NCBI RefSeq assembly: GCF_023704175.1
Contig: NZ_CP084530.1
Coordinates: forward strand, 794,501-858,500
Origin: Paenibacillus sp. YPG26
GTDB lineage: Bacteria > Bacillota > Bacilli > Paenibacillales > Paenibacillaceae
Direction: 5' to 3'
DNA length: 64,000 nt
Shown here piece after piece: positions 1-64,000 of this stretch (positions within the stretch are counted from its first letter, which is position 1; every line of letters starts with the position of its first letter). The position numbers and the translations under genes are program-made. The notes under the pieces are model-generated. The model did not search any database, had not been told where the DNA came from, and saw nothing but the letters and a program-made list of their open reading frames with translations.

Positions 1-122
1 TGATCAGCGCTACCCGTGAACGGTACCTGCGTGAAGGATTAGCTGATTGGACCCCGGAGGAGAAAAGCGGATTACTCAACAACCTGAGACGCTTATTTGA
101 ATCGCTGCAAAAGTTCGATTAG
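1..122 (+). CDS. C-terminal end of a truncated gene, possibly a MarR-type regulator
   Basis: The frame entering from the left edge reads about 39 residues, ending SLQKFD and a TAG stop at 120-122. The charged, helical tail (TRERYLREGL, then TPEEKSGLLNNLRRLFESL) resembles the last dimerisation helix of MarR-family regulators, where a 'W(T/S)PEE...L..L' stretch closes the protein. That family call is an inference from a short tail; the DNA-binding part lies outside the window. A strong terminator follows 48 bases later, so this is the last gene of its transcript. Confidence 0.5.
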   Translation, partial: ISATRERYLREGLADWTPEEKSGLLNNLRRLFESLQKFD

Positions 123-169
123 CTGCTCCCTTAAGGGGTGGGCTGTATCGTCGAATATTATAGGAGTCG

Positions 170-200
170 AAGGGACGGAAGCCTATTTCCGTCCCTTTTT
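170..200 (+). terminator. Rho-independent terminator
   Basis: An 11-bp perfect stem, AAGGGACGGAA at 170-180 with TTCCGTCCCTT at 187-197, has a 6-base loop and a T run. It closes the truncated gene at the left edge. Confidence 0.9.
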
Positions 201-313
201 GGCGTAGAGAATTTGTCGGTGTGCCGGAAGCGGGTGGATAGGATGTCTAGTCTAATGATGCGGTGTTTTTGCTCATTAAATATTTACTGCAATCACACAA
301 GTTCTAATGCCTG

Positions 314-404
314 TTGACGGTTGGATTATCAAGGAATGATACGTGAAACGATTTAAATTAATCAAAACAATCTAAATTAATCATAATACAATCTAAATTT
401 ATTG
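314..404 (+). promoter_or_regulatory. Putative promoter and three iterated operator-like boxes
   Basis: TTGACG (314-319) and TGATAC (337-342) are 17 bases apart and could be a sigma-A promoter. Just downstream lie three near-identical AT-rich boxes: ATTTAAATTAATCA (351-364), ATCTAAATTAATCA (370-383) and ATCTAAATTTATT (391-403). They are spaced 19 and 21 bases start to start, about two helical turns, so they face the same side of the DNA. A repressor such as the XRE protein encoded at 961 is an obvious candidate ligand, by inference. Apart from this, the 200-463 gap shows nothing recognisable. Confidence 0.5.
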
Positions 405-463
405 CAAAACAATAAATGTTGTGCTAAATTCAAAATGAAATTAACAAAGAGGGGTGCATGTAA

Positions 464-949
464 GTGCGTGTGTTAGAGAGAGGAACAACACTTTTTTTGC
501 GGGCGACGGTCTACTTAATTGGATTATTGATTCTTGCCTTGTGTATATTTGGCTTGCCTGTGATTGCGAGAGAAGCCGCAGAGGCTTTTCCCGATCATTG
601 GGTATATCCCGTTGTTATCCTCATGTATGCCTCGGTGATCCCGTTATACCTGGCTTTGTATCAGGCACTGAAGCTATTAGGTTACATTGACAAGAACACT
701 GCATTCTCGGAGCTGTCCGTGGCCGCTTTGAAGACGATTAAATTGTGTGCAATTACCATAAGCCTGCTGCATGCGGCTTGCCTGCCGTTCTTGTTTCTTA
801 TCGCGGATTTAGACGATGCCCCGGGTCTTATTCTCTTCGGGATGGTCGTTCCCGCCGCTTCCATGGTGATTGCGGTCTTTGCCGCCGTTCTTCAAAGGCT
901 GCTGCAAAATGCTATCGATATCAAATCAGAGAATGATCTGACGGTCTGA
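464..949 (+). CDS. DUF2975 family membrane protein
   Basis: 161 residues with four predicted membrane helices (about 10-35, 48-70, 87-115 and 118-146) and the charged C-terminal KSENDLTV that is typical of DUF2975 proteins. No enzymatic motif is seen and the family has no settled function. The GTG start is chosen because an AAAGAGGGG ribosome binding site ends 9 bases before it and the only nearby ATG (458) runs straight into a stop. The gene is followed after 11 bases by a small XRE regulator, a pairing typical of this family; the two are presumably one operon. The upstream DNA carries iterated boxes that may be the regulator's operator. Confidence 0.85.
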   Translation: MRVLERGTTLFLRATVYLIGLLILALCIFGLPVIAREAAEAFPDHWVYPVVILMYASVIPLYLALYQALKLLGYIDKNTAFSELSVAALKTIKLCAITISLLHAACLPFLFLIADLDDAPGLILFGMVVPAASMVIAVFAAVLQRLLQNAIDIKSENDLTV

Positions 950-960
950 GGTGAACTAAC

Positions 961-1167
961 ATGGGGATTATAATTAATATTGACGTGATGCTGGCTAAGC
1001 GTAAAATGAGTGTGACGGAACTTTCGGAGAAGGTCGGAATCACGATGTCCAATCTGTCCATATTGAAGAATGGTAAGGCGAAGGCAATTCGGATATCGAC
1101 GTTAGAGGCGATCTGCAAAGCGTTGGACTGCCAACCTGGAGATATTCTCGAATACCGAGCGGACTAG
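961..1167 (+). CDS. Small YozG-like XRE/Cro helix-turn-helix regulator
   Basis: 68 residues, essentially one HTH domain. MLAKRKMSVTELSEKVGI forms helices 1 and 2, and TMSNLSILKNGKAKAIR covers the recognition helix, followed by STLEAICKALDCQPGDILEY, the usual Cro/CI ending. It resembles B. subtilis YozG. A GAGGTGA site overlaps the stop of the DUF2975 gene, so translation of the two is probably coupled. It likely represses its own operon, perhaps through the three AT-rich boxes at 351-403; that link is inferred. DUF2975/YozG pairs may act as regulator plus membrane effector, but no function can be read from the sequence. Confidence 0.88.
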   Translation: MGIIINIDVMLAKRKMSVTELSEKVGITMSNLSILKNGKAKAIRISTLEAICKALDCQPGDILEYRAD

Positions 1168-1212
1168 TGAAGGAGATAGATGACTCAGCGGATAAGGTGA
1201 AGGAGGTTAACT

Positions 1213-1485
1213 ATGAAGAAATTCAAGCTGCTCCTTACTATCTTAGCGGTAATTACCGCGATACTGGCTGTATATTTCTTAATCTACCCCCCACGGTTAT
1301 ATGGCTCGGAGTGGCTTCCCGGCTTCATGACCATCCTTATTGGCGCAATCATCAGCTTAGCGGGTCCATTTCAGTTGAGACATGAATCCAAGCTGTATCT
1401 CATAACTGCTTGGGCAAATTTTCTGATATTCTTAGTGTATATCCTTTCCGTATCTCCACTAGCAACTATAGTATTTGGCCCGTAA
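1213..1485 (+). CDS. Small hydrophobic membrane protein, function unknown
   Basis: 90 residues with three likely membrane helices (about 4-25, 38-53 and 62-85) and a positively charged start, MKKFK. A strong AAGGAGG lies 7 bases before the ATG. It starts 45 bases after the XRE gene in the same direction, so it may be the third gene of that operon. No family is recognised, and there are no conserved polar residues inside the helices that would suggest transport or catalysis. Confidence 0.6.
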   Translation: MKKFKLLLTILAVITAILAVYFLIYPPRLYGSEWLPGFMTILIGAIISLAGPFQLRHESKLYLITAWANFLIFLVYILSVSPLATIVFGP

Positions 1486-1576
1486 TAGCCCAACAAGGGA
1501 TAGCGTATTTACGGTTCCAGGTGTAGCTTCAACTACAGGATGGGAACAACGTGAATAAAAGAATGTGGAGGAGAAC

Positions 1577-2161
1577 ATGAACAAGAAAAGTGAGATCAGC
1601 AGTACTATAGAGCTGTCATCCGAGCAAAGCGAAAAGCTGCTCAAAATATTGCAGGCCCGATTTGAGAAGAACCTGAATCTTCATCCAGGTATGGAGTGGG
1701 CTCAGGTACAAGCGAGGCTTGAAGAAGCGGGCAGGGATAAGCTGTGGTCGCTCAGTGAAATGGAGAGAACCGGAGGCGAACCGGACGTGACCGGTCATGA
1801 TCCGAAGACGGGCGAATATATATTCACCGACTGCTCAGCAGAAAGTCCTAAAGGCCGCCGCAGTGTATGTTATGACCGTGAAGCCCTGGAGTCCAGGAAG
1901 GAACACAAACCCCAGAACAGCGCAGTGGATATGGCTGCCGACATGGGCATTGAGCTTCTCACGGAGGAGCAATACCGGAAGTTGCAGGAACTAGGGAATT
2001 TCGACCGAAAGACATCGAGCTGGGTGAAGACACCTGCTCGTATCCGGGAGCTCGGAGGAGCAATCTTCTGCGACCGCCGCTACGACACGGTTTTTGTGTA
2101 TCACAACGGTGCTGAGTCTTACTATGCCGCAAGGGGATTCCGCGGCTCGCTGAGGGTCTGA
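1577..2161 (+). CDS. DUF4256 domain-containing protein
   Basis: 194 residues from the ATG at 1577. The GTG at 1565 is rejected because the ribosome binding site GGAGGAG (1567-1573) lies downstream of it. The sequence contains LQARFEKNLNLHPGMEWAQV near the start, then GGEPDV, the 'YIFTDCSAESPKGRRSVCYD' segment and a C-terminal half with DRRYDTVFVYHNGAESYYA, which together match my recollection of DUF4256 proteins. They are soluble proteins of unknown function. A conserved 'DCS.ES...R' centre could be an active or ligand site, but nothing in the neighbourhood helps to assign it. Confidence 0.8.
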   Translation: MNKKSEISSTIELSSEQSEKLLKILQARFEKNLNLHPGMEWAQVQARLEEAGRDKLWSLSEMERTGGEPDVTGHDPKTGEYIFTDCSAESPKGRRSVCYDREALESRKEHKPQNSAVDMAADMGIELLTEEQYRKLQELGNFDRKTSSWVKTPARIRELGGAIFCDRRYDTVFVYHNGAESYYAARGFRGSLRV

Positions 2162-2542
2162 TTAGACTGTGGCATCAGGATGAGGAGGGCAACAGTGTGA
2201 AGTAGGCATCAGTATGCCTATACAACATGCTATAGAACATGCCAACATCAAAGTGAAAATACAAATTGCCAGCACAACATGCAAGTAACAGCATCCCTAT
2301 ACAACATTCCAGTTATCCCTACCTAGTCGGCGAACTCAAGTAAGGTCGTGAAATGACTGGGATGCCGGGCAACCCGGGCAAGCTGCTGAGACCCTTCCAT
2401 GTGGAAGGGTCTTTTGGTGTATAACGGGCGTGGTTAAGGCTTGCTTCAAGCAGCGATCACGGAACTGTTGTATAAGTTATATTTAAGAATTATCCACAGG
2501 CAGTAATATGAGATGATTCTGGAATATTTCATAAGGCTGTCT
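2162..2542 (+). other. Gene-free stretch with short repeats and a DnaA-box-like site
   Basis: A small perfect hairpin TAGGCAT-cagt-ATGCCTA sits at 2203-2220. The 12-mer CCTATACAACAT occurs at 2217-2228 and again at 2296-2307, and related 'ACAACATGC' words recur between. A terminator lies at 2389-2415, preceded by a G/C-rich segment that could be a structured RNA, though no known riboswitch class is recognised. TTATCCACA at 2490-2498 equals the DnaA-box consensus, but a single copy is not an origin. Confidence 0.45.
2389..2415 (+). terminator. Rho-independent terminator
   Basis: AGACCCTTCCA (2389-2399) pairs perfectly with TGGAAGGGTCT (2402-2412), followed by TTT. It lies 230 bases after the DUF4256 gene, so a longer 3' UTR or a small RNA may end here. 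Confidence 0.75.
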
Positions 2543-2917
2543 TTAGTGTAATTCAACGCCCCGGCTAACTCGTTCAAGAACCTTATGATAAGCGCTCATG
2601 AATTGCTCTGGGTCGGGATCCTCTCCTAATCGCTTGGGTACGTCAAAGTTCGATAAGTCGAAGTGGTGCTCAGGTTCAATGTCATGTCTGGCCAGACAGC
2701 TCTTGCAGCAGGACAAAGGACAGCCGTCAATGGCGATGATGCTGCGTCCCGACTTGGCCGTTCGTACTAGCGGTTTGACATCTCCACCGACCCCTGCGAT
2801 ACATGACATTTCAGCAATATTGTCCCGGTCCAGCTTGATGGCAATCATGTTGGCGGTCTGCGCGGCCGAGGAACATCCGGAACATGAATAGACAAGAGGC
2901 AGATCTTTTCTTTTCAT
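2543..2917 (-). CDS. DGC-domain putative zinc-binding protein
   Basis: 124 residues with the cysteine-rich signature of the DGC family. Near the N-terminus is YSCSGCSSAAQTAN. The family's name motif is present as DGCPLSCCKSCL at about 64-75. Cys residues at C-x-x-C spacing suggest metal or iron-sulphur binding. Known members are small proteins of uncertain role, sometimes found with metal or selenium metabolism genes; nothing of that kind is adjacent here. The ATG is preceded by a GAGGAGAAGTG stretch on the minus strand. It stands alone. Confidence 0.8.
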   Translation of the reverse strand: MKRKDLPLVYSCSGCSSAAQTANMIAIKLDRDNIAEMSCIAGVGGDVKPLVRTAKSGRSIIAIDGCPLSCCKSCLARHDIEPEHHFDLSNFDVPKRLGEDPDPEQFMSAYHKVLERVSRGVELH

Positions 2918-2972
2918 TTACACTTCTCCTCACTTTCAGGTATTGATCCGCTGTATAGCAGGGAACAAATTT

Positions 2973-3152
2973 CTAGGTATCATAACCTGAGTTGGCCGGA
3001 TGGACTGTGAGGGCGGTCACTTTGGGGGTGAATAAGGGTGTCTCTTTTCCAGCTGTGGTCATGAATCTGATTCGAGCTAGGGGCACAACCTGCGGCAGCT
3101 TAATATTGAACTCTCCATCATAAGCCGGGGTATAATTGCAGAAGTTGTATAC
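2973..3152 (-). pseudogene. Remnant of a protein-coding gene (C-terminal fragment)
   Basis: An open frame of 59 codons on the minus strand ends in TAG at 2973-2975 and has no plausible start; a TAA lies immediately upstream at 3153-3155. The translation looks like real protein: AYDGEFNIKLPQVVPLARIR, then TTAGKETPLFTPKVTALTV and a PANSGYDT end, with even composition and beta-strand-like alternation. I do not recognise the family. The promoter-like TATAAT (3131-3136) of the next plus-strand gene lies inside it, which fits a decayed gene whose DNA has been reused as an upstream region. Confidence 0.5.
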
Positions 3153-3200
3153 TTAAAAAGAGCAAGCTTTCAGAGGTTAACCGCTAAAGGAGGATTTTCA

Positions 3201-3644
3201 GTGAATGAGATCATAATACCTTTTACGAAGGATAGATTGAAGCCGTGCTCCGAGCTGTATATCCGCGTGTTCAACAGCGAACCGTGGAATGAGACCTGGA
3301 CAGATCACACGGCTGTAGAGAGACTTACCGATTTACTGGATACGCCTAAATCACTTGGTTTTCTATTGTATGATCAGGATAACCTGATAGGATTTGTGGC
3401 GGGAAATAGTAAGAAATCGTATGCAGGACTAACCTTTTACCTTGCTGAACTCTGTATAAGTAATCAAATCCATGGCAAGGGATATGGTTCAAAGCTGATC
3501 CGCCATTTAGAGACTGAATTGCAGAAGAGAGGCATTCAAAGCATATACCTGTTAACTTCAAACGGAGGGCTTGCCGAAAAGTTCTATCTAAAAAACGGCT
3601 ACACCATCAATGAGCACAGGATCATTATGAACAAGAAGTTATAA
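3201..3644 (+). CDS. GNAT family N-acetyltransferase
   Basis: 147 residues. The acetyl-CoA-binding motif A is visible as ELCISNQIHGKGYGSKLIRHLE (the Q-x-x-G-x-G/A type loop), followed by motif B around AEKFYLKNGYTINEH. The N-terminal part (ELYIRVFNSEPWNETWT) resembles acetyltransferases close to the aminoglycoside 6'-N-acetyltransferase-like branch. The substrate cannot be told from sequence. The GTG start has an AAAGGAGG site at 3186-3193. A possible promoter, TTGAAC (3106) and TATAAT (3131), has a long spacer. It converges on another GNAT with only 25 bases between their stops. Confidence 0.85.
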   Translation: MNEIIIPFTKDRLKPCSELYIRVFNSEPWNETWTDHTAVERLTDLLDTPKSLGFLLYDQDNLIGFVAGNSKKSYAGLTFYLAELCISNQIHGKGYGSKLIRHLETELQKRGIQSIYLLTSNGGLAEKFYLKNGYTINEHRIIMNKKL

Positions 3645-3669
3645 GTCTTCCCCACGTATGGCCCGCTGC

Positions 3670-4146
3670 TCAGAGTTCCTTCATATACCACGCGTCGCAA
3701 GCGTTATGCTCGGACTCCTCTAGTCCTTGTTCAAGCTGGCGGAAGCCGAACTTTAAATAGAGGGAATTCGCGGCTTGCAGCTTCTTGAAGGTCTCCAGGT
3801 AGCAGAATTTATAATGCTTGGCGGCATAGTCCAAGGCTACCCTCATCAGCTCTTTAGACAGACCTTGACCTTGAACAGCGGGTGACAGGTACAGCTTCTG
3901 CAGCTCGCAAATATCCGGGTTCTGCCCAAAACGGCCAACACCCACGCCGCCCACAACCTCAGCTTGATCTGTGACGACTACCCAATACTTGGAGTTAATC
4001 TGCTGCTTGTAGAACTCTGCCAGGCTGCCCAGCTGAGGGTCGAAATAAGCGGTTCCGGGTATGTTCAATTCAAAAGATTCCAGCGAGCGTCTGATGATCT
4101 GCTCGATGGCTTGGTTGTCCTGCTCTGTAATTTCACGTATTTGCAT
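3670..4146 (-). CDS. GNAT family N-acetyltransferase
   Basis: 158 residues. It begins MQIREITEQDNQAIEQIIRR, the usual GNAT N-terminus. Motif A is LQKLYLSPAVQGQGLSKELM with the Q-G-Q-G-L acetyl-CoA loop, followed by CYLETFKKLQAANSLYLKFGF, in which the ExxxxxxxAxxLYxKxGF pattern is that of the typical single-domain GNATs. It probably acetylates a small molecule or an amino group of a peptide; nothing indicates which. It is monocistronic. Confidence 0.87.
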   Translation of the reverse strand: MQIREITEQDNQAIEQIIRRSLESFELNIPGTAYFDPQLGSLAEFYKQQINSKYWVVVTDQAEVVGGVGVGRFGQNPDICELQKLYLSPAVQGQGLSKELMRVALDYAAKHYKFCYLETFKKLQAANSLYLKFGFRQLEQGLEESEHNACDAWYMKEL

Positions 4147-4405
4147 GCGTTCATCCCCGTATCTAGATGTAATTTGAGGTTGTAGAAGTTGATTTTAAGC
4201 GATAATTGTAAGGCGGTGTACTTCAAATGTCAATTACATTCCTGGTCTATGGCAGCCCTCCAGGCTGGGCGGGGACAAGTACTGGAAGGGCAAGGGCCAT
4301 GGTCACGGAGACAACGTACGGTATGCATGAGGGGCTTGGATATTTCACCTGTGTTCATCTATACTCAAAGCATCAGTTATACTCCCAGAAAGAAGTGATT
4401 AAGCA

Positions 4406-5113
4406 ATGAATCTAGAAGCGGTCATGCAGGAGCTCGAAGCTCTGGGCAAGGAACGAACCAAGAAGATCTACATCTCTAATGGCGCGCGGGAACCATTGTT
4501 CGGTGTGGCTACAGGGCATATGAAGCCGATGTCCAAAATTATCAAGAAAAATCAGCCTTTGGCTGAGCAGCTGTACGCTACAGGGAATTATGACGCGATG
4601 TATTTTGCCGGCGTTATTGCCGACCCCGATGTGATGACAGAAGCGGATTTTGATCGCTGGATAGACGGCGCTTATTTCTATATGCTGTCCGATTACGTCG
4701 TTGCAGTCACTTTGTCCGAGACGGATATCGCTGAGAAAGTGGCCGATAAATGGATCGCAAGCGGCGAGGAGCTTAGAATGTCAGCGGGCTGGAGCTGCTA
4801 CTGCTGGCTGCTTGGAAATCGGCCGGATGCCGAATTTGATGAGAGCAAGATCGCGGGTATGCTAAAGCTGGTGGAAGCGGAGATTCATAATGCTCCCGAG
4901 CGGACAAAGTACGCGATGAATAATTTCATTTACACGGTGGCCACGTCCTACTCGCCTCTTCATGGTCTTGCAGTTCAGACCGCTGAGGCAGTCGGGCCGG
5001 TAGAAGTGAACAATGACAAGGGGAAAAGCAAGCTCTTGAACGCATCCGTCAATATTCAGAAGGCGGTTGACAAAGGGCAGCTTGGTTTCAAACGCAGGCA
5101 TGTAAGGTGTTAG
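4406..5113 (+). CDS. DNA alkylation repair protein (AlkD-like HEAT-repeat fold)
   Basis: 235 residues matching the DNA alkylation repair family (AlkC/AlkD superfamily). It has an N-terminal helix pair with ERTKKIYISNGAREPLFGV, then NYDAMYFAGVIADPDVMTEADF (the solenoid repeat with 'A..I.DP..m') and ADKWIASGEELRMSAGW further on. AlkD relatives are glycosylases that excise positively charged alkylated bases without base flipping; whether this shorter branch has that activity is not established by sequence. The ATG has only a weak ribosome binding site (AGAAGTG), so expression may be low. The 258 bases upstream hold no convincing gene. Confidence 0.8.
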   Translation: MNLEAVMQELEALGKERTKKIYISNGAREPLFGVATGHMKPMSKIIKKNQPLAEQLYATGNYDAMYFAGVIADPDVMTEADFDRWIDGAYFYMLSDYVVAVTLSETDIAEKVADKWIASGEELRMSAGWSCYCWLLGNRPDAEFDESKIAGMLKLVEAEIHNAPERTKYAMNNFIYTVATSYSPLHGLAVQTAEAVGPVEVNNDKGKSKLLNASVNIQKAVDKGQLGFKRRHVRC

Positions 5114-5198
5114 AAGCAGCTCGCGGCAGGGTAGTTCGGCATCTCATGGTAAGATATTGAGGAAGGTTAGATTCTAAGCGTTACTGTCAATTCTAATT

Positions 5199-5333
5199 GT
5201 AGAAGTTGAGCGTAAGAAATACAGACTTCTACCCTCAACAGTTCAATTAAGAAGTCTAAAATGATTCTGGAGAAGCGCAGCGGTCGGCTTTGTGAGGAGA
5301 CTTCTACCCTCGAAGGAACAAATTAAGAAGTCT
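5199..5333. repeat. Two-copy repeat module with matching inverted repeats
   Basis: Two 35/36-base units start AGACTTCTACCCTC and end AATTAAGAAGTCT: 5223-5257 and 5298-5333. In each, the ends AGACTTCT and AGAAGTCT are perfect inverted repeats. A third half element, GTAGAAGTTGAG (5199-5210), can pair with ACTTCTAC of the first unit (5225-5232). The word TTGTAGAAGTTGA followed by TAAG and ATA recurs at 4180-4204, ahead of the preceding gene. The rest of the 5114-5572 gap holds only a terminator. Confidence 0.75.
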
Positions 5334-5421
5334 GAAGCACCAGCCATCGTAAGGAACAATGCATACGGCCGACTAGCATGTCAATCATTAGTTCAACCTA
5401 TATAAGAAGTAACACATGCCA

Positions 5422-5450
5422 GGCCCTCCTTAACTAAGGAAGGGCTTTTT
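5422..5450 (+). terminator. Rho-independent terminator
   Basis: GCCCTCCTTA pairs with TAAGGAAGGGC across a short loop and is followed by TTTTT. It lies after the repeat module and 308 bases beyond the DNA alkylation repair gene, so the repeats may be part of that transcript's 3' end. Confidence 0.85.
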
Positions 5451-5572
5451 GTATTTTCCTTTTTTTGTATTCGCCATTTCTGCGAAATCAACCAATGAAC
5501 CGGAGGTTCTGTCCATACCAAATCCTCTAGTCTTTCATTAACTATAGTAGACCAACTAAGGAGTTGATTTCT

Positions 5573-5935
5573 TTGAGAAAAGCAACCTTAATGAGAATCA
5601 AGAAAGCGGAAGCCAAGCTTGGGCGCAAGTTCAAGAAAGAAAGTCATGTGGTCAAGAGTGTCAGAAAAGCCATTCGTATCACACAGCTGGGTGATGGCTT
5701 CGCAAGATTCACTTTTGCCCCGGTTACACTCCCTCCAAACAGCTTCCGGAGCACAACGATTAATGGCAATGACTTCAATCTGATCAGCGGTTCCTGGATT
5801 TTCTCCAGAAATGATCAAGGCTTTCTTCTTGACAATTTCTCCGCAGCCGAAGACAGATGGTTCTTCACTGCCTGGAATCCAACTGGATTCACAAGAACAG
5901 TAACTTATGCGGTAATCGGCAAACGGAAGCCTTAA
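5573..5935 (+). CDS. Hypothetical protein with a basic N-terminus
   Basis: 120 residues from TTG at 5573, chosen because AAGGAG (5558-5563) is 9 bases upstream; the TTG at 5564 touches the site. The first ~35 residues are strongly basic and helical (KAEAKLGRKFKKESHVVKSV), and the remainder is rich in Phe, Trp, Asn and Thr in short alternating stretches (GDGFARFTFAP, GSWIFSRNDQGFLLDNF, RWFFTAWNPTGF), suggesting a small beta-sandwich. No family is recognised. A structural or spore-surface role is possible but purely speculative. Single gene with its own terminator. Confidence 0.6.
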   Translation: MRKATLMRIKKAEAKLGRKFKKESHVVKSVRKAIRITQLGDGFARFTFAPVTLPPNSFRSTTINGNDFNLISGSWIFSRNDQGFLLDNFSAAEDRWFFTAWNPTGFTRTVTYAVIGKRKP

Positions 5936-5969
5936 TTCGAACAGCACGCCCGGCAGGGAAAAGGGAGTC

Positions 5970-5991
5970 AAGGAGCTTTAAGCTCCTTTTC
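5970..5991 (+). terminator. Rho-independent terminator
   Basis: AAGGAGCTT runs directly into TAAGCTCCTT with a T-rich tail, just after the hypothetical gene. Confidence 0.75.
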
Positions 5992-6048
5992 TTCTTTTCC
6001 TATAACGATTGAAGTCTGCGCCAGCATGTTGTATGATTTGAATTAATA

Positions 6049-6067
6049 ATATATCTTAAAGATATAT
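6049..6067. promoter_or_regulatory. Palindromic operator, probably for the PadR regulator
   Basis: ATATATCTT (6049-6057), one central A, and AAGATATAT (6059-6067) form a perfect 9-bp inverted repeat 32 bases before the PadR ATG. PadR proteins commonly repress their own promoters through such AT-rich dyads, so autoregulation is likely (inference from position). Confidence 0.7.
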
Positions 6068-6099
6068 ATGATAGCGGCTAGGAGGTGTCAACGAAAATT

Positions 6100-6645
6100 A
6101 TGAAAAGGATCAACACATCGCATTTTGCCATTCTAGGTCTGCTTCGGATCAAACCGATGAGTGCGTATGAACTGGTGAAGTTCTCGAAGGAGAGCATTGG
6201 ACTATTTTGGAATGAGTCCTATGGGCACATCCATAAGAGCATCAGGCAGCTGGAGCTGGAGGGAGCAGTGGAGATTGTAGAGGAGGCCACGACCGGCAGG
6301 CACAAGAAGGTGTACGGCATAACGCAGCAAGGATGCGGGCAGCTGGATTCCTGGCTGGCGCAGGCACCGGCAGAGCATGTCATGAGAAATGAACTGCTGA
6401 TGAAGGTCTTCGTCTCGGATGAACGTCAAGCTCCTCAGCTGATCAGCTACATAGAGGAGGAGTTAGAGGGGGGGAGAAGGCTGTTGGAAGTGCTGGCGGG
6501 GATCAAGGCAGGAATGGAACAGGTGGAAGAGAAGCGGGCGAAGCTCTGGCTGCTCACACTTGACTATGGAGAAAGATACATACAAATGACGATTGAATGG
6601 TGCGAGCATGCGCTGGATATTTTACGCGGGAAAGGCAGGGAATAA
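6100..6645 (+). CDS. PadR family transcriptional regulator
   Basis: 181 residues. The winged-helix domain starts HFAILGLLRIKPMSAYELVK and includes FWNESYGHIHKSIRQLELEG, the typical PadR recognition region, and RHKKVYGITQQGC, the wing. The C-terminal half (about 90-181) is the long helical dimerisation region of the Vir/PadR_C type. The ATG at 6100 is favoured over GTG 6085 because GGAGGTG (6081-6087) is its ribosome binding site. The stop overlaps the start of the CPBP gene, so the pair forms an operon. The dyad at 6049-6067 is the likely binding site. The natural ligand is unknown. Confidence 0.9.
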   Translation: MKRINTSHFAILGLLRIKPMSAYELVKFSKESIGLFWNESYGHIHKSIRQLELEGAVEIVEEATTGRHKKVYGITQQGCGQLDSWLAQAPAEHVMRNELLMKVFVSDERQAPQLISYIEEELEGGRRLLEVLAGIKAGMEQVEEKRAKLWLLTLDYGERYIQMTIEWCEHALDILRGKGRE

Positions 6646-7370
6646 TGGGGATGGAGACAAGACGACTAAGAGCGTGGCCTATCATATTCATCACGATCCT
6701 CGTGATCGCATTGGCGCCGGCCTTGTTATGGATCAGAAGCAATCAGCCGTTAGCTCTGGAGCTATTTGAAAGAGAAATATACAACCGGGAAATCAGCTAC
6801 CAGCTCACAGTGTTAGTACTGGTCGTTGCCCTGATCGGAATCGTCTATGCGCTGACAGGCAGAGAGGGACTTGCGTATCTAAGCCTCAGGAGGCGGGATG
6901 GACAGATCCGTCCTGAACCATGGATCGGCATCAAGCCGAAACCGGCGGAGACGTGGAAGAACCTAGGCCTGAACTTTGCGGTAGTCATTACACTGGTTAC
7001 GGCTATCGTGATCTATTTCCAGGTGATCCATGGCCGAAGTGTGCAGCTGGAGCTGTTCCCGGGAATGGGACTGGTGATCCTCTTTGCCCTCATTAATGCA
7101 TTCTCCGAAGAAATCATATTTCGGTTCTCATTTGTTGCTGTTGTTAATAAGTTCGGCTACTCCCCATATCTCGCGCAAGGCTTAGCCGCAGTTACCTTCG
7201 GCGGAATTCATTACTTTGGAACTCCGAGCGGAATTCCAGGTGTACTGATGGCCGCATTCATCGGCTGGCTATTGGCCAAATCGATGAACGAGACGAGAGG
7301 GTTCTTCTGGGCGCTAGTGATACATTTCCTGCAGGACGTGGTGATCTTCACGGCTTTGTTTATGGGGTAG
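6645..7370 (+). CDS. CPBP family intramembrane metalloprotease (CAAX/Abi type)
   Basis: 241 residues, about six or seven membrane helices. The family's first motif is ALINAFSEEIIFRFSF, giving E-E-x-x-x-R. The second is GIHYFGTPSGIPG, where the H is preceded by the 'F..(I/H)' pattern. The third is FWALVIHFLQDV with the last catalytic His. These are the three motifs of the CAAX-protease/bacteriocin-processing superfamily. Known bacterial members act in peptide maturation, self-immunity or stress signalling; none can be chosen here. The start ATG at 6645 overlaps the PadR stop (TAATG), so translation is coupled and expression is probably under PadR control. Confidence 0.85.
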   Translation: MGMETRRLRAWPIIFITILVIALAPALLWIRSNQPLALELFEREIYNREISYQLTVLVLVVALIGIVYALTGREGLAYLSLRRRDGQIRPEPWIGIKPKPAETWKNLGLNFAVVITLVTAIVIYFQVIHGRSVQLELFPGMGLVILFALINAFSEEIIFRFSFVAVVNKFGYSPYLAQGLAAVTFGGIHYFGTPSGIPGVLMAAFIGWLLAKSMNETRGFFWALVIHFLQDVVIFTALFMG

Positions 7371-7398
7371 GTTGATTGAATAGAGTGGTGAGAGCGGT

Positions 7399-7424
7399 GC
7401 CCCGGGATTCTCGGGGCTTTGTTT
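7399..7424 (+). terminator. Rho-independent terminator
   Basis: GCCCCG (7399-7404) pairs with CGGGGC (7412-7417), followed by TTTGTTTG. It ends the PadR-CPBP operon. Confidence 0.7.
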
Positions 7425-7447
7425 GTGTTAGGGGGGGATATTCTTAT

Positions 7448-8341
7448 CTAAAACAGTCCGCAGTTACGGATGATCTCATCTGTACCAAGTAATGTGGCTT
7501 CACTAATCCCGAGGTTATTTATGCTCATGAAAGATTGTACTGCCTTGTATCCTACCGCATAACCGGCAAACGGAGATAGGCCTAAAGGTTGGTAGCCCTG
7601 CTCTACGGCAATGGTATCCCCGAACATATAGCTGCTGACCTCTGCGAAACCTTTGATGTTTAGTGAGTCCTTAATGATCTCCGTAGAGTATTGCAGATCC
7701 TCTTCATCAAAAGAAGTGACCCAAGGGCCTAGCAATTCCTCTCCAAACAATTCTTTGGCGTACGATTCAGCCAGTCCCTCAATGATAATATAGTCACCCA
7801 CCGTAACGTTGCCGTGATCCCAATTGAAATAGGAAAAGCGGATATTATGATGAAATTCGTGAGCAATGACAGCGGGGATCTTAGGGATATTATAGGCATT
7901 CGGATGGATGATGACCTGGATGAAGCCTGGGATTCCTCCAAATCCTGTGTACCCTTTCTGTAGCTCCAGCTTTTGTGGATCAGCGATATACATGCCGAAA
8001 ATTAATTCTTCAGCATTAATGCGCAGCTCGTTATTTTTGATGTGGTCAATACACTTGTTTAAGGTATCTTCCGCCAATCTTAAGGCATTTATTTCTTTTA
8101 ATTGTTGCAGGGTGCTTAATCCCGTTTCAGTGGCATTCAAGTCCAAGTATCCGAGCATTTTACTGGCCATGAGCACATCGTAACCACCGGGTTGTTTGGT
8201 TTGTAGAGGAACATTGATGGTGTTCCACATCCTTTCGAATGGGGTCATCATGGTGTAACGGAAATAGCGGGCCCTTTGTGTGCCGTCTAAAGAGAAAAGT
8301 TGTTCGTATTGCTCAATTGTGTCTTGGATGATTAGTTTCAG
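7448..8341 (-). CDS. DUF2268 family predicted zinc-dependent protease
   Basis: 297 residues if started at CTG 8341. It carries a metzincin-like/gluzincin helix, VIAHEFHHNIRF (H-E-F-H-H), with a downstream Glu in IIIEGLAESYAKELFG as the probable third metal ligand; this is the DUF2268 pattern, and such proteins are predicted Zn proteases. The C-terminus contains GLSPFAGYAVGYKAVQSF, also typical. An AGAGGTGA ribosome binding site sits 5 bases before CTG, and no ATG, GTG or TTG fits this spacing; starting farther upstream would add an unconserved 29-residue tail. The use of CTG is therefore inferred. Monocistronic. Confidence 0.8.
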   Translation of the reverse strand: MKLIIQDTIEQYEQLFSLDGTQRARYFRYTMMTPFERMWNTINVPLQTKQPGGYDVLMASKMLGYLDLNATETGLSTLQQLKEINALRLAEDTLNKCIDHIKNNELRINAEELIFGMYIADPQKLELQKGYTGFGGIPGFIQVIIHPNAYNIPKIPAVIAHEFHHNIRFSYFNWDHGNVTVGDYIIIEGLAESYAKELFGEELLGPWVTSFDEEDLQYSTEIIKDSLNIKGFAEVSSYMFGDTIAVEQGYQPLGLSPFAGYAVGYKAVQSFMSINNLGISEATLLGTDEIIRNCGLF

Positions 8342-8574
8342 TATGATCACCTCTTTGAATGGAATTATTGGGGAGTGAATCCTATAACTATATGGTAAGG
8401 AATGACGCTGCGTTAAGGTCAAGATCATTAGTAGTCATAATTAAGAAACTATTTCCCTCTTTGTCTTTGAAAATATCTACTTTTGTCAGATACTGTCTCT
8501 ACAATGTTGTATAATAATAAAGAACTAGAATTAGATCAAATGGACTGTTTTCAGGAAAATGGAGGATGTAATTA

Positions 8575-10044
8575 ATGCTTACAGGAGAAGTCCGCAACAA
8601 GGTTGATAAAATATGGTCAGATATTTGGGCGGGTGGGATTACCAACCCATTAACAGTTATAGAGCAGCTTACCTACTTGATGTTCATTCGTTCCCTCGAT
8701 GAGAAGGAATTGGAGACAGAGAGCTTTGAAGCCATAAGCGGCGATGTGATGCCGAAGATTTTCCCGCAGGATGAAGATGGACAGGATATGCGTTGGAGCA
8801 AGTTTAAAACCAAAGATTCCCGCATCATCTATGATATTGTCAGTACGAAGGTGTTCCCTTTTATTAAAACCATGAATGGAGCCAATACGACTGCCTTCTC
8901 ACGCTATATGCAGGATGCCATGTTCCTGGTTCCGACCCCACAAGTGTTACAAAAAATGATTACTGGTCTGGACGAGTTGTATGAACACGATATCAAAAAC
9001 TTGGACATGCAGGGCGATCTCTACGAGTATATGCTTGGTAAATTGGCTTCGGCAGGACAGAACGGCCAGTTCCGAACTCCAAAGCATATCCGTGATATGA
9101 TGGTGCGCCTACTTGCCCCTACGCCTAATGATAAGATTTGTGACCCTGCCTGCGGTACAGCGGGATTCCTTGTATCTTCAGCTGAATTTATCAGAGAAAA
9201 CTATGAGTCAGACATGACCAGCGAGCAGTGGGAGCATTTTGCAGGGGACATGTTCGCAGGGTTTGATACCGATAGAACCATGCTGCGTCTTTCGGCCATG
9301 AACCTGATGCTTCACTCGATTAACCAGCCTCACATCGACTATGTGGATAGTGTCTCTAAGCAGAACAATACGGCTTCTGCCTATGATATTGTGCTTGCGA
9401 ATCCTCCTTTTACGGGTACTGTGGATGCTGAAAGTATTCACGATAACCTGAAGACTGTCACAGATACCAAGAAGACAGAGCTTCTGTTCGTGGCACTCTT
9501 CTTGCGGATTCTTCGTAAAGGCGGACGTTGCGCATGTATCGTTCCGGATGGCGTGTTGTTCGGTTCCACCAAAGCACATAAAGCTTTGCGTAGAGAACTC
9601 GTAGAGAACCACCAGCTTCAGGCCGTTATTTCCATGCCAAGCGGGGTGTTCAAGCCTTATGCGGGCGTCAGCACAGCGGTGCTTATTTTTACAAAGACGG
9701 ATGCCGGAGGTACAAATAAAGTATGGTTCTATGATATGAAAGCTGATGGATATTCCTTGGATGACAAGCGTTCCCCTATTTCGGCTAACGATATTTCAGA
9801 TATACTTGCCAGATTCCACAACCTTGAAGGGGAGGCTGATCGCCAGCCTACTGAACAGAGCTTCCTGGTAGATAAGTCTGTAATTGAAGCGAAAGATTAT
9901 GATCTGTCGATTAATCGGTATAAGGAAGTTGTATATGAGAAGGTGGAGTATGATACGCCTACGGTGATTATGGACAGGCTGGATCAATTGAACCTTGATA
10001 TTGCTGCCAAGATGGGAGAATTGAGGGGGCTTCTTGGTGAGTAA
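8575..10044 (+). CDS. hsdM: Type I restriction-modification system, DNA methyltransferase subunit HsdM
   Basis: 489 residues. The N-terminal helical domain (about 5-140, with NPLTVIEQLTYLMFIRSLDE) is followed by an N6-adenine methyltransferase domain. AdoMet motif I is DPACGTAGF at about 190-198 and the catalytic motif IV is NPPF at about 276-279. HsdM methylates adenine in the sequence recognised by HsdS and forms an M2S core. GGAGG lies 10 bases before ATG. A TATAAT at 8510-8515 may be the -10 box. It overlaps hsdS by a few bases and leads the intact order hsdM-hsdS-hsdR. Confidence 0.96.
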   Translation: MLTGEVRNKVDKIWSDIWAGGITNPLTVIEQLTYLMFIRSLDEKELETESFEAISGDVMPKIFPQDEDGQDMRWSKFKTKDSRIIYDIVSTKVFPFIKTMNGANTTAFSRYMQDAMFLVPTPQVLQKMITGLDELYEHDIKNLDMQGDLYEYMLGKLASAGQNGQFRTPKHIRDMMVRLLAPTPNDKICDPACGTAGFLVSSAEFIRENYESDMTSEQWEHFAGDMFAGFDTDRTMLRLSAMNLMLHSINQPHIDYVDSVSKQNNTASAYDIVLANPPFTGTVDAESIHDNLKTVTDTKKTELLFVALFLRILRKGGRCACIVPDGVLFGSTKAHKALRRELVENHQLQAVISMPSGVFKPYAGVSTAVLIFTKTDAGGTNKVWFYDMKADGYSLDDKRSPISANDISDILARFHNLEGEADRQPTEQSFLVDKSVIEAKDYDLSINRYKEVVYEKVEYDTPTVIMDRLDQLNLDIAAKMGELRGLLGE

Positions 10045-11203
10045 GTGGGAAATGGTTACTTTAAATACAGTTTGTTCACTTATAACTGATGGAACACATC
10101 AAACACCACAATATGCCGAGAAAGGATACATGTTTCTATCTTCTAAAAATGTTACAACAGGTAAAATTAATTGGGAGGATATAAAATATATACCGGAAGA
10201 TCTTCACAATCAACTTTACACTAGAATAGCACCACAAATTGGAGATGTATTATTAGCTAAGAATGGTACTACGGGTATTGCGGCAGTTGTAGATAAAGAT
10301 TATGTGTTTGATATTTATGTTAGTTTAGCCTTGTTAAGACCCAAAGACTTTATATTATCAGAGTTCTTGTTACATGCTATTAACAATCCATTTACTAAAC
10401 GTAAATTCAATAGAGAGTTAAAAGGAATTGGCGTACCTAATCTACATTTGAGAAATATTAGGGAAACAACTATTCCTCTCCCCCCTATTGAAACACAAAA
10501 GCATATTGCTAAAACGTTAGACACCGCCGCAGAACTGCTAGCCATGCGCAAACAGCAGCTTGCAGAGCTGGACAACCTTATCAAATCCACCTTTTACGAT
10601 ATGTTCGGTGATCCAGTTGTAAATACGCAAGGTTGGGAGAAAATCTTACTAGGTGATTTAATTAAAGAGATTAAATACGGGACAAGCACACCACCAGTTT
10701 TTACGGATAGTGGTTACTGTTTTATACGTGCAACCAATATTAAACGGGGTCGAATTACCGAAAACGATATGAAGTATATATCTGAAGGTGAGGCGACAAA
10801 AATTAGCAAGTGTAAGCTTAAACTTGGAGACTTAATAATTGTTAGAAGTGGAGTTAATACAGGGGATACTTGTGTAATAACAGAAAAGTATCTTGGACAA
10901 TATGCTGGGTACGATTTGATAATCACTCCTAATCAAGAATTATTAGACTCATACTATCTTAATGAATTAATCAACACTACCTACATGGAAAGAGTTGTTA
11001 AACCCTTAACTCGCAGGGCTGCTCAACCGCATTTAAATGCAGAGCAGACAAAAAACTTACCTATTATTGTTCCGCCAATCGAACTCCAAACCCAATTCGC
11101 CACCATTGTCACTCAAATCGAAGAGCAAAAAGCCCTCGTCAAGAAGGCGATCGACGAAACTCAGCACCTGTTCGACAGTTTAATGAGCGAGTATTTTGAA
11201 TAA
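10037..11203 (+). CDS. hsdS: Type I restriction-modification system, specificity subunit HsdS
   Basis: 388 residues from GTG 10037 (TTG 10034 is also possible; GAGGGGG precedes both). Two target recognition domains (about 1-150 and 200-345) are each followed by a helical spacer. The first spacer includes TAAELLAMRKQQLAELDNLI and the second TQIEEQKALVKKAIDETQHL, with 'LP(P)PIE.Q' ahead of each, the classic half-repeat organisation. The TRD coding DNA is much more AT-rich than the spacer DNA and than hsdM, as expected when TRDs are swapped by recombination. The two TRDs define a bipartite DNA target, which cannot be read from sequence. Confidence 0.95.
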   Translation: MSKWEMVTLNTVCSLITDGTHQTPQYAEKGYMFLSSKNVTTGKINWEDIKYIPEDLHNQLYTRIAPQIGDVLLAKNGTTGIAAVVDKDYVFDIYVSLALLRPKDFILSEFLLHAINNPFTKRKFNRELKGIGVPNLHLRNIRETTIPLPPIETQKHIAKTLDTAAELLAMRKQQLAELDNLIKSTFYDMFGDPVVNTQGWEKILLGDLIKEIKYGTSTPPVFTDSGYCFIRATNIKRGRITENDMKYISEGEATKISKCKLKLGDLIIVRSGVNTGDTCVITEKYLGQYAGYDLIITPNQELLDSYYLNELINTTYMERVVKPLTRRAAQPHLNAEQTKNLPIIVPPIELQTQFATIVTQIEEQKALVKKAIDETQHLFDSLMSEYFE

Positions 11204-11239
11204 CAATCGAGCAATTATTTTAACCTTGAGGTGAATCTA

Positions 11240-14200
11240 ATGACTGCAAACTTTGAATTCTTACAGGGACAATCAGAATATGCGTTGTTTGCTAATGCTT
11301 GTATTGAAGCTGAGCGGGTGCTTGCTACAGCTCCCGCCATGGCGGCGGTGGGAAGCCGGAAGGCCTTTGAGCTTTCGGTTAAATGGGTTTACGCTGCTGA
11401 CAACACGATCACCATGCCCTACAAGAATAATTTGCAGTCATTAATTCACGAACCTACCTTTAAATTCGCAATGGAGAACCAGACTTGGGGCAAGCTGCCT
11501 TATATTATCAAGCTGGGGAACCTTGCAGTACATACGGACAAAGCAATCAGCCGCAGTGATGCTGTTCTATCAATTGCTGCTCTATTTGAATTCGTGCAGT
11601 GGATTGATTATTGCTATGGTACTAACTATGAAGAGCGACATTTTGCTGAAGCCAATATTCCCGCCGAGAAAGTGATTCTCGACGAAGCCAAGATCAAGGA
11701 GAAGGATAGCTTAATCGAGCAGAAGGATTCCGAAATTGAGGCTCTGCGTGCCAAAATCGCAGCCATGAGCGATCGGCTTACTGCTGAGAAAACGCAGCAT
11801 CAGGAAGAGCGCCATTTTACCCCTGAGGATATCTCAGAGTTCCGCACCCGCAAAAAGTATATTGATGTAGACTTGAAGCTGCTTGGCTGGACATTCGGCG
11901 ATGATGTAAGGGAAGAAGTAGAGCTGTACGGCATGCCTAATCCTGAGGGCAAAGGTTATGCGGATTACGTGCTTTATGGCAAAGACGGACTCCCGCTTGC
12001 GATCATTGAAGCCAAACGAACCTCCAAAGATCCGAAGGTCGGAAGCCATCAGGCCAAGCTGTATGCCGATTGCTTAGAGAGAATGACTGGCAGAAGACCG
12101 ATGATGTTCACCACCAATGGCTTTGAAACCAATCTGTGGGATGATGTAACCTCTCCTCAGCGGGGGGTCAGTGGTATTTTCTCCAAGGCGGATCTGGAGA
12201 AACTTATGAACCGCCGGAATGAACGGAAAGCTTTGGACGAGGTAGTCATAGATGACAATATCACAGACCGTTACTACCAGAAGGAAGCCATCCGAGCGGT
12301 ATGCGACAATATTACAACCGGTCATAGACGATCACTGCTCGTTATGGCAACAGGTACGGGGAAGACAAGAACAGCATCGAGTTTAACCGATGTACTATCC
12401 CGTGGAGGTTATGTAACGAACACCTTATTTCTGGCTGATAGAACGGCACTAGTCAAACAGGCCAAAGACGATTTCAAGAATTATTTGCCGGATATGTCTC
12501 TATGTAACTTGCTAAGCAATAAGGATGATAAGACGGGCCGAATTGTCTTCTCGACCTATCCGACGATGCTTAATGCCATTGATCAGGCGAAGAGCGATGA
12601 TGGCAAGCGCCTATTTACTCCTGCTCACTTTGATCTGATTGTAGTGGATGAAGCGCATCGAAGTATTTTCAAGAAATATCGTACGATATTTGAGTATTTT
12701 GACGGCATCATTGTGGGTTTGACAGCGACTCCCAAGACGGAGGTTGACCGCAATACATATGATTTCTTCGAGATGGAGAGTGGTGTGCCCACCTATGCCT
12801 ATCCCTATGAAACGGCCGTGGAGATTGACAAGGTGCTGGTACCTTATCATAACATCGAGATCACAACGAAGTTCCTGGAGCAGGGGATTACCTATGATGA
12901 TCTGTCCTCAGAGGATAAAGCGCGTTATGAGGAAGATTTTACAGATGAAGACGGGGCAATGCCAGATTTCATTCCATCTCCAGCGGTGAATGAATTTATC
13001 TTCAACCAAGCAACCGTGGATGGGGTGCTGGAAGATTTAATGACCAAGGGGATTAAGGTCGCAGGTGGAGATCGGCTCGGAAAGACAATTATTTTTGCTC
13101 AAAATAAAAAACACGCTCAGTACATCGTTGAGCGGTTCAATAAGCTGTATCCCCAGTACAAGGGCAGCTTTGCGAAACGAATCATTTCAGAAGACAGTTA
13201 TGCTCAGAGTATCATTGACGACTTCAAAGTTGCTGGCAAAGTGCCGCATATTGCAGTCTCGGTGGATATGCTGGATACGGGTATTGATGTGCCGGATATC
13301 GTGAATTTGGTGTTCTTCAAGCGTATTCGCTCGAAGACGAAGTTCTGGCAGATGATAGGCCGGGGAACCAGGCTGTCCAAGAACTTGTTCGGAGAGGGAG
13401 AGGATAAGACGGGCTTTGTGATTTTCGATTACCTTGGAAACTTCGAGTTCTTCCGCCAGCACAAGGAAGGCTTGCCCGGCAACGAAGCTCAAAGTCTATC
13501 TGAAGCGATCTTCGCCAAGCGAGTCCGATTGATTCATCACATGCAGCAGTCCGCTTTTATTGATGAACCCTATCAAATGATTCGTACAGAGATGAATGAA
13601 ACCGTCGTACAGCAGATCAAAGCACTTAATACAGAGCTGGTCTCTGTGAAGATGCAGCTGAAATACATTGAGAAGTATATCCATACAAGTGCGTTTATTT
13701 GTTTGTCAGATGAAGATAAGCACAACCTGATCAAATACCTCGCACCCATTGTCTATATGGATGATACAGACGAGCATGCCAAGCGATTTGATAACTTCAT
13801 GTATGGGCTGATGATCGCCCAGATTGAGGGATCAGCTCAATTCAATAAAGGCAGAAAACAACTGATAGATGTTACTACTAAGCTATTACAGCGTGCTACC
13901 ATGCCTCAAATTAAAGAAAAAGTGGCCTTTATCAGCACGATCGGAACGGACGAGTTCTGGAAGAACTCGGATGTATTGAATTTTGAGAAGGTACGTACGG
14001 AACTTCGTGGTCTAGTGAAGTTAATTGTAGATGTGGGTGAACGGAGCCCGATCTATACGAACCTGGCCGATGAAGTGCTCACGGTTAATGAAGGGAAGGC
14101 CATGTACCAGGCCTATGAGTTTGAGGATTACAAGCTGAAGGTCAATCGCTATATTGAGAAGAACCGCGACTCTCTTGTTATTCACAAGCTTCGCAATAAC

Positions 14201-14587
14201 ATTCCTCTTACTGCTCTTGATTATGAGAGCTTGGAGGCAATCTTCACAGGGGAGCTTGGCACAGCAGAAGATTATCAGCGAGAATTCCAGGATACGCCGT
14301 TCGGTTTGCTTGTACGCAAAATTGCCAAGCTGGAATACGAAGCCGCGATGGTTGCATTCTCTGAATTTATCAACGATCAGTCGCTCAGCCAGTCCCAAAT
14401 CGTCTTTGTGAAGAAGGTTATTGATTATATCGTGCAGAACGGCTATATCGATAATGTATCTGAATTGATCAAGCCGCCATTTGACAAGCCTCAGAGCTTT
14501 GTTAAGTTGTTCGATGGGACGAAACAAAGAAGGCTTGTGGAGATGGTTACGCAGATTAAGGAGAATGCGGTTAGGGTGTTAGGGTAG
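11240..14587 (+). CDS. hsdR: Type I restriction-modification system, endonuclease/translocase subunit HsdR
   Basis: 1115 residues from ATG 11240, 6 bases after GAGGTGA; the in-frame GTG at 11231 overlaps that site. Domains in order: a DUF4145-like N-terminal domain (about 20-110), a coiled-coil stretch (about 150-185), the nuclease domain with ADYVLYGKDG and LAIIEAKRT (PD-ExK, EAK near 255), then a superfamily 2 helicase with MATGTGKT (about 368), VVDEAHRS (about 468), GLTATPK (about 492), and the C-terminal motor half with DMLDTGIDVPDI and MIGRGTRL. This layout fits the EcoEI/EcoAI-like branch. It cleaves unmodified DNA after translocation. No lesion was seen. Confidence 0.96.
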   Translation: MTANFEFLQGQSEYALFANACIEAERVLATAPAMAAVGSRKAFELSVKWVYAADNTITMPYKNNLQSLIHEPTFKFAMENQTWGKLPYIIKLGNLAVHTDKAISRSDAVLSIAALFEFVQWIDYCYGTNYEERHFAEANIPAEKVILDEAKIKEKDSLIEQKDSEIEALRAKIAAMSDRLTAEKTQHQEERHFTPEDISEFRTRKKYIDVDLKLLGWTFGDDVREEVELYGMPNPEGKGYADYVLYGKDGLPLAIIEAKRTSKDPKVGSHQAKLYADCLERMTGRRPMMFTTNGFETNLWDDVTSPQRGVSGIFSKADLEKLMNRRNERKALDEVVIDDNITDRYYQKEAIRAVCDNITTGHRRSLLVMATGTGKTRTASSLTDVLSRGGYVTNTLFLADRTALVKQAKDDFKNYLPDMSLCNLLSNKDDKTGRIVFSTYPTMLNAIDQAKSDDGKRLFTPAHFDLIVVDEAHRSIFKKYRTIFEYFDGIIVGLTATPKTEVDRNTYDFFEMESGVPTYAYPYETAVEIDKVLVPYHNIEITTKFLEQGITYDDLSSEDKARYEEDFTDEDGAMPDFIPSPAVNEFIFNQATVDGVLEDLMTKGIKVAGGDRLGKTIIFAQNKKHAQYIVERFNKLYPQYKGSFAKRIISEDSYAQSIIDDFKVAGKVPHIAVSVDMLDTGIDVPDIVNLVFFKRIRSKTKFWQMIGRGTRLSKNLFGEGEDKTGFVIFDYLGNFEFFRQHKEGLPGNEAQSLSEAIFAKRVRLIHHMQQSAFIDEPYQMIRTEMNETVVQQIKALNTELVSVKMQLKYIEKYIHTSAFICLSDEDKHNLIKYLAPIVYMDDTDEHAKRFDNFMYGLMIAQIEGSAQFNKGRKQLIDVTTKLLQRATMPQIKEKVAFISTIGTDEFWKNSDVLNFEKVRTELRGLVKLIVDVGERSPIYTNLADEVLTVNEGKAMYQAYEFEDYKLKVNRYIEKNRDSLVIHKLRNNIPLTALDYESLEAIFTGELGTAEDYQREFQDTPFGLLVRKIAKLEYEAAMVAFSEFINDQSLSQSQIVFVKKVIDYIVQNGYIDNVSELIKPPFDKPQSFVKLFDGTKQRRLVEMVTQIKENAVRVLG

Positions 14588-14630
14588 GGTTTTTATATTC
14601 TTGGCAATCAAGCCGAACATAGTGAATAAG

Positions 14631-14668
14631 GATAGCCTGGCAGCCATAAATTAGGTAGCCAGGCTATT
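14631..14668 (+). terminator. Hairpin after hsdR, weak terminator
   Basis: ATAGCCTGGC pairs with GCCAGGCTAT across about 17 bases. There is no good T run on the plus strand, so termination efficiency is uncertain. It separates hsdR from the converging HEPN gene. Confidence 0.5.
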
Positions 14669-14728
14669 CGTATGTCTTTATAACGGCTGTTAGATTGTTA
14701 AAGACACCTCGTTTTATAAATTTGTTAA

Positions 14729-15190
14729 TTAGATAACAATGCAATTGAAGCATATTTTTTCTACAGCGCTAACTACTTTTTCATAGTGTATTTTTAAAGC
14801 AGTTAAAGTTAATCCGACATCTTTCCCATGAGCAATAATATGCCTGTTGGCGACAATTGTGTTAATTGCATCTCTTTCTTCTTCTGAAGTACAGGTTATA
14901 AATGTCTTTTTCCATTCTTCATTGAAAGAACTTAACAAGTTACTAATTTTGTTTGTGTTTAAATTAGTAACCCGTTGTATATTGGTATTAATATACTGTG
15001 AAATATTGGGATGTGATTTATCTTGAACATACTCAGTAATACTTATCCGAAGAGAATTTTCAATGAAACCTGAAATCAATACACAAAGGTATTTAGCCCA
15101 ATGTGCATGTATTTCCTCATCTTCTATGTCCCTAATTAATAAAAATAGATTATCAATCTTTTGTTTTTGGATACTCATAGCGGTATTCAT
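14729..15190 (-). CDS. HEPN-domain protein, RiboL-PSP / MAE_28990-like
   Basis: 153 residues, all helical. The conserved HEPN motif R-x4-H is present as NRHIIAHG, Arg116 and His121, preceded by a helix with YLCVLISGFIENSLRISI, as in the RiboL-PSP/MAE_28990 HEPN-like nuclease families. Intact HEPN proteins of this kind are RNases in many defense and toxin systems. The ATG has AAAGAGG 7 bases before it and lies 2 bases after the stop of the DUF262 gene, so the two are translationally coupled. Because the DUF262 frame is broken upstream, coupling is presumably lost and expression may fall. AT-rich relative to neighbours, consistent with transfer. Confidence 0.78.
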   Translation of the reverse strand: MNTAMSIQKQKIDNLFLLIRDIEDEEIHAHWAKYLCVLISGFIENSLRISITEYVQDKSHPNISQYINTNIQRVTNLNTNKISNLLSSFNEEWKKTFITCTSEEERDAINTIVANRHIIAHGKDVGLTLTALKIHYEKVVSAVEKICFNCIVI

Positions 15191-15192
15191 CT

Positions 15193-16270
15193 TTAAACCT
15201 CTTTAAAGTATTCATATGACATTCTAAGCCTTTTTTCTACTGTTGCCTCATCTGAAGTTCCTGCTTTACAAGTGCTAACAAATTCTTCATCTTTCAATAA
15301 ACTTTCATAAGCAAGGACATATCCAACGGTATTTTCTATTTTTCCTAACTCTAACCGTTTTGCAGTAGCAACCATTACTGCATCAAAAAGAGCGGCTACA
15401 ATAACTTGATTTAATCGAAAGGCACTTTTCCCTAGAGTAGTTGCTATAAATTTAATAGTTGGCTCAAAGGCTTGCTTAATGCTCTCTGAACTGTTAACAG
15501 TTCAGAGAGCGATTTTTAGCCATGTACTTGTTTAAGAATTCTTTAAGAGGCTTTTTATAATTATCTAAGTCAAAATATAAAGCTATAATACGCAAAATGA
15601 GTTCTTGATCCTTTAGCCTATTACTTGGGTTGCCGTAAAGATTAAGCCAATCTACATTATTTCTTAATTCCTCAAGAAGTTCATTAAATACTCCATGATA
15701 TATACATGCCCTAATCTCCTGTGAATGTAATGGTGTTCCTCCAGTATTAAGTCTTTCGAATATATGATAAATGCTACTCTCATCATCAGAGGGTTCATCT
15801 TGTTTGATTACAGTAGCATGAATTATAGAATCATCCAGTCTTATTTTGTCCTCAGGATTTAATGTTTTATATGTTTTACCCTCTAGGGAAGGCTGAACTC
15901 CTTTTAAAGTGAATTCTTTGTCTCCGCTAAATTTGCCAGAGTAGAACATTTGCAAAGATTTGAGCCTTTGTTGTCCATCAATTACGAGTAATTTTTGTGA
16001 CTCGGACTCTTTGGAGAAAAAGACACCTGGTACAGGGAGCCCTAATAGCAATGATTCAATAAATCTAGATGCCTGAGTTAATGTCCAGACATAGCTCCTT
16101 TGAAAATTTGGAATAAACACTGCATTTGATTCAATGCGTTTTACCAAACTATCAACAGGGTAGTCAGCCCCATAACTTGTAATTGAATATTTATACTCTA
16201 AAGCTTCATCAACTGATTCATCTATAATCATTTCTGCTTCATTAATAATAAACTCTATTTGATCGGACAT
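15193..16270 (-). pseudogene. DUF262 (GmrSD N-terminal/ParB-like) gene broken by a frameshift
   Basis: The first 258 codons give a good DUF262 protein. VFIPNFQRSYVWTLTQASRF at about 51-70 and LLVIDGQQRLKSL (DGQQR motif) at about 94-106 are the family signatures; DUF262 domains occur in GmrSD, SspE and other modification-sensing systems. Reading stops at TAA 15494-15496 inside a perfect palindrome. The other frame continues directly with SSESIKQAFEPTIKFIATTL and GKSAFRLNQVIVAALFDAVM, ending YEYFKEV at 15195. Removing one base of the central AA (15496/15497) would restore a single 358-residue frame. It could be a real mutation, a sequencing error or a reversible switch. The HEPN gene follows 2 bases later. 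Confidence 0.85.
15481..15510. repeat. Perfect 30-bp palindrome at the DUF262 frameshift
   Basis: Arms GCTCTCTGAACTG and CAGTTCAGAGAGC are perfectly complementary around a central TTAA. It lies wholly inside coding DNA, exactly where the DUF262 reading frame shifts by one base, and its centre supplies the stop codon. Confidence 0.95.
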
Positions 16271-16553
16271 CTTCTAGCCCCTTTGCCTTTTTGTAAGTAT
16301 GCCCTGCTCTGGGCTTATAAGGAAATTATACTACTATAAAGATTAATTGTAATAAAATTTTTATTCTATTATAGAAAAATAGCGACTCAAGATGTTATTT
16401 TAGTTTTGAAAGTTTTCTACTTTTTAAGTAGAGAGCTTCTAGGTGTAAGTTAAGCTTTGCCCATATGTAGCATTTTCTTTATAAAACCGATAAACATAGA
16501 ATAGAGGACTTAATATTATTAATCCCAATCTTATTCCTTAGGAGCCCTACATA

Positions 16554-17237
16554 ATGATAAAGAAACTACTAGCCATGTTTAAGTCAAGTAATACACCTAA
16601 TAAGCAAGCACCTCAGAAGAAAACCACCCCGCGCAAAAAGATTGAGCCAACTCGTATAGGCGAGCTAGGTGAGCACAAGATTAATATCCAATTGGATCAA
16701 CTACCCAAGGAATGCAAATATTTAAGTGATTTATTAATTACTAATCCTAAATCGCGTTCTGGTTATTCCCAGATTGATCATCTTATTGTTTCTCCTTATG
16801 CTCTGTTCGTTATTGAAACAAAGAACTACAATGGGGAGATAAAAGGTAAGAAAACCGAGAAGTACTGGAGCGTTAGTAACCGATTCAAAATGTATAATCC
16901 CTTCATGCAAAATTATGGACATATTAAAGCCATTGAAGCTCAGATAGGCGAGTTTAAGAACTTAAGATATATCTCTATGATTTCTTTTACCATGAGATGT
17001 AGATTTAGTGTTGATCCTGAGCTTAGAAAAATTAACTCTGATGAATTAATTGTTTATGATGTTGAACTATCTGAATTTATTCAGAGGAAAATTACTAGAA
17101 TAAAGGCAGAGCAGCCCGCTAATTTTTTGACAGATACTGGGATTGTCCAGATCTATGAGAAGCTTAAAAAAGCTAATATTACAGATCCAAAAGTCAGAGC
17201 CGAACACATTGAAAAAGCAAAAAAGCCTAAAGCTTAA
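16554..17237 (+). CDS. NERD-domain protein (nuclease-related)
   Basis: 227 residues. After a basic linker (about 12-36, NTPNKQAPQKKTTPRKK) comes a NERD domain: RIGELGEHKINIQL, then YSQIDHLIVSPYALFVIETKNYNGEIKG, with the Q-I-D-H and E-T-K residues of the restriction-endonuclease-like core, then NPFMQNYGHIKAIE. The D and E-x-K residues match a PD-(D/E)xK active site, so DNA cleavage is plausible. The ATG at 16554 has only a GGAG at 16541-16544 ahead of it. It ends 16 bases before the McrB-like gene in the same direction, so a functional link is inferred. Very AT-rich. Confidence 0.85.
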   Translation: MIKKLLAMFKSSNTPNKQAPQKKTTPRKKIEPTRIGELGEHKINIQLDQLPKECKYLSDLLITNPKSRSGYSQIDHLIVSPYALFVIETKNYNGEIKGKKTEKYWSVSNRFKMYNPFMQNYGHIKAIEAQIGEFKNLRYISMISFTMRCRFSVDPELRKINSDELIVYDVELSEFIQRKITRIKAEQPANFLTDTGIVQIYEKLKKANITDPKVRAEHIEKAKKPKA

Positions 17238-17253
17238 TCCGGAGGACGCACCA

Positions 17254-19458
17254 ATGTTACCAAACGAACTTTCAACAATATTCCGAAACAAACAAAAGTC
17301 TTACAAAATGGTACTGATTCTCTCCCTGATCGACGAATATGAAGAGAGTCATAATCTAACCTTCCCGCTGAGCAAGATTGCTGAGCGGTTTTTAGCTTAT
17401 TATCGACATAGCAGCAGTGAAGGAATGAAAGTCGATGGACCGCCTAAATCTGAGGCTGCCAACTGGAATAGCTACACGTTAAGCCAGACTAAGTCGTTAC
17501 TTAGAACACCGATAGATGCATTAGCATCCATACTGGAATTTAACAATGAACAACAAATCATCTCGTTCAAGCCGTCCGTAATAAGTCTGTTAAATGACGC
17601 CGTAATACGTGAACTAAGGGAATATGCTCTCACCGAATTGGACAGCTACAATAACCAGTTAGCCTCTAAAGAGGGGGGATCTAATTTCTCTCTTCAGGAT
17701 ACTTTAACTGAAATCTTAAATAGTTACCTGGAAGCTAAAACCCAGTCTTTTGCAGCTCATTCCATGGGCGGTTTATTTAGACAATCTATACCGGAACAAA
17801 TAAGGAAGCTACCCTTTATTGATGATAACTACAAGATCCAAGGCTCTATTGGTCAGGGTAACTGGGCCAACATTCCTTGGATAGCCATTATGGATAAGCG
17901 GGTTACTGAGACTACTCAGCACGGGGAATATATCGTGTATTTGTTTTCCGAGGATATGCAATCGGTCTACCTAACCTTGCTTCAGGGAGTTACCCTTCCT
18001 CTAAGAGAACGCGGCAAAAAAGATGGCTATCTATATCTTGAGCAAAAGGTCAACGAGATGCGGGAACTGCTGCCACTCGAGAACATGCACAAGGATGATC
18101 ACATTCATCTGACAACAAGTGGCCTGGGGCGGGATTATCAGGTATCCACGGTGGCTTATGTACGTTATGACCGAGATCATATCCCTGACGATGAGCATTT
18201 ATTGGCAGATCTTGAGAATGTGATAGACAATTATAAGATTTATGTTAACAACGTGCTCGAGAAGGCTACATCTGAACCTGAGGAGAAGGAACAAGTGGAT
18301 TCATTTACCATTGCTCAGCGAATTGAACATATCAAGGCCTATATACAACAGAAAGGGTTTCACTATCCGGATGGGTTAATTGAGAACCTATATTTATCCT
18401 TGAAGACCAAGCCTTTTGTTATACTGGCTGGTGTCTCCGGCACAGGGAAAACGAAGCTAGTTAAGCTGTTTGCCGAAGCACTTGGTGCAAAGGGAGATAA
18501 CCATTAGTTCACATTGATTCCAGTAAGACCGGATTGGAGTGACCCCTCAGATCTACTCGGATACAAGGATCTCTCAGGAGCCTATCGTCCAGGACGTTTG
18601 TCAGAAGTATTGGTTGAAGCCTCTGATCCGGCTAATCAGCACAAGCCTTATTTTATATGTCTCGATGAAATGAATCTGGCGCGAGTTGAGTACTATTTTA
18701 GCGATGTTCTTAGCATTATTGAGACCCAGGAGTGGCAGGATGAACGGATTATCACTTCAAGTCTCATTAACAAGGATTCTCTAAGACTGGAGGATCAACT
18801 AACTTATGGAGATCTGCATCTACCGGATAACGTGTACTTAATTGGTACGGTTAATATGGATGAGACTACCCATCCTTTTAGTAAAAAGGTATTGGACCGT
18901 GCGAACACCATTGAATTTAATTACATTAATCTGGAGCAATATCCTACTTATACACAGCTTGCTAACGAAGAAGTTTTAAAGGTCAATAATTCTTTCTTGC
19001 GAAGTGAATATCTGCAATTGGTAGACGTGTATCGGGACTATCAGGATTTGATTCATAAGACAACAGAGAAGTTGGTTAAAATTAATAATATCTTGGAGGA
19101 AATTCACTCCCACGTTGGTTTCCGGATCAGAGACTCGATTTGTTTCTATATGGTATACAATCAACGGTTCAAGCTGCGGACAGATGATGAGGCATTTGAT
19201 ACACAGCTTCTACAGAAAATACTACCTCGTGTGCAGGGCAGTAGCTCATCAGTCAAGCGAGTGTTGCTTCAATTAATGCAAGGTGCTTTAGGTAAGTCTC
19301 TGTCTGTTACTGAGCTTATGGAGGATGCCTCTGAGCTGTATCTTCGATGGAATTCCATGGGAGAGGCAGATGCGAAGCACCCCCAAAGTGCTAGGAAAAT
19401 TGCCTTCATGTTACGGAGGTTAGAAGAAGATGGCTTTACCTCATACTGGCTCTCTTAG
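17254..19458 (+). pseudogene. McrB-like AAA+ NTPase with MrcB_N domain, interrupted by an in-frame amber stop
   Basis: The uninterrupted length would be 734 residues. The N-terminal part includes an MrcB_N (DUF3578) domain around GSIGQGNWANIPWIAIMDKR and EYIVYLFSEDMQSVYLTLLQ. The AAA+ domain starts with Walker A GVSGTGKTKL near 393-402. TAG at 18505-18507 (codon 418) follows, and the same frame continues at once with FTLIPVRPDWSDPSDLLGYK, then Walker B YFICLDEMNLARVEYYF and the sensor GTVNMDETTHPFSKKVLDRA. One substitution (for example TAG from CAG) explains it. The ATG has CCGGAGG 8 bases upstream. It overlaps the DUF2357 gene by 29 bases. As written, the 417-residue product lacks Walker B. 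Confidence 0.88.
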
Positions 19459-21841
19459 ACAAAGTGCTGAATTACTTCGTATAGAGACAAATTGGTTTAA
19501 TCTATATATTCAGGGTAAGCCGTATCATCCGGCAGTAGAATCTTTGCAGCTGCATAGAACCGAGGAAGGAACTTGGGTAGATACTGCCTTTCAGGTGACT
19601 TCGCTATCTAAGGAGCTATATATAGAGAAGGTATCAGTTTTCACACCAGGCTCCGAAGATTTATCGCCCTGGCAGACAGGTGACCAGAGTTATCCTGTTT
19701 TCTTCGAGACTCAATCTTATGAACTGGTTATTGAGAAGAAGCAGGATATAGCATTAACTTTTCACCACGAGAATGTATATGTACGTCAAGCCATTAAGCC
19801 TTTAGGAAAAACGATACTTTCTGGCATTTTGAACTTTCAAAATGAAGTTGGACTGACAGATTTAGAGCTAAGATTAAATGGGCAGTCTATTTTCCAGCTT
19901 CAGCTTGAGATCTTTCCATCCAAAATGGATTATAAGCGAGATTACCAGATGATACTTAACGATGTGAATCAGCAGATCTATAATCTCTCTTTTGATTTTC
20001 TGCGAAAGACTTATAATCTTACAGGCTTAAAAGAGACTCGTAATCAGAGTCTTACGGAGTTTTTCACGATTTTACAGCATGTATTTGAGCAGCTAGTTCA
20101 AGCGGTAGAGCGGATAAAGTCTGCCCCTCATTCTAAGTTAGAGAAAGAGAATCGGATTGTCGAAGCAGCTAGAGCTAAGAGGATGGGTAAAGAGAATATA
20201 TCCTTTTTAACGAAACGTCCTCACCTGCTGGTTTCAGACGAGAAGCTTGGCTTCATTTCTTTGAACAATCAGAGTTATTACCCTAGTCACGCGCTGGAAT
20301 CCAAGAGACAAATCAACTACGATACTGCCGAGAATCGCTTTGTTCGGTGGGTGCTGATCCGTATTTCCAAAAAGCTCTTAACTCTGAAAGTAAGATTAAT
20401 GGAAAAGGGACGTCTGCAAGACCCTTTGCTAGCAAAGCGACTAGAATCTATGCAGGCACAATTACGGCGCCTACTGCAGCACGACTTTCTAAACGTTGGA
20501 GAAATGAAGCAGCTCTCGATCTCTTTGGTCTTACAAATGGCGCCAGGTTACCGGGAAGTGTACCGGAGTTATCTGATGCTCATGAAGGGCCTGTCCATCC
20601 AAAGTGAGTTATTCCGCCTGTCTATGAAGGATTTGGCTCAGCTATATGAGTATTGGTGTTTCCTCAAGATTCATGATCTTCTTAGTCGTAAATATGAGCT
20701 TCTTAAACAAGATATTATTAAGGTCAATCGCACTGGGGTCTTTGTGACCTTGGATAAATCGCAAAAGGCGAAGATGGTATATCGTAATCCCAGAAATGGT
20801 GAGGTATTTACGCTCTACTACAACTCGTTACCTAAAGGCGATCATAGTCAGACGCTCGGTCAAAAGCCTGACAATGTGCTTACTCTGAAGAAAAATGAAT
20901 CCCAGGTGGAATATAAATATATTTTTGATGCCAAGTATCGCTTGAACCCGGCCTATGAAGGAACATCTTACTTCGAGAAATACAAGCTGCCCGGTCCCGA
21001 GGAAGAGGATATTAACACTATGCATCGTTACAGAGATGCAATTGTATATGGTGAGGCCACGAGTGGAGAGATTGAGAGAAGCATGTTCGGCGCCTATGTA
21101 TTGTTCCCTTACCATGATGAGGCACAGTACAAAGATCACCGATTCTATAAGAGTATTGAATTAATCAATGTAGGGGCTTTTCCATTCTTACCTAACTCAA
21201 CGGAATTGATGGAATCTTTCTTGGATGAAATAGTTATGGATAGTCCTGAGAAGGCTTATGAGCGCTCTACTAGGCCACGTGGAACCCAGAATTATTATGA
21301 GAATAAAATACTAGGGAAAAACGTTCTTGTAGGTTCGCTTAGAGAAGTTGCCCAGTTAGAGTCAGCTTTGAGGGACGGATTCTACCATATGCCTCTAGAG
21401 AATATCTCTGATCATACCATTCTGACACAGTTAGAATATGTAGCTCTCTATCAATCTAGAGGTCAATTCTCATCTACAGGGGAAATGGGTATTAACTGGT
21501 ACGGAAGAATTGCGGACTGGAAAGTGCTCAGACGTAGAGAAATTACAGAAAGACCAGCAAGGCGAGGGACTGAAGAGAAGCTATATGTGAAATTCACTAT
21601 TGAGAAATGGATGAAGCGGGACAAACCGATTGTTTCCGGTGGACGAGGGATATACAAGGTTCTGTATACGTCTAAGTATATGTTTGATCGAGCTCTGGAA
21701 ATTGCTGAGCTAAGGCTTGAGACAGACGAGGACTTAGCGCAGTGGCGTGAGCAAAGGCGTTTGGGAACAGTGAAAGTGAAATTGGATCACGACCAAGTGG
21801 ACTTGGCTAGTCGAGTATTGGGAGTGAATTTGAAAGAGTAG
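19430..21841 (+). CDS. DUF2357 (McrC-like) restriction endonuclease subunit
   Basis: 803 residues. The N-terminal half is a beta-rich DUF2357 region (about 1-250) with a helical bundle after it. The C-terminal half is a PD-(D/E)xK nuclease, with the metal-binding pieces LGQKPDNVLTL and YIFDAKYRL (about 476-505; D-x-K arrangement). GGAGG lies 9 bases before ATG and inside the end of the McrB-like gene, so translation was coupled. In McrBC-type systems the AAA+ motor recruits and activates this nuclease subunit. Here the nuclease frame is intact while its motor gene is interrupted, so the pair is probably inactive unless the stop is read through or the sequence is wrong. Confidence 0.87.
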   Translation: MALPHTGSLRQSAELLRIETNWFNLYIQGKPYHPAVESLQLHRTEEGTWVDTAFQVTSLSKELYIEKVSVFTPGSEDLSPWQTGDQSYPVFFETQSYELVIEKKQDIALTFHHENVYVRQAIKPLGKTILSGILNFQNEVGLTDLELRLNGQSIFQLQLEIFPSKMDYKRDYQMILNDVNQQIYNLSFDFLRKTYNLTGLKETRNQSLTEFFTILQHVFEQLVQAVERIKSAPHSKLEKENRIVEAARAKRMGKENISFLTKRPHLLVSDEKLGFISLNNQSYYPSHALESKRQINYDTAENRFVRWVLIRISKKLLTLKVRLMEKGRLQDPLLAKRLESMQAQLRRLLQHDFLNVGEMKQLSISLVLQMAPGYREVYRSYLMLMKGLSIQSELFRLSMKDLAQLYEYWCFLKIHDLLSRKYELLKQDIIKVNRTGVFVTLDKSQKAKMVYRNPRNGEVFTLYYNSLPKGDHSQTLGQKPDNVLTLKKNESQVEYKYIFDAKYRLNPAYEGTSYFEKYKLPGPEEEDINTMHRYRDAIVYGEATSGEIERSMFGAYVLFPYHDEAQYKDHRFYKSIELINVGAFPFLPNSTELMESFLDEIVMDSPEKAYERSTRPRGTQNYYENKILGKNVLVGSLREVAQLESALRDGFYHMPLENISDHTILTQLEYVALYQSRGQFSSTGEMGINWYGRIADWKVLRRREITERPARRGTEEKLYVKFTIEKWMKRDKPIVSGGRGIYKVLYTSKYMFDRALEIAELRLETDEDLAQWREQRRLGTVKVKLDHDQVDLASRVLGVNLKE

Positions 21842-21882
21842 AGCACCCAACTAATTGAATAGATGGTTGCTCATACCTAACC

Positions 21883-22380
21883 CTAATGGCTAGAGGATAC
21901 CCTCTTACTCCCCAGCAAAAACACCCCATACCCCAGCACACCTCCAAAGGTGTTCAGAATCAGATCGTCCACATCGAAAGTGCCTATGGCCAAGATAAGC
22001 TGGGCTGTCTCCAGTCCGAGGCTGAAGGTGAAAGACAGAAGCAGCACCCTGGACAGGGGATTTGACATTCTCCTAAATACCAGCGGCAGCAGCATTCCGA
22101 AAGGGATGAAGATTACGATGTTGCCCATAAAGTTAACTAAGGCGTGGAAGCTCGCTTTCTCCCAATAGAGCATAATCTCATGAAAAGGGATGAAATTAGC
22201 CCTAACGGTCAATTGGTCCAGGATTAAACCCGGGCTCTGCAGGTGCTTCCATAACTGCTGAGTTATGAATTCCATATCAATGCTGTGGAACTTGAACAGA
22301 ATAACTCTTACTACGATATAAAGGTATGCGGCGAACATCGCCGTGATCAGCATGCTGAAGCTCATGCGCTTAAGTCTCAT
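21883..22380 (-). CDS. VanZ family membrane protein
   Basis: 165 residues from ATG 22380, which follows a GGGGAA site; a longer reading from 22488 would add 36 unlikely residues. VanZ features: NFIPFHEIMLYW, then LVNFMGNIVIFIPFGMLLPLV with the conserved N-x-x-x-F-x-P-F-G, and a final SFTFSLGLETAQLILAIGTFDVDDLILNTFGGVLGY with the E-x-x-Q and D-(V)DDxxxNTxG signature. Four to five membrane helices. VanZ confers low-level teicoplanin resistance in enterococci; most chromosomal homologues have no proven role. It converges on the DUF2357 gene. Confidence 0.88.
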   Translation of the reverse strand: MRLKRMSFSMLITAMFAAYLYIVVRVILFKFHSIDMEFITQQLWKHLQSPGLILDQLTVRANFIPFHEIMLYWEKASFHALVNFMGNIVIFIPFGMLLPLVFRRMSNPLSRVLLLSFTFSLGLETAQLILAIGTFDVDDLILNTFGGVLGYGVFLLGSKRVSSSH

Positions 22381-22699
22381 TACAATTCCCCGTTTCTGAT
22401 GCGTGTTGTCCTTGCAGTACTTAACATAACGGATAATATTTAAGAAATAATGGGGAAAAGATAACGTTTTTCTTAAGGTTATGTCCAAATGGGGTTAAAT
22501 TATATAAGAACATGCCTTTTGGTTCTCGGTAACAAGGTTCTGACTCTAGATGGAGATGGCGTTATTTGCCCAATAAATGCCTTCGTTCCGTCATTGAATT
22601 TATGCAGGTTTTGTCATAAAATTTCTGTAAAGCTATGGAGGGACGTTTTCCGGATCATTAACGCAGGAGAATGGACACTTACGAAGGGGAGCGTTCGGT

Positions 22700-24082
22700 T
22701 TGGAATCAAAACAACAGTTAAACAGAGGCCTGAAGCCTAGGCATATCGAGCTGATCGCGCTTGGGGGCACGATTGGTGTGGGCTTGTTCATGGGGTCGGC
22801 TAGTACGATCAAATGGGCGGGGCCGTCCGTGCTGCTGGCCTATCTTCTGGTCGGCATTATTATGTTTTTTGTGATGCGGATCATGGGGGAAATGCTGATA
22901 CTTGAACCGCTGACGGGTTCATTTGCTACATTTGCCCATAAGTATATCAGCCCAATGGCTGGCTTCTTGACCGCATGGAGCTACTGGTTCTTCTGGGTTA
23001 CGGTAGGTATGGCGGAAGTGACCGCAATCGGAGTATATGTGGGCTATTGGTTCCCGGATGTTCCACAGTGGATTCCAGCCTTGATCGGCGTGGGCATTAT
23101 TGCGGCAGCCAATCTGGCCGCGGTGAAATTCTATGGGGAATTTGAATTCTGGTTCGCGCTTATCAAGGTGGTTGCGATCGTCTTTATGCTCGTGATTGGA
23201 ACGGGAATGATCTTTTTTGGTCTTGGAAATGGCGGCCAACCGATTGGATTGTCGAATCTTTACAGCCATGGTGGCTTTTTTGCCGGAGGGCTTCAAGGGT
23301 TCCTGTTCGCGCTCTGTATTGTCACGGCGGCCTATCAGGGGGTTGAACTGGTAGGAATTACAGCGGGTGAAGCGGAGAATCCGAAGCAGACTCTTCGCAA
23401 AGCAATCAAGAATATCATCTGGCGTATTCTGATCTTTTATGTGGGCGCGATCTTCATCATCGTGACGCTCTATCCGTGGAATCAGGTTGGTGAGATTGGC
23501 AGCCCGTTCGTGCTGACTTTTGCCAAGGTGGGGATTGTGGCGGCTGCAGGAATCATTAACTTCGTGGTGCTGACCGCCGCGATGTCCGGATGTAACAGCG
23601 GGATCTACAGTGCGGGAAGAATGCTGTATACGTTGGCCAAGAACGGACAAGCTCCGAAGTTCTTCGGCAAATTGTCCAAGAGCGGAGTGCCTAGAAACAG
23701 TATTATCACGACCATTTCCATGCTGCTGCTCGGTGTACTGTTCAATTACCTGATGCCGAACTCGAAGCTGTTCTTGTATATTTACAGTGCGAGCGTGCTT
23801 CCGGGCATGGTACCGTGGTTCGCTCTCGCATTCAGTCAATTCAAGTTCAGGAAGAAATGGAAGAACGAGATGGGGGCCCATCCATTCAAGTCCCGGTTCT
23901 TCCCGGTCAGCAATTACATCACCATTATCTTCTTGTGCCTCGTCATCATCGGGATGTGGTTCAATCCGGATACCCGGACGTCCCTGATCGTCGGCATCGT
24001 GTTCATTACGATCGTGATTGCCGGATACTATGTATTCCGCATGGGTAAGCGGGAGAGAGTGGAAGAAACGGACGAAGCTTAA
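22700..24082 (+). CDS. Amino acid permease, APC superfamily
   Basis: 460 residues with about 12 membrane helices. It starts with the amino acid transporter signature [20 protein letters not shown], and [20 protein letters not shown] follows; [20 protein letters not shown] and [20 protein letters not shown] are also characteristic. It is closest in pattern to the AAT/YbxG-type proton symporters, but substrate cannot be read. TTG at 22700 is used because AAGGGGAG is 8 bases before it. Single gene with its own terminator; the 210 bases before it hold the promoter region and no gene. Confidence 0.9.
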
Positions 24083-24131
24083 GACAGAAGGTACAAGAAT
24101 AATCAGACATCGCACACGGTAAAATAATGCA

Positions 24132-24174
24132 AAGCGACAAGCCCGGACATGGCGTCCCGGGCTTGTCGCTTTTT
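24132..24174 (+). terminator. Rho-independent terminator
   Basis: A 14-bp perfect stem AGCGACAAGCCCGG / CCGGGCTTGTCGCT with a 10-base loop is followed by TTTT. It ends the permease gene. Confidence 0.93.
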
Positions 24175-24192
24175 GCAGAACACAAGAACACA

Positions 24193-24224
24193 AGAAGCCC
24201 CCTTTTAACAAAGGAGGCTCTTCC
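24193..24224 (-). terminator. Terminator of the YjcZ-type gene
   Basis: On the minus strand AGCCTCCTTT pairs with AAAGGGGGCT (one mismatch) and is followed by TTCTTG. It lies 40 bases beyond the small gene's stop. Confidence 0.65.
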
Positions 24225-24264
24225 TGCTTAATGCGTATAAGTTAACAGGAAAGGGGGAAGTGCA

Positions 24265-24375
24265 TTACAGGACGAAAGAACGAGTAATGATAACCAGCAA
24301 AATGAACAGAACCAAGATTGCTCCTGTAGAAGTGAACATATTTCCAACGCCACCTACGCCGCCAACTCCACTCAT
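24265..24375 (-). CDS. YjcZ family sporulation peptide
   Basis: 36 residues: a glycine/valine-rich start (MSGVGGVGGVG) and one membrane helix (about 18-30, GAILVLFILLVII) ending TRSFVL. This matches the YjcZ/sporulation-associated mini-proteins widespread in Bacillaceae and Paenibacillaceae, which are usually found in sporangia or spores. GGAGGAG precedes the ATG by 4-5 bases. Too short for usual gene calling, but the ribosome binding site, composition and terminator make it convincing. Confidence 0.85.
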   Translation of the reverse strand: MSGVGGVGGVGNMFTSTGAILVLFILLVIITRSFVL

Positions 24376-24469
24376 GTATGTCTCCTCCTTTCGCTAAATA
24401 CAATGGGTGAACAATATAAGTTATGTCAGGGGTCATGTATGCGTATGGGCAAATAAGCATTTACTTCTA

Positions 24470-24498
24470 TTGACACATTTTTGGGCTCATGATATATA
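24470..24498 (+). promoter_or_regulatory. Sigma-A promoter of htpG
   Basis: TTGACA (24470-24475) and TATATA (24493-24498) with a 17-base spacer. Transcription should start near 24505, just before the CIRCE element. Confidence 0.85.
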
Positions 24499-24508
24499 AA
24501 AATAAGAA

Positions 24509-24535
24509 TTAGCACTCTTTGTGTTCGAGTGCTAA
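24509..24535. promoter_or_regulatory. CIRCE operator (HrcA binding site)
   Basis: TTAGCACTC, nine bases, GAGTGCTAA: an exact match to the CIRCE consensus with the canonical 9-base spacer. It overlaps the expected transcription start of htpG, so HrcA would block the promoter and heat shock would relieve it. Confidence 0.96.
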
Positions 24536-24607
24536 AATATACAGGGACGAACCCTGTTCCCATCCATTACCCATCCTTACTTCTACATAGAAAGGAAGAA
24601 TACAATT

Positions 24608-26488
24608 ATGGCAAAAAAGCAATTTCAAGCTGAATCCAAACGGCTCCTGGACATGATGATCCACTCCATCTATACCCAGAAGGAGATATTCCTCAGAGAG
24701 CTTATTTCCAATGCAAGTGATGCTATTGATAAGATGTACTACCGTGCGCTAAGCGATGACACGCTGGTGTTCAATAAGGAAGATTACTTCGTCAAGATTA
24801 CGGCGGACAAGGCGAACCGGACGCTCACGATCACCGATACAGGCATCGGGATGACGCCGGAGGAGCTGGAGAACAACCTGGGCGTAATCGCGAAGAGCGG
24901 TTCACTTGCGTTCAAGAACGAGAATGAGCTGAAGGACGGGCATAACATCATCGGCCAGTTCGGGGTTGGGTTCTATTCGGCCTTCATGGTAGCTGATGTA
25001 GTCACCGTAACAAGCCGTGCTTTTGGCAGCGATGAAGCTTTCCAGTGGAAGTCCGAAGGGGCGGACGGATATACGATTGAGCCGGCCCATAAGGATGCGC
25101 CGGGAACCGAAATCGTGCTGAAGATCAAGGAGAACACCGAGGACGATCAGTATGATGAATATTTGGACGAGTACCGCCTAAGAAGCATCATCAAGAAGTA
25201 TTCCGACTTCATCCGGTATCCGATCAAGATGGATGTGACTTCCCGCCAGCCTAAGGAAGGCAGTGACAACGAGTTCGAGGAGACGGTGGAGGAACAGACC
25301 ATTAACAGCATGGTTCCGATCTGGCGCAAAAATAAGAGCGAGCTGACGAACGAGGATTACGAGAATTTCTACAATGAGAAGCGGTATGGCTTCGACAAGC
25401 CGCTGTCTCATATTCATATCAAGGCAGACGGGGCTGTAGTCTATAACGCCATCCTCTTCATTCCGGAGAATACGCCATTCGATTACTATACGAAGGAATA
25501 TGAGAAGGGCCTGGAGCTGTACTCGAACGGCGTACTCATTATGAACAAATGCGGGGATCTGCTGCCGGACTACTTCAGCTTCGTAAAAGGAATGGTCGAT
25601 TCTGAAGACCTGTCTCTCAACATATCCCGGGAAATGCTGCAGCATGACCGTCAGCTAAAGCTGATTGCGAAGAACATTCAAAGCAAGATCAAGAGCCAGC
25701 TGGTCAGCCTGCTTAAGGATGAGCGCGAGAAATATGAGAAGTTCTATACTTCTTTTGGCCGTCAGCTGAAGTTCGGGGTCTATAACGATTATGGCATGAA
25801 TAAGGAAGTGCTGCAGGACCTGCTCCTGTTCTACTCTTCCAAGGAGAAGAAGCTGGTCACTCTGGATGAATACGTCTCCAGAATGCCTGAGGATCAGAAA
25901 TATATCTACTATGCCGCCGGGGAGTCTATTGAGCGGATTGAGAAGCTTCCGCAGATTGAAGTGGTCTCCGACAAGGGATATGAGATCCTGTATTTGACTG
26001 ACGATATCGATGAGTTCGCGCTCAAGGTGATTATGGCGTATAAGGAGAAGGAATTTAAATCAGTCTCCAGCGGCGACCTGGGAATTGAGCCCGAAGCGGA
26101 TAAGGAGCAGTCTGAATCCGATGAGAGTGTGAACAAGGAGCTGTTTGACTCCATGCAGGGCTTCCTGACCGGTAAAGTAACCAAGGTCAAGGCCTCCAAG
26201 CGGCTCAAGACCCATCCGGTATGCTTGTCTACCGAAGGGGAGTTGACCATCGAGATGGAGAAAATCCTGAAATCCATGCCAAATGGCCAGGATGTGAAGG
26301 CGGACAAGATCCTCGAGATTAACGTGAATCACGAGGTGTTCCAGTCTCTGAAGGACGCCAAGGCCAGCAGTCCGGAGAAGCTCGAGCTGTACACGAACCT
26401 GCTGTACAATCAGGCCCTTCTAATCGAAGGACTGCCGGTTAGCGATCCAGTTGAATTCACGAATAACATCTGCAAGATTATGGTGTAA
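24608..26488 (+). CDS. htpG: Molecular chaperone HtpG (Hsp90)
   Basis: 626 residues, full length. The N-terminal GHKL ATPase has the helix [18 protein letters not shown] (adenine/metal-binding Asn), the DTGIGM loop and [15 protein letters not shown] lid/glycine box. The middle domain carries [15 protein letters not shown] with the conserved catalytic-loop Arg. The C-terminal dimerisation domain ends with [13 protein letters not shown]. HtpG is a cytosolic ATP-dependent chaperone. The ATG has AAAGGAAG 10 bases upstream. It has its own sigma-A promoter and a perfect CIRCE site, so HrcA control is predicted, unlike B. subtilis where htpG is not a CIRCE gene. Confidence 0.97.
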
Positions 26489-26546
26489 ATCTAAGCTGAT
26501 CTGTAGATGCAAGCTGACTTAGGTCACCTATGCAGATGCTGATATG

Positions 26547-26599
26547 GCAGCACAATCCCCTGCTTCCGGATTAACGGAGCGGGGGATTGTGCTGTTTTT
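26547..26599 (+). terminator. Rho-independent terminator of htpG
   Basis: CAGCACAATCCCC pairs with GGGGATTGTGCTG, with an extended inner stem TCCG/CGGA, followed by TTTTT. Confidence 0.93.
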
Positions 26600-26767
26600 G
26601 TATATTAAGCCGGGTAGAATTTAACTGGAGATTGAAGACCTTCCGGGAGAGTGCCGTCCCACCGGGAGAGAATTCGGTTGATTGGATGTCCCTGGTACAG
26701 GGTAAGAATACTGCGACAAGACGCGACAAACCACGCATAACTTACAACCGAAGGAGGAAGTCAATTT

Positions 26768-27622
26768 ATGTTTTTTCACATTAAAGAACTTCAATTTCGT
26801 GCAAAACCCGAGAAACCGGATCCCGTATATGCGAGAAAGCTTCAAGAGGTGCTGGGTGGTCAGTTTGGTGAGATGTCCGTAATGATGCAGTATCTGTTCC
26901 AAGGCTTCAACTGCCGTGCAGACCGCAAGTACCGGGATATGCTGCTTGATATCGGTACGGAGGAGATCGGGCATGTCGAAATGCTGTGTACGATGATCTC
27001 GCAGCTGCTTGATGGAGCGCCGGCGGATCAGGTGGAAGAGATGGCCAAAGATCCACTCATTGCCGCAGCACTGGGCGGGATGAACCCGCAGCATACGATT
27101 GTGTCGGGAATGGGAGCTATGCCTAGCGACAGCAACGGCTATCCTTGGAATGCTAAATATATCGTATCGAGCGGGAACCTGCTCGCTGATTTCCGGGCCA
27201 ACCTGAATGCGGAGTCCCAAGGTCTGCTGCAGGTGGTGCGTCTCTATGAACAGACGACAGACCCGGGTATCCGGGACATGCTGAGCTTCATGATCTCCCG
27301 CGATATCATGCACCAGAATCAGTGGCTTGCCGCGATTGAAGAGATTGAGCAGATAGACGGGCCGATTGCGCCGGCTTCCTTCCCGCGTGAGCAGACGGTA
27401 GAGGAGGCAACACGCCAATTCCTGAACTTCTCCGAGGGGGAAGAGAGCAGCGCGGGCCGCTGGGCCAACGGGCCGCTGCCGGATGGAACGGGCAACTTCG
27501 AGTATGTGGCGACCCCGCCAGCTCAAGGCGGAGAGCCGGTACTGATGCCGCCTGCGGATCATCAGCATTCAACGCCGGGAACCGGTCCTTATATCGTGAA
27601 CAAAGGACTGCTGGGCAAATAA
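26768..27622 (+). CDS. Manganese (non-haem) catalase
   Basis: 284 residues. It is a ferritin-like four-helix protein with the dinuclear manganese ligands visible: Glu35 in GGQFGEMSVMMQY, Glu66 and His69 in GTEEIGHVEML, and later NAESQGLLQVVRLYE plus SRDIMHQNQWLAAI. It decomposes hydrogen peroxide in the cytosol; in Bacillus the equivalents (YdbD, CotJC-related proteins) are induced by general stress or packed in spores. AAGGAGG lies 10 bases before ATG. Single gene with its own terminator. The 278 bases before it contain no other gene. Confidence 0.93.
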   Translation: MFFHIKELQFRAKPEKPDPVYARKLQEVLGGQFGEMSVMMQYLFQGFNCRADRKYRDMLLDIGTEEIGHVEMLCTMISQLLDGAPADQVEEMAKDPLIAAALGGMNPQHTIVSGMGAMPSDSNGYPWNAKYIVSSGNLLADFRANLNAESQGLLQVVRLYEQTTDPGIRDMLSFMISRDIMHQNQWLAAIEEIEQIDGPIAPASFPREQTVEEATRQFLNFSEGEESSAGRWANGPLPDGTGNFEYVATPPAQGGEPVLMPPADHQHSTPGTGPYIVNKGLLGK

Positions 27623-27641
27623 TCGGGCTTAATTATATAAT

Positions 27642-27678
27642 AGGGAGGCTGCCTGCCGGGCGGTCTCCCTGTTTTTTG
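27642..27678 (+). terminator. Rho-independent terminator of the catalase gene
   Basis: AGGGAG and GGCTGCC on the left pair with GGGCGGTC/CTCCCT on the right, followed by GTTTTTT. Confidence 0.8.
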
Positions 27679-27690
27679 CTCATATAAGAA

Positions 27691-27825
27691 CATATGCGGA
27701 AGTGCCGCCAAGGCAAAGAACTTTAACTCATTCCCCATATGCGGAAGTACCTTAAAGGCATAAAACTTTAGCTCATTCCACATATGCGGAAGTGCCTTAA
27801 AGACATAAAACTTTAACTCATTCCA
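27691..27825. repeat. Three tandem copies of a 45-bp repeat
   Basis: Units begin CATATGCGGAAGT at 27691, 27736 and 27781, and a fourth partial copy begins at 27826. Within each unit is the small dyad TGCCTT-A-AAGGCA (degenerate in the first). Because 45 is a multiple of three, both strands stay open, but there is no start signal or protein-like composition, so this is taken as non-coding. Confidence 0.9.
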
Positions 27826-27946
27826 CATAGGAAATGAAAAAATGTGTTAAACTGGTTATAAAGTGAAAGTGGTAAGTCACCCGTACGGTGCATGTGGAGC
27901 GGCGTGTGGTTAGATTGCGGTAAGATCAACATAACGGAGTGATTAT

Positions 27947-28117
27947 TTGAGCAAAGCTAAAGGCAAGGGCGGAACAGGCAGAGGCACAGGCAAGAAAGGG
28001 TGGAACCGGTGGCAGGCAAGTGCCAATAAAGCCAAGAGCGCACCCAAACCCTACAAGAGTAAAGGGACGAAGAACCGGGATAGCGAGCAGCCTCCCGTTA
28101 ATTCTAGAGATGAATAA
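27947..28117 (+). CDS. DUF3934 family small basic protein
   Basis: 56 residues from TTG 27947, which has a CGGAGT site 7 bases upstream. The sequence begins SKAKGKGGTGRGTGKKGWNR and continues WQASANKAKSAPKPYKSKGT, a conserved DUF3934 pattern in Bacillus and Paenibacillus. It is very rich in Lys and Gly and has an invariant-looking WNRWQASAN core. The family has no assigned function; nucleic acid binding is a reasonable guess given the charge. It may be cotranscribed with the next gene, 25 bases on. Confidence 0.85.
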   Translation: MSKAKGKGGTGRGTGKKGWNRWQASANKAKSAPKPYKSKGTKNRDSEQPPVNSRDE

Positions 28118-28142
28118 CCATATATTATAGGAGTGATGCTTT

Positions 28143-28448
28143 CTGAGAAGACAAAAACCAATGTCATTTGATGATCTGCTGGTAGAATTACAAGGACAAA
28201 AAACAGCACAGGAAGACCCGAACAACGTATCCCTGGACAAATTGTTCAATAAATCGTTCATGAGCAAGTATTCCGGGCATGACAGCTTTGCAGCGTTCTT
28301 GGAGAAGGGGAACTTCCAGGTTCACACTCAAGAGGACGTCAATAACATACCGGATGAATTGTTCGACCGCCATGTGGCGCGGGAGACGAGCTTCCCGGAT
28401 TGGAAATCCATGCTGGAGACAGCGAACAAGGAATACGCGGGTTCTTAG
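28143..28448 (+). CDS. Hypothetical protein, acidic C-terminal half
   Basis: 101 residues if the CTG at 28143 is used; AGGAGTGA (28129-28136) is 6 bases before it, while the ATG at 28161 has no ribosome binding site at proper distance. The protein reads RRQKPMSFDDLLVELQGQKT, then a mixed helical region with MSKYSGHDSFAAFLEKGNF, HTQEDVNNIPDELFDRHVA and a FPDWKSMLETA end. No family is recognised. It follows the DUF3934 gene closely and ends at a strong terminator, so the two form a small operon. Confidence 0.65.
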   Translation: MRRQKPMSFDDLLVELQGQKTAQEDPNNVSLDKLFNKSFMSKYSGHDSFAAFLEKGNFQVHTQEDVNNIPDELFDRHVARETSFPDWKSMLETANKEYAGS

Positions 28449-28491
28449 AACAGATTGTAGCTGAAGCACTAAGCTTGAGTTATTTCATATC

Positions 28492-28528
28492 AACAGGTCA
28501 GCCAGGAGCTTCTGGCTGACCTGTTTTT
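28492..28528 (+). terminator. Rho-independent terminator
   Basis: AACAGGTCAGCCAG pairs perfectly with CTGGCTGACCTGTT, followed by TTT. It closes the DUF3934 operon. Confidence 0.95.
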
Positions 28529-28700
28529 GCGTTTCGACCACGAATTTGGCGCTTCTGCTTCACCGGATACGGCTATCATAGAAGGAGGGAGTGTCGATTT
28601 TTGGCGTATATTAGCAGAAAACTGTACCCGAATAGATGTCAGAAAGTGTATAATGCTAGAGCAGCTTAACAAGCTTAATGAGAGGGATTGATAGATTAAC

Positions 28701-31700
28701 ATGCGCCGGCAAATGAAAAAATTGAAAGTTCTCCTTATTCTTACCCTGGTAGTCTCAGCGTTCTCCAATAATACGCCGCGGGCAGCGGCTGATGCCGAAG
28801 CACCGGTATTGTGGAGGTCCGTTGTTCATGTGGGGGATACGGTGAAATACGGCAATAAAACCTGGGTTGTTCTTGACCCGAATACCGGATACTTAATTGC
28901 TTCGGATCTTGATGGAGCGAGACCCTTTGATACCAACAATAATCAGCTGTTCAATCCCGGCGATGGAAGCAATATTGCTTCATGGCTCAACGGGTCGTAC
29001 TATAATAACCTCTCCGACCGTCTCTGGATTCAGGACTTCAGCTGGAAGATAGGTAATGAGTTGGATGAATCAGGCATGAGTGTGAATGCGAAGGTTGGAC
29101 TTCTGAGTTACTATGAATCCAGATTATACCGGCCTTATCTCGGTACCCCGGCTGAACGGTACTGGTTAATTACACCTCAACAGAGGAGCCCCTTCTACGT
29201 ATGGTTTCTGAATACGACTGGTTCCACATCCGCGATTACGGCCAACAACTCCAGAGCTGTCCGGCCAGCAATTCACTTGAAATCGGCTCTCTCTATATCA
29301 TCAGGTACAGGGCAATCCTCGGATCCCTATGTCATCATGAATCATACTCCGGTAATCGAATTGTCTGGTGCGGCAGGCGGCCCGACTCTATCTACGAAGA
29401 GCGGCAGCGAATCGTTCTCTATCTCGGGTAAAGTATCGGACGCCGACGGAGGGGATGTGACGGTCAGTGCCACCCTGGGCGAGGTTACCAAGACAGCTAC
29501 GGTTGCGGCTGCGCCGATCTCGATACCGGCAGCGGACAACTTTACATTGACCTGGAATACATCAGTGGATGCTCTGGGAAATGGCGTGAGCGACAGTGTT
29601 GTATTCAAGGCCGATGATGGTAACGGGGCTGTAGGTTCATCTTCGTATAATGGGACTATTACTATCGATACGATTGCTCCCAATAAGCCAACATTCCAGT
29701 TCACCTCTCCTGCCGGATATGCTTCAGGAGGAGCTTCTAAGGAGGATGTTGCTTATACCATCCTGAGCGGCACAGACATGGGAACGGGCGTCTTGAAATC
29801 CCAATACCGGACACGTATCAATGGCGGGACATGGGGGGAATGGACCGATTACAGCGTCCCTCTTGAAGTCTCACAAGCGGGGAGAACAGATATGGAGGCT
29901 GTGACCCTGGATGTGGCAGGCAACCTCTCCCAGACTGCACAAGCTCAGATTCTGATTGATAAGACGGCGCCAACCGAGCCAACCGTGAATTTTGTTGCGC
30001 CTCCGGGTTATATCTCGGGGACAGACTCCTATCAGGATATAATGTTCACCGTAAGTGATGGTACGGATTCGGAAGCAGGCGTACTGAAATCCCAGTACCG
30101 GACAAGTGAAGACAACGGCTTAACCTGGAGCAGCTGGACAGATTATGAGAGCGCAGTATCCCTCTCTAAAGCCGGAAGAACAGACATTGAAGCCAGGACC
30201 CTTGATAAGGCAGGCAATGAGTCGGATTCTGTATCCGCCCATGTTCAGATTATCAAGGCTGCTCCAACAGCCTCCAATGCAGCCGTGACTGGAACGCCAA
30301 CAGAAGGACAGACCTTAACCGGGAGCTACAGCTATGCGGATATGAACGGGGATGCGGAGAATGGAACCACCTATCAGTGGTACCGCTCCGATGATGCGGC
30401 TCTAACCACGAATCGTACGCCGATTCCGGGCGCTGTAACGAACACCTATACCCTGCAGGCAGCGGATGTGGGCAAATATATCTCGTTCGAAGTGACTCCG
30501 CGCAGTGCGCGGGAGCCGGTAACAGGAGTCCCAGCAGAAAGTCATCCTGTCAAGATTGCCGCGGCGCCAGCAGCACCAGTGGCAGCAAGTGTCACGGTCT
30601 CGGGCCTGGCTGCTGTGGGACAGACCTTAACTGGTGATTTCTCCTATTCCGATGTGAACGGGGATGTGGAGAGCGGCAGCACATACCAATGGTATCGCTC
30701 CGATGACTCTGCCAGAACGGTGAACCACACGCCAATCGCAGGGGCTGTAACGAAGACCTACGTCCTGCAGGCAGCGGATGTGGACAAGTATATTTCATTC
30801 GAAGTGACTCCGAAGACGGAGGCGGAGCCAGCGACAGGAACCGCGGCTGAGAGCGCCGCAACCGGAAGAGTTGTCCTGGCTCCAACTGAACCGGCGGCAG
30901 CAGGTGTCACGGTCTCGGGCCTAGCTGCTGAGGGACAGACTTTGACAGGAGAGTACTCCTATTCGGACTTGAATGGAGATGCGGAGAGCGGCAGCACATA
31001 CCAATGGTACCGCTCGGATGATCCGGCCCGTCTGATTAACCGTACCGCAATTCCACATGCAACAAGCAAGGAATATCTTTTGCAGGCTGAGGATATTGGT
31101 AAATATATTTCTTTCGAGGTGGTCCCTCGGAATAAGACTGCGCCTACTACAGGATTCGCGGTAGAAAGTGCTGCTACAGACCGGGTGATCGCTGGCCCGA
31201 AGGCTCCTACTGCAACTCCGGTTACGATAACGGGAGACCCGGTTGTAGGAGAGAGCCTGAGCGGCAGCTACACTTATGGGGACGTGAACGGAGATGTAGA
31301 GAACGGGACCACATATCAGTGGTACCGTTCGGATAATGCGGCATTAACTGTGAACCATAAGGCCATTGAACAGGCCACAAGCAGCACATATATTTTGCAG
31401 GCAGATGACGAAGGCAAGTACATCTCGTTCGAGGTGACACCGAAGAATGGGGCAGTTCCAACAACAGGCATAGCGGCCGAGAGTGCTGCAACAGACAAGG
31501 TTATACCTGCCGCGGCAGCGCCAACTGTATCGGGCGTAACTGTCACTGGCACGGCGGTTGCCGGGCAGACCCTAACCGGCAGCTACTCTTATCAGGATGT
31601 GAATAGTGATGAAGAGAACGGGACCACGTATCAGTGGTATCGTTCGGATGACTCCGCCATGACCATGAACCATACGCCGATCGCTGGGGCCGTGAATCGG

Positions 31701-33161
31701 ACATATACCCTGCAAGCTGACGATGTAGGCAAGTACATCTCGTTTGAGGTGACTCCGCGTAATGCTGAGCTGCCAACGACCGGTACAGCATTAGAGAGTG
31801 CAGTTCTATTGATTAAGGCAGCTCCGGTGGTTCAGCCTGATCCGGATCCGGCAACTCCGGGTACATCCGGACCTGGACCCGTAGGACCTGACAAGGAGTT
31901 CGTAAATATCGATGTGGAGGCTGCGGACGGAAGTAACGGGAATGTCATCTCCACACTTGTGATCGAACGGATCCTGAAATCTGATGGTTCCAAGAAGGAT
32001 GTTATTCAGCTTACATCGGACCAGATAGCCAAGGTTATAGACGTTGCAAAAGCTGGATTGCCAGCGCTAACCCTGTTAGTTCCAGATCTTAAGGATGAGG
32101 TGTCTGAGACAACGGTAACCCTGCCCTCGGCAGTTGTTAAGCTATTGGATGGGGCCAAGGTTGGGTTAAGGCTTGTAACGAGGAACGCCCAAATGCAGAT
32201 ACCTGCGGCATCCCTGCAGAATATTTTGGGTGGTCTTGAGATCAGCCTGATCCCGGCCAAGACAGATGCGGCGAAGCAGATTATTCAAGACCGTATACGT
32301 AAAGATTCTTTGGTTACCAAGCATACAGGCAGCAGAGAGGTGAAGGTTCTAGCCCGGCCGATGTCCATCGACACGAACCTTCAGGGACGCGAGGTTACGT
32401 TAATTCTTCCTTTGCCTTCGCTTATTAAGTTGAGCGAGAGTGAACTGAAGGATTTGGCGGTATATATTGAACACAGTGATGGGTCCAAGCAGTTGATAAG
32501 GGGTACAGTTGTACCGTACAGCAGCAAAGGGGACCTGGGTCTGAAATTTACGGTTGATAAATTTAGCACGTTTACGATCATCAGTGCGGAGGGTCTGGCA
32601 GGAGCCAACCTGCAGGCAGCATACATGAAGGGTTATTCTGATGGCACCTTCAAGCCGGACGCCAGAATTACACGCGCGGAGATCGCATCGATCTTGGCAA
32701 GAGTCATATCCAATCCCGATCAGACTGGAAGCATGGCATATAGTGACGTGAAGTCTGCTCATTGGGCTAAGGATGCGATTGCAAAAGTAACCAGCATGGG
32801 ACTCATGCAAGGTTATACAAATAGTACGTTTGGCCCGGATCGATCCATAACCCGTGCTGAAATGGCGAAGATTGTATCTTTGCTCATCCGTAGTGAGGAT
32901 AAGACCAGTCCAGGATTCAAGGATACCACCGGACATTGGGCGGAATCAGCTATTCTGAAAGTACAGGCAGCCGGCATAATTAGAGGTTACAGTGATCAGT
33001 CATTCCGGCCTGAACAATCCCTAACCCGTGCGGAAGCGGTGGTTATCATGAACAAGGTGCTTCAACTCGCTCCTGTTAGCGGGGAAGTGCATTCGGAATG
33101 GTCAGACGTGCCGGATAGTCACTGGGCGCTGCGCGATATCACGGTAGCAGCCGCCAGGTAA
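28701..33161 (+). CDS. Large SLH-domain surface protein with Ig-like repeats
   Basis: 1486 residues. A signal peptide (KKLKVLLILTLVVSAFSNN, cleavage near 31) is followed by a DUF6273-like domain (about 40-210; WVVLDPNTGYLIASDLDGAR), a cadherin/Ig-like segment (to about 320), two 'DKTAP' type Ig modules (about 320-515), then five tandem repeats of 104-105 residues (about 520-1040), each with YQWYRSD and KYISFEV. After a proline-rich linker comes a mixed domain (about 1065-1300) and three SLH domains (about 1305-1486), with TFKPDARITRAE, TFGPDRSITRAEMA and SFRPEQSLTRAEAV. SLH domains bind pyruvylated cell-wall polymers, so it is displayed on the cell surface. An adhesive or structural role is likely but unproven. 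Start chosen at ATG with GAGGGA upstream. Confidence 0.88.
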   Translation: MRRQMKKLKVLLILTLVVSAFSNNTPRAAADAEAPVLWRSVVHVGDTVKYGNKTWVVLDPNTGYLIASDLDGARPFDTNNNQLFNPGDGSNIASWLNGSYYNNLSDRLWIQDFSWKIGNELDESGMSVNAKVGLLSYYESRLYRPYLGTPAERYWLITPQQRSPFYVWFLNTTGSTSAITANNSRAVRPAIHLKSALSISSGTGQSSDPYVIMNHTPVIELSGAAGGPTLSTKSGSESFSISGKVSDADGGDVTVSATLGEVTKTATVAAAPISIPAADNFTLTWNTSVDALGNGVSDSVVFKADDGNGAVGSSSYNGTITIDTIAPNKPTFQFTSPAGYASGGASKEDVAYTILSGTDMGTGVLKSQYRTRINGGTWGEWTDYSVPLEVSQAGRTDMEAVTLDVAGNLSQTAQAQILIDKTAPTEPTVNFVAPPGYISGTDSYQDIMFTVSDGTDSEAGVLKSQYRTSEDNGLTWSSWTDYESAVSLSKAGRTDIEARTLDKAGNESDSVSAHVQIIKAAPTASNAAVTGTPTEGQTLTGSYSYADMNGDAENGTTYQWYRSDDAALTTNRTPIPGAVTNTYTLQAADVGKYISFEVTPRSAREPVTGVPAESHPVKIAAAPAAPVAASVTVSGLAAVGQTLTGDFSYSDVNGDVESGSTYQWYRSDDSARTVNHTPIAGAVTKTYVLQAADVDKYISFEVTPKTEAEPATGTAAESAATGRVVLAPTEPAAAGVTVSGLAAEGQTLTGEYSYSDLNGDAESGSTYQWYRSDDPARLINRTAIPHATSKEYLLQAEDIGKYISFEVVPRNKTAPTTGFAVESAATDRVIAGPKAPTATPVTITGDPVVGESLSGSYTYGDVNGDVENGTTYQWYRSDNAALTVNHKAIEQATSSTYILQADDEGKYISFEVTPKNGAVPTTGIAAESAATDKVIPAAAAPTVSGVTVTGTAVAGQTLTGSYSYQDVNSDEENGTTYQWYRSDDSAMTMNHTPIAGAVNRTYTLQADDVGKYISFEVTPRNAELPTTGTALESAVLLIKAAPVVQPDPDPATPGTSGPGPVGPDKEFVNIDVEAADGSNGNVISTLVIERILKSDGSKKDVIQLTSDQIAKVIDVAKAGLPALTLLVPDLKDEVSETTVTLPSAVVKLLDGAKVGLRLVTRNAQMQIPAASLQNILGGLEISLIPAKTDAAKQIIQDRIRKDSLVTKHTGSREVKVLARPMSIDTNLQGREVTLILPLPSLIKLSESELKDLAVYIEHSDGSKQLIRGTVVPYSSKGDLGLKFTVDKFSTFTIISAEGLAGANLQAAYMKGYSDGTFKPDARITRAEIASILARVISNPDQTGSMAYSDVKSAHWAKDAIAKVTSMGLMQGYTNSTFGPDRSITRAEMAKIVSLLIRSEDKTSPGFKDTTGHWAESAILKVQAAGIIRGYSDQSFRPEQSLTRAEAVVIMNKVLQLAPVSGEVHSEWSDVPDSHWALRDITVAAAR
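30258..31824 (+). repeat. Five in-frame tandem repeats of 312-315 bp
   Basis: The codons for YQW start at 30372, 30684, 30999, 31314 and 31629, giving periods of 312, 315, 315 and 315 bp. The repeats keep TYQWYRSD, ILQADD/LQAADV and KYISFEVTP while the flanks vary. They lie inside the SLH surface protein and offer substrate for unequal recombination and length variation. Confidence 0.93.
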
Positions 33162-33227
33162 GCCGGACACGGACAGATCAGCACGGTAGATTGGCACAGA
33201 AAACATAGATGTAACTAGCTATAAGCA

Positions 33228-33264
33228 GACAGCCTGGATGTCGAATTCGGGCTGTCATTTTTTT
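33228..33264 (+). terminator. Rho-independent terminator of the SLH gene
   Basis: GACAGCC pairs with GGCTGTC across about 15 bases, followed by ATTTTTTT. Confidence 0.8.
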
Positions 33265-33435
33265 CACCAGTGAAGGAGAACACGCAGAAGGTTATCTAGG
33301 ACTTAATAACCTGGTTAGATGCTAAGAGAATGCTTCATATTCGGGCAAAAATGTACGAATAATGCAAACGTTGGCGTAAAATGTAGATGGGCACAATTAG
33401 GTAATAAGTCTCCCTCAAATCAACTGAAAAGTGCA

Positions 33436-33579
33436 TTGACAACTGTCTAAGTAGAAAGTTAGTATAGTAATCAGAAACATGGTAAACGTTTTCACTACTC
33501 CTTATTGTGCAAACAAGTTGCACAACCTGAGAAGAGTGCGGCGTTTACATTTCTTATTTTTCTTATGCAACCGTTTGCA
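33436..33579 (+). promoter_or_regulatory. Control region of the amylopullulanase gene: cre-like site and two LacI-type operators
   Basis: GGTAAACGTTTTCA (33481-33494) fits the CcpA cre consensus in 13 of 14 positions. TTGTGCAA-acaag-TTGCACAA (33505-33525) is a perfect 8-bp dyad, and TGCAA-ccgt-TTGCA (33566-33579) a second with the same half sites, as expected for a LacI-family repressor such as a maltose regulator. TTGACA at 33436 and TATAGT at 33463 are possible promoter boxes, but the 21-base spacer is long. The remainder of the 33162-33727 gap shows a terminator and nothing else. Confidence 0.7.
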
Positions 33580-33727
33580 CGAAGGATCGAATTATCTAAT
33601 CCACATCCAGGAGGTGAAAGGGTTACTTCGATTGGATAAGCCGGAAGGAAATAGCAGGAGAGAACACAAGTTTAAGTTTTTTGGAACCGCTTACTTCAAA
33701 GAAGAATCGTTAGGGAGGTTTGAAGGA

Positions 33728-36700
33728 ATGAATTTGGCTTTACGTGGAAAAAAGGTATTTGCTATCAGCCTGATTATCGCGATGGTATGTTCATGCTTTG
33801 GTATGAATCCGGCAGTTCTAAATGCTGCCGCCAAACAGGTAACTCTGGTAGGAGATCTGCAGTCTGAGTTAACTCCTGCGGATGCAGCACCGGGCAAGGA
33901 CTGGGATCCGGCATCCACAGCAACCCAGATGGTGGATCAGGGCGATGGCTTGTATGTATTTACAGGCACACTGCCAGCGGGAACTTATCAGTATAAGATT
34001 GCCCTTAACGGAACTTGGGATGAGAGCTATGGGTTCGATAAATATACGAATCCGCAAGGAACCGATCAGGACGGCAACATCAAGATTACGCTGCCTGATG
34101 CAGCTAAGGTTACATTCTATTACAACGACATCACCAAGAAAATCGCAGACTCCACCTACTACACTCCTATAGCGGGTGATCAGCTTCCCCGTGTCGTGGG
34201 AACCGTGCAGACAGCACTAGGTGATGTCAAGGATTCTTCTCCTGCTGATGCGAAGACTCTGTTAACTGACCCTGACTTTGACAATATCTACTCCAAGGTC
34301 GTGGAAATTCCGAAAGGGAACTATAACTATCAGGTGTATGTGCCTGGGGCAGCCGAAGCAGACTCTCATGCTTACCCTGACACCGCAGAGAACTTAAGTC
34401 TCGAATCCAGCGCAGCGGTTACCTTCACGTACAATGCCAAGGATCATGCTGTTAAGGCCACGGCTGCGGCTTCTGAAGATCCAGGTACGCCAGACGGACA
34501 GGTAGGTTCGGTGCCGGCGGGAAATATTCGGATTCACTATGCACGCAAAGATAACGACTATACCGGTCAAAGTCTATGGATTTTTGACGATGTGAAAACG
34601 CCCTCCAGCGGCGACTTTCCTGCAGGAGCGACTCCATTCCCTGAAGGACAGACAGACTCCTATGGAGCTTATATTGATATCCCTGTAAAGGATGGAGCTA
34701 AGAAAGTCTCATTTGTTGTTGTGAATCGCTCCACTAACATCAAGGATGGAGGTAACAAGACTTTCACGATCCTCTCTCCTGAGTTCAATGAAGCTTGGAT
34801 CAAGCAAGGCGATGACAACGTCTACTTGTCTCCGACCGGAAAGGTGCCAAATGTATTTATGTCTGCGGGATTAGCAGGCACAACCAAGCTAGCTCTGACT
34901 TTCTCGATAACAGACGGGCTGAAGGTAGATGAACTGAAGACAGGAGTCAAGGTGAAAGACAAGGACGACAATGAGCTTGCGGTGAAGAATGTAGTCATTG
35001 CTAGCAAGCATATAGTTGAGGTGGAGACAGATGCCTATAACTTGGATCAAGCTCCGCTGACTGTTCAATACCTGGATAAGACATTAACCACTACAAGTGA
35101 CTGGAGATACCTCGATGCGGAGTACAATTACACCGGCGATGATCTCGGGGCCACTTACCATGCTGACAAGAAGACGGCTACGTTGAAGTTGTGGGCTCCG
35201 AAAGCCAGCACGGTCACCGTGGATGTCTATGACAAAAGTGATGCTGACGTTCTGGTCAAGAACCTGGAATTGACGAAAGGCGAGCAGGGAGTCTGGTCGA
35301 TTGAGCTGACACCTGAGAGTCTTGGTGGAACGGTAACCGATGTTCGTGGATACTTCTACCAATATCAGGTTACTAACAAAGACGTAACCAGCAAGGTGCT
35401 CGATCCTTATGCGAAATCCATGGCTGTATTCACCGTGGATACCAAGGGCGATGCGGGTGCTGGTGGGGATACCGTAGGTAAGGCCGCTATTGTGGACCTC
35501 AGCCAGACGAATCCCGAATCCTTCGACTACGCTAATATCGAAGGTTACAAGAAGCGCGAAGATGCGGTTGTCTACGAAGTGCACATTCGCGATTTCACCT
35601 CAGACCCTACGATTGTAGACAGTCTTTCGGGTGAGAAGTGGGGCTCTTATAATGCGTTTGAGAAGAAGCTTGATTACCTCAAGTCGCTCGGTGTAACCCA
35701 TATTCAGCTACTTCCTGTAATGGCTTGGTATTACGGGGACGAGACGAAGATGAATGAAAGGGACCTCAATTACTCCAACAAGGGCAGTGAATATAACTGG
35801 GGGTATGATCCTCATAACTATTTCTCCCCGGATGGAGCATACTCTGTGGATCCTAAAGATCCTGAACTGAGAATCAAGGAACTGAAAGGCTTGATTGATG
35901 CGGTACACAACGCTGGCATGGGTGTTGTTCTGGACGTGGTGTATACGCATATGGCTCAGAAAGAAGCCTTGAACGACATCGTGCCTAATTACTATCATTA
36001 CATTGATCCAACAGGGAAGTTCATTGGCGGGTTCTCCAACAACCTGGCCACCAACCACAAGATGGCTGAGAAGCTGATGGTGGATTCCGTCAAGTACTGG
36101 TTCAAGGAGTACAAAATCGACGGAATGCGCTGGGATATGATGGGTGATGGAACCGCAGAGGCCGTGCAGAACGCTCTTGACGCTGCCAAAGAGATTAATC
36201 CTAACGCGCTCTTCATCGGTGAAGGATGGAGAACGTTTGGCGGTCACGATGCGGAGCCGGATCTTAAGGGCAAAGCGGCAGACCAAGATTGGATGGATAA
36301 GACGGATGATCTAGGCGTATTCTCGGACGAATTCCGGAATGAGCTGAAATCCGGTTATGGTTCGGAAGGTCAGCCAAGATTCATTACGGGTGGTGCGCGG
36401 TCGATCAGCTCCATTCTTAACAATATCAAAGGGCAGCCTTCCAACGTTAAATTCGATGATCCGGGCGACATCGTTCCTTATATCGAAGCCCATGATAACT
36501 TGACCCTGCACGATGTCATCGCGCAGTCAATCAAGAAGGACCCTTCCATACCGGAGAACGATCTTGAGATCCATAAGCGGATCCGGCTTGGAAATATGCT
36601 GGTATTCACTTCCCAAGGTACCGCCTTCCTACATGCGGGTCAGGAGTATGGCCGGACCAAGCAGTGGAAGGGATCGGTAGACCCTGCGGATAAGGATAGA

Positions 36701-39700
36701 GCTACACTTCTAAAAGATGAAGAAGGTAATTCTTTCGGCTATTTCATCCATGACTCCTATGACTCTTCGGATGCGGTTAATATGTTCGACTGGACGAAAG
36801 CGACCGATAAAGCGAAATTCCCGGTTGAGACGACAACCCGGAAATACACTTCAGGCCTGATTGAACTTAGAAAATCAACGAACGCCTTCAGACTGGGCGA
36901 CCAATCTCTGGTCAATTCGAATGTGACACTGGTTCCTTCAATAGACAGCAAGTCTTCTGATCTTATTATCGGTTATAAGAATAAATCCACAGATGGCACA
37001 GGCAACTACTATGTGTTCATGAATGGAGACAGCACATCAAGAACCATTACGCTGAACGAGGATCTGACCAGCGGCAGCGTGCTTGTGGATGACGATCAAG
37101 CTGGAGTCACTGCGATCCAGAAGGATGATCAGTCGGGATTCACCCTTAAAGCCGATTCCATTACACTTGAGCCGCTTACAGCGGTAATTATCAAGCAGGA
37201 AGCAGCTGCGGCAAAGCTCACTTCTCTTGTACCTGACAGCCGATATTATTCACTGCAAGTTAACGGCACGCATCAGACAACGGTTGTGGCGAAATACGAT
37301 GATGGCAGCAAAGCTTCGGTAACGGGAACAGCAACTTATGTATCCAGCAATCCAGAAGTTGCTACTGTTAACGATAAAGGCTTGGTTAAAGCCATCGGCC
37401 TAGGTACAGCAACAATTACGATCTCCTATGGTGGGAAATCGAAGACTGTTACTGTGTCCGTTAATCCAAAACGGTTTGTAGAGCTTACCTATACTCGTAA
37501 AGACGGAGACTACAGAGAGTGGAATCTCTGGGTATGGAATACGGGTGTTAAGAACGACCAGATCAATTTCTCTACAATCAAGGACGGTAAGGCCAGTGTT
37601 CTGATTGAAGTGGCGTCTAATGCAACGAACGTTGGATTTGTGCTTCGCAAAGGAACAGATTGGGCCACAGCGAAGCAGGACTTCCCGGATGACCGCTATA
37701 TCCAGCTTACGCCTGGTGAAATGTTCACCAAAGTGAATGTTATAAGCAAAGTTGAAAAACTCGATATCAAGCCAGCCAATACAGGACCTGTGATGAAAGA
37801 CGGCAATATCACTTTCATTTACCGGGATGATGAGCTGTTCGAGAAAGGCGCTATGAAGAACATCTCAGATGTTAAAGTGAAAGTGAATGGCAATGAGTAT
37901 CCGATGGAATATGAAGAAGGCAAGGAATGGTTCAGCTACAAGCTGACTGAAGTGAGAGATGGAGATAACAACTATTCCTTCCTCGTGACTAAGGACGGTA
38001 ATACAACTGAGATTACTGACCCTAAGAATACCGTGAATAACAAATCTGTGCTCGTCTATCACAAGCCTACCGTCAAGATATCCGCTGCGGTGAAGCCTGG
38101 AGCAGTAACAGCGAACCAGAATGCGGTTCTAACGGTGCAAGCTAAGGCAGATCTCGAAGGCGTAAGCTACCGTGAAGGTACGCTGGATCTGTCCGCGCTC
38201 GGCGGACCAGCCGAAGTGAAATTCGATACGGCGCTGATGAAGCAGACGATCTCGGTGAAGGATAACGTGCCGGCTGGAATCAAGACGATTCCGATTACGA
38301 TTGTGGACCAGTACGGCAACGCTCATCACCATAGCACGACAGTCGAGGTGAAGGCCAGAACTTACACCGGCGGCAAGCTGGACTTTGACTGGGATGAGGC
38401 GCGCATCTACTTCGCGCTGACAGACCGCTTCAAAGACGGAGATGCAACGAACAATTTCAACGTGGACAAATCTCACCCTGAGGCTTACCACGGTGGAGAT
38501 TTCAGGGGCATGATCGATAATCTGGATTACATCAAGGAGCTTGGTATCAATACTCTGTGGATCACCCCAATTGTCGATAATATCGATTTCAACAAAGGGG
38601 CCGACTTTGATGCTAAGCAGTATGGTTACCATGGATATTGGGCCAAAGACTTCACTCAGCTCGATGAGCATCTTGGTGATATGGCCACATTCAAAGAGCT
38701 GATTAATAAGGCGCATGACAGAGGCATCAAGGTGATGGTTGACGTTGTGCTTAACCATACGGGGTATGGTCTAAAGCCAGACGATGATGATTATCCAACC
38801 ATTACGGCCGAGGATAAGGCTCGGTTCAACGGAATGCTCCGTACGGATAATGCACCATCAGATGTTGATCAAGTCAAAGGCGAGCTGGCTTTCCTGCCGG
38901 ACCTCATCACCGAAGATCCTGCAGTGCGGAAGCAGGTCATCGACTGGCAGACGGGCTGGCTGAACAACGCGCGGACGGAGCGCGGAGATACAGTTGACTA
39001 TTTCCGTGTAGATACAGTGAAGCACGTGGAAGGCACAACCTGGAAAGCGTTCAAGAATGCGTTGACTTCGATCGATCCGAACTTCAAGCTGGTTGGTGAA
39101 TACTTCGGAGGTACGATTGAGAATAACGGAGATATGCTCCAGACAGGACAGATGGACGGATTGCTTGATTTCGGATTCAAGGATGCAGCCAAGAACTTTA
39201 CAGATGGCAAGATTAATGATACCGATGCGTATTTGCAGGACCGCGAGTCCAAGCTCGATAACACCAAGACTATGGCTCAGTTCCTGAGCAGCCATGATGA
39301 GAATGGCTTCCTGACCGAGTACGTAGACGGGGACAAAGGCAAGCTGAAGATTGCGGCTGCGCTCCAGATTACAGCCAAAGGACAGCCGGTCATCTACTAT
39401 GGTGAAGAACTTGGGAACTCCGGTAAGAAGGAAGGCGACATGTCCAAAGGCCAGTTCAGCGAGAACCGCAGCGACATGCCTTGGGATAAGCTGACAACAG
39501 AGAAGGCGCTTCACGATCATTATCAGAAGCTGCTGAACATTCGTGCGAAGTACTCCAAGGTGTTCTCCAAAGGGACGCGCACGAAGCTTGCAGGAACCGA
39601 TGATCTCGGATATCTGGCATTCAGCAAGCATTACGGCAGTGAAGACGTTGTAACGGTAATCAACACGAAGACCACGCAGGTATCAGCAACTTTCGCAGTA

Positions 39701-40987
39701 CCATTTGCGGCTAATGCTTTGGTCAAAGATGAGTACAGCGGCAAGACGTATACCGTCTCCGCGGATCGCAAAGTTACAGTTAATGTTCCTGGCAAGGATG
39801 ACGGCGGCACGGTGATTCTGGCAACAGCTCAGGTGTCAACACCGGGTAACCCAACCGGCCCGACTACTCCGTCTGTACCATCAGACTCTCAGGTCGTTAA
39901 CGAGTCCAGTCTGAAGAACGGCAAAGATGGCAAGGTCGAAGTGGAAATTGCACAAGGCAAGAAGTCTGTACTTCTGCCAATCCAAGCGGCCAAGGCTCTT
40001 GGAACGAACGATCTGACTATCAAATCGGGCAGCTTGAACGTAACCCTTCCAAGTGAAGTATTGAGCACGATTCAAGGCATGGTGTCTGGAGCGGAAGCCG
40101 ATGGGGCTCAAATTGCTTTTGAGGCGAATCCATTGAATACCAGCTCGGCCAATACTACGGTGGATGGATTACAGAAGAAAGGGGCTAAGGTATCACTTGC
40201 CTCCGACGTCTATGAATTCAAACTGAACATTATCAAGAAAGACGGAACTAACATGCCGGTAACCACATTCAAGGAGCCAATTACAGTAGCTATCAAGGTC
40301 AAAGGCAACCCGAACAAGGATCTGTTGGGTGTGCACTACTTGGCGGATAACGGTATTCATGAATATGTGGGCGGTGTTTTGAACGGAGATGTTCTGACCG
40401 CACAGGTTAAGCATTTCAGCAAATACGCGGCGCTTGAGATCGATAAATCCTTCGCCGATGTTCCGGCATCCCACTGGGCATCCGCTGCGGTTAAATCGTT
40501 GACCGCAAAGCAGGTTGTAACGGGAGTTACAGATACAAAGTATCAGCCTAACAGCAATGTCAGCCGGGCTGAATTCACAGCGCTGTTGACGCGGGCTCTG
40601 GGTCTTCAGACAGAAGAGCATGCGGCCTTCGCCGATGTGAAGCCAGGAGCCTGGTATGCAGCTTATGTGAATGCAGCGGTTAAGGCAGGTATTGTTAACG
40701 GCCGCAGTAAAGATACATTTGCGCCAAATGCGACGATCAGCCGTGAAGAAATGGCCGTTATGCTCATTCGCGCACTGGAAGTGAAGCAAGGCAAGAAGGT
40801 GGATGCCGCTGCAAGCGCGCAAGCCTTCACTGACGCGTCCAAGATCAGTTCATGGGCGGCTTCCTATGTGGATACCGCTGCGAACCTTGAATTGGTACAG
40901 GGCAAGGGAAGCAACCAGTTTGACCCGCAGGGCTTCATGACCCGTGCTGAAAGTGCACAGGTGATTTATAAGCTGCTTGCGAAATAA
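33728..40987 (+). CDS. SLH-anchored amylopullulanase (type I pullulanase plus alpha-amylase)
   Basis: 2419 residues from ATG 33728 (GGGAGG 9 bases before); a signal peptide, FAISLIIAMVCSCFGMNP, follows. In order: two X25/pullulanase-associated modules (about 35-250), a PUD-type domain (about 260-370), type I pullulanase (GH13) with YNWGYDP near 688, nucleophile Asp in DGMRWDMM near 802, acid/base Glu in FIGEGWR near 831 and EAHDN near 922; a Big2 domain (about 1160-1250); a second PUD; then an alpha-amylase-type GH13 with DVVLNH near 1672, YFRVDTVKH near 1757, VGEYFGG near 1790 and SSHDE near 1854; and three SLH domains (about 2238-2419). It hydrolyses alpha-1,6 and alpha-1,4 bonds of branched starch at the cell surface. 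Regulated by sugar repressors, judging from upstream operators. Confidence 0.94.
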   Translation: MNLALRGKKVFAISLIIAMVCSCFGMNPAVLNAAAKQVTLVGDLQSELTPADAAPGKDWDPASTATQMVDQGDGLYVFTGTLPAGTYQYKIALNGTWDESYGFDKYTNPQGTDQDGNIKITLPDAAKVTFYYNDITKKIADSTYYTPIAGDQLPRVVGTVQTALGDVKDSSPADAKTLLTDPDFDNIYSKVVEIPKGNYNYQVYVPGAAEADSHAYPDTAENLSLESSAAVTFTYNAKDHAVKATAAASEDPGTPDGQVGSVPAGNIRIHYARKDNDYTGQSLWIFDDVKTPSSGDFPAGATPFPEGQTDSYGAYIDIPVKDGAKKVSFVVVNRSTNIKDGGNKTFTILSPEFNEAWIKQGDDNVYLSPTGKVPNVFMSAGLAGTTKLALTFSITDGLKVDELKTGVKVKDKDDNELAVKNVVIASKHIVEVETDAYNLDQAPLTVQYLDKTLTTTSDWRYLDAEYNYTGDDLGATYHADKKTATLKLWAPKASTVTVDVYDKSDADVLVKNLELTKGEQGVWSIELTPESLGGTVTDVRGYFYQYQVTNKDVTSKVLDPYAKSMAVFTVDTKGDAGAGGDTVGKAAIVDLSQTNPESFDYANIEGYKKREDAVVYEVHIRDFTSDPTIVDSLSGEKWGSYNAFEKKLDYLKSLGVTHIQLLPVMAWYYGDETKMNERDLNYSNKGSEYNWGYDPHNYFSPDGAYSVDPKDPELRIKELKGLIDAVHNAGMGVVLDVVYTHMAQKEALNDIVPNYYHYIDPTGKFIGGFSNNLATNHKMAEKLMVDSVKYWFKEYKIDGMRWDMMGDGTAEAVQNALDAAKEINPNALFIGEGWRTFGGHDAEPDLKGKAADQDWMDKTDDLGVFSDEFRNELKSGYGSEGQPRFITGGARSISSILNNIKGQPSNVKFDDPGDIVPYIEAHDNLTLHDVIAQSIKKDPSIPENDLEIHKRIRLGNMLVFTSQGTAFLHAGQEYGRTKQWKGSVDPADKDRATLLKDEEGNSFGYFIHDSYDSSDAVNMFDWTKATDKAKFPVETTTRKYTSGLIELRKSTNAFRLGDQSLVNSNVTLVPSIDSKSSDLIIGYKNKSTDGTGNYYVFMNGDSTSRTITLNEDLTSGSVLVDDDQAGVTAIQKDDQSGFTLKADSITLEPLTAVIIKQEAAAAKLTSLVPDSRYYSLQVNGTHQTTVVAKYDDGSKASVTGTATYVSSNPEVATVNDKGLVKAIGLGTATITISYGGKSKTVTVSVNPKRFVELTYTRKDGDYREWNLWVWNTGVKNDQINFSTIKDGKASVLIEVASNATNVGFVLRKGTDWATAKQDFPDDRYIQLTPGEMFTKVNVISKVEKLDIKPANTGPVMKDGNITFIYRDDELFEKGAMKNISDVKVKVNGNEYPMEYEEGKEWFSYKLTEVRDGDNNYSFLVTKDGNTTEITDPKNTVNNKSVLVYHKPTVKISAAVKPGAVTANQNAVLTVQAKADLEGVSYREGTLDLSALGGPAEVKFDTALMKQTISVKDNVPAGIKTIPITIVDQYGNAHHHSTTVEVKARTYTGGKLDFDWDEARIYFALTDRFKDGDATNNFNVDKSHPEAYHGGDFRGMIDNLDYIKELGINTLWITPIVDNIDFNKGADFDAKQYGYHGYWAKDFTQLDEHLGDMATFKELINKAHDRGIKVMVDVVLNHTGYGLKPDDDDYPTITAEDKARFNGMLRTDNAPSDVDQVKGELAFLPDLITEDPAVRKQVIDWQTGWLNNARTERGDTVDYFRVDTVKHVEGTTWKAFKNALTSIDPNFKLVGEYFGGTIENNGDMLQTGQMDGLLDFGFKDAAKNFTDGKINDTDAYLQDRESKLDNTKTMAQFLSSHDENGFLTEYVDGDKGKLKIAAALQITAKGQPVIYYGEELGNSGKKEGDMSKGQFSENRSDMPWDKLTTEKALHDHYQKLLNIRAKYSKVFSKGTRTKLAGTDDLGYLAFSKHYGSEDVVTVINTKTTQVSATFAVPFAANALVKDEYSGKTYTVSADRKVTVNVPGKDDGGTVILATAQVSTPGNPTGPTTPSVPSDSQVVNESSLKNGKDGKVEVEIAQGKKSVLLPIQAAKALGTNDLTIKSGSLNVTLPSEVLSTIQGMVSGAEADGAQIAFEANPLNTSSANTTVDGLQKKGAKVSLASDVYEFKLNIIKKDGTNMPVTTFKEPITVAIKVKGNPNKDLLGVHYLADNGIHEYVGGVLNGDVLTAQVKHFSKYAALEIDKSFADVPASHWASAAVKSLTAKQVVTGVTDTKYQPNSNVSRAEFTALLTRALGLQTEEHAAFADVKPGAWYAAYVNAAVKAGIVNGRSKDTFAPNATISREEMAVMLIRALEVKQGKKVDAAASAQAFTDASKISSWAASYVDTAANLELVQGKGSNQFDPQGFMTRAESAQVIYKLLAK

Positions 40988-40998
40988 AATATTCAAGG

Positions 40999-41035
40999 AA
41001 CCGGCACTCTTCTCAGGAAGGGTGCCGGTTTTTTT
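40999..41035 (+). terminator. Rho-independent terminator
   Basis: AACCGGCAC pairs with GTGCCGGTT, followed by TTTTT, directly after the amylopullulanase stop. Confidence 0.93.
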
Positions 41036-41230
41036 GAATTACGACACTTACGCTGGATTTGGAATATGCTTCGATCTGAACGGTCACATTTATTCACATT
41101 AAAGCGTTCCAGCAGTGCGCTTTACGGCTAAATAACACAGCGGGTACACTAAGGGATGGTACAGGCTTATTATGGGCTTATTACCTTGCTGAAGTTAACT
41201 TACACACATTGCTGTAAAGGAGTTCTTACC

Positions 41231-42418
41231 TTGTTGTCTTCCATCTTTGCCCCAAAATCGGTGTCAGCGAAGTACCGGTTAGTTATTCTGCTGCTTGTTG
41301 TGATCGTCTCAGGCGCAAGTCAGGGCCTGCTGCTGCCCTTGCTCTCCATCCTGCTGGAGCGGCACGGTGTATCCTCCGATTTGAACGGGATGAACGCCGC
41401 GGCGTTATATATCGGAATATTTTGCACGATGTTCTTTGTTGAGAAGCCGGTTATGAGATTTGGTTACAGAAGTGTGATTGTGGTGGGTCTGATTCTGGTA
41501 ACCGGCTGCTCGCTGCTGTTCCCGGTCAACTCCTCCTTGTATTTCTGGTTCGTCCTGCGTCTCTTGGTCGGTGTGGGGGACAGCTCGCTTCACTTCGCAA
41601 CCCAGCAGTGGATTCTGAGCAGCAGTCCTGCGGACAAGCGCGGACGATTCTTCTCGCTCTATGGCATGGCTTACGGCATCGGCTTCAGTATCGGGCCGCT
41701 CGGCATTAACCTGCTGCCCTTCGGTGAGGCTGTGCCTTTCCTGGTCTCGGGTGCCCTGTATGCGGTAATCCTGCTTCTGATGCTGAGGATTCCGGGTGAG
41801 ATGCCAGAGCAGGCGGAGGCTGGTGCAGCGGCACAGAACCGGTTCGTCCGCTCCTATCGGCTCGCCTGGTTCGCGCTGATTCCGCCTCTGCTCTATGGCG
41901 TCATGGAAGCCTCCATGAACAGCAGCTTCCCGCTGTACGGGCTCCGCATCGACCTTGGGAAGCAGTGGATCTCCCTGCTGCTGCTGACATTCGGACTCGG
42001 CAGCATTATCCTGCAGCTTCCGCTCGGGGTATGGAGCGACCGGATTGGGCGTAAGCCGGTGCTAATGACCTGTGCATTTGTTGGAGCCGGGTTGTTCCTC
42101 CTGATCCCCGCCGCTGGCGGCCACACGCCGCTTCTGTTCGTGCTGTTCGCTCTGGCGGGCGGGATTGTGGGTTCTTTTTACTCACTCGGAATGTCTTATG
42201 CGGCCGATATCGTACCCAAAGCGATTCTGCCGGCAGCAGGGGTCATCGCTTCGGTGCACTACAGCCTGGGAAGCGTGCTTGGTCCTGTGCTCGGGGGTTA
42301 TGGGATGAGATACATCTCGGTGAACAGTGTATTTATCTTCCTCGGAGCCGTATTCCTGATCTTCGCCGTTCTCGGAATCTGGTTCAAGCGGGAACCCAAG
42401 ATTGACGTAGGGACCTAG
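41231..42418 (+). CDS. MFS transporter
   Basis: 395 residues from TTG 41231, which has AAAGGAG 8 bases upstream; the ATG at 41156 has no such site. Twelve membrane helices are apparent. The loop 2-3/8-9 motifs are recognisable as FVEKPVMRFGYRSVIVVGLI and LGVWSDRIGRKPVLM (the 'G.l.DR.GRk..l' motif A in the second half). Helix 4-5 contains RLLVGVGDSSLHFATQQWI, as in drug- and sugar-exporter MFS relatives (YfkF/YwfA-like). Substrate not assignable. Monocistronic with a shared terminator behind. Confidence 0.88.
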   Translation: MLSSIFAPKSVSAKYRLVILLLVVIVSGASQGLLLPLLSILLERHGVSSDLNGMNAAALYIGIFCTMFFVEKPVMRFGYRSVIVVGLILVTGCSLLFPVNSSLYFWFVLRLLVGVGDSSLHFATQQWILSSSPADKRGRFFSLYGMAYGIGFSIGPLGINLLPFGEAVPFLVSGALYAVILLLMLRIPGEMPEQAEAGAAAQNRFVRSYRLAWFALIPPLLYGVMEASMNSSFPLYGLRIDLGKQWISLLLLTFGLGSIILQLPLGVWSDRIGRKPVLMTCAFVGAGLFLLIPAAGGHTPLLFVLFALAGGIVGSFYSLGMSYAADIVPKAILPAAGVIASVHYSLGSVLGPVLGGYGMRYISVNSVFIFLGAVFLIFAVLGIWFKREPKIDVGT

Positions 42419-42446
42419 CCGGATTCCTTCGGTATATATCAAAAAC

Positions 42447-42499
42447 GGGGACTATCCGTGAGTCATCTCAGGATGACGACAGGATAGTCCCCTCTTTTT
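42447..42499. terminator. Bidirectional Rho-independent terminator
   Basis: GGGGACTATCC pairs with GGATAGTCCCC, with a further inner stem GTCATC/GATGAC. T run on the plus strand (TCTTTTT) and AAAAA before the stem serve both converging genes. Confidence 0.88.
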
Positions 42500-42516
42500 C
42501 TAATCAAACGAACGGC

Positions 42517-43431
42517 TCAGATGGCTGGAATATGCCTTAATTTGTCTGGATTAACGACCAGATAAATGCTGGCAATTTGCCCCTCCTGGACTTGGAACGT
42601 AACCACATTCAGCGGCTGGCCATGCGTGTAGGTTACAATGCCAATATCCCCGTTCACGCTGGTGACGGAATAGCTGAAGCCTTCGGGGGCTTTGGCCAGC
42701 AGACTGGAGAAGAACATCGCAATCCGCTCCACGCCGTGTATCGGACGAACAGCTGCATTGACCTTGCCGCCTCCATCCGAGTACAGAACGGCATCGCTCT
42801 TGATGATGTTAAGCAATGCGTTAACATCTCCAGAGAGCAGGGCCTGAACGAATTGCTCCACAGCGCCCGACGCCTGCTCTAACAAGGCAGGCTTAACTGG
42901 AGCTGCTGTCTTCTCCTGGTCGGTATCCGCCATGGGAATACGGGTAAGGGCACTCTTGGCCCTGCGAAATATTTGACGGCAGTTCGCGCTGCTCTTCCCG
43001 ACAATTTCGGCGATTTCGTTGTATTCATATTGCAGCACTTCCCTGAGCAGAAATACGGCTCTCTCTGTCCAGGACAACTGCTGCAGCAGGAGAAGGTAGG
43101 CAGTCGAGATCGACTCCTTGTGGGTATAGAGCTCATCGGGTCCTTTTGGCGTCTCATCGTTCATTACGAGAGGTTCGGGCAGCCAGGGACCCACGTAGAC
43201 CTCACGCTGTTTGCTGGCAGAGCGCAGATGGTCGATACAGCGGTGGGTGACTATTTTGCATAGATACGCTTTCGGATTAAGAATGTGATCGGGCTTCGTC
43301 TCATTGACGTACAGAAATGCTTCCTGAACGATATCCTCCGCTTCCGTCACACTCCCGAGCATCCGGTAGGCAAGAGAGAACAGCAGCGGCTTGTAAGAGC
43401 CGTATTGTTCCGCAGTTCCGGTCAATTCCAT
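42517..43431 (-). CDS. SigJ-like ECF sigma factor with SnoaL-like C-terminal domain
   Basis: 304 residues from the ATG at 43431. Region 2 is seen in LAYRMLGSVTEAEDIVQEAF and YLCKIVTHRCIDHLRSA; region 4 in LSWTERAVFLLREVLQYEYN and EIAEIVGKSSANCRQIFRRA. The C-terminal third (about 185-304) is an NTF2/SnoaL-like domain, VEQFVQALLSGDVNALLNII, the mark of the SigJ/ECF41 class, in which this domain modulates sigma activity instead of an anti-sigma factor. The AGGAGGTGA ribosome binding site is the end of the upstream oxidoreductase gene, so the two are translationally coupled. ECF41 factors usually sit next to an oxidoreductase or carboxymuconolactone decarboxylase-type partner, consistent with the arrangement here. 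Confidence 0.9.
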   Translation of the reverse strand: MELTGTAEQYGSYKPLLFSLAYRMLGSVTEAEDIVQEAFLYVNETKPDHILNPKAYLCKIVTHRCIDHLRSASKQREVYVGPWLPEPLVMNDETPKGPDELYTHKESISTAYLLLLQQLSWTERAVFLLREVLQYEYNEIAEIVGKSSANCRQIFRRAKSALTRIPMADTDQEKTAAPVKPALLEQASGAVEQFVQALLSGDVNALLNIIKSDAVLYSDGGGKVNAAVRPIHGVERIAMFFSSLLAKAPEGFSYSVTSVNGDIGIVTYTHGQPLNVVTFQVQEGQIASIYLVVNPDKLRHIPAI

Positions 43432-43436
43432 AGAGC

Positions 43437-44744
43437 TCACCTCCTGGCTGAAACTTCTATTAAGTTTCGCTTTGATCTTTGACTAATGTACTGGGCGGCA
43501 CGCAGTGCGCTTGCGGCGGACGCATCTGCAAGCATCTCGCCCTGGCTTACCCAATCACCTGCGACGTACAGACCTTCAATACCTCGGACAGAAGGTCCTG
43601 CCAGGCTGTCAGGCTGGCCCACATGCAGATAGTTATGGGTAACTGTCATTCTCGGCAGGTACCTCTGGGTAACCACTTCCTGTTCCCAGCCGGGTTGAAT
43701 GAGACTCATGGCCGCGGTCAGCATTTCATAGTCCGCGTCTGGATCACTTTCTCCTTGCCCGAGATACTTCACCAGATGCACGACCCGTGTTCCGTCATCA
43801 CTTAATTTGGCGTGGGCGGTATGGTGAGAGAAGAAGATCGGCTGATCCAGTCCGATGGCGAACTCTCTTGCCGCAACCGGGAGCCGCTTGAGACCGACAT
43901 CAAGGCAAGCAGCTGCCGAGGGCCGGGTGTTCTCCTTCCAGCGCTTCAATTCGGTATGTTCCGCGCCGCGCACAAGCTTATAAATCTCCGCAGGGGAAGC
44001 GGTGCTGATTACATGATGAGCTTCCAGCGAAGCTCCTCCTTCAAGAGCAACGCTCTGAACCCTGCCTTGGTCATGAACGATCTCTATTACAGATTGGCCA
44101 CTGACAAGGTGAACTCCTGCTTGCTCGGCTATGACTTTAAGCTGATCGATCACAGTCTGCCAACCATGATTTAAGTAGAGGACACCTTGCAACGAACGCT
44201 GGACCTGCGCCAAGGCTGGACCAGCGAGCTGATCATCCGGCGCGTGGGAATACGTGGAAGTCCGGCATAAAGCATAGAATATATGCCTAACCATTGGATC
44301 ATGGATCTCATGCTCTGCCCATGCTCTTAAGCTGCCAGCCTTCATTTGATCCGGTTTAAGCTGCTTGAGCTTCATCATAAGCCGCATAAGATTCATTTTG
44401 TTAGGCCAGGTGAGAAGCTTGGAGGATAAGAGACTGGCCGGGCCTGCAAGAAGCGGGATGCTCTGATTGTTCCAGACCGCATGAATATGGGAAGCCGGCT
44501 TGCCTCCCTCCAGACGCACCCCAAGCTCCTTCAGGATGGAATAAGCCCGCCCGGCTTGATATAGCGCATGCCCGCCCAGATTGAGGTACGCTTGATTCTT
44601 CTTGTTAGTTATGGCACGCCCACCCCAGCGTCCCGACTTCTCGACCAACGCTACAGAATGTCCTCCCTTGGCCAAATAAATAGCGGCGATAAATCCTGCC
44701 AATCCTCCACCAATAACAACGGTATCGTACTTGTTCATCAACAT
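43437..44744 (-). CDS. FAD-dependent oxidoreductase (phytoene desaturase / amine oxidase-like)
   Basis: 435 residues. The Rossmann dinucleotide-binding start is YDTVVIGGGLAGFIAAIYLA (G-x-G-x-x-G) with GGHSVALVEKSGRWGGRAIT after it, and the C-terminal FAD-binding signature is GLYVAGDWVSQGEMLADASA. This is the NAD(P)-binding, flavin-containing amine oxidase/carotenoid desaturase superfamily; the substrate is unknown. A GAGGGGG site lies 8-9 bases before the ATG. Its TGA stop overlaps the ribosome binding site of the SigJ-like sigma gene, so the oxidoreductase is the likely target and partner of that sigma factor. Confidence 0.85.
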   Translation of the reverse strand: MLMNKYDTVVIGGGLAGFIAAIYLAKGGHSVALVEKSGRWGGRAITNKKNQAYLNLGGHALYQAGRAYSILKELGVRLEGGKPASHIHAVWNNQSIPLLAGPASLLSSKLLTWPNKMNLMRLMMKLKQLKPDQMKAGSLRAWAEHEIHDPMVRHIFYALCRTSTYSHAPDDQLAGPALAQVQRSLQGVLYLNHGWQTVIDQLKVIAEQAGVHLVSGQSVIEIVHDQGRVQSVALEGGASLEAHHVISTASPAEIYKLVRGAEHTELKRWKENTRPSAAACLDVGLKRLPVAAREFAIGLDQPIFFSHHTAHAKLSDDGTRVVHLVKYLGQGESDPDADYEMLTAAMSLIQPGWEQEVVTQRYLPRMTVTHNYLHVGQPDSLAGPSVRGIEGLYVAGDWVSQGEMLADASAASALRAAQYISQRSKRNLIEVSARR

Positions 44745-44978
44745 TGTTAATCCCCCTCTGTTATCTTGATTACCTTTAAGGCGAAACAGAGTATCGTTTT
44801 GTGACAGATTCCATTTTTATCTTTATACTTAATAATGACAGACATAACTACCCAGGTCTTGGATTGCACTGAGAAGGAAGGGGACTATGCCATATTTTAT
44901 GGATAAAAAGAAAATTCCCCTCGACCGATATATCATCTAACGAATGATTTGCGCCACCAGCTGGGAGTGAACACAAGA

Positions 44979-47210
44979 ATGAAATTAATTAACGGTATGT
45001 TCAAGAATAAATGGGTTATGATCCTTGTCTTTCTCATTATTACGGGTTCTTTATTTGATATCTTATTGAATTCGCGGAATGAGACCGTGTATATGTCTCT
45101 GCACATTATAATTCTGCTGGTCACGTTGTATGGGTTCTTCTCCATACTTAAGGAAGTAAGTATGACCAAGGAAGAATTGACGATGAATAATCGAAGATTG
45201 AATAACATGTTCGAGACTCTGGATGCAGCCATCTGGTATCACGATATGAAGACGGATACAGTGCATGTCACGCCGGGAATCGAGAAGCTGTATGGTTATC
45301 CCCGCAGTTCCTTTTATGAGGATAAGACCTTTTGGATGCAGGTTATTGTTCCTGAAGACATGGACGTGATTAGAGACCGGTTATCCAGGACAGCGAAGGG
45401 GGAGACGGTTACCAGCAAGTACAGGATCGTCCGCCCAGATGGAGAAGTACGCTGGCTTCAGGACCGGGGAATTCCGAAGATGGATGAGAAGGGCAGCCTC
45501 GTGGACTTTACAAGTGTCATTCTCGACATCACCGATCTTATGGAAAGTGAACACCGGTACCAGAGTCTGGTGGAAATGTCGCCGGATCTTATCGCCGTAA
45601 TTACCCGCGGGCGGATTGATTACATCAATAAGGCGGGCTCTGCGCTTATCGGAGAATCCTCACCCGCGGAGCTGATCGGCCAGCCGATCGAGCGGTTCTT
45701 CCCGGACAGGGTCCTGGACGAGATCAATATGAAGGAAGAGGGCGAAGGCAGCGGCCCCAAGAGGAAGACGGTTGAATTCAAAGTGAACCGTGTAGACGGG
45801 AAGAGCACGCATGTCGAGCTGTCGGCAAGCCCGATTCTTTTTGAAGGAAGATCTGCGATCCAGGTTATAGGCAGTGATATTTCAATCCGCAAGGAATCGG
45901 AGAAAATGGTGGAGTTCATGGCTTATTATGATGCTCTCACCGAGCTTCCCAATCGCTATAAGCTCAGGGAGCATCTGAATCATATCTTGAATCAGGCCAA
46001 GAATGAGATGCTGGCGCTCCTCTTCCTGGATCTGGACAGATTCAAGATCATTAATGATACCAAAGGACATATGGTAGGAGACCTTCTGCTGCAGAAGGTG
46101 GCTAAGAGGCTGGAGAAGGCCGTTCAAGGAGAAGGTCTGGTCTCCAGGCAGGGCGGAGATGAGTTCATTATTCTGCTGGAGAACTGCAGCAAAGATGAGG
46201 TAACCCGGACGGCCAAGCAGCTGCTCATCGAATGCTCAAGACCTATCGAGATCAACCGGCAGGAATACTTCGTCACGGCCAGTATCGGAATCAGTATGTA
46301 TCCGGCGGACGGGGCGGATGAGGAGACTCTGATCAAGCATGCCGACACTGCCATGTACCTGGCCAAGGAACGGGGGAAGAACAATTACCAGTTCTACTCC
46401 TCTGACCTTAACGGGCTGTCGACCCGCAAGATGGAGCTGGAGAATGGGCTCCGGCGGGCGATAGAGCAGGATGAGATGGTGATCTACTATCAGCCGCAGG
46501 TAGAGCTCACTACTGGAGAACTCGTCGGGATTGAAGCCCTGCTGCGCTGGAGGCATCCGCAGTATGGGATGATCTCTCCGCTTGAGTTCATTCCACTGGC
46601 TGAAGAGACAGGTCTGATCGTTCCCTTGGGGAAATGGGTAATGCGAACGGCCTGCATGCAGAATAAGGCCTGGCAGGATCAGGGACACCCTGCTATTCCT
46701 GTAGCTGTGAATATTTCGGTCCGGCAGATGGGAGAGGAGAACTTCGTGGATTCCATCACGGAAGTGCTGAATGAGACTGGCCTGGACCCTCAGTATCTGG
46801 AGCTGGAGATTACGGAAAGTATGGTGCAGAATATCGAGAAATCAACCTTGATCCTCAGATTGCTTAGACTGATCGGGGTCAGGATTTCGATCGATGACTT
46901 TGGCACAGGCTACTCCTCCCTAAGTATTCTGAAGCATCTTCCGATTGACAAGATCAAGATTGATAAATCCTTCATTGATGATATTATTCATCATTCCAAT
47001 CAAGGGGCCATGGTGAAGACCATTATCGATATGGGCATCAATCTGAATTTCAAGGTCATTGCGGAAGGGATCGAGAAGAAGGAGCAGATCGACTTCCTGA
47101 TTCACAATGCCTGCAATCTTGGACAAGGCTATTATTACAGCCCCCCTCTACCTGTAGAGAAGATGGAAGTCTATTTGCGCCAAGGAGCTTCGGGACCAGA
47201 TGTTCACTAA
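44979..47210 (+). CDS. PAS-PAS-GGDEF-EAL cyclic-di-GMP signalling protein
   Basis: 743 residues from ATG 44979 (GGGAGTGA 9 bases before). Two N-terminal membrane helices (about 10-30 and 39-57) precede a first PAS domain (about 70-190, TLDAAIWYHDMKTDTVHVTP), a second PAS domain (about 195-310), a GGDEF domain with an intact active-site motif, VSRQGGDEFIILLE, and an EAL domain with GIEALLRWRHP, ISIDDFGTGYSSL and EGIEKKEQ. No clear RxxD inhibitory site is seen ahead of GGDEF. Both diguanylate cyclase and phosphodiesterase motifs look intact, so it may synthesise, degrade or be switched between the two in response to a PAS ligand. Single gene. Confidence 0.93.
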   Translation: MKLINGMFKNKWVMILVFLIITGSLFDILLNSRNETVYMSLHIIILLVTLYGFFSILKEVSMTKEELTMNNRRLNNMFETLDAAIWYHDMKTDTVHVTPGIEKLYGYPRSSFYEDKTFWMQVIVPEDMDVIRDRLSRTAKGETVTSKYRIVRPDGEVRWLQDRGIPKMDEKGSLVDFTSVILDITDLMESEHRYQSLVEMSPDLIAVITRGRIDYINKAGSALIGESSPAELIGQPIERFFPDRVLDEINMKEEGEGSGPKRKTVEFKVNRVDGKSTHVELSASPILFEGRSAIQVIGSDISIRKESEKMVEFMAYYDALTELPNRYKLREHLNHILNQAKNEMLALLFLDLDRFKIINDTKGHMVGDLLLQKVAKRLEKAVQGEGLVSRQGGDEFIILLENCSKDEVTRTAKQLLIECSRPIEINRQEYFVTASIGISMYPADGADEETLIKHADTAMYLAKERGKNNYQFYSSDLNGLSTRKMELENGLRRAIEQDEMVIYYQPQVELTTGELVGIEALLRWRHPQYGMISPLEFIPLAEETGLIVPLGKWVMRTACMQNKAWQDQGHPAIPVAVNISVRQMGEENFVDSITEVLNETGLDPQYLELEITESMVQNIEKSTLILRLLRLIGVRISIDDFGTGYSSLSILKHLPIDKIKIDKSFIDDIIHHSNQGAMVKTIIDMGINLNFKVIAEGIEKKEQIDFLIHNACNLGQGYYYSPPLPVEKMEVYLRQGASGPDVH

Positions 47211-47373
47211 GCTGGGCTTGCCGATTATGTTTTACACACATGGCCATTATGTATTGAATTTAAATGGCAATCTTTGTATGATGTTATTATACGGATTCCT
47301 GAATTCTACCGGCATAAGATTAACTAATTTATTAATTCAAGGGCAATGGATTGTCATTTGAAGTTCGAAGGAC

Positions 47374-47408
47374 AACAACCCCGCAGCTGCTGCGGGGTTG
47401 TTTTATTT
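47374..47408 (+). terminator. Rho-independent terminator
   Basis: AACAACCCCGCAG pairs perfectly with CTGCGGGGTTGTT around a 3-base loop, followed by TTATTTTT. It ends the GGDEF-EAL transcript. Confidence 0.9.
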
Positions 47409-47432
47409 TTGACCACAATAGGGGGATGAAAC

Positions 47433-48236
47433 ATGACCAAGTCTAATGACACCAGAGTTATATTAACCAAGGAAGACCTGATCCAGCAGTTCAAGCAATG
47501 CGGAGTGGCGCCCGGGCAGACGATCTTTGTGCACACGTCTCTGAAGAGTCTTGGGTTCGTTGTAGGTGGCGCCGAAACTTTAATCAGAGCTCTGCTCGAA
47601 ATCGTTGGGGAAGAAGGAACCCTGATGATGCCTTCCCAGACATGGAAGAACCTTGACCCGTCCACAGGCGTGCACTGGGAAGAGCCCCAGGAGTGGTGGC
47701 CGATTCTGCGGGAGCACTGGCCTGCCTATGACAAGGAAGTCACTCCGGCCATCGGCATGGGGGTTGTCGCTGAAATGTTCCGGAAATGGCCGGGAGCCAA
47801 GAGAACGGATCATCCGGCCCGGTCCATTGCCGCGGTAGGGAAGTATGCGGAGTATATTACGGAGGAGCATGATCTGAGCAATATTTTTGGCGAGAACTCG
47901 CCTGTAGATAAATTGTATAAGCTGGATGGATACGTGCTGCTGATCGGGGTGGGATACGACAAGAACACCTCCTTGCATCTCGCTGAGACGAGGGCGGACT
48001 TCCCTACCAAGAAATTCACGGATGAGAGCAGTGCGATCATGATAGATGGGAAGCGGCAGTGGGTAACCTACAACACCCAGGCCGTGGATGATGTGGATTT
48101 CGTGAGAATCGGGAAGGAGTATGACGAGGCGCATCAGGTTCAGGTCCATAAGGTGGGCAATGCCGAGGTCCGGTTAATCAAGCAGAGAACGCTTGTGGAC
48201 TGGGCCACGGAATGGATGGAGAAGAATCGGGCCTGA
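47433..48236 (+). CDS. AAC(3) family aminoglycoside N-acetyltransferase-like protein
   Basis: 267 residues. The antibiotic acetyltransferase fold is visible as PGQTIFVHTSLKSLGFVVGG, ALLEIVGEEGTLMMPSQTW, and the catalytic-region TDHPARSIAAVG. NIFGENSPVDKLYKLDGYVLLIGVGY continues the core. Relatives include AAC(3) resistance enzymes and B. subtilis YokD-type proteins; some natural homologues acetylate other amines and confer no aminoglycoside resistance, so resistance is not implied. A GGGGGATG site precedes the ATG by 7 bases. Single gene; the upstream terminator is only 25 bases away, so its promoter must lie close by. Confidence 0.88.
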   Translation: MTKSNDTRVILTKEDLIQQFKQCGVAPGQTIFVHTSLKSLGFVVGGAETLIRALLEIVGEEGTLMMPSQTWKNLDPSTGVHWEEPQEWWPILREHWPAYDKEVTPAIGMGVVAEMFRKWPGAKRTDHPARSIAAVGKYAEYITEEHDLSNIFGENSPVDKLYKLDGYVLLIGVGYDKNTSLHLAETRADFPTKKFTDESSAIMIDGKRQWVTYNTQAVDDVDFVRIGKEYDEAHQVQVHKVGNAEVRLIKQRTLVDWATEWMEKNRA

Positions 48237-48351
48237 CGCATGTTTTTATGGGCAGAATGAAGGCAATGCTGAAGTTGAAGTATCCAGGGACCCCCAAGTA
48301 GTTATATAATAGAGACTTACAGATCACAGTATACAAAGGAGTTAGGTCCGT

Positions 48352-48804
48352 GTGAATAACGAAGAACTGCATAGCGAATTGCCTGAGAATTACGATGAGC
48401 TCAAGAAGGCTGCCAACCGTACCTCTGACTGGAGAGCACGTCTGGAAGCGGTTGAGGAACTGGGCAAGCTGAATCATCAACAAGCGATCGGTGTCCTTAA
48501 AGGCATCTTGAAGAATGACCCTGTACTTAAGGTGCAGGAAGCCGCGCAGCGCCAGCTCAAAGGGCTCGGGGAGAACGTGGCAATTCCGAAGCGTGAGCCA
48601 GGGGATCTGGTTCCGGGAATTACGAAGCTGCTGCTTAGAATCAAGAAGAGTCTGCCGAAAGAGCATTCCTATGAAGAATTCAAAGAAAAGCTTAAGAAGA
48701 TGAGAATTGATGTGTATGATGTCTATGAAGGCAACAAAGGCGATGAGTTTGATGCATGGCTAGAGGAGAAGTGGGCTTCCCTTCGGACAAGCAAGTACTC
48801 TTAA
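48352..48804 (+). CDS. HEAT-repeat domain protein
   Basis: 150 residues from GTG 48352 with AAAGGAG 10 bases upstream. A HEAT-type helical pair is seen in DWRARLEAVEELGKLNHQQA and IGVLKGILKNDPVLKVQEAA, followed by a charged helical C-terminus, KSLPKEHSYEEFKEKLKKMR. Such proteins are interaction scaffolds; phycocyanobilin-lyase-like HEAT repeats look the same, but no tetrapyrrole link is visible here. It is followed 22 bases later by the Nfu-N gene in the same direction and is likely in one operon with it. Confidence 0.78.
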   Translation: MNNEELHSELPENYDELKKAANRTSDWRARLEAVEELGKLNHQQAIGVLKGILKNDPVLKVQEAAQRQLKGLGENVAIPKREPGDLVPGITKLLLRIKKSLPKEHSYEEFKEKLKKMRIDVYDVYEGNKGDEFDAWLEEKWASLRTSKYS

Positions 48805-48826
48805 TTGACAGGAGTGACTGAGATCC

Positions 48827-49090
48827 ATGGAGATTGATGTTCAATATACACCTAATCCTAATTCGATCAAGATCAGTACGGGCAAGCAGTTATTTGAAGG
48901 GCCGCGGAGCACTTCCCTCAAGAGCGGGGATGCGACAGATCATCCGCTGGCCAAGGCTTTGCTAAGCATTGAGGGGATTGATAACTTGTTCGCGGTTAAC
49001 GACTTTGTCACCATTACCAAGACACCGGATGCGGACTGGGATGCCATCCTTACCCATGTGGAGCAAGCTTTCAACGAAATATACGGCTAA
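48827..49090 (+). CDS. Nfu/NifU N-terminal domain protein
   Basis: 87 residues corresponding to the N-terminal domain of Nfu scaffold proteins (Scaffold protein Nfu/NifU N): VQYTPNPNSIKISTGKQLFE, then HPLAKALLSIEGIDNLFAVN and FVTITKTPDADWD. The C-terminal CxxC domain that holds the iron-sulphur cluster is absent, so the protein cannot be a scaffold by itself; the family's stand-alone N-domains have no defined role. AGGAGTGA precedes the ATG by 10 bases. Ends at a strong terminator. Confidence 0.88.
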   Translation: MEIDVQYTPNPNSIKISTGKQLFEGPRSTSLKSGDATDHPLAKALLSIEGIDNLFAVNDFVTITKTPDADWDAILTHVEQAFNEIYG

Positions 49091-49114
49091 GCGAATTCAG
49101 AAGCGAAGCGAGGG

Positions 49115-49157
49115 ACACCTCTGGCAGCCGTGAAGACGGAACCAGGGGTGTTTTTTT
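49115..49157 (+). terminator. Rho-independent terminator
   Basis: ACACCTCTGG pairs with CCAGGGGTGT (one mismatch region), inner stem GCCGT/ACGG, followed by TTTTTT. It ends the HEAT/Nfu-N operon. Confidence 0.88.
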
Positions 49158-49182
49158 GCGAGTACAGAGGAGGAACCGGATT

Positions 49183-49971
49183 ATGGGTTTGTTCGATAAG
49201 CTGCGCGGCAGGCAAGGAGAGTCATCAGCTCCTTCAGCTGAGGAGAAGTCAGGTCCTATTGTAGGGTTTGTGCTGCTGGATAGACAGCAATATGATTTTG
49301 ATGCTTTTAGCCGGAATCTGCAGGAGCAATGGGGAATTCAGACGGGAGAGCAGACGGAGCGGGAAAGTCTCGTGTTCGAGGTGGACGGCATGAAGGTCGC
49401 CTGCGGATATATGCCGGCTGTGATTCCCAATCGCGAGGTAGAGGAGAACTGCAAGTATAACTTCCTGTGGAGGGAAGCGGAGCAGGTCGTATCGACTCAC
49501 CAGGCCCATATTATTGTATCGGTGCTGGGAGCTGAGGATGCGGTAGAGGGGCACAAGCTCTTCACTAAGGTCGCAAGCTCGCTGCTGCAGACGGAGCCCG
49601 CAATTGCGATCTATACAACCCCTCTCGTTATGGAAGCGGGGCAGTATGTGGATTTGGCACAATCGCTGAAGGAAGATACTCTACCTGTCGTTCTCTGGGT
49701 ATTTATCGGGATGTATCAGAATGACCATGGAGTGGGCTCTTATACGGTAGGACTCCGCAGCTTCGGCAAAGACGAGGTCGAGATTGTGAATTCCAGCCAG
49801 GGAGCGGGCGATGTCTTTGAATTCGTCTCTGTAATTGTCAGCTTCATTATTGAGAACGATGTAACGCTCAGAGATGGGGAGACAATCGGGTTCTCTGCGG
49901 AGCAGAAGCTCTCTCTTACCCGGTCCCCGGGTGTAGCGGCCGAAGGGGATAGCATTAAGATCGCATTCTAG
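49183..49971 (+). CDS. DUF4261 domain-containing protein
   Basis: 262 residues from ATG 49183, with AGGAGGAA 8 bases upstream. After MGLFDKLRGRQGESS comes the DUF4261 core: FVLLDRQQYDFDAFSRNLQE, VACGYMPAVIPNREVEENCK, HIIVSVLGAEDAVEGHKLFT and EIVNSSQGAGDVFEFVSVIV. These are cytosolic proteins of unknown function. There is no clear catalytic motif, but the conserved 'MPapiP..e.e..c..N..W' stretch is kept. Monocistronic. Confidence 0.85.
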   Translation: MGLFDKLRGRQGESSAPSAEEKSGPIVGFVLLDRQQYDFDAFSRNLQEQWGIQTGEQTERESLVFEVDGMKVACGYMPAVIPNREVEENCKYNFLWREAEQVVSTHQAHIIVSVLGAEDAVEGHKLFTKVASSLLQTEPAIAIYTTPLVMEAGQYVDLAQSLKEDTLPVVLWVFIGMYQNDHGVGSYTVGLRSFGKDEVEIVNSSQGAGDVFEFVSVIVSFIIENDVTLRDGETIGFSAEQKLSLTRSPGVAAEGDSIKIAF

Positions 49972-49997
49972 GTCAGTGTGAACCTGAGAATGCCGTT

Positions 49998-50031
49998 ACC
50001 CGTGTTCCGTTCACCGGAATGCGGGTCTTTC
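49998..50031 (+). terminator. Probable Rho-independent terminator
   Basis: ACCCGTGTTCCG and CGGAATGCGGGT form an imperfect 12-bp stem (two mismatched pairs) followed by CTTTCTT. Confidence 0.6.
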
Positions 50032-50233
50032 TTATCTGCTTTGTACGAACTTGTCTCCTGGGTTTCAGATCGGAGCGTTAAGAACCTGTCCCGTCTCTTG
50101 GCGTTAATGATATGCTTGTGAAAGAAAGCCAGACGCAAGTATAGATTTCACAGCTTGGTGAATTCGCAAGGTAACCCGGCTTCGCAGAAGACTGACGGAT
50201 ATCATAGTAATTGAACGAAATGAGGTGGGAAGG

Positions 50234-50527
50234 TTGTCATCAGGTTATTCCCGAATTGTACCCACAGGTGTAACTTTTAAATATCCAGTCATTGATCTGG
50301 CAAATAAGCGGGTAATCGCACATGTACTGTTCAATGATATGGTGAAGATGAAAGTTACCATCGACTTGAAGAGTAATACAGTACAGAAAGAAGGAAGTAT
50401 TGATGATTTTGCTTCCATGACGGGAATTAGCAGAATAATTTTAAACGAGGAACAAATTGTTGAAAGCTTGCGAAGTACGGCAGCGTTCTATATCGAGAAC
50501 AATATTTCAGATCCTGCCCCTTTATGA
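50234..50527 (+). CDS. Hypothetical protein
   Basis: 97 residues from TTG 50234, which has GAGGTG (50221-50226) 7 bases before it. The sequence is SSGYSRIVPTGVTFKYPVID, then NKRVIAHVLFNDMVKMKVTIDL in a beta-strand-like region, and a helical end with EEQIVESLRSTAAFYIEN. No family is recognised. It stands alone, in a region of ordinary composition, 153 bases before the Mrr-like nuclease gene. Confidence 0.55.
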   Translation: MSSGYSRIVPTGVTFKYPVIDLANKRVIAHVLFNDMVKMKVTIDLKSNTVQKEGSIDDFASMTGISRIILNEEQIVESLRSTAAFYIENNISDPAPL

Positions 50528-50680
50528 AATTTGATCTGCTAATTTCGATATAGCTTTCAGTCCTTTTAATTAGCCTGTGGCAAGATTTTTCTTAGGTTGT
50601 AATCTCAATTCTATAGTTTAATATAACTCGCATCTAATATCAGTATTTTTTGATGGGTTAAAGGTAAGGGAGAAAAGGTT

Positions 50681-51304
50681 ATGTTCGGTTCGATAGAGTT
50701 ATATGCAGGTGTCCTTATAGCATTATTCCTTGCTGGATTCGTTATCCGCATACTGCTGAGGAGAAGAAGCATATATACCCGCAAAGGGATTATCGATCCC
50801 TTGAAGGTTAGTATTAAAGATATTGACAAGATGGAGGACGGTAAGGAGTTCGAGGAGTATTTGTACCGTCTGTTCCTTGCTCTTGGATATGAGGATACTT
50901 ACAAGACGGTCAGCAGCCGTGACTTTGGCGCCGACTTGGTCTTCACCGACAGGGATGGGGAACGGAATGTGATTCAAGCCAAGCGTTATGCGGAGTCGAA
51001 TCCGGTCGGGCTCAGTGCCGTTCAGGAGATCTACAGCTCTATGCGGTACTATGGAGCCAGTAAATCTATCGTTATTGCTTCCAGCCGGTATACGGAGGCC
51101 TGTGAGATTCTGGCTGGTTACAACGGGGTGAAATTGATAGACCGGTCCGGGCTTGTTGAGATCATCCAACTATTTAAGTCCAACCAGATCACGTCCGTTA
51201 TGGAAATGATCGAGGACGAACCGGAGTTCATTCTGGATCTCGAAGAGAGGCCCCCGGTCGGGAGTAGGAAGGTCAGACTATCCAGCAGGGAAAGGGACGG
51301 ATAG
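50681..51304 (+). CDS. Membrane-anchored Mrr-like restriction endonuclease
   Basis: 207 residues. One N-terminal membrane helix (about 5-25, IELYAGVLIALFLAGFVIRI) precedes an Mrr_cat nuclease domain: GKEFEEYLYRLFLALGYEDT, SRDFGADLVFTDRDG (the catalytic Asp) and VIQAKRYAESNPVGLSAVQE (the Q-x-K), giving the D...QxK active site of type IV Mrr-like enzymes. The C-terminal 25 residues are charged. Mrr cleaves modified or stressed DNA; a membrane-tethered version is unusual and could patrol entering DNA or act in stress response. A GGGAGAAAAGG site precedes the ATG. Confidence 0.85.
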   Translation: MFGSIELYAGVLIALFLAGFVIRILLRRRSIYTRKGIIDPLKVSIKDIDKMEDGKEFEEYLYRLFLALGYEDTYKTVSSRDFGADLVFTDRDGERNVIQAKRYAESNPVGLSAVQEIYSSMRYYGASKSIVIASSRYTEACEILAGYNGVKLIDRSGLVEIIQLFKSNQITSVMEMIEDEPEFILDLEERPPVGSRKVRLSSRERDG

Positions 51305-51336
51305 TCACGCTTGCGGAAGTAGTCTGGAAGCAGGTA

Positions 51337-51372
51337 CAGACACAGGCACAGACACAGGCACAGACACAGGCA
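51337..51372. repeat. Short 12-bp tandem repeat
   Basis: The unit CAGACACAGGCA repeats three times (51337-51372), with partial copies on both sides. GTCACGCTT before it (51304) and its approximate inverse AAGCGTGAT (51393) flank the array. It lies between the Mrr-like gene and the following GNAT and is non-coding. Confidence 0.8.
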
Positions 51373-51444
51373 CAGGCATTGGAAAAGGCTCCAGAAGCGT
51401 GATCTGGAGATCAAGAAGAATAGGATACGAAAGAGGGGATAAAG

Positions 51445-52023
51445 ATGAACTTGGACACCCTGTTTGGAGCGCTCCCGCAGCTTCAGTCGGATCGTGTGCG
51501 GTTAGCCAAGGTGGAAGAGAAGCACCTGGAAGAACTATTCGGGATATACAGCAATGAGAGGGTGTTTGATTACTGCGGAATCATTCCGAAGCATAACAAG
51601 GACACGGTAAGGAAGATGATTCCGCATTTCGAGAGAGACTATTTGAAGAGGTCAGTGATCAAATGGGGTATCTTCAATCGTCAGAACCAGCAAGAAGACA
51701 GACTGATTGGCATTGCGGAAGCTTTTAATTTCAATCAGAAGGTGAACATGGTTACGATCGGTTACTTCCTGGCAGAGCCCTGCTGGGGACAAGGGCTTGC
51801 TACGGAGACCGTTGGCCTGCTGACGCGATTCCTCTTCGAGGACGCGGAAGTGAACCGGATCCAGGCGGAGGTGATGCCGGCCAACGAAGCGTCCAAGAAG
51901 GTGCTGCTGAAGAACGGTTATGTGCACGAGGGAACCCTGCGGCAGGCATCGTTGTGGGCCGGTAAAGGGATCGTTGATCTGGAGATGTACAGCCAGCTTA
52001 GGGCCGAATACGCGGGAAAATAG
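51445..52023 (+). CDS. GNAT family N-acetyltransferase (RimJ/RimL type)
   Basis: 192 residues. The N-terminus LQSDRVRLAKVEEKHLEELF is typical of the RimJ/RimL-like N-acetyltransferases. Motif A is TIGYFLAEPCWGQGLATETV with the WGQGLATE acetyl-CoA loop, followed by RIQAEVMPANEASKKVLLKN and GYVHEGTLRQASLW. These enzymes acetylate ribosomal protein termini or small molecules; the substrate is unknown. An AGAGGGGA site lies before ATG. Single gene. Confidence 0.88.
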   Translation: MNLDTLFGALPQLQSDRVRLAKVEEKHLEELFGIYSNERVFDYCGIIPKHNKDTVRKMIPHFERDYLKRSVIKWGIFNRQNQQEDRLIGIAEAFNFNQKVNMVTIGYFLAEPCWGQGLATETVGLLTRFLFEDAEVNRIQAEVMPANEASKKVLLKNGYVHEGTLRQASLWAGKGIVDLEMYSQLRAEYAGK

Positions 52024-52159
52024 GGAATGGATCGGCTAACGCGGAATATAACCCGGCCAAGCCTGCAATCCCGTTTGTACACACAGACGATCTATGCTAA
52101 ATTGAACTCGGACGCAGGAACGGCTCAAGAATAGACCAGACCAGAAGGAGGTTACTGCA

Positions 52160-52771
52160 GTGCCGCCAGTAGTGTCGGAGGATTATAAAATGCAGAAGAA
52201 GCAGGATATTCTGTCCAGTGCGCTGATCTGCTTCGCCAGGAAGGGCTACCAGCAGGCTACAATGGATGATATCGTAGAGCAGTCGGGACTCAGCAAGGGT
52301 GCTATCTATAATTATTTCAAATCCAAGGATGAGATTTATTTCGAGGCCGTCAATGAGAATACATCAAGCCTTCAACATGCTGTACAAGAGCAGCTGCAGC
52401 AGCTGCCTGCCTCCATAGATAAAGTGTCTTTCCTATTCGATACTTACCTCAGCAATACTCACCAGGATCAGGCCGAGATGGCGCTGTTTCAGGTGTACTA
52501 TGAATTTCGGCTCCAGTCCTGCCGGGATGAGAAGATTGCCAGCTTTCTGAAGAAGCGAAGACAGGATCTGTTCATTAACCTGATCCGGGATATAATTACG
52601 GACGGACAGGGCCGAGGGGAGATCCGGACTGAGCTCGATGCCACAGTTCTGGCTCATACGTTCTGGGGGCTGATTGACGGGGCATCCATCTGTGTGGTGA
52701 CAGACCCGGACTATCCTTATGAGGCCGCCCTGTCCCAAATGAAACAAATGTTTCTTGCTTATATCAGCTGA
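52160..52771 (+). CDS. TetR family transcriptional regulator
   Basis: 203 residues from GTG 52160 with AAGGAGG 9 bases upstream. The N-terminal HTH is KKQDILSSALICFARKGYQQ, then ATMDDIVEQSGLSKGAIYNY and FKSKDEIYFE. The rest is the helical ligand-binding domain (about 75-203, C-terminal part LDATVLAHTFWGLIDGASIC). A 22-bp palindrome 110 bases beyond its stop, in front of the carboxypeptidase gene, is the likely operator, so it may repress that gene. The ligand is unknown. Confidence 0.9.
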   Translation: MPPVVSEDYKMQKKQDILSSALICFARKGYQQATMDDIVEQSGLSKGAIYNYFKSKDEIYFEAVNENTSSLQHAVQEQLQQLPASIDKVSFLFDTYLSNTHQDQAEMALFQVYYEFRLQSCRDEKIASFLKKRRQDLFINLIRDIITDGQGRGEIRTELDATVLAHTFWGLIDGASICVVTDPDYPYEAALSQMKQMFLAYIS

Positions 52772-52792
52772 GAACCTAAGAGAACGTCGTTA

Positions 52793-52827
52793 GACCTATT
52801 TCCGGGTACCTGGAATTAGGTTTTTTT
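52793..52827 (+). terminator. Rho-independent terminator of the TetR gene
   Basis: ACCTATTTCC pairs with GGAATTAGGT (one mismatch) and is followed by TTTTTT. It isolates the TetR transcript from the carboxypeptidase gene. Confidence 0.85.
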
Positions 52828-52881
52828 GTGCACAGAGAGGCTGGAGGTCATTTGAATTCAAGAAATAAATATGATTTAATT

Positions 52882-52903
52882 AAATAGACTAATCAGTCTA
52901 TTT
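52882..52903. promoter_or_regulatory. Palindromic operator, probable TetR-family site
   Basis: AAATAGACT (52882-52890), AATC, AGTCTATTT (52895-52903): a perfect 9-bp inverted repeat 45 bases before the carboxypeptidase start. Size and symmetry suit a TetR dimer. Confidence 0.7.
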
Positions 52904-52948
52904 TGGCGAACAGGTATGAAAAATATATACTCATGGGAGGCTTATCGT

Positions 52949-54481
52949 ATGGAATCTCGAACACTTGACCCCAAGATTCAACTGGCTGTAGAACAGTATA
53001 AAGCTTTGGAAGAGAAGATTGCCCATTTTGTCATGATCGGGGGCTTGCTTGAGTGGGATCAGAAGGTAACTGCTCCCAAGAAGGGCCGTAGCCTATTTGC
53101 CAAAGCCATAGGCACTTTCCGAACGGAAGAATTCAAGTTATCCATCTCAGAGGAGATGGGAGAGCTTCTACATACTTTATCCGCGGATGACGTGTATGGG
53201 CAGCTGGATGAGATTACCCAGGCACAGATTCGGGAACGCTTAGAAGAATACAGCCGCTCACGGAAGATTCCAGAGGAGATGTACCGCGAATATGTCGTTC
53301 TTACCGCCCAAGCGAACGATGCCTGGGAAGAGGCGAGGAAGACGAATCAATTCAGTGTGTTCGAGCCTTTTCTGGAGAAGATTGTAGACTATAACCGGAG
53401 ATTTGCCGGGATCTATGGATATGAACAGCATCCCTATGATGCGCTGCTCCATCAGTACGAACCGGGCTTAAGCGTGGCCGTACTGGATCCGCTGTTCGCA
53501 AGGCTGAGAGAGACGACGGTTGCGCTGCTTGAGAGAATTAAGAAGTCCGGCAGTAAGCCATCTACGGAGATTTTTGAGCAGGAGTATGAGGTGGAGCAGC
53601 AGAAGAAGTTCAATCACTACTTCCTCCCTATTATTGGCTTCGATATGGAGGCTGGCCGGCTTGACGAGACGGTCCATCCGTTCGCCCAGACGATGAATAC
53701 CGGTGACGTGCGGATTACGACAAGGTACCTTAAGGACAATGTACGCTCTGCGGTATTTGGTACGATTCATGAAGCGGGGCACGGTATTTATGAGCAAAAT
53801 ATTGATCCGCGGCTGGAAGGCACAGCCTTGTCATCGGGGGCATCCTTCGGCATTCATGAATCCCAGTCCAGGTTCCTGGAGAACATGGTCGGCCGCAGCG
53901 AGCAATTCTGGACGTTCTTCTATCCGAAGATTCAGGAGCACTTCCCGCAGCAGCTGGGCCACGTAAGCAAGCAGGACTTCTATAAGGCCGTGAATACGGT
54001 ACAGCCAACCATGATTCGTGTGGAAGCGGATGAGCTGACGTATAACCTTCATATTATGATTCGGTATGAGATCGAGAAGGGGGTTATCGGCGGAGAGATC
54101 GAAGTCAAGGATCTGCCTGCGGTATGGAATCAGAAGATGCAGGAGTACCTCGGGATCACTCCGTCTACGGATTCAGAAGGTGTGCTGCAGGATGTTCACT
54201 GGTCCTTCGGCGGCTTCGGCTACTTCCCTTCCTATTCTCTGGGCAACCTGTACGCTGCACAGCTGCTGCACACCATCGTACGGGAGCTGCCGGATTTCTA
54301 TTCTTATATTGAAGCAGGCAACTTCACGGCGATTCAAGCTTGGCTGAAAGAGAATGTTCACCGGCACGGTAAGCTGTATACGCCTGAGCAATTAATTCGT
54401 AAAGTTACGGGCGAGGATTTGAAGGCGGATTACCTGGTGAATTATTTAGAAGAGAAGTACAGCCGAATCTACAATCTGTAA
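52949..54481 (+). CDS. M32 family metallocarboxypeptidase
   Basis: 510 residues from ATG 52949, with GGGAGG 8 bases before it; the ATG at 52916 lacks a ribosome binding site. The zinc site is FGTIHEAGHGIYEQNI, with HEAGH at 274-278 and the third ligand in GIHESQSRFLENM. The family's C-terminal motif QDVHWSFGGFGYFPSYSLGN is also intact. M32 enzymes are large cytosolic zinc carboxypeptidases (B. subtilis YpwA, Taq carboxypeptidase) that trim C-terminal residues of peptides. Controlled perhaps by the upstream TetR-type operator. A small gap separates it from the next GNAT gene. Confidence 0.95.
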   Translation: MESRTLDPKIQLAVEQYKALEEKIAHFVMIGGLLEWDQKVTAPKKGRSLFAKAIGTFRTEEFKLSISEEMGELLHTLSADDVYGQLDEITQAQIRERLEEYSRSRKIPEEMYREYVVLTAQANDAWEEARKTNQFSVFEPFLEKIVDYNRRFAGIYGYEQHPYDALLHQYEPGLSVAVLDPLFARLRETTVALLERIKKSGSKPSTEIFEQEYEVEQQKKFNHYFLPIIGFDMEAGRLDETVHPFAQTMNTGDVRITTRYLKDNVRSAVFGTIHEAGHGIYEQNIDPRLEGTALSSGASFGIHESQSRFLENMVGRSEQFWTFFYPKIQEHFPQQLGHVSKQDFYKAVNTVQPTMIRVEADELTYNLHIMIRYEIEKGVIGGEIEVKDLPAVWNQKMQEYLGITPSTDSEGVLQDVHWSFGGFGYFPSYSLGNLYAAQLLHTIVRELPDFYSYIEAGNFTAIQAWLKENVHRHGKLYTPEQLIRKVTGEDLKADYLVNYLEEKYSRIYNL

Positions 54482-54524
54482 CCGGGAGCAGCATACTACA
54501 TGATACACAGAGAGGAAGCAGATT

Positions 54525-55082
54525 ATGGCGAATGAGCTTAAATCACTTAAATATTTGGATGGACAAAGAATCTTCCTGCGGAGAATTGCGGAGACCGATG
54601 TGGATTATTTACTGGAAGCTGTATCAAATCCGGTGATTCGGAAGCTTACCGGAACCACTTCGTTCTTCACGAAGAAGCAGCTGGAACAGGCCATTGAGAA
54701 ATGGAGTCTGGATGACAGCCGGATGGATCTGCTTATTTGCCTTAAGTCGGACTTCAAAGTGATCGGCGACCTCGCTGTTCTGGATGTGGATCACCGGGAG
54801 CGAAAAGGCAGCTTCCGCATCGCGGTATCGGATGAGGCCTTTATGAGTCAAGGCTATGGAAGTGAAGCTCTGCACCTGATCATTCCATACATGCTCGATA
54901 CGCTTAATCTGCGCAAGATCAATATCAACGTGTATGCTTTTAACGAGAGAGCCATTAAGACTTATGAGAAATTGGGCTTTGTCCGGGAAGGGATCATCAG
55001 GGAAGACCTGTACTTCGAGGGTCAGTATTACGACAATATCCTGATGGGACTCTTCAAGGAGGAGTATGTACCTGCGAAATAA
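54525..55082 (+). CDS. GNAT family N-acetyltransferase (RimJ/RimL type)
   Basis: 185 residues. The N-terminus LKYLDGQRIFLRRIAETDVD and motif A FRIAVSDEAFMSQGYGSEAL with SQGYGSEA are those of the RimL/SpeG-like GNATs; LRKININVYAFNERAIKTYE and KLGFVREGIIREDLYFEGQY complete the fold. Acetylates a small amine or a peptide terminus, not identified. GAGGAAG lies before the ATG; the gene is 43 bases after the carboxypeptidase and probably cotranscribed. Confidence 0.88.
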   Translation: MANELKSLKYLDGQRIFLRRIAETDVDYLLEAVSNPVIRKLTGTTSFFTKKQLEQAIEKWSLDDSRMDLLICLKSDFKVIGDLAVLDVDHRERKGSFRIAVSDEAFMSQGYGSEALHLIIPYMLDTLNLRKININVYAFNERAIKTYEKLGFVREGIIREDLYFEGQYYDNILMGLFKEEYVPAK

Positions 55083-55149
55083 CCCTGTATGGGTAAAAAA
55101 ATATTGAACACGTAATGCAGCCGTGTGAGATGTTCTTCATTAACAAATT

Positions 55150-55184
55150 AGAAGCCCAAGCCGGTAGAGGCTGGGGCTTCTTTA
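55150..55184 (+). terminator. Rho-independent terminator
   Basis: AGAAGCCC and AAGCC on the left pair with GGCT and GGGGCTTCT on the right, followed by TTTAT. It ends the carboxypeptidase-GNAT transcript. Confidence 0.82.
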
Positions 55185-55349
55185 TAATGTATTGATACCA
55201 TTTGCCCAGACAATAGGGTCGGGAAATATAGTCGACAACCGCGGGAAGCAGCCTTCGTTCGTGGAGGGCCGCACGGAGCAGCACGATCTATCCAAATCAT
55301 GCAATCCATACTATGATAATCAGTGAATAGATGAGAGGAGATGAACGAC

Positions 55350-55379
55350 ATGGAGCTGAGATTTACAACCGGCACATAA
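55350..55379 (+). CDS. Possible 9-residue leader peptide or gene remnant
   Basis: ATG GAG CTG AGA TTT ACA ACC GGC ACA TAA reads MELRFTTGT, with GAGAGGAG 9 bases upstream, a correct translation start. A hairpin GGTGGTTGT/ACAGCCACC follows (about 55384-55411) before the next GNAT gene. It could be a leader that controls that gene, or the start of a lost acetyltransferase gene, since GNATs often begin MELR. Evidence is thin. The rest of the 55083-55444 gap holds only the terminator at 55150. Confidence 0.3.
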   Translation: MELRFTTGT

Positions 55380-55444
55380 CCATGGTGGTTGTCTCTAAGT
55401 ACAGCCACCCTTAAATTAAATCTGCTTAAAGGTGGACACTCAAT

Positions 55445-55873
55445 ATGACATTCAATGAATATGAAATGATAGAAAGATTGCCTACCGTTGCCGAGCATCA
55501 ACTCCTCTGGGAATCTGTAGGCTGGGGAGAAGTGGACATCCAAATGACGGAGGCTTCGATTGCAGGTTCGATCTATGGCGTAGTGGCCATTTACCAGGGC
55601 GTCACGGTCGGCATGGGCCGGATTGTTGGCGATGGGGCGATGTACTTCTACATTCAGGATGTTGCTGTTATGCCTGAACACCAGGCCTCCGGTGTGGGCG
55701 GCCGCATTCTGGACCAGCTTCTGGCTTACATCAGAACCTCCCCCAGGTCATCTGGTGGAGCTCCCTTTATCGGATTGTTCGCGTCGGAAGGCAAGGAGAG
55801 GTTCTATGAGAAGTACGGGTTCAGGGATTATTCCCCAGGCATGACCGGCATGTTCATGGTAATGGATAAATAG
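55445..55873 (+). CDS. GNAT family N-acetyltransferase
   Basis: 142 residues. Motif A is YFYIQDVAVMPEHQASGVGG, in which the Q-x-x-G-V-G loop is HQASGVGG, followed by RILDQLLAYIRTSP; motif B is ASEGKERFYEKYGFRDYSPG. The short N-terminus with LLWESVGWGE resembles the YjcF/PhnO-like small GNATs. Substrate unknown. AAAGGTGG is 8 bases before the ATG. Preceded by a 9-residue open frame and a hairpin, which may control it. Confidence 0.87.
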   Translation: MTFNEYEMIERLPTVAEHQLLWESVGWGEVDIQMTEASIAGSIYGVVAIYQGVTVGMGRIVGDGAMYFYIQDVAVMPEHQASGVGGRILDQLLAYIRTSPRSSGGAPFIGLFASEGKERFYEKYGFRDYSPGMTGMFMVMDK

Positions 55874-55907
55874 TTGTCGTATACATATTACAGAGAGAGG
55901 TCTATAT

Positions 55908-56366
55908 ATGCGAAAAGAATCCTTGGTACAGCCAGATCCGCAGAGCTGGCTTAGTCAATTTCAATTCTCCATCCCGATTAAGGTTCGCTACTGCGAGACG
56001 GATCTGCTTGGCCATGTGAACAATGTGAGCTATTTCATGTATTTTGAGCAAGGCCGGATTGAATACTTCGAGAATTTGGGCTTGACGGAAGAACTGTTCA
56101 GTGAAGAACGGGTATCCGTCGTTGCTGATCTGGAATGCCAGTACCTGGCACAGATCTTTTTGCGTGATCCGCTCAAGCTGCATATCAGGGTGGCTAGGCT
56201 CGGCCGTTCGTCAATGGATATCGAGTATGCCTTGGTTGCTAATGATCAGTTGAAGGCAGCTGGGCGCGGAGCTATTGTATTGATAGATACGAAGAGCGGC
56301 AAGAGTACGCCAATTCCGGATGCTGCGCGGGAAGTTATAAGTTCTTATGAGAATTTGGTTGAGTGA
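55908..56366 (+). CDS. Acyl-CoA thioesterase (4HBT hotdog fold)
   Basis: 152 residues. The hotdog active-site stretch is KVRYCETDLLGHVNNVSYFM, followed by YFEQGRIEYFENLGL, the signature of the YbgC/FatA-like 4HBT family: Asp and the G-H-V-N-N turn act in hydrolysis of acyl-CoA or acyl-ACP. A central helix and strands SVVADLECQYLAQIFLRDPL and SSMDIEYALVANDQLKAAGR complete it. Chain-length preference cannot be read. It follows the GNAT gene by 34 bases and may be cotranscribed; the start is ATG 55908 after AGAGAGAGG. Confidence 0.88.
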   Translation: MRKESLVQPDPQSWLSQFQFSIPIKVRYCETDLLGHVNNVSYFMYFEQGRIEYFENLGLTEELFSEERVSVVADLECQYLAQIFLRDPLKLHIRVARLGRSSMDIEYALVANDQLKAAGRGAIVLIDTKSGKSTPIPDAAREVISSYENLVE

Positions 56367-56457
56367 AAATTTACGTATTGATCATTCAGGATAAAGGTGA
56401 TTATCAAACCTAGGGCCAGTAAGCGATTGAACTATGGGTCAACAGCCGCTATAGCAC

Positions 56458-56506
56458 AAAAGGGGTATCCCGCACCAGTAAGATGGCTGCAAGATACCCC
56501 TTTTTT
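56458..56506. terminator. Bidirectional Rho-independent terminator
   Basis: AAAAGGGGTATC pairs perfectly with GATACCCCTTTT. Runs of T on one strand and A (T on the other) on the far side let it serve both the thioesterase gene and the esterase gene on the minus strand. Confidence 0.93.
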
Positions 56507-56542
56507 CATAAATGTAATCAATTCAGCAGTGCGCGTTCTTAA

Positions 56543-57442
56543 TTAGTCCTGATCCAGCCCGGCATAGAAGAGCAGGTAATTCGCCATCTGGCTGCTCCAG
56601 TAGGCATCATCATGCTTCCCGCCCGAATTCACATGCAGCTCGTAGGATTTGGTCGGGCGCTTGGCCAGTACCTGATCCAAAGTCTTCAAGGGCCCAAGGA
56701 AGTCATCCTTATCCCCGGCATCCAGGTAGATTCGCTGCTTGTTCAGCTTCTGGGTTCCGGCAAGGAGAATGGGGTCGTTCAGCTTGCGAATGGCTTCAGT
56801 CGGGTAGATAACTTTCTCCAGCACGTCCCACATAGGGCCAACGAACAGAGCCGGGGAATGACCACCTACCTTGCCGAACAGCTCGGGATGAGAGAATCCG
56901 ATACGCAGCGCTGCGAATCCACCCATGGAGGTTCCGCCCAGATAGCGGCTGCTGCGGGACTTTTTTGTCTTGAAATGGGTATCTACATAGTTGACCACAT
57001 CCTGGGTGATATAATCCTCATATTTACCTTTGTAGAGAACGCCTTCATCCCCGGGCTTGCCGCTCTCGGGAACGGTGCCGGAGAGCTCTGCAGAGTTCAC
57101 GCCAAAACTGTTATCTATCATTGGAGCTACGATAATCAGGGGTTCGATCTTGCCGCTGGCAATCAGCTCATCAGCCTTCTCTGTAACCTTAAGACTATTC
57201 CACCAATGGTCTTCATTTAGCTTATAAGAATGAAGCACATAGAGCACAGGATACTTGCTTTGAGCCTCATAATTCGGAGGCAGGTAGACGTTAAGACGCA
57301 TTTTTTTCTGAAGCGAATTGCTGAAGAAGTTCACTTTCAGGGTTGAAGAAGTCGCGCGCTCCTTCGCTGCCGAAGCCACTGCAAGAGGCTCAACAATTAG
57401 AGCAAGGAACAGCGCCAAGATAAGTCCTTTGACCATTTTCAT
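56543..57442 (-). CDS. Secreted alpha/beta-hydrolase esterase (esterase D/acetylxylan esterase-like)
   Basis: 299 residues from ATG 57442, after a CGGGAGAT site; the longer reading from 57556 adds 38 residues that do not resemble protein. Signal peptide MKMVKGLILALFLALIVEPL with cleavage near 25. The esterase_D fold is shown by LNVYLPPNYEAQSKYPVLYV, the nucleophile elbow LGGTSMGGFAAL with Ser172, then YLDAGDKDDF (Asp) and SGGKHDDAYW (His). Family members hydrolyse esters of carbohydrates or siderophores; nothing here decides. It follows the AraC regulator gene on the same strand, so that regulator may control it. Confidence 0.88.
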   Translation of the reverse strand: MKMVKGLILALFLALIVEPLAVASAAKERATSSTLKVNFFSNSLQKKMRLNVYLPPNYEAQSKYPVLYVLHSYKLNEDHWWNSLKVTEKADELIASGKIEPLIIVAPMIDNSFGVNSAELSGTVPESGKPGDEGVLYKGKYEDYITQDVVNYVDTHFKTKKSRSSRYLGGTSMGGFAALRIGFSHPELFGKVGGHSPALFVGPMWDVLEKVIYPTEAIRKLNDPILLAGTQKLNKQRIYLDAGDKDDFLGPLKTLDQVLAKRPTKSYELHVNSGGKHDDAYWSSQMANYLLFYAGLDQD

Positions 57443-57565
57443 ACCGATATCTCCCGCTTTCTTATCTGGATTAGTAAGGCTTATCCAAAGTCTAGCAGGC
57501 AACACCTTAAGTTGTGTACTGAGAATCGGCAGGGCCTTGCTGCAAATTGACAGCAATGGCGGGGG

Positions 57566-58495
57566 TCAGCTGTTGTTGTTAAGCATCCAGCAGTACTTAC
57601 TCCTGTATTCTGCAGGTGAATATCCGGAGTATTTGCGGAAATGACGGATGAAATGAGCATCATCCCGAATTCCAATCCTCTCCATAATCTCTGTCGTCGG
57701 CAGGAGCGTATTGCGAAGCATGGAGTCTGCCATAGTCATCCGGATCTTGTTCACATAGGCGATCAGCGAGATGCCTGTGGATCTTTTAAATTGTTCCCCT
57801 AGTGTAGTCTTATTCAGATGGAAGGCTGAAGTCAGGTCTTCCAGCTTGATCTTCTCCCTATAATGAGTATGCAGATATTCCAGGATGGGCTTCACCGAGT
57901 CAGGAACATTGTAGGGAACTGCGGCTGGGGTGAATCCGGTTCTCCGATAAGATCGCCGGACGAGGAACAGCAGCTCCATCAGATAGGATCGGCTTCGGCA
58001 GGGCCAATGGTAATCCGGCTGATCGCGCAGGTTTTTACTTATCTCTAGAAGAAGCTCTGCCAAGTGCCTTGCCGATGTAGGGTCAAGAGGAATTGACCCG
58101 CAGTATCCATCTTGCCGTTCTGTGAAAGGTTCAAGCAGCCATAAGTCCTGGGCGTCCGTGCCCGTAAGCCCTTGTCCGGGTTCTTCCTGAGCATTAAGGA
58201 GATCTCCCAATCTTTCATTTAATACACCAGGTGAGAAGCACAGTATTTGATATTGTAGAGGGCGGCCTGCGATAAGGCGAACCCGCTCCTGTGGATGATA
58301 ACAGTAGACGGCGGGCGAGAGGAGAGGATACACCTGTGTCCCGACTTCCACCATTCCATTCCCGTCTTCGATGAGAACCATTTGATAATTGGGTGGAAGC
58401 GTTCGAGACTCATTGGATATGTGTTCTTCCATACGGCAGACTAATCCGATTCTATAGCCGGGATGAAACGTTCTTCCTTCGGTCGATTCCTTCAT
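57566..58495 (-). CDS. AraC family transcriptional regulator
   Basis: 309 residues. An N-terminal cupin-like ligand-binding region (about 20-130, with GNGMVEVGTQVYPLLSPAVY) precedes two helix-turn-helix motifs: KIKLEDLTSAFHLNKTTLGE / QFKRSTGISLIAYVNKIRM and LLPTTEIMERIGIRDDAHFI / RHFRKYSGYSPAEYRSKY, the AraC/XylS signature. It likely controls the adjacent secreted esterase and possibly carbohydrate genes elsewhere. AGGGAGG precedes the ATG. Divergent from the HAD gene; the shared 235-base region holds both promoters. Confidence 0.9.
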   Translation of the reverse strand: MKESTEGRTFHPGYRIGLVCRMEEHISNESRTLPPNYQMVLIEDGNGMVEVGTQVYPLLSPAVYCYHPQERVRLIAGRPLQYQILCFSPGVLNERLGDLLNAQEEPGQGLTGTDAQDLWLLEPFTERQDGYCGSIPLDPTSARHLAELLLEISKNLRDQPDYHWPCRSRSYLMELLFLVRRSYRRTGFTPAAVPYNVPDSVKPILEYLHTHYREKIKLEDLTSAFHLNKTTLGEQFKRSTGISLIAYVNKIRMTMADSMLRNTLLPTTEIMERIGIRDDAHFIRHFRKYSGYSPAEYRSKYCWMLNNNS

Positions 58496-58729
58496 AACAG
58501 CCTCCCTATTTCCTATCTTTTTCCAAATTCTCTATACGAATAATAACACATGCCAGGGCATCTTATATTCAACAAGGTTCTTAGTCTCGCTATCATGTCT
58601 GCGGGAGTACTCGGATTTAATTCGGGGTAGCTGACTAAGATTTTTTTGATAAACCTTTCCAGAAGTATTAAAATCATATTTACATAAATATATCAATATT
58701 TAAATGGAAAGTAATATGGGGTGTAATTG

Positions 58730-59455
58730 ATGAACAAGCAAGCTGTATTTTTTGATGTGGATGACACGCTCTATGACCATTTGTCGCCTCTGCGCAGCGC
58801 ATTAGTAGAGGTTCTTGGATTGCCAGAGGATTTCCCGTATGAGAGAGCGTACTATTTATTCCGCTATTATAGTGACCTATTATCTGATGAGGAAGGACTG
58901 TCCGCGGTTCCTGATCAGGCCAAAATGGAGCGTATGCGTAAGAGACGGTTCATGCTGAGCCTGGCCGAGCTTGGTGTGGAAGTGACAGAGGAGCAGGCTG
59001 GCAGGCTGCAGTCCGCCTATCTGAAGGGACAGTTCGGAATTAAGCCGTTCGAGGGTGCGGTGCCGCTTATACGCGGGTTAAGTGAGGCGGGCTATGTAGT
59101 AGGATTGATCACCAACGGCCCGAGGGAGCACCAGATGAGCAAAATTCTCGCCATGGAAATCGAGAAGCTGGTGCCGGACAGTCACATCTTCATCTCCGGG
59201 GCTCTGGGAGTCGCCAAGCCGGATCCCCGTCTGTTCACTCATGTCAATGCAATCACAGGGACCCGCGCAGAGGAATGCCATTATATTGGGGACTCTTGGC
59301 GCAATGATGTCGTAGGCAGTCTGGGCGCCGGCTGGACCTCGATCTGGTTCAATCACCGCGGGGCGAAGCCGGAGTCGGATCACACGCCCCATCATATTGT
59401 ATCTACTTACGAGGAGATTGGCAGATTATATGGAATGAATAAGCTCGACAAGTAA
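58730..59455 (+). CDS. HAD superfamily phosphatase (subfamily IA)
   Basis: 241 residues from ATG 58730 (a GGGGTG site lies 7 bases upstream). HAD motif I is AVFFDVDDTLYD with the nucleophile Asp, motif II is GLITNGPREHQ, motif III Lys is in ALGVAKPDPRLF and motif IV is YIGDSWRNDVVGSLGAG. The cap (about 15-100) is of the class C1 type, as in phosphoglycolate phosphatase and YjjG-like pyrimidine 5'-nucleotidases. Dephosphorylates a small phosphoester, not identified. The ABC exporter gene starts at the very next base. Confidence 0.88.
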   Translation: MNKQAVFFDVDDTLYDHLSPLRSALVEVLGLPEDFPYERAYYLFRYYSDLLSDEEGLSAVPDQAKMERMRKRRFMLSLAELGVEVTEEQAGRLQSAYLKGQFGIKPFEGAVPLIRGLSEAGYVVGLITNGPREHQMSKILAMEIEKLVPDSHIFISGALGVAKPDPRLFTHVNAITGTRAEECHYIGDSWRNDVVGSLGAGWTSIWFNHRGAKPESDHTPHHIVSTYEEIGRLYGMNKLDK

Positions 59456-61258
59456 ATGAATGAGATGCCTTCCAGGCCTTGGAGGAATACACCTATGGGG
59501 ATGGTCCTGACTTTTCTCAAGAAATACCGTGCTGCTTCCATTGCGGCTCTGCTCATGATGCTGATTGAGCTGTCCGTGGAGCTGATGCAGCCTTATCTGA
59601 TCTCCAAAATCATTGATAACGGAATACGAGTGAAGGATCTGTCCGTGGTATGGCTGTGGGGCGGCGTGCTGCTCGGAAGCTCGGTCATTGCTTTCCTGGC
59701 CGGCATATTGAGCTCCTTCTTCGCTTCCCATGCCAGTCAGGGCTTCGCCTTCGATCTGCGTGACAAGCTGTACGATAGGGTGCAGTCCTTCACTTACTCT
59801 GTATTTAGCCGGTTCGAATCCTCGTCCTTAATCACACGGCTGACCGGGGACGTTACCCAGCTGCAGGATATGATCTTCATGAGTCTCAGATTCGCAACCC
59901 GGGTACCACTGGTCGTATTTGGCAGTATCCTGATGGCACTTATCGTGGATGTGCAGCTGGGTCTGCTGCTGGTCCTGACTGTTCCCTTTCTGATTATGTT
60001 TGTCATGTGGATGATGAGGATCGCGACTTCCAACTTCGGCAAAGTCCAAAGCAGACTGGACAAGGTGAATGAAGTCATTCAGGAGAATCTGACGGGAATC
60101 CGTCTGATCCGGGTATTCGTACGGACAGGGCACGAGATTGAACGGTTCGCGAGGTTCAGCCTGGCGCTGATGAAGGAGACCGTGGGGTCACTCAGACTTA
60201 TGGAGTCCACGGTGCCTTTCGTTCTCCTGCTGGTGAACTGTGCCATCATTGCGGTCCTCTGGTTCGGCCGGATCGAGATTGCTGCCGGGGATGCTTCCGT
60301 TGGCCAAGTTGTAGCCGTCGCGAATTACTCCCTGCGGATTATCGGCGCTCTCTCGGCCCTGTCCTGGGTACTTATGAATTATTCCCGGGCTATCGCTTCA
60401 GCGAAGCGCATCCAGGAAGTGATGGATACTGAGGATCAAGCCGAAGCACTTCTTCATGGTGCTGTGAACCGGCCGGGTCAACCGGGTGAACAGGCGGCGC
60501 CTGTCCAAGGACAGGTCGAGTTCCGCAATATAGGCTTCCGTTATCCCGGCAGTGACATTGACGTCCTGGACGGGATCAGCTTCAAGGTGGAGACCGGTCA
60601 GAGGGTGGCTATATTGGGAGCAACAGGTTCAGGTAAATCTTCACTTATTCAGCTCATCCCGCGCCTTCATGAGCCGTCCGAGGGGAATATCCTTATTGAT
60701 GGCGTGGATATCCGGGATATCCCCCATTCACGCCTCCGGGCCTCAATCGGTTATGTTCCACAGGAGGTTGTGCTGTTCACAGGCTCGGTTAAGGATAATA
60801 TTGCCTGGGGCCGTGAAGAGGCAACCTCAAGTCAGATTGAGACAGCCGCCAGACAGGCCCAGATCCATAAGACGATTGAGCGGCTGCCTGAGGGGTATGA
60901 GACGAAGCTCGGGCAGCGGGGGGTCAACCTGTCGGGCGGACAGAAGCAGCGGCTGTCGATTGCGAGGGCCTTGGTCAGACAGCCCTCCATTCTGATTCTG
61001 GACGACAGCACCAGTGCGCTTGATGTGAGTACAGAAGCGGCACTTCTTGAAGCATTGAAGAATTTGTCCTGCACGACGTTCCTGATTACCCAGAAGATTA
61101 GCTCGACAAAGTCGGCGGATCTGATTCTGCTTCTGGATGAGGGCCGGCTTGCTGCCCTCGGCAGCCATGAGGATCTAATGCGAACCTCACTTTTATACCG
61201 GAAGATCTATCAATCTCAGTACGGGGAGGGGGCACATCATGTTCAAAGCCTTGGCTGA
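59456..61258 (+). CDS. Heterodimeric ABC exporter half, degenerate-site subunit (BmrC-like)
   Basis: 600 residues: six membrane helices in a type IV exporter transmembrane domain (about 15-315) and a C-terminal nucleotide-binding domain. Walker A GATGSGKSS begins at 388, the signature LSGGQKQRLSIARAL is intact, but the residue after Walker B is Asp (LILDDSTSALD, Asp517) instead of the catalytic Glu, and the H-loop has Gln546 (LITQKIS) instead of His. This is the pattern of heterodimeric exporters such as BmrCD and TM287/288, in which one ATP site is degenerate. The gene starts one base after the HAD stop and overlaps the partner by 20 bases. Substrates are usually lipophilic drugs or peptides. 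Confidence 0.95.
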   Translation: MNEMPSRPWRNTPMGMVLTFLKKYRAASIAALLMMLIELSVELMQPYLISKIIDNGIRVKDLSVVWLWGGVLLGSSVIAFLAGILSSFFASHASQGFAFDLRDKLYDRVQSFTYSVFSRFESSSLITRLTGDVTQLQDMIFMSLRFATRVPLVVFGSILMALIVDVQLGLLLVLTVPFLIMFVMWMMRIATSNFGKVQSRLDKVNEVIQENLTGIRLIRVFVRTGHEIERFARFSLALMKETVGSLRLMESTVPFVLLLVNCAIIAVLWFGRIEIAAGDASVGQVVAVANYSLRIIGALSALSWVLMNYSRAIASAKRIQEVMDTEDQAEALLHGAVNRPGQPGEQAAPVQGQVEFRNIGFRYPGSDIDVLDGISFKVETGQRVAILGATGSGKSSLIQLIPRLHEPSEGNILIDGVDIRDIPHSRLRASIGYVPQEVVLFTGSVKDNIAWGREEATSSQIETAARQAQIHKTIERLPEGYETKLGQRGVNLSGGQKQRLSIARALVRQPSILILDDSTSALDVSTEAALLEALKNLSCTTFLITQKISSTKSADLILLLDEGRLAALGSHEDLMRTSLLYRKIYQSQYGEGAHHVQSLG

Positions 61259-63062
61259 ACCGTTCCAGCACCCCTATCCCGAGATCGAGCTGCAGAAGGG
61301 CAGGAAGCCGAAGGCGAAAGTGAGGAACGTCTCGGGGACGCTGGGAAGAATCTGGTCGTATCTTGCCCGTCGCAAGGCCAAGCTGACCCTCGTCCTGTTG
61401 ATGGTGGTTCTAAGCTCAGGACTGGCCCTTCTGGGCCCTTACATGATCGGAAGAGCTGTGGATGATTATCTGGAGAGCAGTCAGGGACACTTCGGTCTAT
61501 TCCTGGCAGGACTTGGCCTGGTATATACGCTCTATTCCGTCACTTCCTGGCTGCAGAACATCTGGATGATCGAGATCTCCCAGGAGACGGTATACCGGAT
61601 GCGCGCGGATCTGTTCACCCATCTGCACCAGCTTCCGATCCCCTTCTTCGGCCAAAGGCAGCAGGGCGAGATCATGAGCCGGCTGACCAACGATATGGAG
61701 AACGTCAGTTCCACCTTGAACAGCTCTGCGATCCAGATCTTCTCGAGTATACTCACCCTGATCGGCACGCTTGGCGTTATGCTGTATCTCAGTCCGCTGC
61801 TGACACTGCTGACTTTCCTGGTTGTGCCGCTCATGATCCTGGGCATGCGCTGGATTACCCGGCGCACAGGTCCGCTGTACAAGCAGCGGCAGAGCAATCT
61901 GGGGGAACTGAACGGGTATATTGAGGAGACACTGTCGGGACAGCGGATCATTAAGGCATTCTCCCAGGAACCTAGAGTAGTGCGGGGATTCCAAGAGCGC
62001 AATGAGGCTATCCGCCGCTCGGGCTTCTGGGCCCAGACGATATCAGGATTCATTCCCAAGCTGATGAACAGCCTTAACAATTTGAGCTTTGCCATTGTGG
62101 CTGGCATCGGGGGAGTTCTTGCGATTCACGGCGCGGTCACGATCGGGATTATCATTGTCTTCGTGGAGTATGCGAGGCAGTTCACAAGACCTTTGAATGA
62201 CCTGGCTAATCAGTGGAATACATTGCTGTCGGCGATGGCTGGAGCGGAGAGAGTATTTGAGGTCATGGACGAGGAAGTGGAGGGCAAGGATGAAGGCGCT
62301 TCGGTGAAGCTGAACCATGTGGAAGGCGCGGTCAGCTTCTCCGGGGTCTCATTCTCTTACGAAGAGGGCGGAGATACGCTGGCAGGGATCAGCTTTGATG
62401 CGAAGCCGGGTGAGATGATTGCGTTGGTAGGCCCCACTGGAGCAGGCAAGACCACGTTAATCCAGCTGTTGTCGAGGTTTTACGATCCTACAGGAGGGCT
62501 GATCACTGTAGATGGACGAGACATTACCACTATTCAGCGGCACAGCTTGAGATCTCATATGGTCTTCGTGCTGCAGGATTCTTTTCTCTTCCAGGGAACG
62601 ATTCGTGAGAATATCCGCTTCGGACGGCTGGATGCATCCGATGAAGAGGTGGAGGAAGCCTCCGGACTGGCTAATGCGCATGCCTTCATTATGCGGCTTG
62701 ACGGCGGCTATGACAAAGTGCTGAAGACGGGCGGCAGCGGCATTAGTCAGGGACAGAAGCAGCTGCTGGCTATTGCCCGGGCAATGCTTGCTAATCCCTC
62801 GATTCTTGTGCTGGATGAAGCTACGAGCAGCATTGATACGATTACCGAGATCAAGATTCAGGAAGGTCTGCAGCGTCTGATGAAGGGGAGAACCAGCTTC
62901 GTCATTGCGCACAGGCTGAATACGATCCGGCAGGCGGACAAGATCCTTGTTCTTAAGGATGGAAGACTGCTTGAACAGGGACCGCATGAGGAGCTGCTTG
63001 CCGAAGGTGGATTCTACAGCAGGCTGTACCTGAATCAACTCCAGCATGAGGATTTGCAGTGA
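61239..63062 (+). CDS. Heterodimeric ABC exporter half, catalytic-Glu subunit (BmrD-like)
   Basis: 607 residues: transmembrane domain of six helices (about 40-340) and a nucleotide-binding domain. Walker A is GPTGAGKTT, Walker B keeps the catalytic Glu527 in VLDEATSSID, and His558 is in VIAHRLNTI, so its own half site is catalytic. Its signature is altered, GISQGQKQ (Ser503-Gln506) instead of LSGGQ, which completes the degenerate site formed with the partner's Walker motifs. It overlaps the upstream ABC gene; GGGGAGGGGG is its ribosome binding site. Together they form one multidrug or peptide exporter. Confidence 0.95.
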   Translation: MFKALAEPFQHPYPEIELQKGRKPKAKVRNVSGTLGRIWSYLARRKAKLTLVLLMVVLSSGLALLGPYMIGRAVDDYLESSQGHFGLFLAGLGLVYTLYSVTSWLQNIWMIEISQETVYRMRADLFTHLHQLPIPFFGQRQQGEIMSRLTNDMENVSSTLNSSAIQIFSSILTLIGTLGVMLYLSPLLTLLTFLVVPLMILGMRWITRRTGPLYKQRQSNLGELNGYIEETLSGQRIIKAFSQEPRVVRGFQERNEAIRRSGFWAQTISGFIPKLMNSLNNLSFAIVAGIGGVLAIHGAVTIGIIIVFVEYARQFTRPLNDLANQWNTLLSAMAGAERVFEVMDEEVEGKDEGASVKLNHVEGAVSFSGVSFSYEEGGDTLAGISFDAKPGEMIALVGPTGAGKTTLIQLLSRFYDPTGGLITVDGRDITTIQRHSLRSHMVFVLQDSFLFQGTIRENIRFGRLDASDEEVEEASGLANAHAFIMRLDGGYDKVLKTGGSGISQGQKQLLAIARAMLANPSILVLDEATSSIDTITEIKIQEGLQRLMKGRTSFVIAHRLNTIRQADKILVLKDGRLLEQGPHEELLAEGGFYSRLYLNQLQHEDLQ

Positions 63063-63147
63063 GCTGCTGCACCTGAATAATCGATCTGCCTTTTATGGAT
63101 ACTAATTCAGGTTCACTCATTCCATATACACCAAAGGAGAATCTAAG

Positions 63148-63783
63148 ATGCAGCAGCAATTTGGATCAAATCAGCAAAGCCAAGGTCAGAGTATCCCGCA
63201 ATTTAACCGCGGTGGGCATGAACTATTTGAAACACATGAAATTCTCCAGTGCACCATTAATCTGCTCGACAACTATACGATTTACAGATCATATGTGAAG
63301 GATCAGGAGCTTATGGGGATCCTGGATCGTCAAGCGGCCTATATCCGGACTCAGTATAACTTGACGGTAGAGTGCTTCATGTCAGGGCAAAAACCAAGCC
63401 AGGAGACCGAGCCTTACCTGATCCCTCAAATGAAACAGCCGATATATGGATTGCAGCAGCAGGGACAGGCCAAGAAACCGGCAGCCTCACAGGCCGAGAT
63501 CAATGATGCGGTAATCAGCACATTGATGCTGAATATCGTTAAGCCGCATGCTTCAGCCCTGGCAAGATCGGCTACTGAAGTGGTGAATCCTGTAGTTAGA
63601 CGGGTGCTTGCTTCCCAATCCCAGAACTTTGTTGAGATGGCCTATGAGCTGTTCGAATATCAGAATGTCCGCGGTTATTACCAGCTTCCACAGCTCTCCG
63701 GGCAGGAGCTGCATGCGATGATGAATGAGTTCGCACCTACGATTGGCGGTAACCAAGGTATGGGATTCGGTCAGTCTCACTAA
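63148..63783 (+). CDS. Spore coat protein (CotF-like)
   Basis: 211 residues. After a Gln/Ser-rich start (QQQFGSNQQSQGQSI) comes a helical domain with HELFETHEILQCTINLLDNY, TIYRSYVKDQELMGILDRQ and AAYIRTQYNLTVECFMSGQK, followed by a second half (QAEINDAVISTLMLNIVKP, ASQSQNFVEMAYELFEYQNV), as in CotF and related Paenibacillus coat proteins with a ferritin-like helical layout. Presumably made in the mother cell late in sporulation. AAAGGAG lies 9 bases before the ATG. Confidence 0.8.
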   Translation: MQQQFGSNQQSQGQSIPQFNRGGHELFETHEILQCTINLLDNYTIYRSYVKDQELMGILDRQAAYIRTQYNLTVECFMSGQKPSQETEPYLIPQMKQPIYGLQQQGQAKKPAASQAEINDAVISTLMLNIVKPHASALARSATEVVNPVVRRVLASQSQNFVEMAYELFEYQNVRGYYQLPQLSGQELHAMMNEFAPTIGGNQGMGFGQSH

Positions 63784-63861
63784 GTTAGCCTGGGCCGATA
63801 AGAGGCTCTCCGGCATGGGGGGCAGCTTGCCGTGTCCGGTGGAGCCACTTTACCGAGGATT

Positions 63862-63912
63862 ACAACAAAGCAGCGGTTCCCCCTAGTGGGAGAGCCGCTG
63901 CTTTGTTGTATA
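63862..63912. terminator. Bidirectional Rho-independent terminator
   Basis: A 15-bp perfect stem, ACAACAAAGCAGCGG at 63862-63876 with CCGCTGCTTTGTTGT at 63895-63909, lies between the coat protein gene and the converging dehydrogenase gene. Confidence 0.9.
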
Positions 63913-63934
63913 TAGGTGTTCACTATGCTGCAGG

Positions 63935-64000
63935 TTAGGGCTTCAGAATAACTTTGATGCACTCATCTTCATGCTCATAGAAGGTCTTGTAGGCAGCGCT
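63935..64000 (-). CDS. C-terminal end of a zinc-dependent alcohol dehydrogenase
   Basis: Reading the minus strand from the window edge gives AYKTFYEHEDECIKVILKP and a TAA at 63935-63937. The 'AY..F..k.d..IKV(V/I)LKP' ending is the typical C-terminus of zinc-dependent medium-chain alcohol dehydrogenases. Only 21 residues are visible, so the rest and its function are outside the window. Confidence 0.6.
   Translation of the reverse strand, partial: SAAYKTFYEHEDECIKVILKP

What the first reader, a model, noticed from the sequence alone, without database searches (positions are those of the whole stretch)
15193..16270. DUF262 gene frameshifted exactly at a perfect 30-bp palindrome
The DUF262 frame stops at TAA in the centre of a palindrome whose 13-bp arms are perfect. 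Downstream the correct protein continues in another frame (SSESIKQAFEP...). Deleting one base of the central AA (15496/15497, minus strand TT) joins the halves into an unbroken 358-residue reading frame, in which the two arms would surround an odd centre. Hence a one-base event simultaneously perfects the palindrome and breaks the gene. This fits template-switch 'quasi-palindrome correction', or a reversible +1/-1 switch, or a sequencing error in a hairpin.
Basis: partly seen in the sequence, partly recalled or inferred. Interest (0 to 1): 0.8.

Follow-up and report, generated by a model that had tools for sequence, protein, structure and literature searches.

The report
Phage-defence gene broken at perfect palindrome
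A bacterial phage-defence gene is knocked out of frame exactly at a perfect 30-base palindrome, most likely the footprint of a known kind of DNA-copying slip (template switching); the example is neat, but the mechanism is already known.

Summary
A perfect 30-bp palindrome (15481-15510; arms 15 bp, not the 13 stated) lies where the minus-strand DUF262 frame stops, and the protein continues in another frame. On an alignment of 115 full-length relatives the two pieces are one column apart, where the window has four bases: a net +1 inside the palindrome. The gene is the first of a PD-T4-2/NsnA-like DUF262+HEPN defence operon; the break removes the last five helices.

Coincidence is unlikely: the best arm in 300 randomised versions of the gene is 11, and in half of this Paenibacillus-like genome only 1 of 79 comparable inverted repeats lies well inside a predicted gene. 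That one shows an in-frame pattern suggestive of template switching.

Best explanation: a template-switch (quasi-palindrome) mutation that made a recent pseudogene in a decaying defence island. No close-relative DNA and no reads were available, so the ancestral sequence, and an artefact, stay open. Read on the plus strand, the palindrome also looks like an intrinsic terminator facing the hsd operon. No evidence supports a reversible switch.

The parts
15481..15510 (.). perfect 30-bp palindrome, 15-bp arms, no spacer; site of the net +1 frameshift; read on the + strand it is terminator-like (tail ATTTTTAGCC)
   Evidence: alignment of the two pieces to 115 relatives; predicted 13-bp RNA stem with 4-nt loop on the gene strand; terminator scan
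15494..16270 (-). 5' piece of the broken DUF262 (GmrSD_N) gene, 258 aa, holding the conserved IDGQQR motif; ends at TAA 15494-15496
   Evidence: PF03235; NsnA E 2.2e-60; PD-T4-2_A E 2.3e-50
15193..15492 (-). 3' piece of the same gene in another frame, 99 codons and stop, C-terminal helical domain; first ATG/GTG/TTG is its 40th codon
   Evidence: (NsnA positions 275-382, PD-T4-2_A 269-362)
14729..15190 (-). HEPN (RiboL-PSP-HEPN, PF18735) gene, 153 aa, R-x4-H motif intact (RHIIAH, by eye), ATG 2 nt after the DUF262 stop, own AGAGG upstream (by eye)

Best explanation
The locus is a PD-T4-2/NsnA-like DUF262+HEPN defence operon whose first gene was inactivated by one replication error. While copying this stretch, the polymerase folded the new strand back and used one arm of an imperfect inverted repeat as template for the other, then returned. 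This made the arms perfectly complementary and left a net +1 base, so translation stops at the palindrome axis and the C-terminal helical domain is lost. Shown: palindrome, net +1 against relatives, operon structure, rarity of such palindromes in predicted genes of this genome; the loss of the last five helices rests on a model of the closest relative. Inferred: the template switch itself, the nature of the ancestral arms, and that the operon no longer works.
For: Palindrome and frameshift coincide within 30 bp of a 1,078-bp gene. Chance arms of 15 are about 4e-6 per gene, and 300 randomised versions never exceeded 11. Of 97 inverted repeats with arm >=12 in 2.0 Mb, two pass a mechanical 'frame stops inside, other frame open beyond' screen; homology on both sides was tested, and found, only for the focal one. 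Relatives lack the repeat here (longest arm 6 in the 21 of 37 loci that cover it). The one other deep coding palindrome (arm >=13), in an amidoligase gene at G000:1910503-1910532, is in frame and aligns without gaps to a sister genome; its right arm codes G-M-T-T-L against G-L-T-T-L in the sister, while its left arm carries C and H where its four closest relatives have R, R, Q, E and Q, Q, Q, Q. That is what arm overwriting would give. Quasi-palindrome mutation is established in E. coli (PMC7202029, abstract and passages seen). The 3' piece is still free of stops and keeps 12 of 15 highly conserved columns, so the break, if real, is recent.
Against: No DNA relative closer than about 57-63% protein identity was available, so the ancestral arms are unknown. 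Residue fit does not say which arm was rewritten: family log-odds for the left-arm residues are -0.6, +2.8, +1.3, +0.8 and for the right-arm residues +2.8, -1.2, +2.2, -1.8. A pre-existing 14-bp inverted repeat plus a simple +1 slip would give the same sequence. Most perfect inverted repeats in this genome (51 of 79) lie outside long open frames, where terminators are expected, and this one too scores as terminator-like on the + strand, so selection as a terminator is a competing reason for perfect arms. The amidoligase case is one example in a variable segment. No reads were inspected.
Confidence: 0.55

Rival explanations
1. Sequencing or assembly artefact: the true sequence differs in length at the hairpin and the gene is intact.
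For: A strong hairpin lies exactly at the error site (MFE -30.4 kcal/mol over 110 nt, z -4.7). 104 of 106 highly conserved N-part columns and 12 of 15 C-part columns are kept, as in an intact gene. A net difference of one base is the whole break.
Against: The genome is one contig of 3,966,665 bases, 99.5% complete. 0 of 87 conserved genes tested against one relative and 0 of 37 against another were frameshifted, so indel errors are not frequent, though one is not excluded. The rare palindrome itself would still need a cause. The adjacent McrB-like gene also has a nonsense codon, fitting real decay.
Confidence: 0.21
2. Two-step history: a near-perfect inverted repeat was already present in the working gene, and an ordinary +1 slip at its hairpin tip broke the frame.
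For: The form one base shorter would already be a perfect 14-bp-arm repeat. Family residues Y (18 of 115) and N (6 of 115) occur at the single column between the pieces, so the observed bases are compatible with a one-base change there.
Against: A 14-bp coding inverted repeat is itself very unlikely by chance (about 3e-5 per gene for loop <=1) and rare in predicted genes of this genome. It therefore still needs a cause, for which template switching is the obvious one.
Confidence: 0.11
3. The palindrome is a working intrinsic terminator for + strand transcription coming from the hsd operon (hsdR ends at 14587); it was selected as such and broke the DUF262 gene on the other strand as a side effect.
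For: On the + strand the stem (14 pairs, loop 4) is followed by ATTTTTAGCC; the scan of 14500-16500 lists it as one of two terminator-like sites (1.0 expected, sd 1.2) and none in the 141-bp gap between hsdR and the HEPN gene. 51 of 79 inverted repeats in the half genome lie outside long stop-to-stop frames, where terminators are expected.
Against: The site is almost 900 bp beyond hsdR, inside another gene. The T run is the complement of the family's conserved K-N codons and is also present in relatives L032 and L034 that lack the repeat, so it was inherited, not added. A terminator does not need a spacer-less perfect palindrome.
Confidence: 0.05
4. Reversible on/off switch: +1/-1 changes at the palindrome phase-vary the defence operon.
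For: A hairpin at a frameshift site could mutate at raised frequency. The HEPN gene downstream is intact with its own AGAGG site, so the operon could be kept for reuse.
Against: No repeat is conserved at this site in relatives (21 of 37 loci cover it, longest arm 6). No second state was seen, but no reads or second strain were available. A perfect palindrome is the end product of quasi-palindrome correction, with no further mismatch to correct back. C-part identity is slightly below the family trend at N identity 0.65-0.70 (0.37, n=61, against 0.42, sd 0.05) and on it for the two closest relatives (0.56 against 0.53).
Confidence: 0.04
5. Programmed ribosomal frameshifting or a functional short form: the hairpin directs ribosomes into the second frame, or the 258-aa protein works alone.
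For: A strong hairpin lies in the mRNA over the stop codon. The nucleotide-binding DUF262 part is complete (PF03235 at residues 41-191).
Against: 115 of 119 listed relatives are single proteins of 340-380 aa; the other four were dropped before alignment (407, 293, 270 and 282 aa), and none of the three short ones ends at the window's break. The stem covers the stop codon itself rather than lying downstream of a slippery site.
Confidence: 0.03

Closest known systems
Quasi-palindrome-associated template-switch mutation (E. coli thyA and lacZ QP reporters; PMC7202029, abstract and passages seen)
   Same: Perfect inverted repeat at the site of a frameshift, arms fully complementary, as expected after correction of an imperfect repeat
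   Different: Here the ancestral imperfect repeat and the event itself are inferred, not observed; natural gene in a Paenibacillus-like genome
Template-switch multinucleotide mutations in coding DNA of yeast (PMC8604942, abstract and outline seen)
   Same: Arm homogenisation of short inverted repeats inside coding genes; the amidoligase palindrome in this genome resembles it
   Different: The focal event changes length and breaks the gene
PD-T4-2 (DUF262 + HEPN PF18735) anti-phage system (PMC10952713 and PMC9519451, passages seen); PADLOC NsnA and PD-T4-2_A models
   Same: DUF262 gene directly followed by a RiboL-PSP-HEPN gene; both PADLOC models match both pieces of the broken gene
   Different: The DUF262 gene is frameshifted; no defence activity is known for this copy
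GmrSD / BrxU / SspE type IV restriction (DUF262 + DUF1524)
   Same: DUF262 domain with IDGQQR; BrxU (7p9k) is the best sequence and fold hit
   Different: No DUF1524 match in the two pieces; a separate HEPN gene instead

Membership tests
PD-T4-2 / NsnA-like DUF262+HEPN defence operon | DUF262 (GmrSD_N) protein with (I/V)DGQQR motif | tested here: met
   PF03235 E 2.7e-32; VIDGQQR in the translation; PD-T4-2_A E 2.3e-50 and NsnA E 2.2e-60
PD-T4-2 / NsnA-like DUF262+HEPN defence operon | adjacent HEPN gene (PF18735) | tested here: met
   PF18735 E 1.6e-14, ATG 2 nt after the DUF262 stop; a next ORF with R-x4-H (by eye, no Pfam run) in 5 of 6 relatives L031-L036, none found for L032; annotated HEPN next door in 2 of 2 plasmid hits viewed, of 777 records with a match
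PD-T4-2 / NsnA-like DUF262+HEPN defence operon | both genes intact | tested here: not met
   DUF262 frame stops at 15494-15496 and continues in another frame
PD-T4-2 / NsnA-like DUF262+HEPN defence operon | protects against phage | not testable with these tools
   needs a bench assay
Quasi-palindrome template-switch mutation | product is a (more) perfect inverted repeat | tested here: met
Quasi-palindrome template-switch mutation | sequence change lies inside the repeat and alters it relative to relatives | tested here: met
   net +1 within 15481-15510 against 115 of 115 aligned relatives, by protein alignment
Quasi-palindrome template-switch mutation | ancestor carried an imperfect inverted repeat at the same place | tested here: inconclusive
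   21 of 37 loci cover the place, longest arm 6, but the nearest is only about 57-63% identical in protein
Quasi-palindrome template-switch mutation | one arm rewritten from the other | tested here: inconclusive
   residue log-odds do not separate the arms
Intrinsic terminator (+ strand) | stem-loop followed by a T run | tested here: met
   14 pairs, loop 4, tail ATTTTTAGCC; not met on the gene strand, where ATTAAGC follows
Intrinsic terminator (+ strand) | ends a transcript | not testable with these tools
   needs RNA 3'-end mapping
Phase-variable switch | two length states in one population or strain set | not testable with these tools
   no reads and no second strain; 0 of 39 other genomes of the genus have a DNA match to the locus
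Phase-variable switch | conserved repeat at the switching site in relatives | tested here: not met
   21 of 37 loci cover the place, longest arm 6

The most novel reading that the evidence does not exclude
The palindrome is a frameshift hot spot that lets the bacterium switch a costly DUF262+HEPN defence operon off, and rarely on again, by template-switch mutation: a form of phase variation of phage immunity that needs no simple-sequence repeat.
Probability: 0.04. Interest if true: 0.75.

Novelty: new member of a known kind. Interest (0 to 1): 0.3.

Why it matters
If confirmed by reads, it is a clean natural example of a template switch that both makes a perfect palindrome and kills a gene; the cases I saw in print here are reporter assays in E. 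coli and phylogenetic cases in yeast. With the in-frame palindrome in the amidoligase gene of the same genome, it suggests that perfect inverted repeats inside genes can serve as a search handle for template-switch mutations in bacterial genomes, some of them hidden among annotated pseudogenes. It also marks this defence island as probably decaying, with two interrupted genes side by side.

Tried and rejected
Insertion of a hairpin element: rejected, because relatives have the same length around the site apart from one base, and the palindrome occurs once in the genome.

Transcription terminator of the DUF262 operon itself: rejected, because no T run follows on the gene strand. For this reason the confidence of the best explanation was lowered from 0.58 to 0.55 and three other rivals by 0.01 each.

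Conserved hairpin or programmed frameshift: disfavoured, because relatives show no repeat there.

Close DNA relatives: 0 of 39 other genomes of the genus match the locus as DNA. In viral contigs 2 stretches matched a pattern but none encodes a relative. In 295 genomes of the family, 26 besides the own one match, the best at 38% identity; in 398 of the phylum one besides the own passes E 1e-40. So no close DNA relative could be aligned.

Frameshift control: the first version needed E 1e-20 for every piece and could miss short second pieces. It was repeated with E 1e-3 for the second piece: against G120, 89 eligible genes at >=40% identity, 2 dropped for coverage, 0 of 87 in two frames; against G238, 41 eligible, 4 dropped, 0 of 37. 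In one search, 7 of the 87 showed a stop within the best aligned piece; the translations of two were read, with stops in the outer parts of the aligned piece, and the other five were not examined.

Full report
Observation. The plus strand reads GCTCTCTGAACTGTTAACAGTTCAGAGAGC at 15481-15510, a perfect spacer-less palindrome with 15-bp arms. It is the only copy in the window allowing three mismatches and, allowing three mismatches in its central 28 bases, in the 3,966,665-base single-contig genome. The minus-strand ORF 15494-16270 ends at TAA 15494-15496, on the axis of the palindrome. The frame SSESIKQAFEP... then runs open to 15193.

What the gene is. The 258-aa piece matches PF03235 GmrSD_N (E 2.7e-32) and the PADLOC models NsnA (E 2.2e-60) and PD-T4-2_A (E 2.3e-50). 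The 3' piece matches the C-terminal parts of the same two models (E 2.9e-8 and 3e-5). Two bases after the DUF262 stop lies a 153-aa HEPN gene (PF18735, E 1.6e-14) with an R-x4-H motif and an AGAGG upstream (both by eye). PMC10952713 lists PD-T4-2 under both DUF262 and PF18735 (passages seen), and PMC9519451 reports that deleting PD-T4-2 raises T4 plaquing on its native E. coli strain (passage seen). The same gene order occurs in relatives: a next ORF with R-x4-H (by eye) in 5 of 6 loci L031-L036 (none found for L032), and an annotated HEPN gene in 2 of 2 plasmid hits viewed. The piece is therefore one half of a PD-T4-2/NsnA-like operon. The island also holds a type I restriction system and a NERD/McrB-like system. 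GC at 15-17 kb is 33-34% against 49% for the half genome fetched, which suggests horizontal acquisition.

How it is broken. A protein search listed 120 of 7,891 matches. Leaving out the window's own entry and four of unusual length (407, 293, 270 and 282 aa), 115 full-length relatives were aligned, and the two pieces were placed on that alignment separately. The 5' piece ends at column 309 and the 3' piece starts at column 311. All 115 relatives have a residue in the single column between (Q 47, H 20, Y 18, I 12, N 6, others). The window has four bases there, so the net change is +1 and it lies inside the palindrome. A model of the closest relative P0002 (80% identical to the 5' piece), on an alignment of 41 of the 119 relatives, has mean pLDDT 86.7. 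The break falls in the loop 252-259 between two helices, and the lost part holds the last five helices. Foldseek's best solved match is BrxU (7p9k, E 2.6e-4, TM 0.26). The 3' piece has no ATG, GTG or TTG before its 40th codon, so independent translation of it is unlikely.

More than chance. Expected spacer-less arms of 15 or more in this gene are 4e-6; 300 Markov versions of the gene gave best arms of 5-11. In 2.0 Mb of this genome (half of it; 25,000 positions read N) there are 79 perfect inverted repeats with arm >=13 and loop <=8. Three lie inside one of 1,354 predicted genes, and one is at least 50 bp from both gene ends. The focal gene was not in the predicted set, so genes of foreign composition are undercounted. 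Of 97 repeats with arm >=12, two passed a mechanical screen for a frame ending inside the repeat with another frame open beyond it: the focal one and one at G000:1040983 for which no homology was tested.

Mechanism. A palindrome and a frameshift at the same 30 bp point to a common cause. Quasi-palindrome template switching makes imperfect inverted repeats perfect and can shift the frame (PMC7202029, abstract and passages). What needs explaining is the arms. A template switch that rewrote one arm and changed its length explains arms and frameshift together. The other deep coding palindrome (arm >=13) in this genome supports such a process. It lies in an amidoligase gene (PF14395) at G000:1910503-1910532 and aligns without gaps to the sister genome G238. 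Its right arm differs by one residue (G-M-T-T-L against G-L-T-T-L), while its left arm carries C and H where the four closest relatives have R, R, Q, E and Q, Q, Q, Q. That segment is variable across the family, so this is suggestive only.

Against, and open. No relative closer than 57-63% in protein was available as DNA, no other genome of the genus matches the locus as DNA (0 of 39), and residue scores do not say which arm was rewritten. A sequencing error at a hairpin is possible. Indirect controls (0 of 87 and 0 of 37 conserved genes frameshifted) argue against many indel errors but not against one. On the + strand the palindrome, with its tail ATTTTTAGCC, is terminator-like and stands almost 900 bp beyond the hsdR stop. 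The T run is the complement of conserved K-N codons, also present in relatives without the repeat (L032, L034), so I take it as inherited; but a working antisense terminator is not excluded. Decay of the 3' piece is slight: its identity to the family is 0.37 (n=61) where family pairs of similar N-part identity (0.65-0.70) show 0.42 (sd 0.05), but 0.56 against 0.53 for the two closest, and it keeps 12 of 15 highly conserved columns. The break is therefore recent or unreal. The adjacent McrB-like gene has an in-frame TAG at 18505-18507, its two halves matching consecutive parts of one PADLOC model, PDC-M26A (positions 274-359 and 362-435), which fits real decay of the island.

Novelty. Template switching at quasi-palindromes is known. 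Searches for DUF262 with frameshift (4 papers) and for three or more of perfect palindrome, frameshift, template switching and bacterial genome (10 of 37 listed) showed no title or abstract opening describing this case; the papers were not read in full. The finding is a new member of a known kind, of modest interest. The switch reading is not excluded but has no support.

Noticed in passing
window 17143-19458, in-frame TAG at 18505-18507: The McrB-like gene beside the operon is interrupted by an in-frame amber codon; both halves match consecutive parts of PADLOC PDC-M26A.
   Followed up: partly
window 15480-15520, + strand: The palindrome with its T-rich tail is terminator-like on the strand opposite to the broken gene, and no terminator-like site was found in the short gap between hsdR and the HEPN gene.
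   Followed up: partly
G000:C1:1910503-1910532 (L137:10503-10532): A second perfect 30-bp palindrome lies in frame inside a PF14395 amidoligase gene; one arm looks rewritten relative to sister species.
   Followed up: partly
P0056: A metagenomic DUF262 relative (270 aa) loses family similarity about seven columns upstream of the window's break; recurrent frameshift site or contig error, not resolved.
   Followed up: no
L003, L005, L008, L009, L010, L012, L014: Other DUF262 genes of the same bacterial family are followed by ~350-aa ATPase-like ORFs (Walker-A-like motif, by eye) instead of HEPN, a different DUF262 pairing.
   Followed up: no
G000:C1:1308081-1308129 and 1568285-1568329: Very long perfect inverted repeats (arms 24 and 22, one-base loop) outside the stop-to-stop ORFs of 150 or more codons; probably terminators or other elements, not examined.
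   Followed up: no
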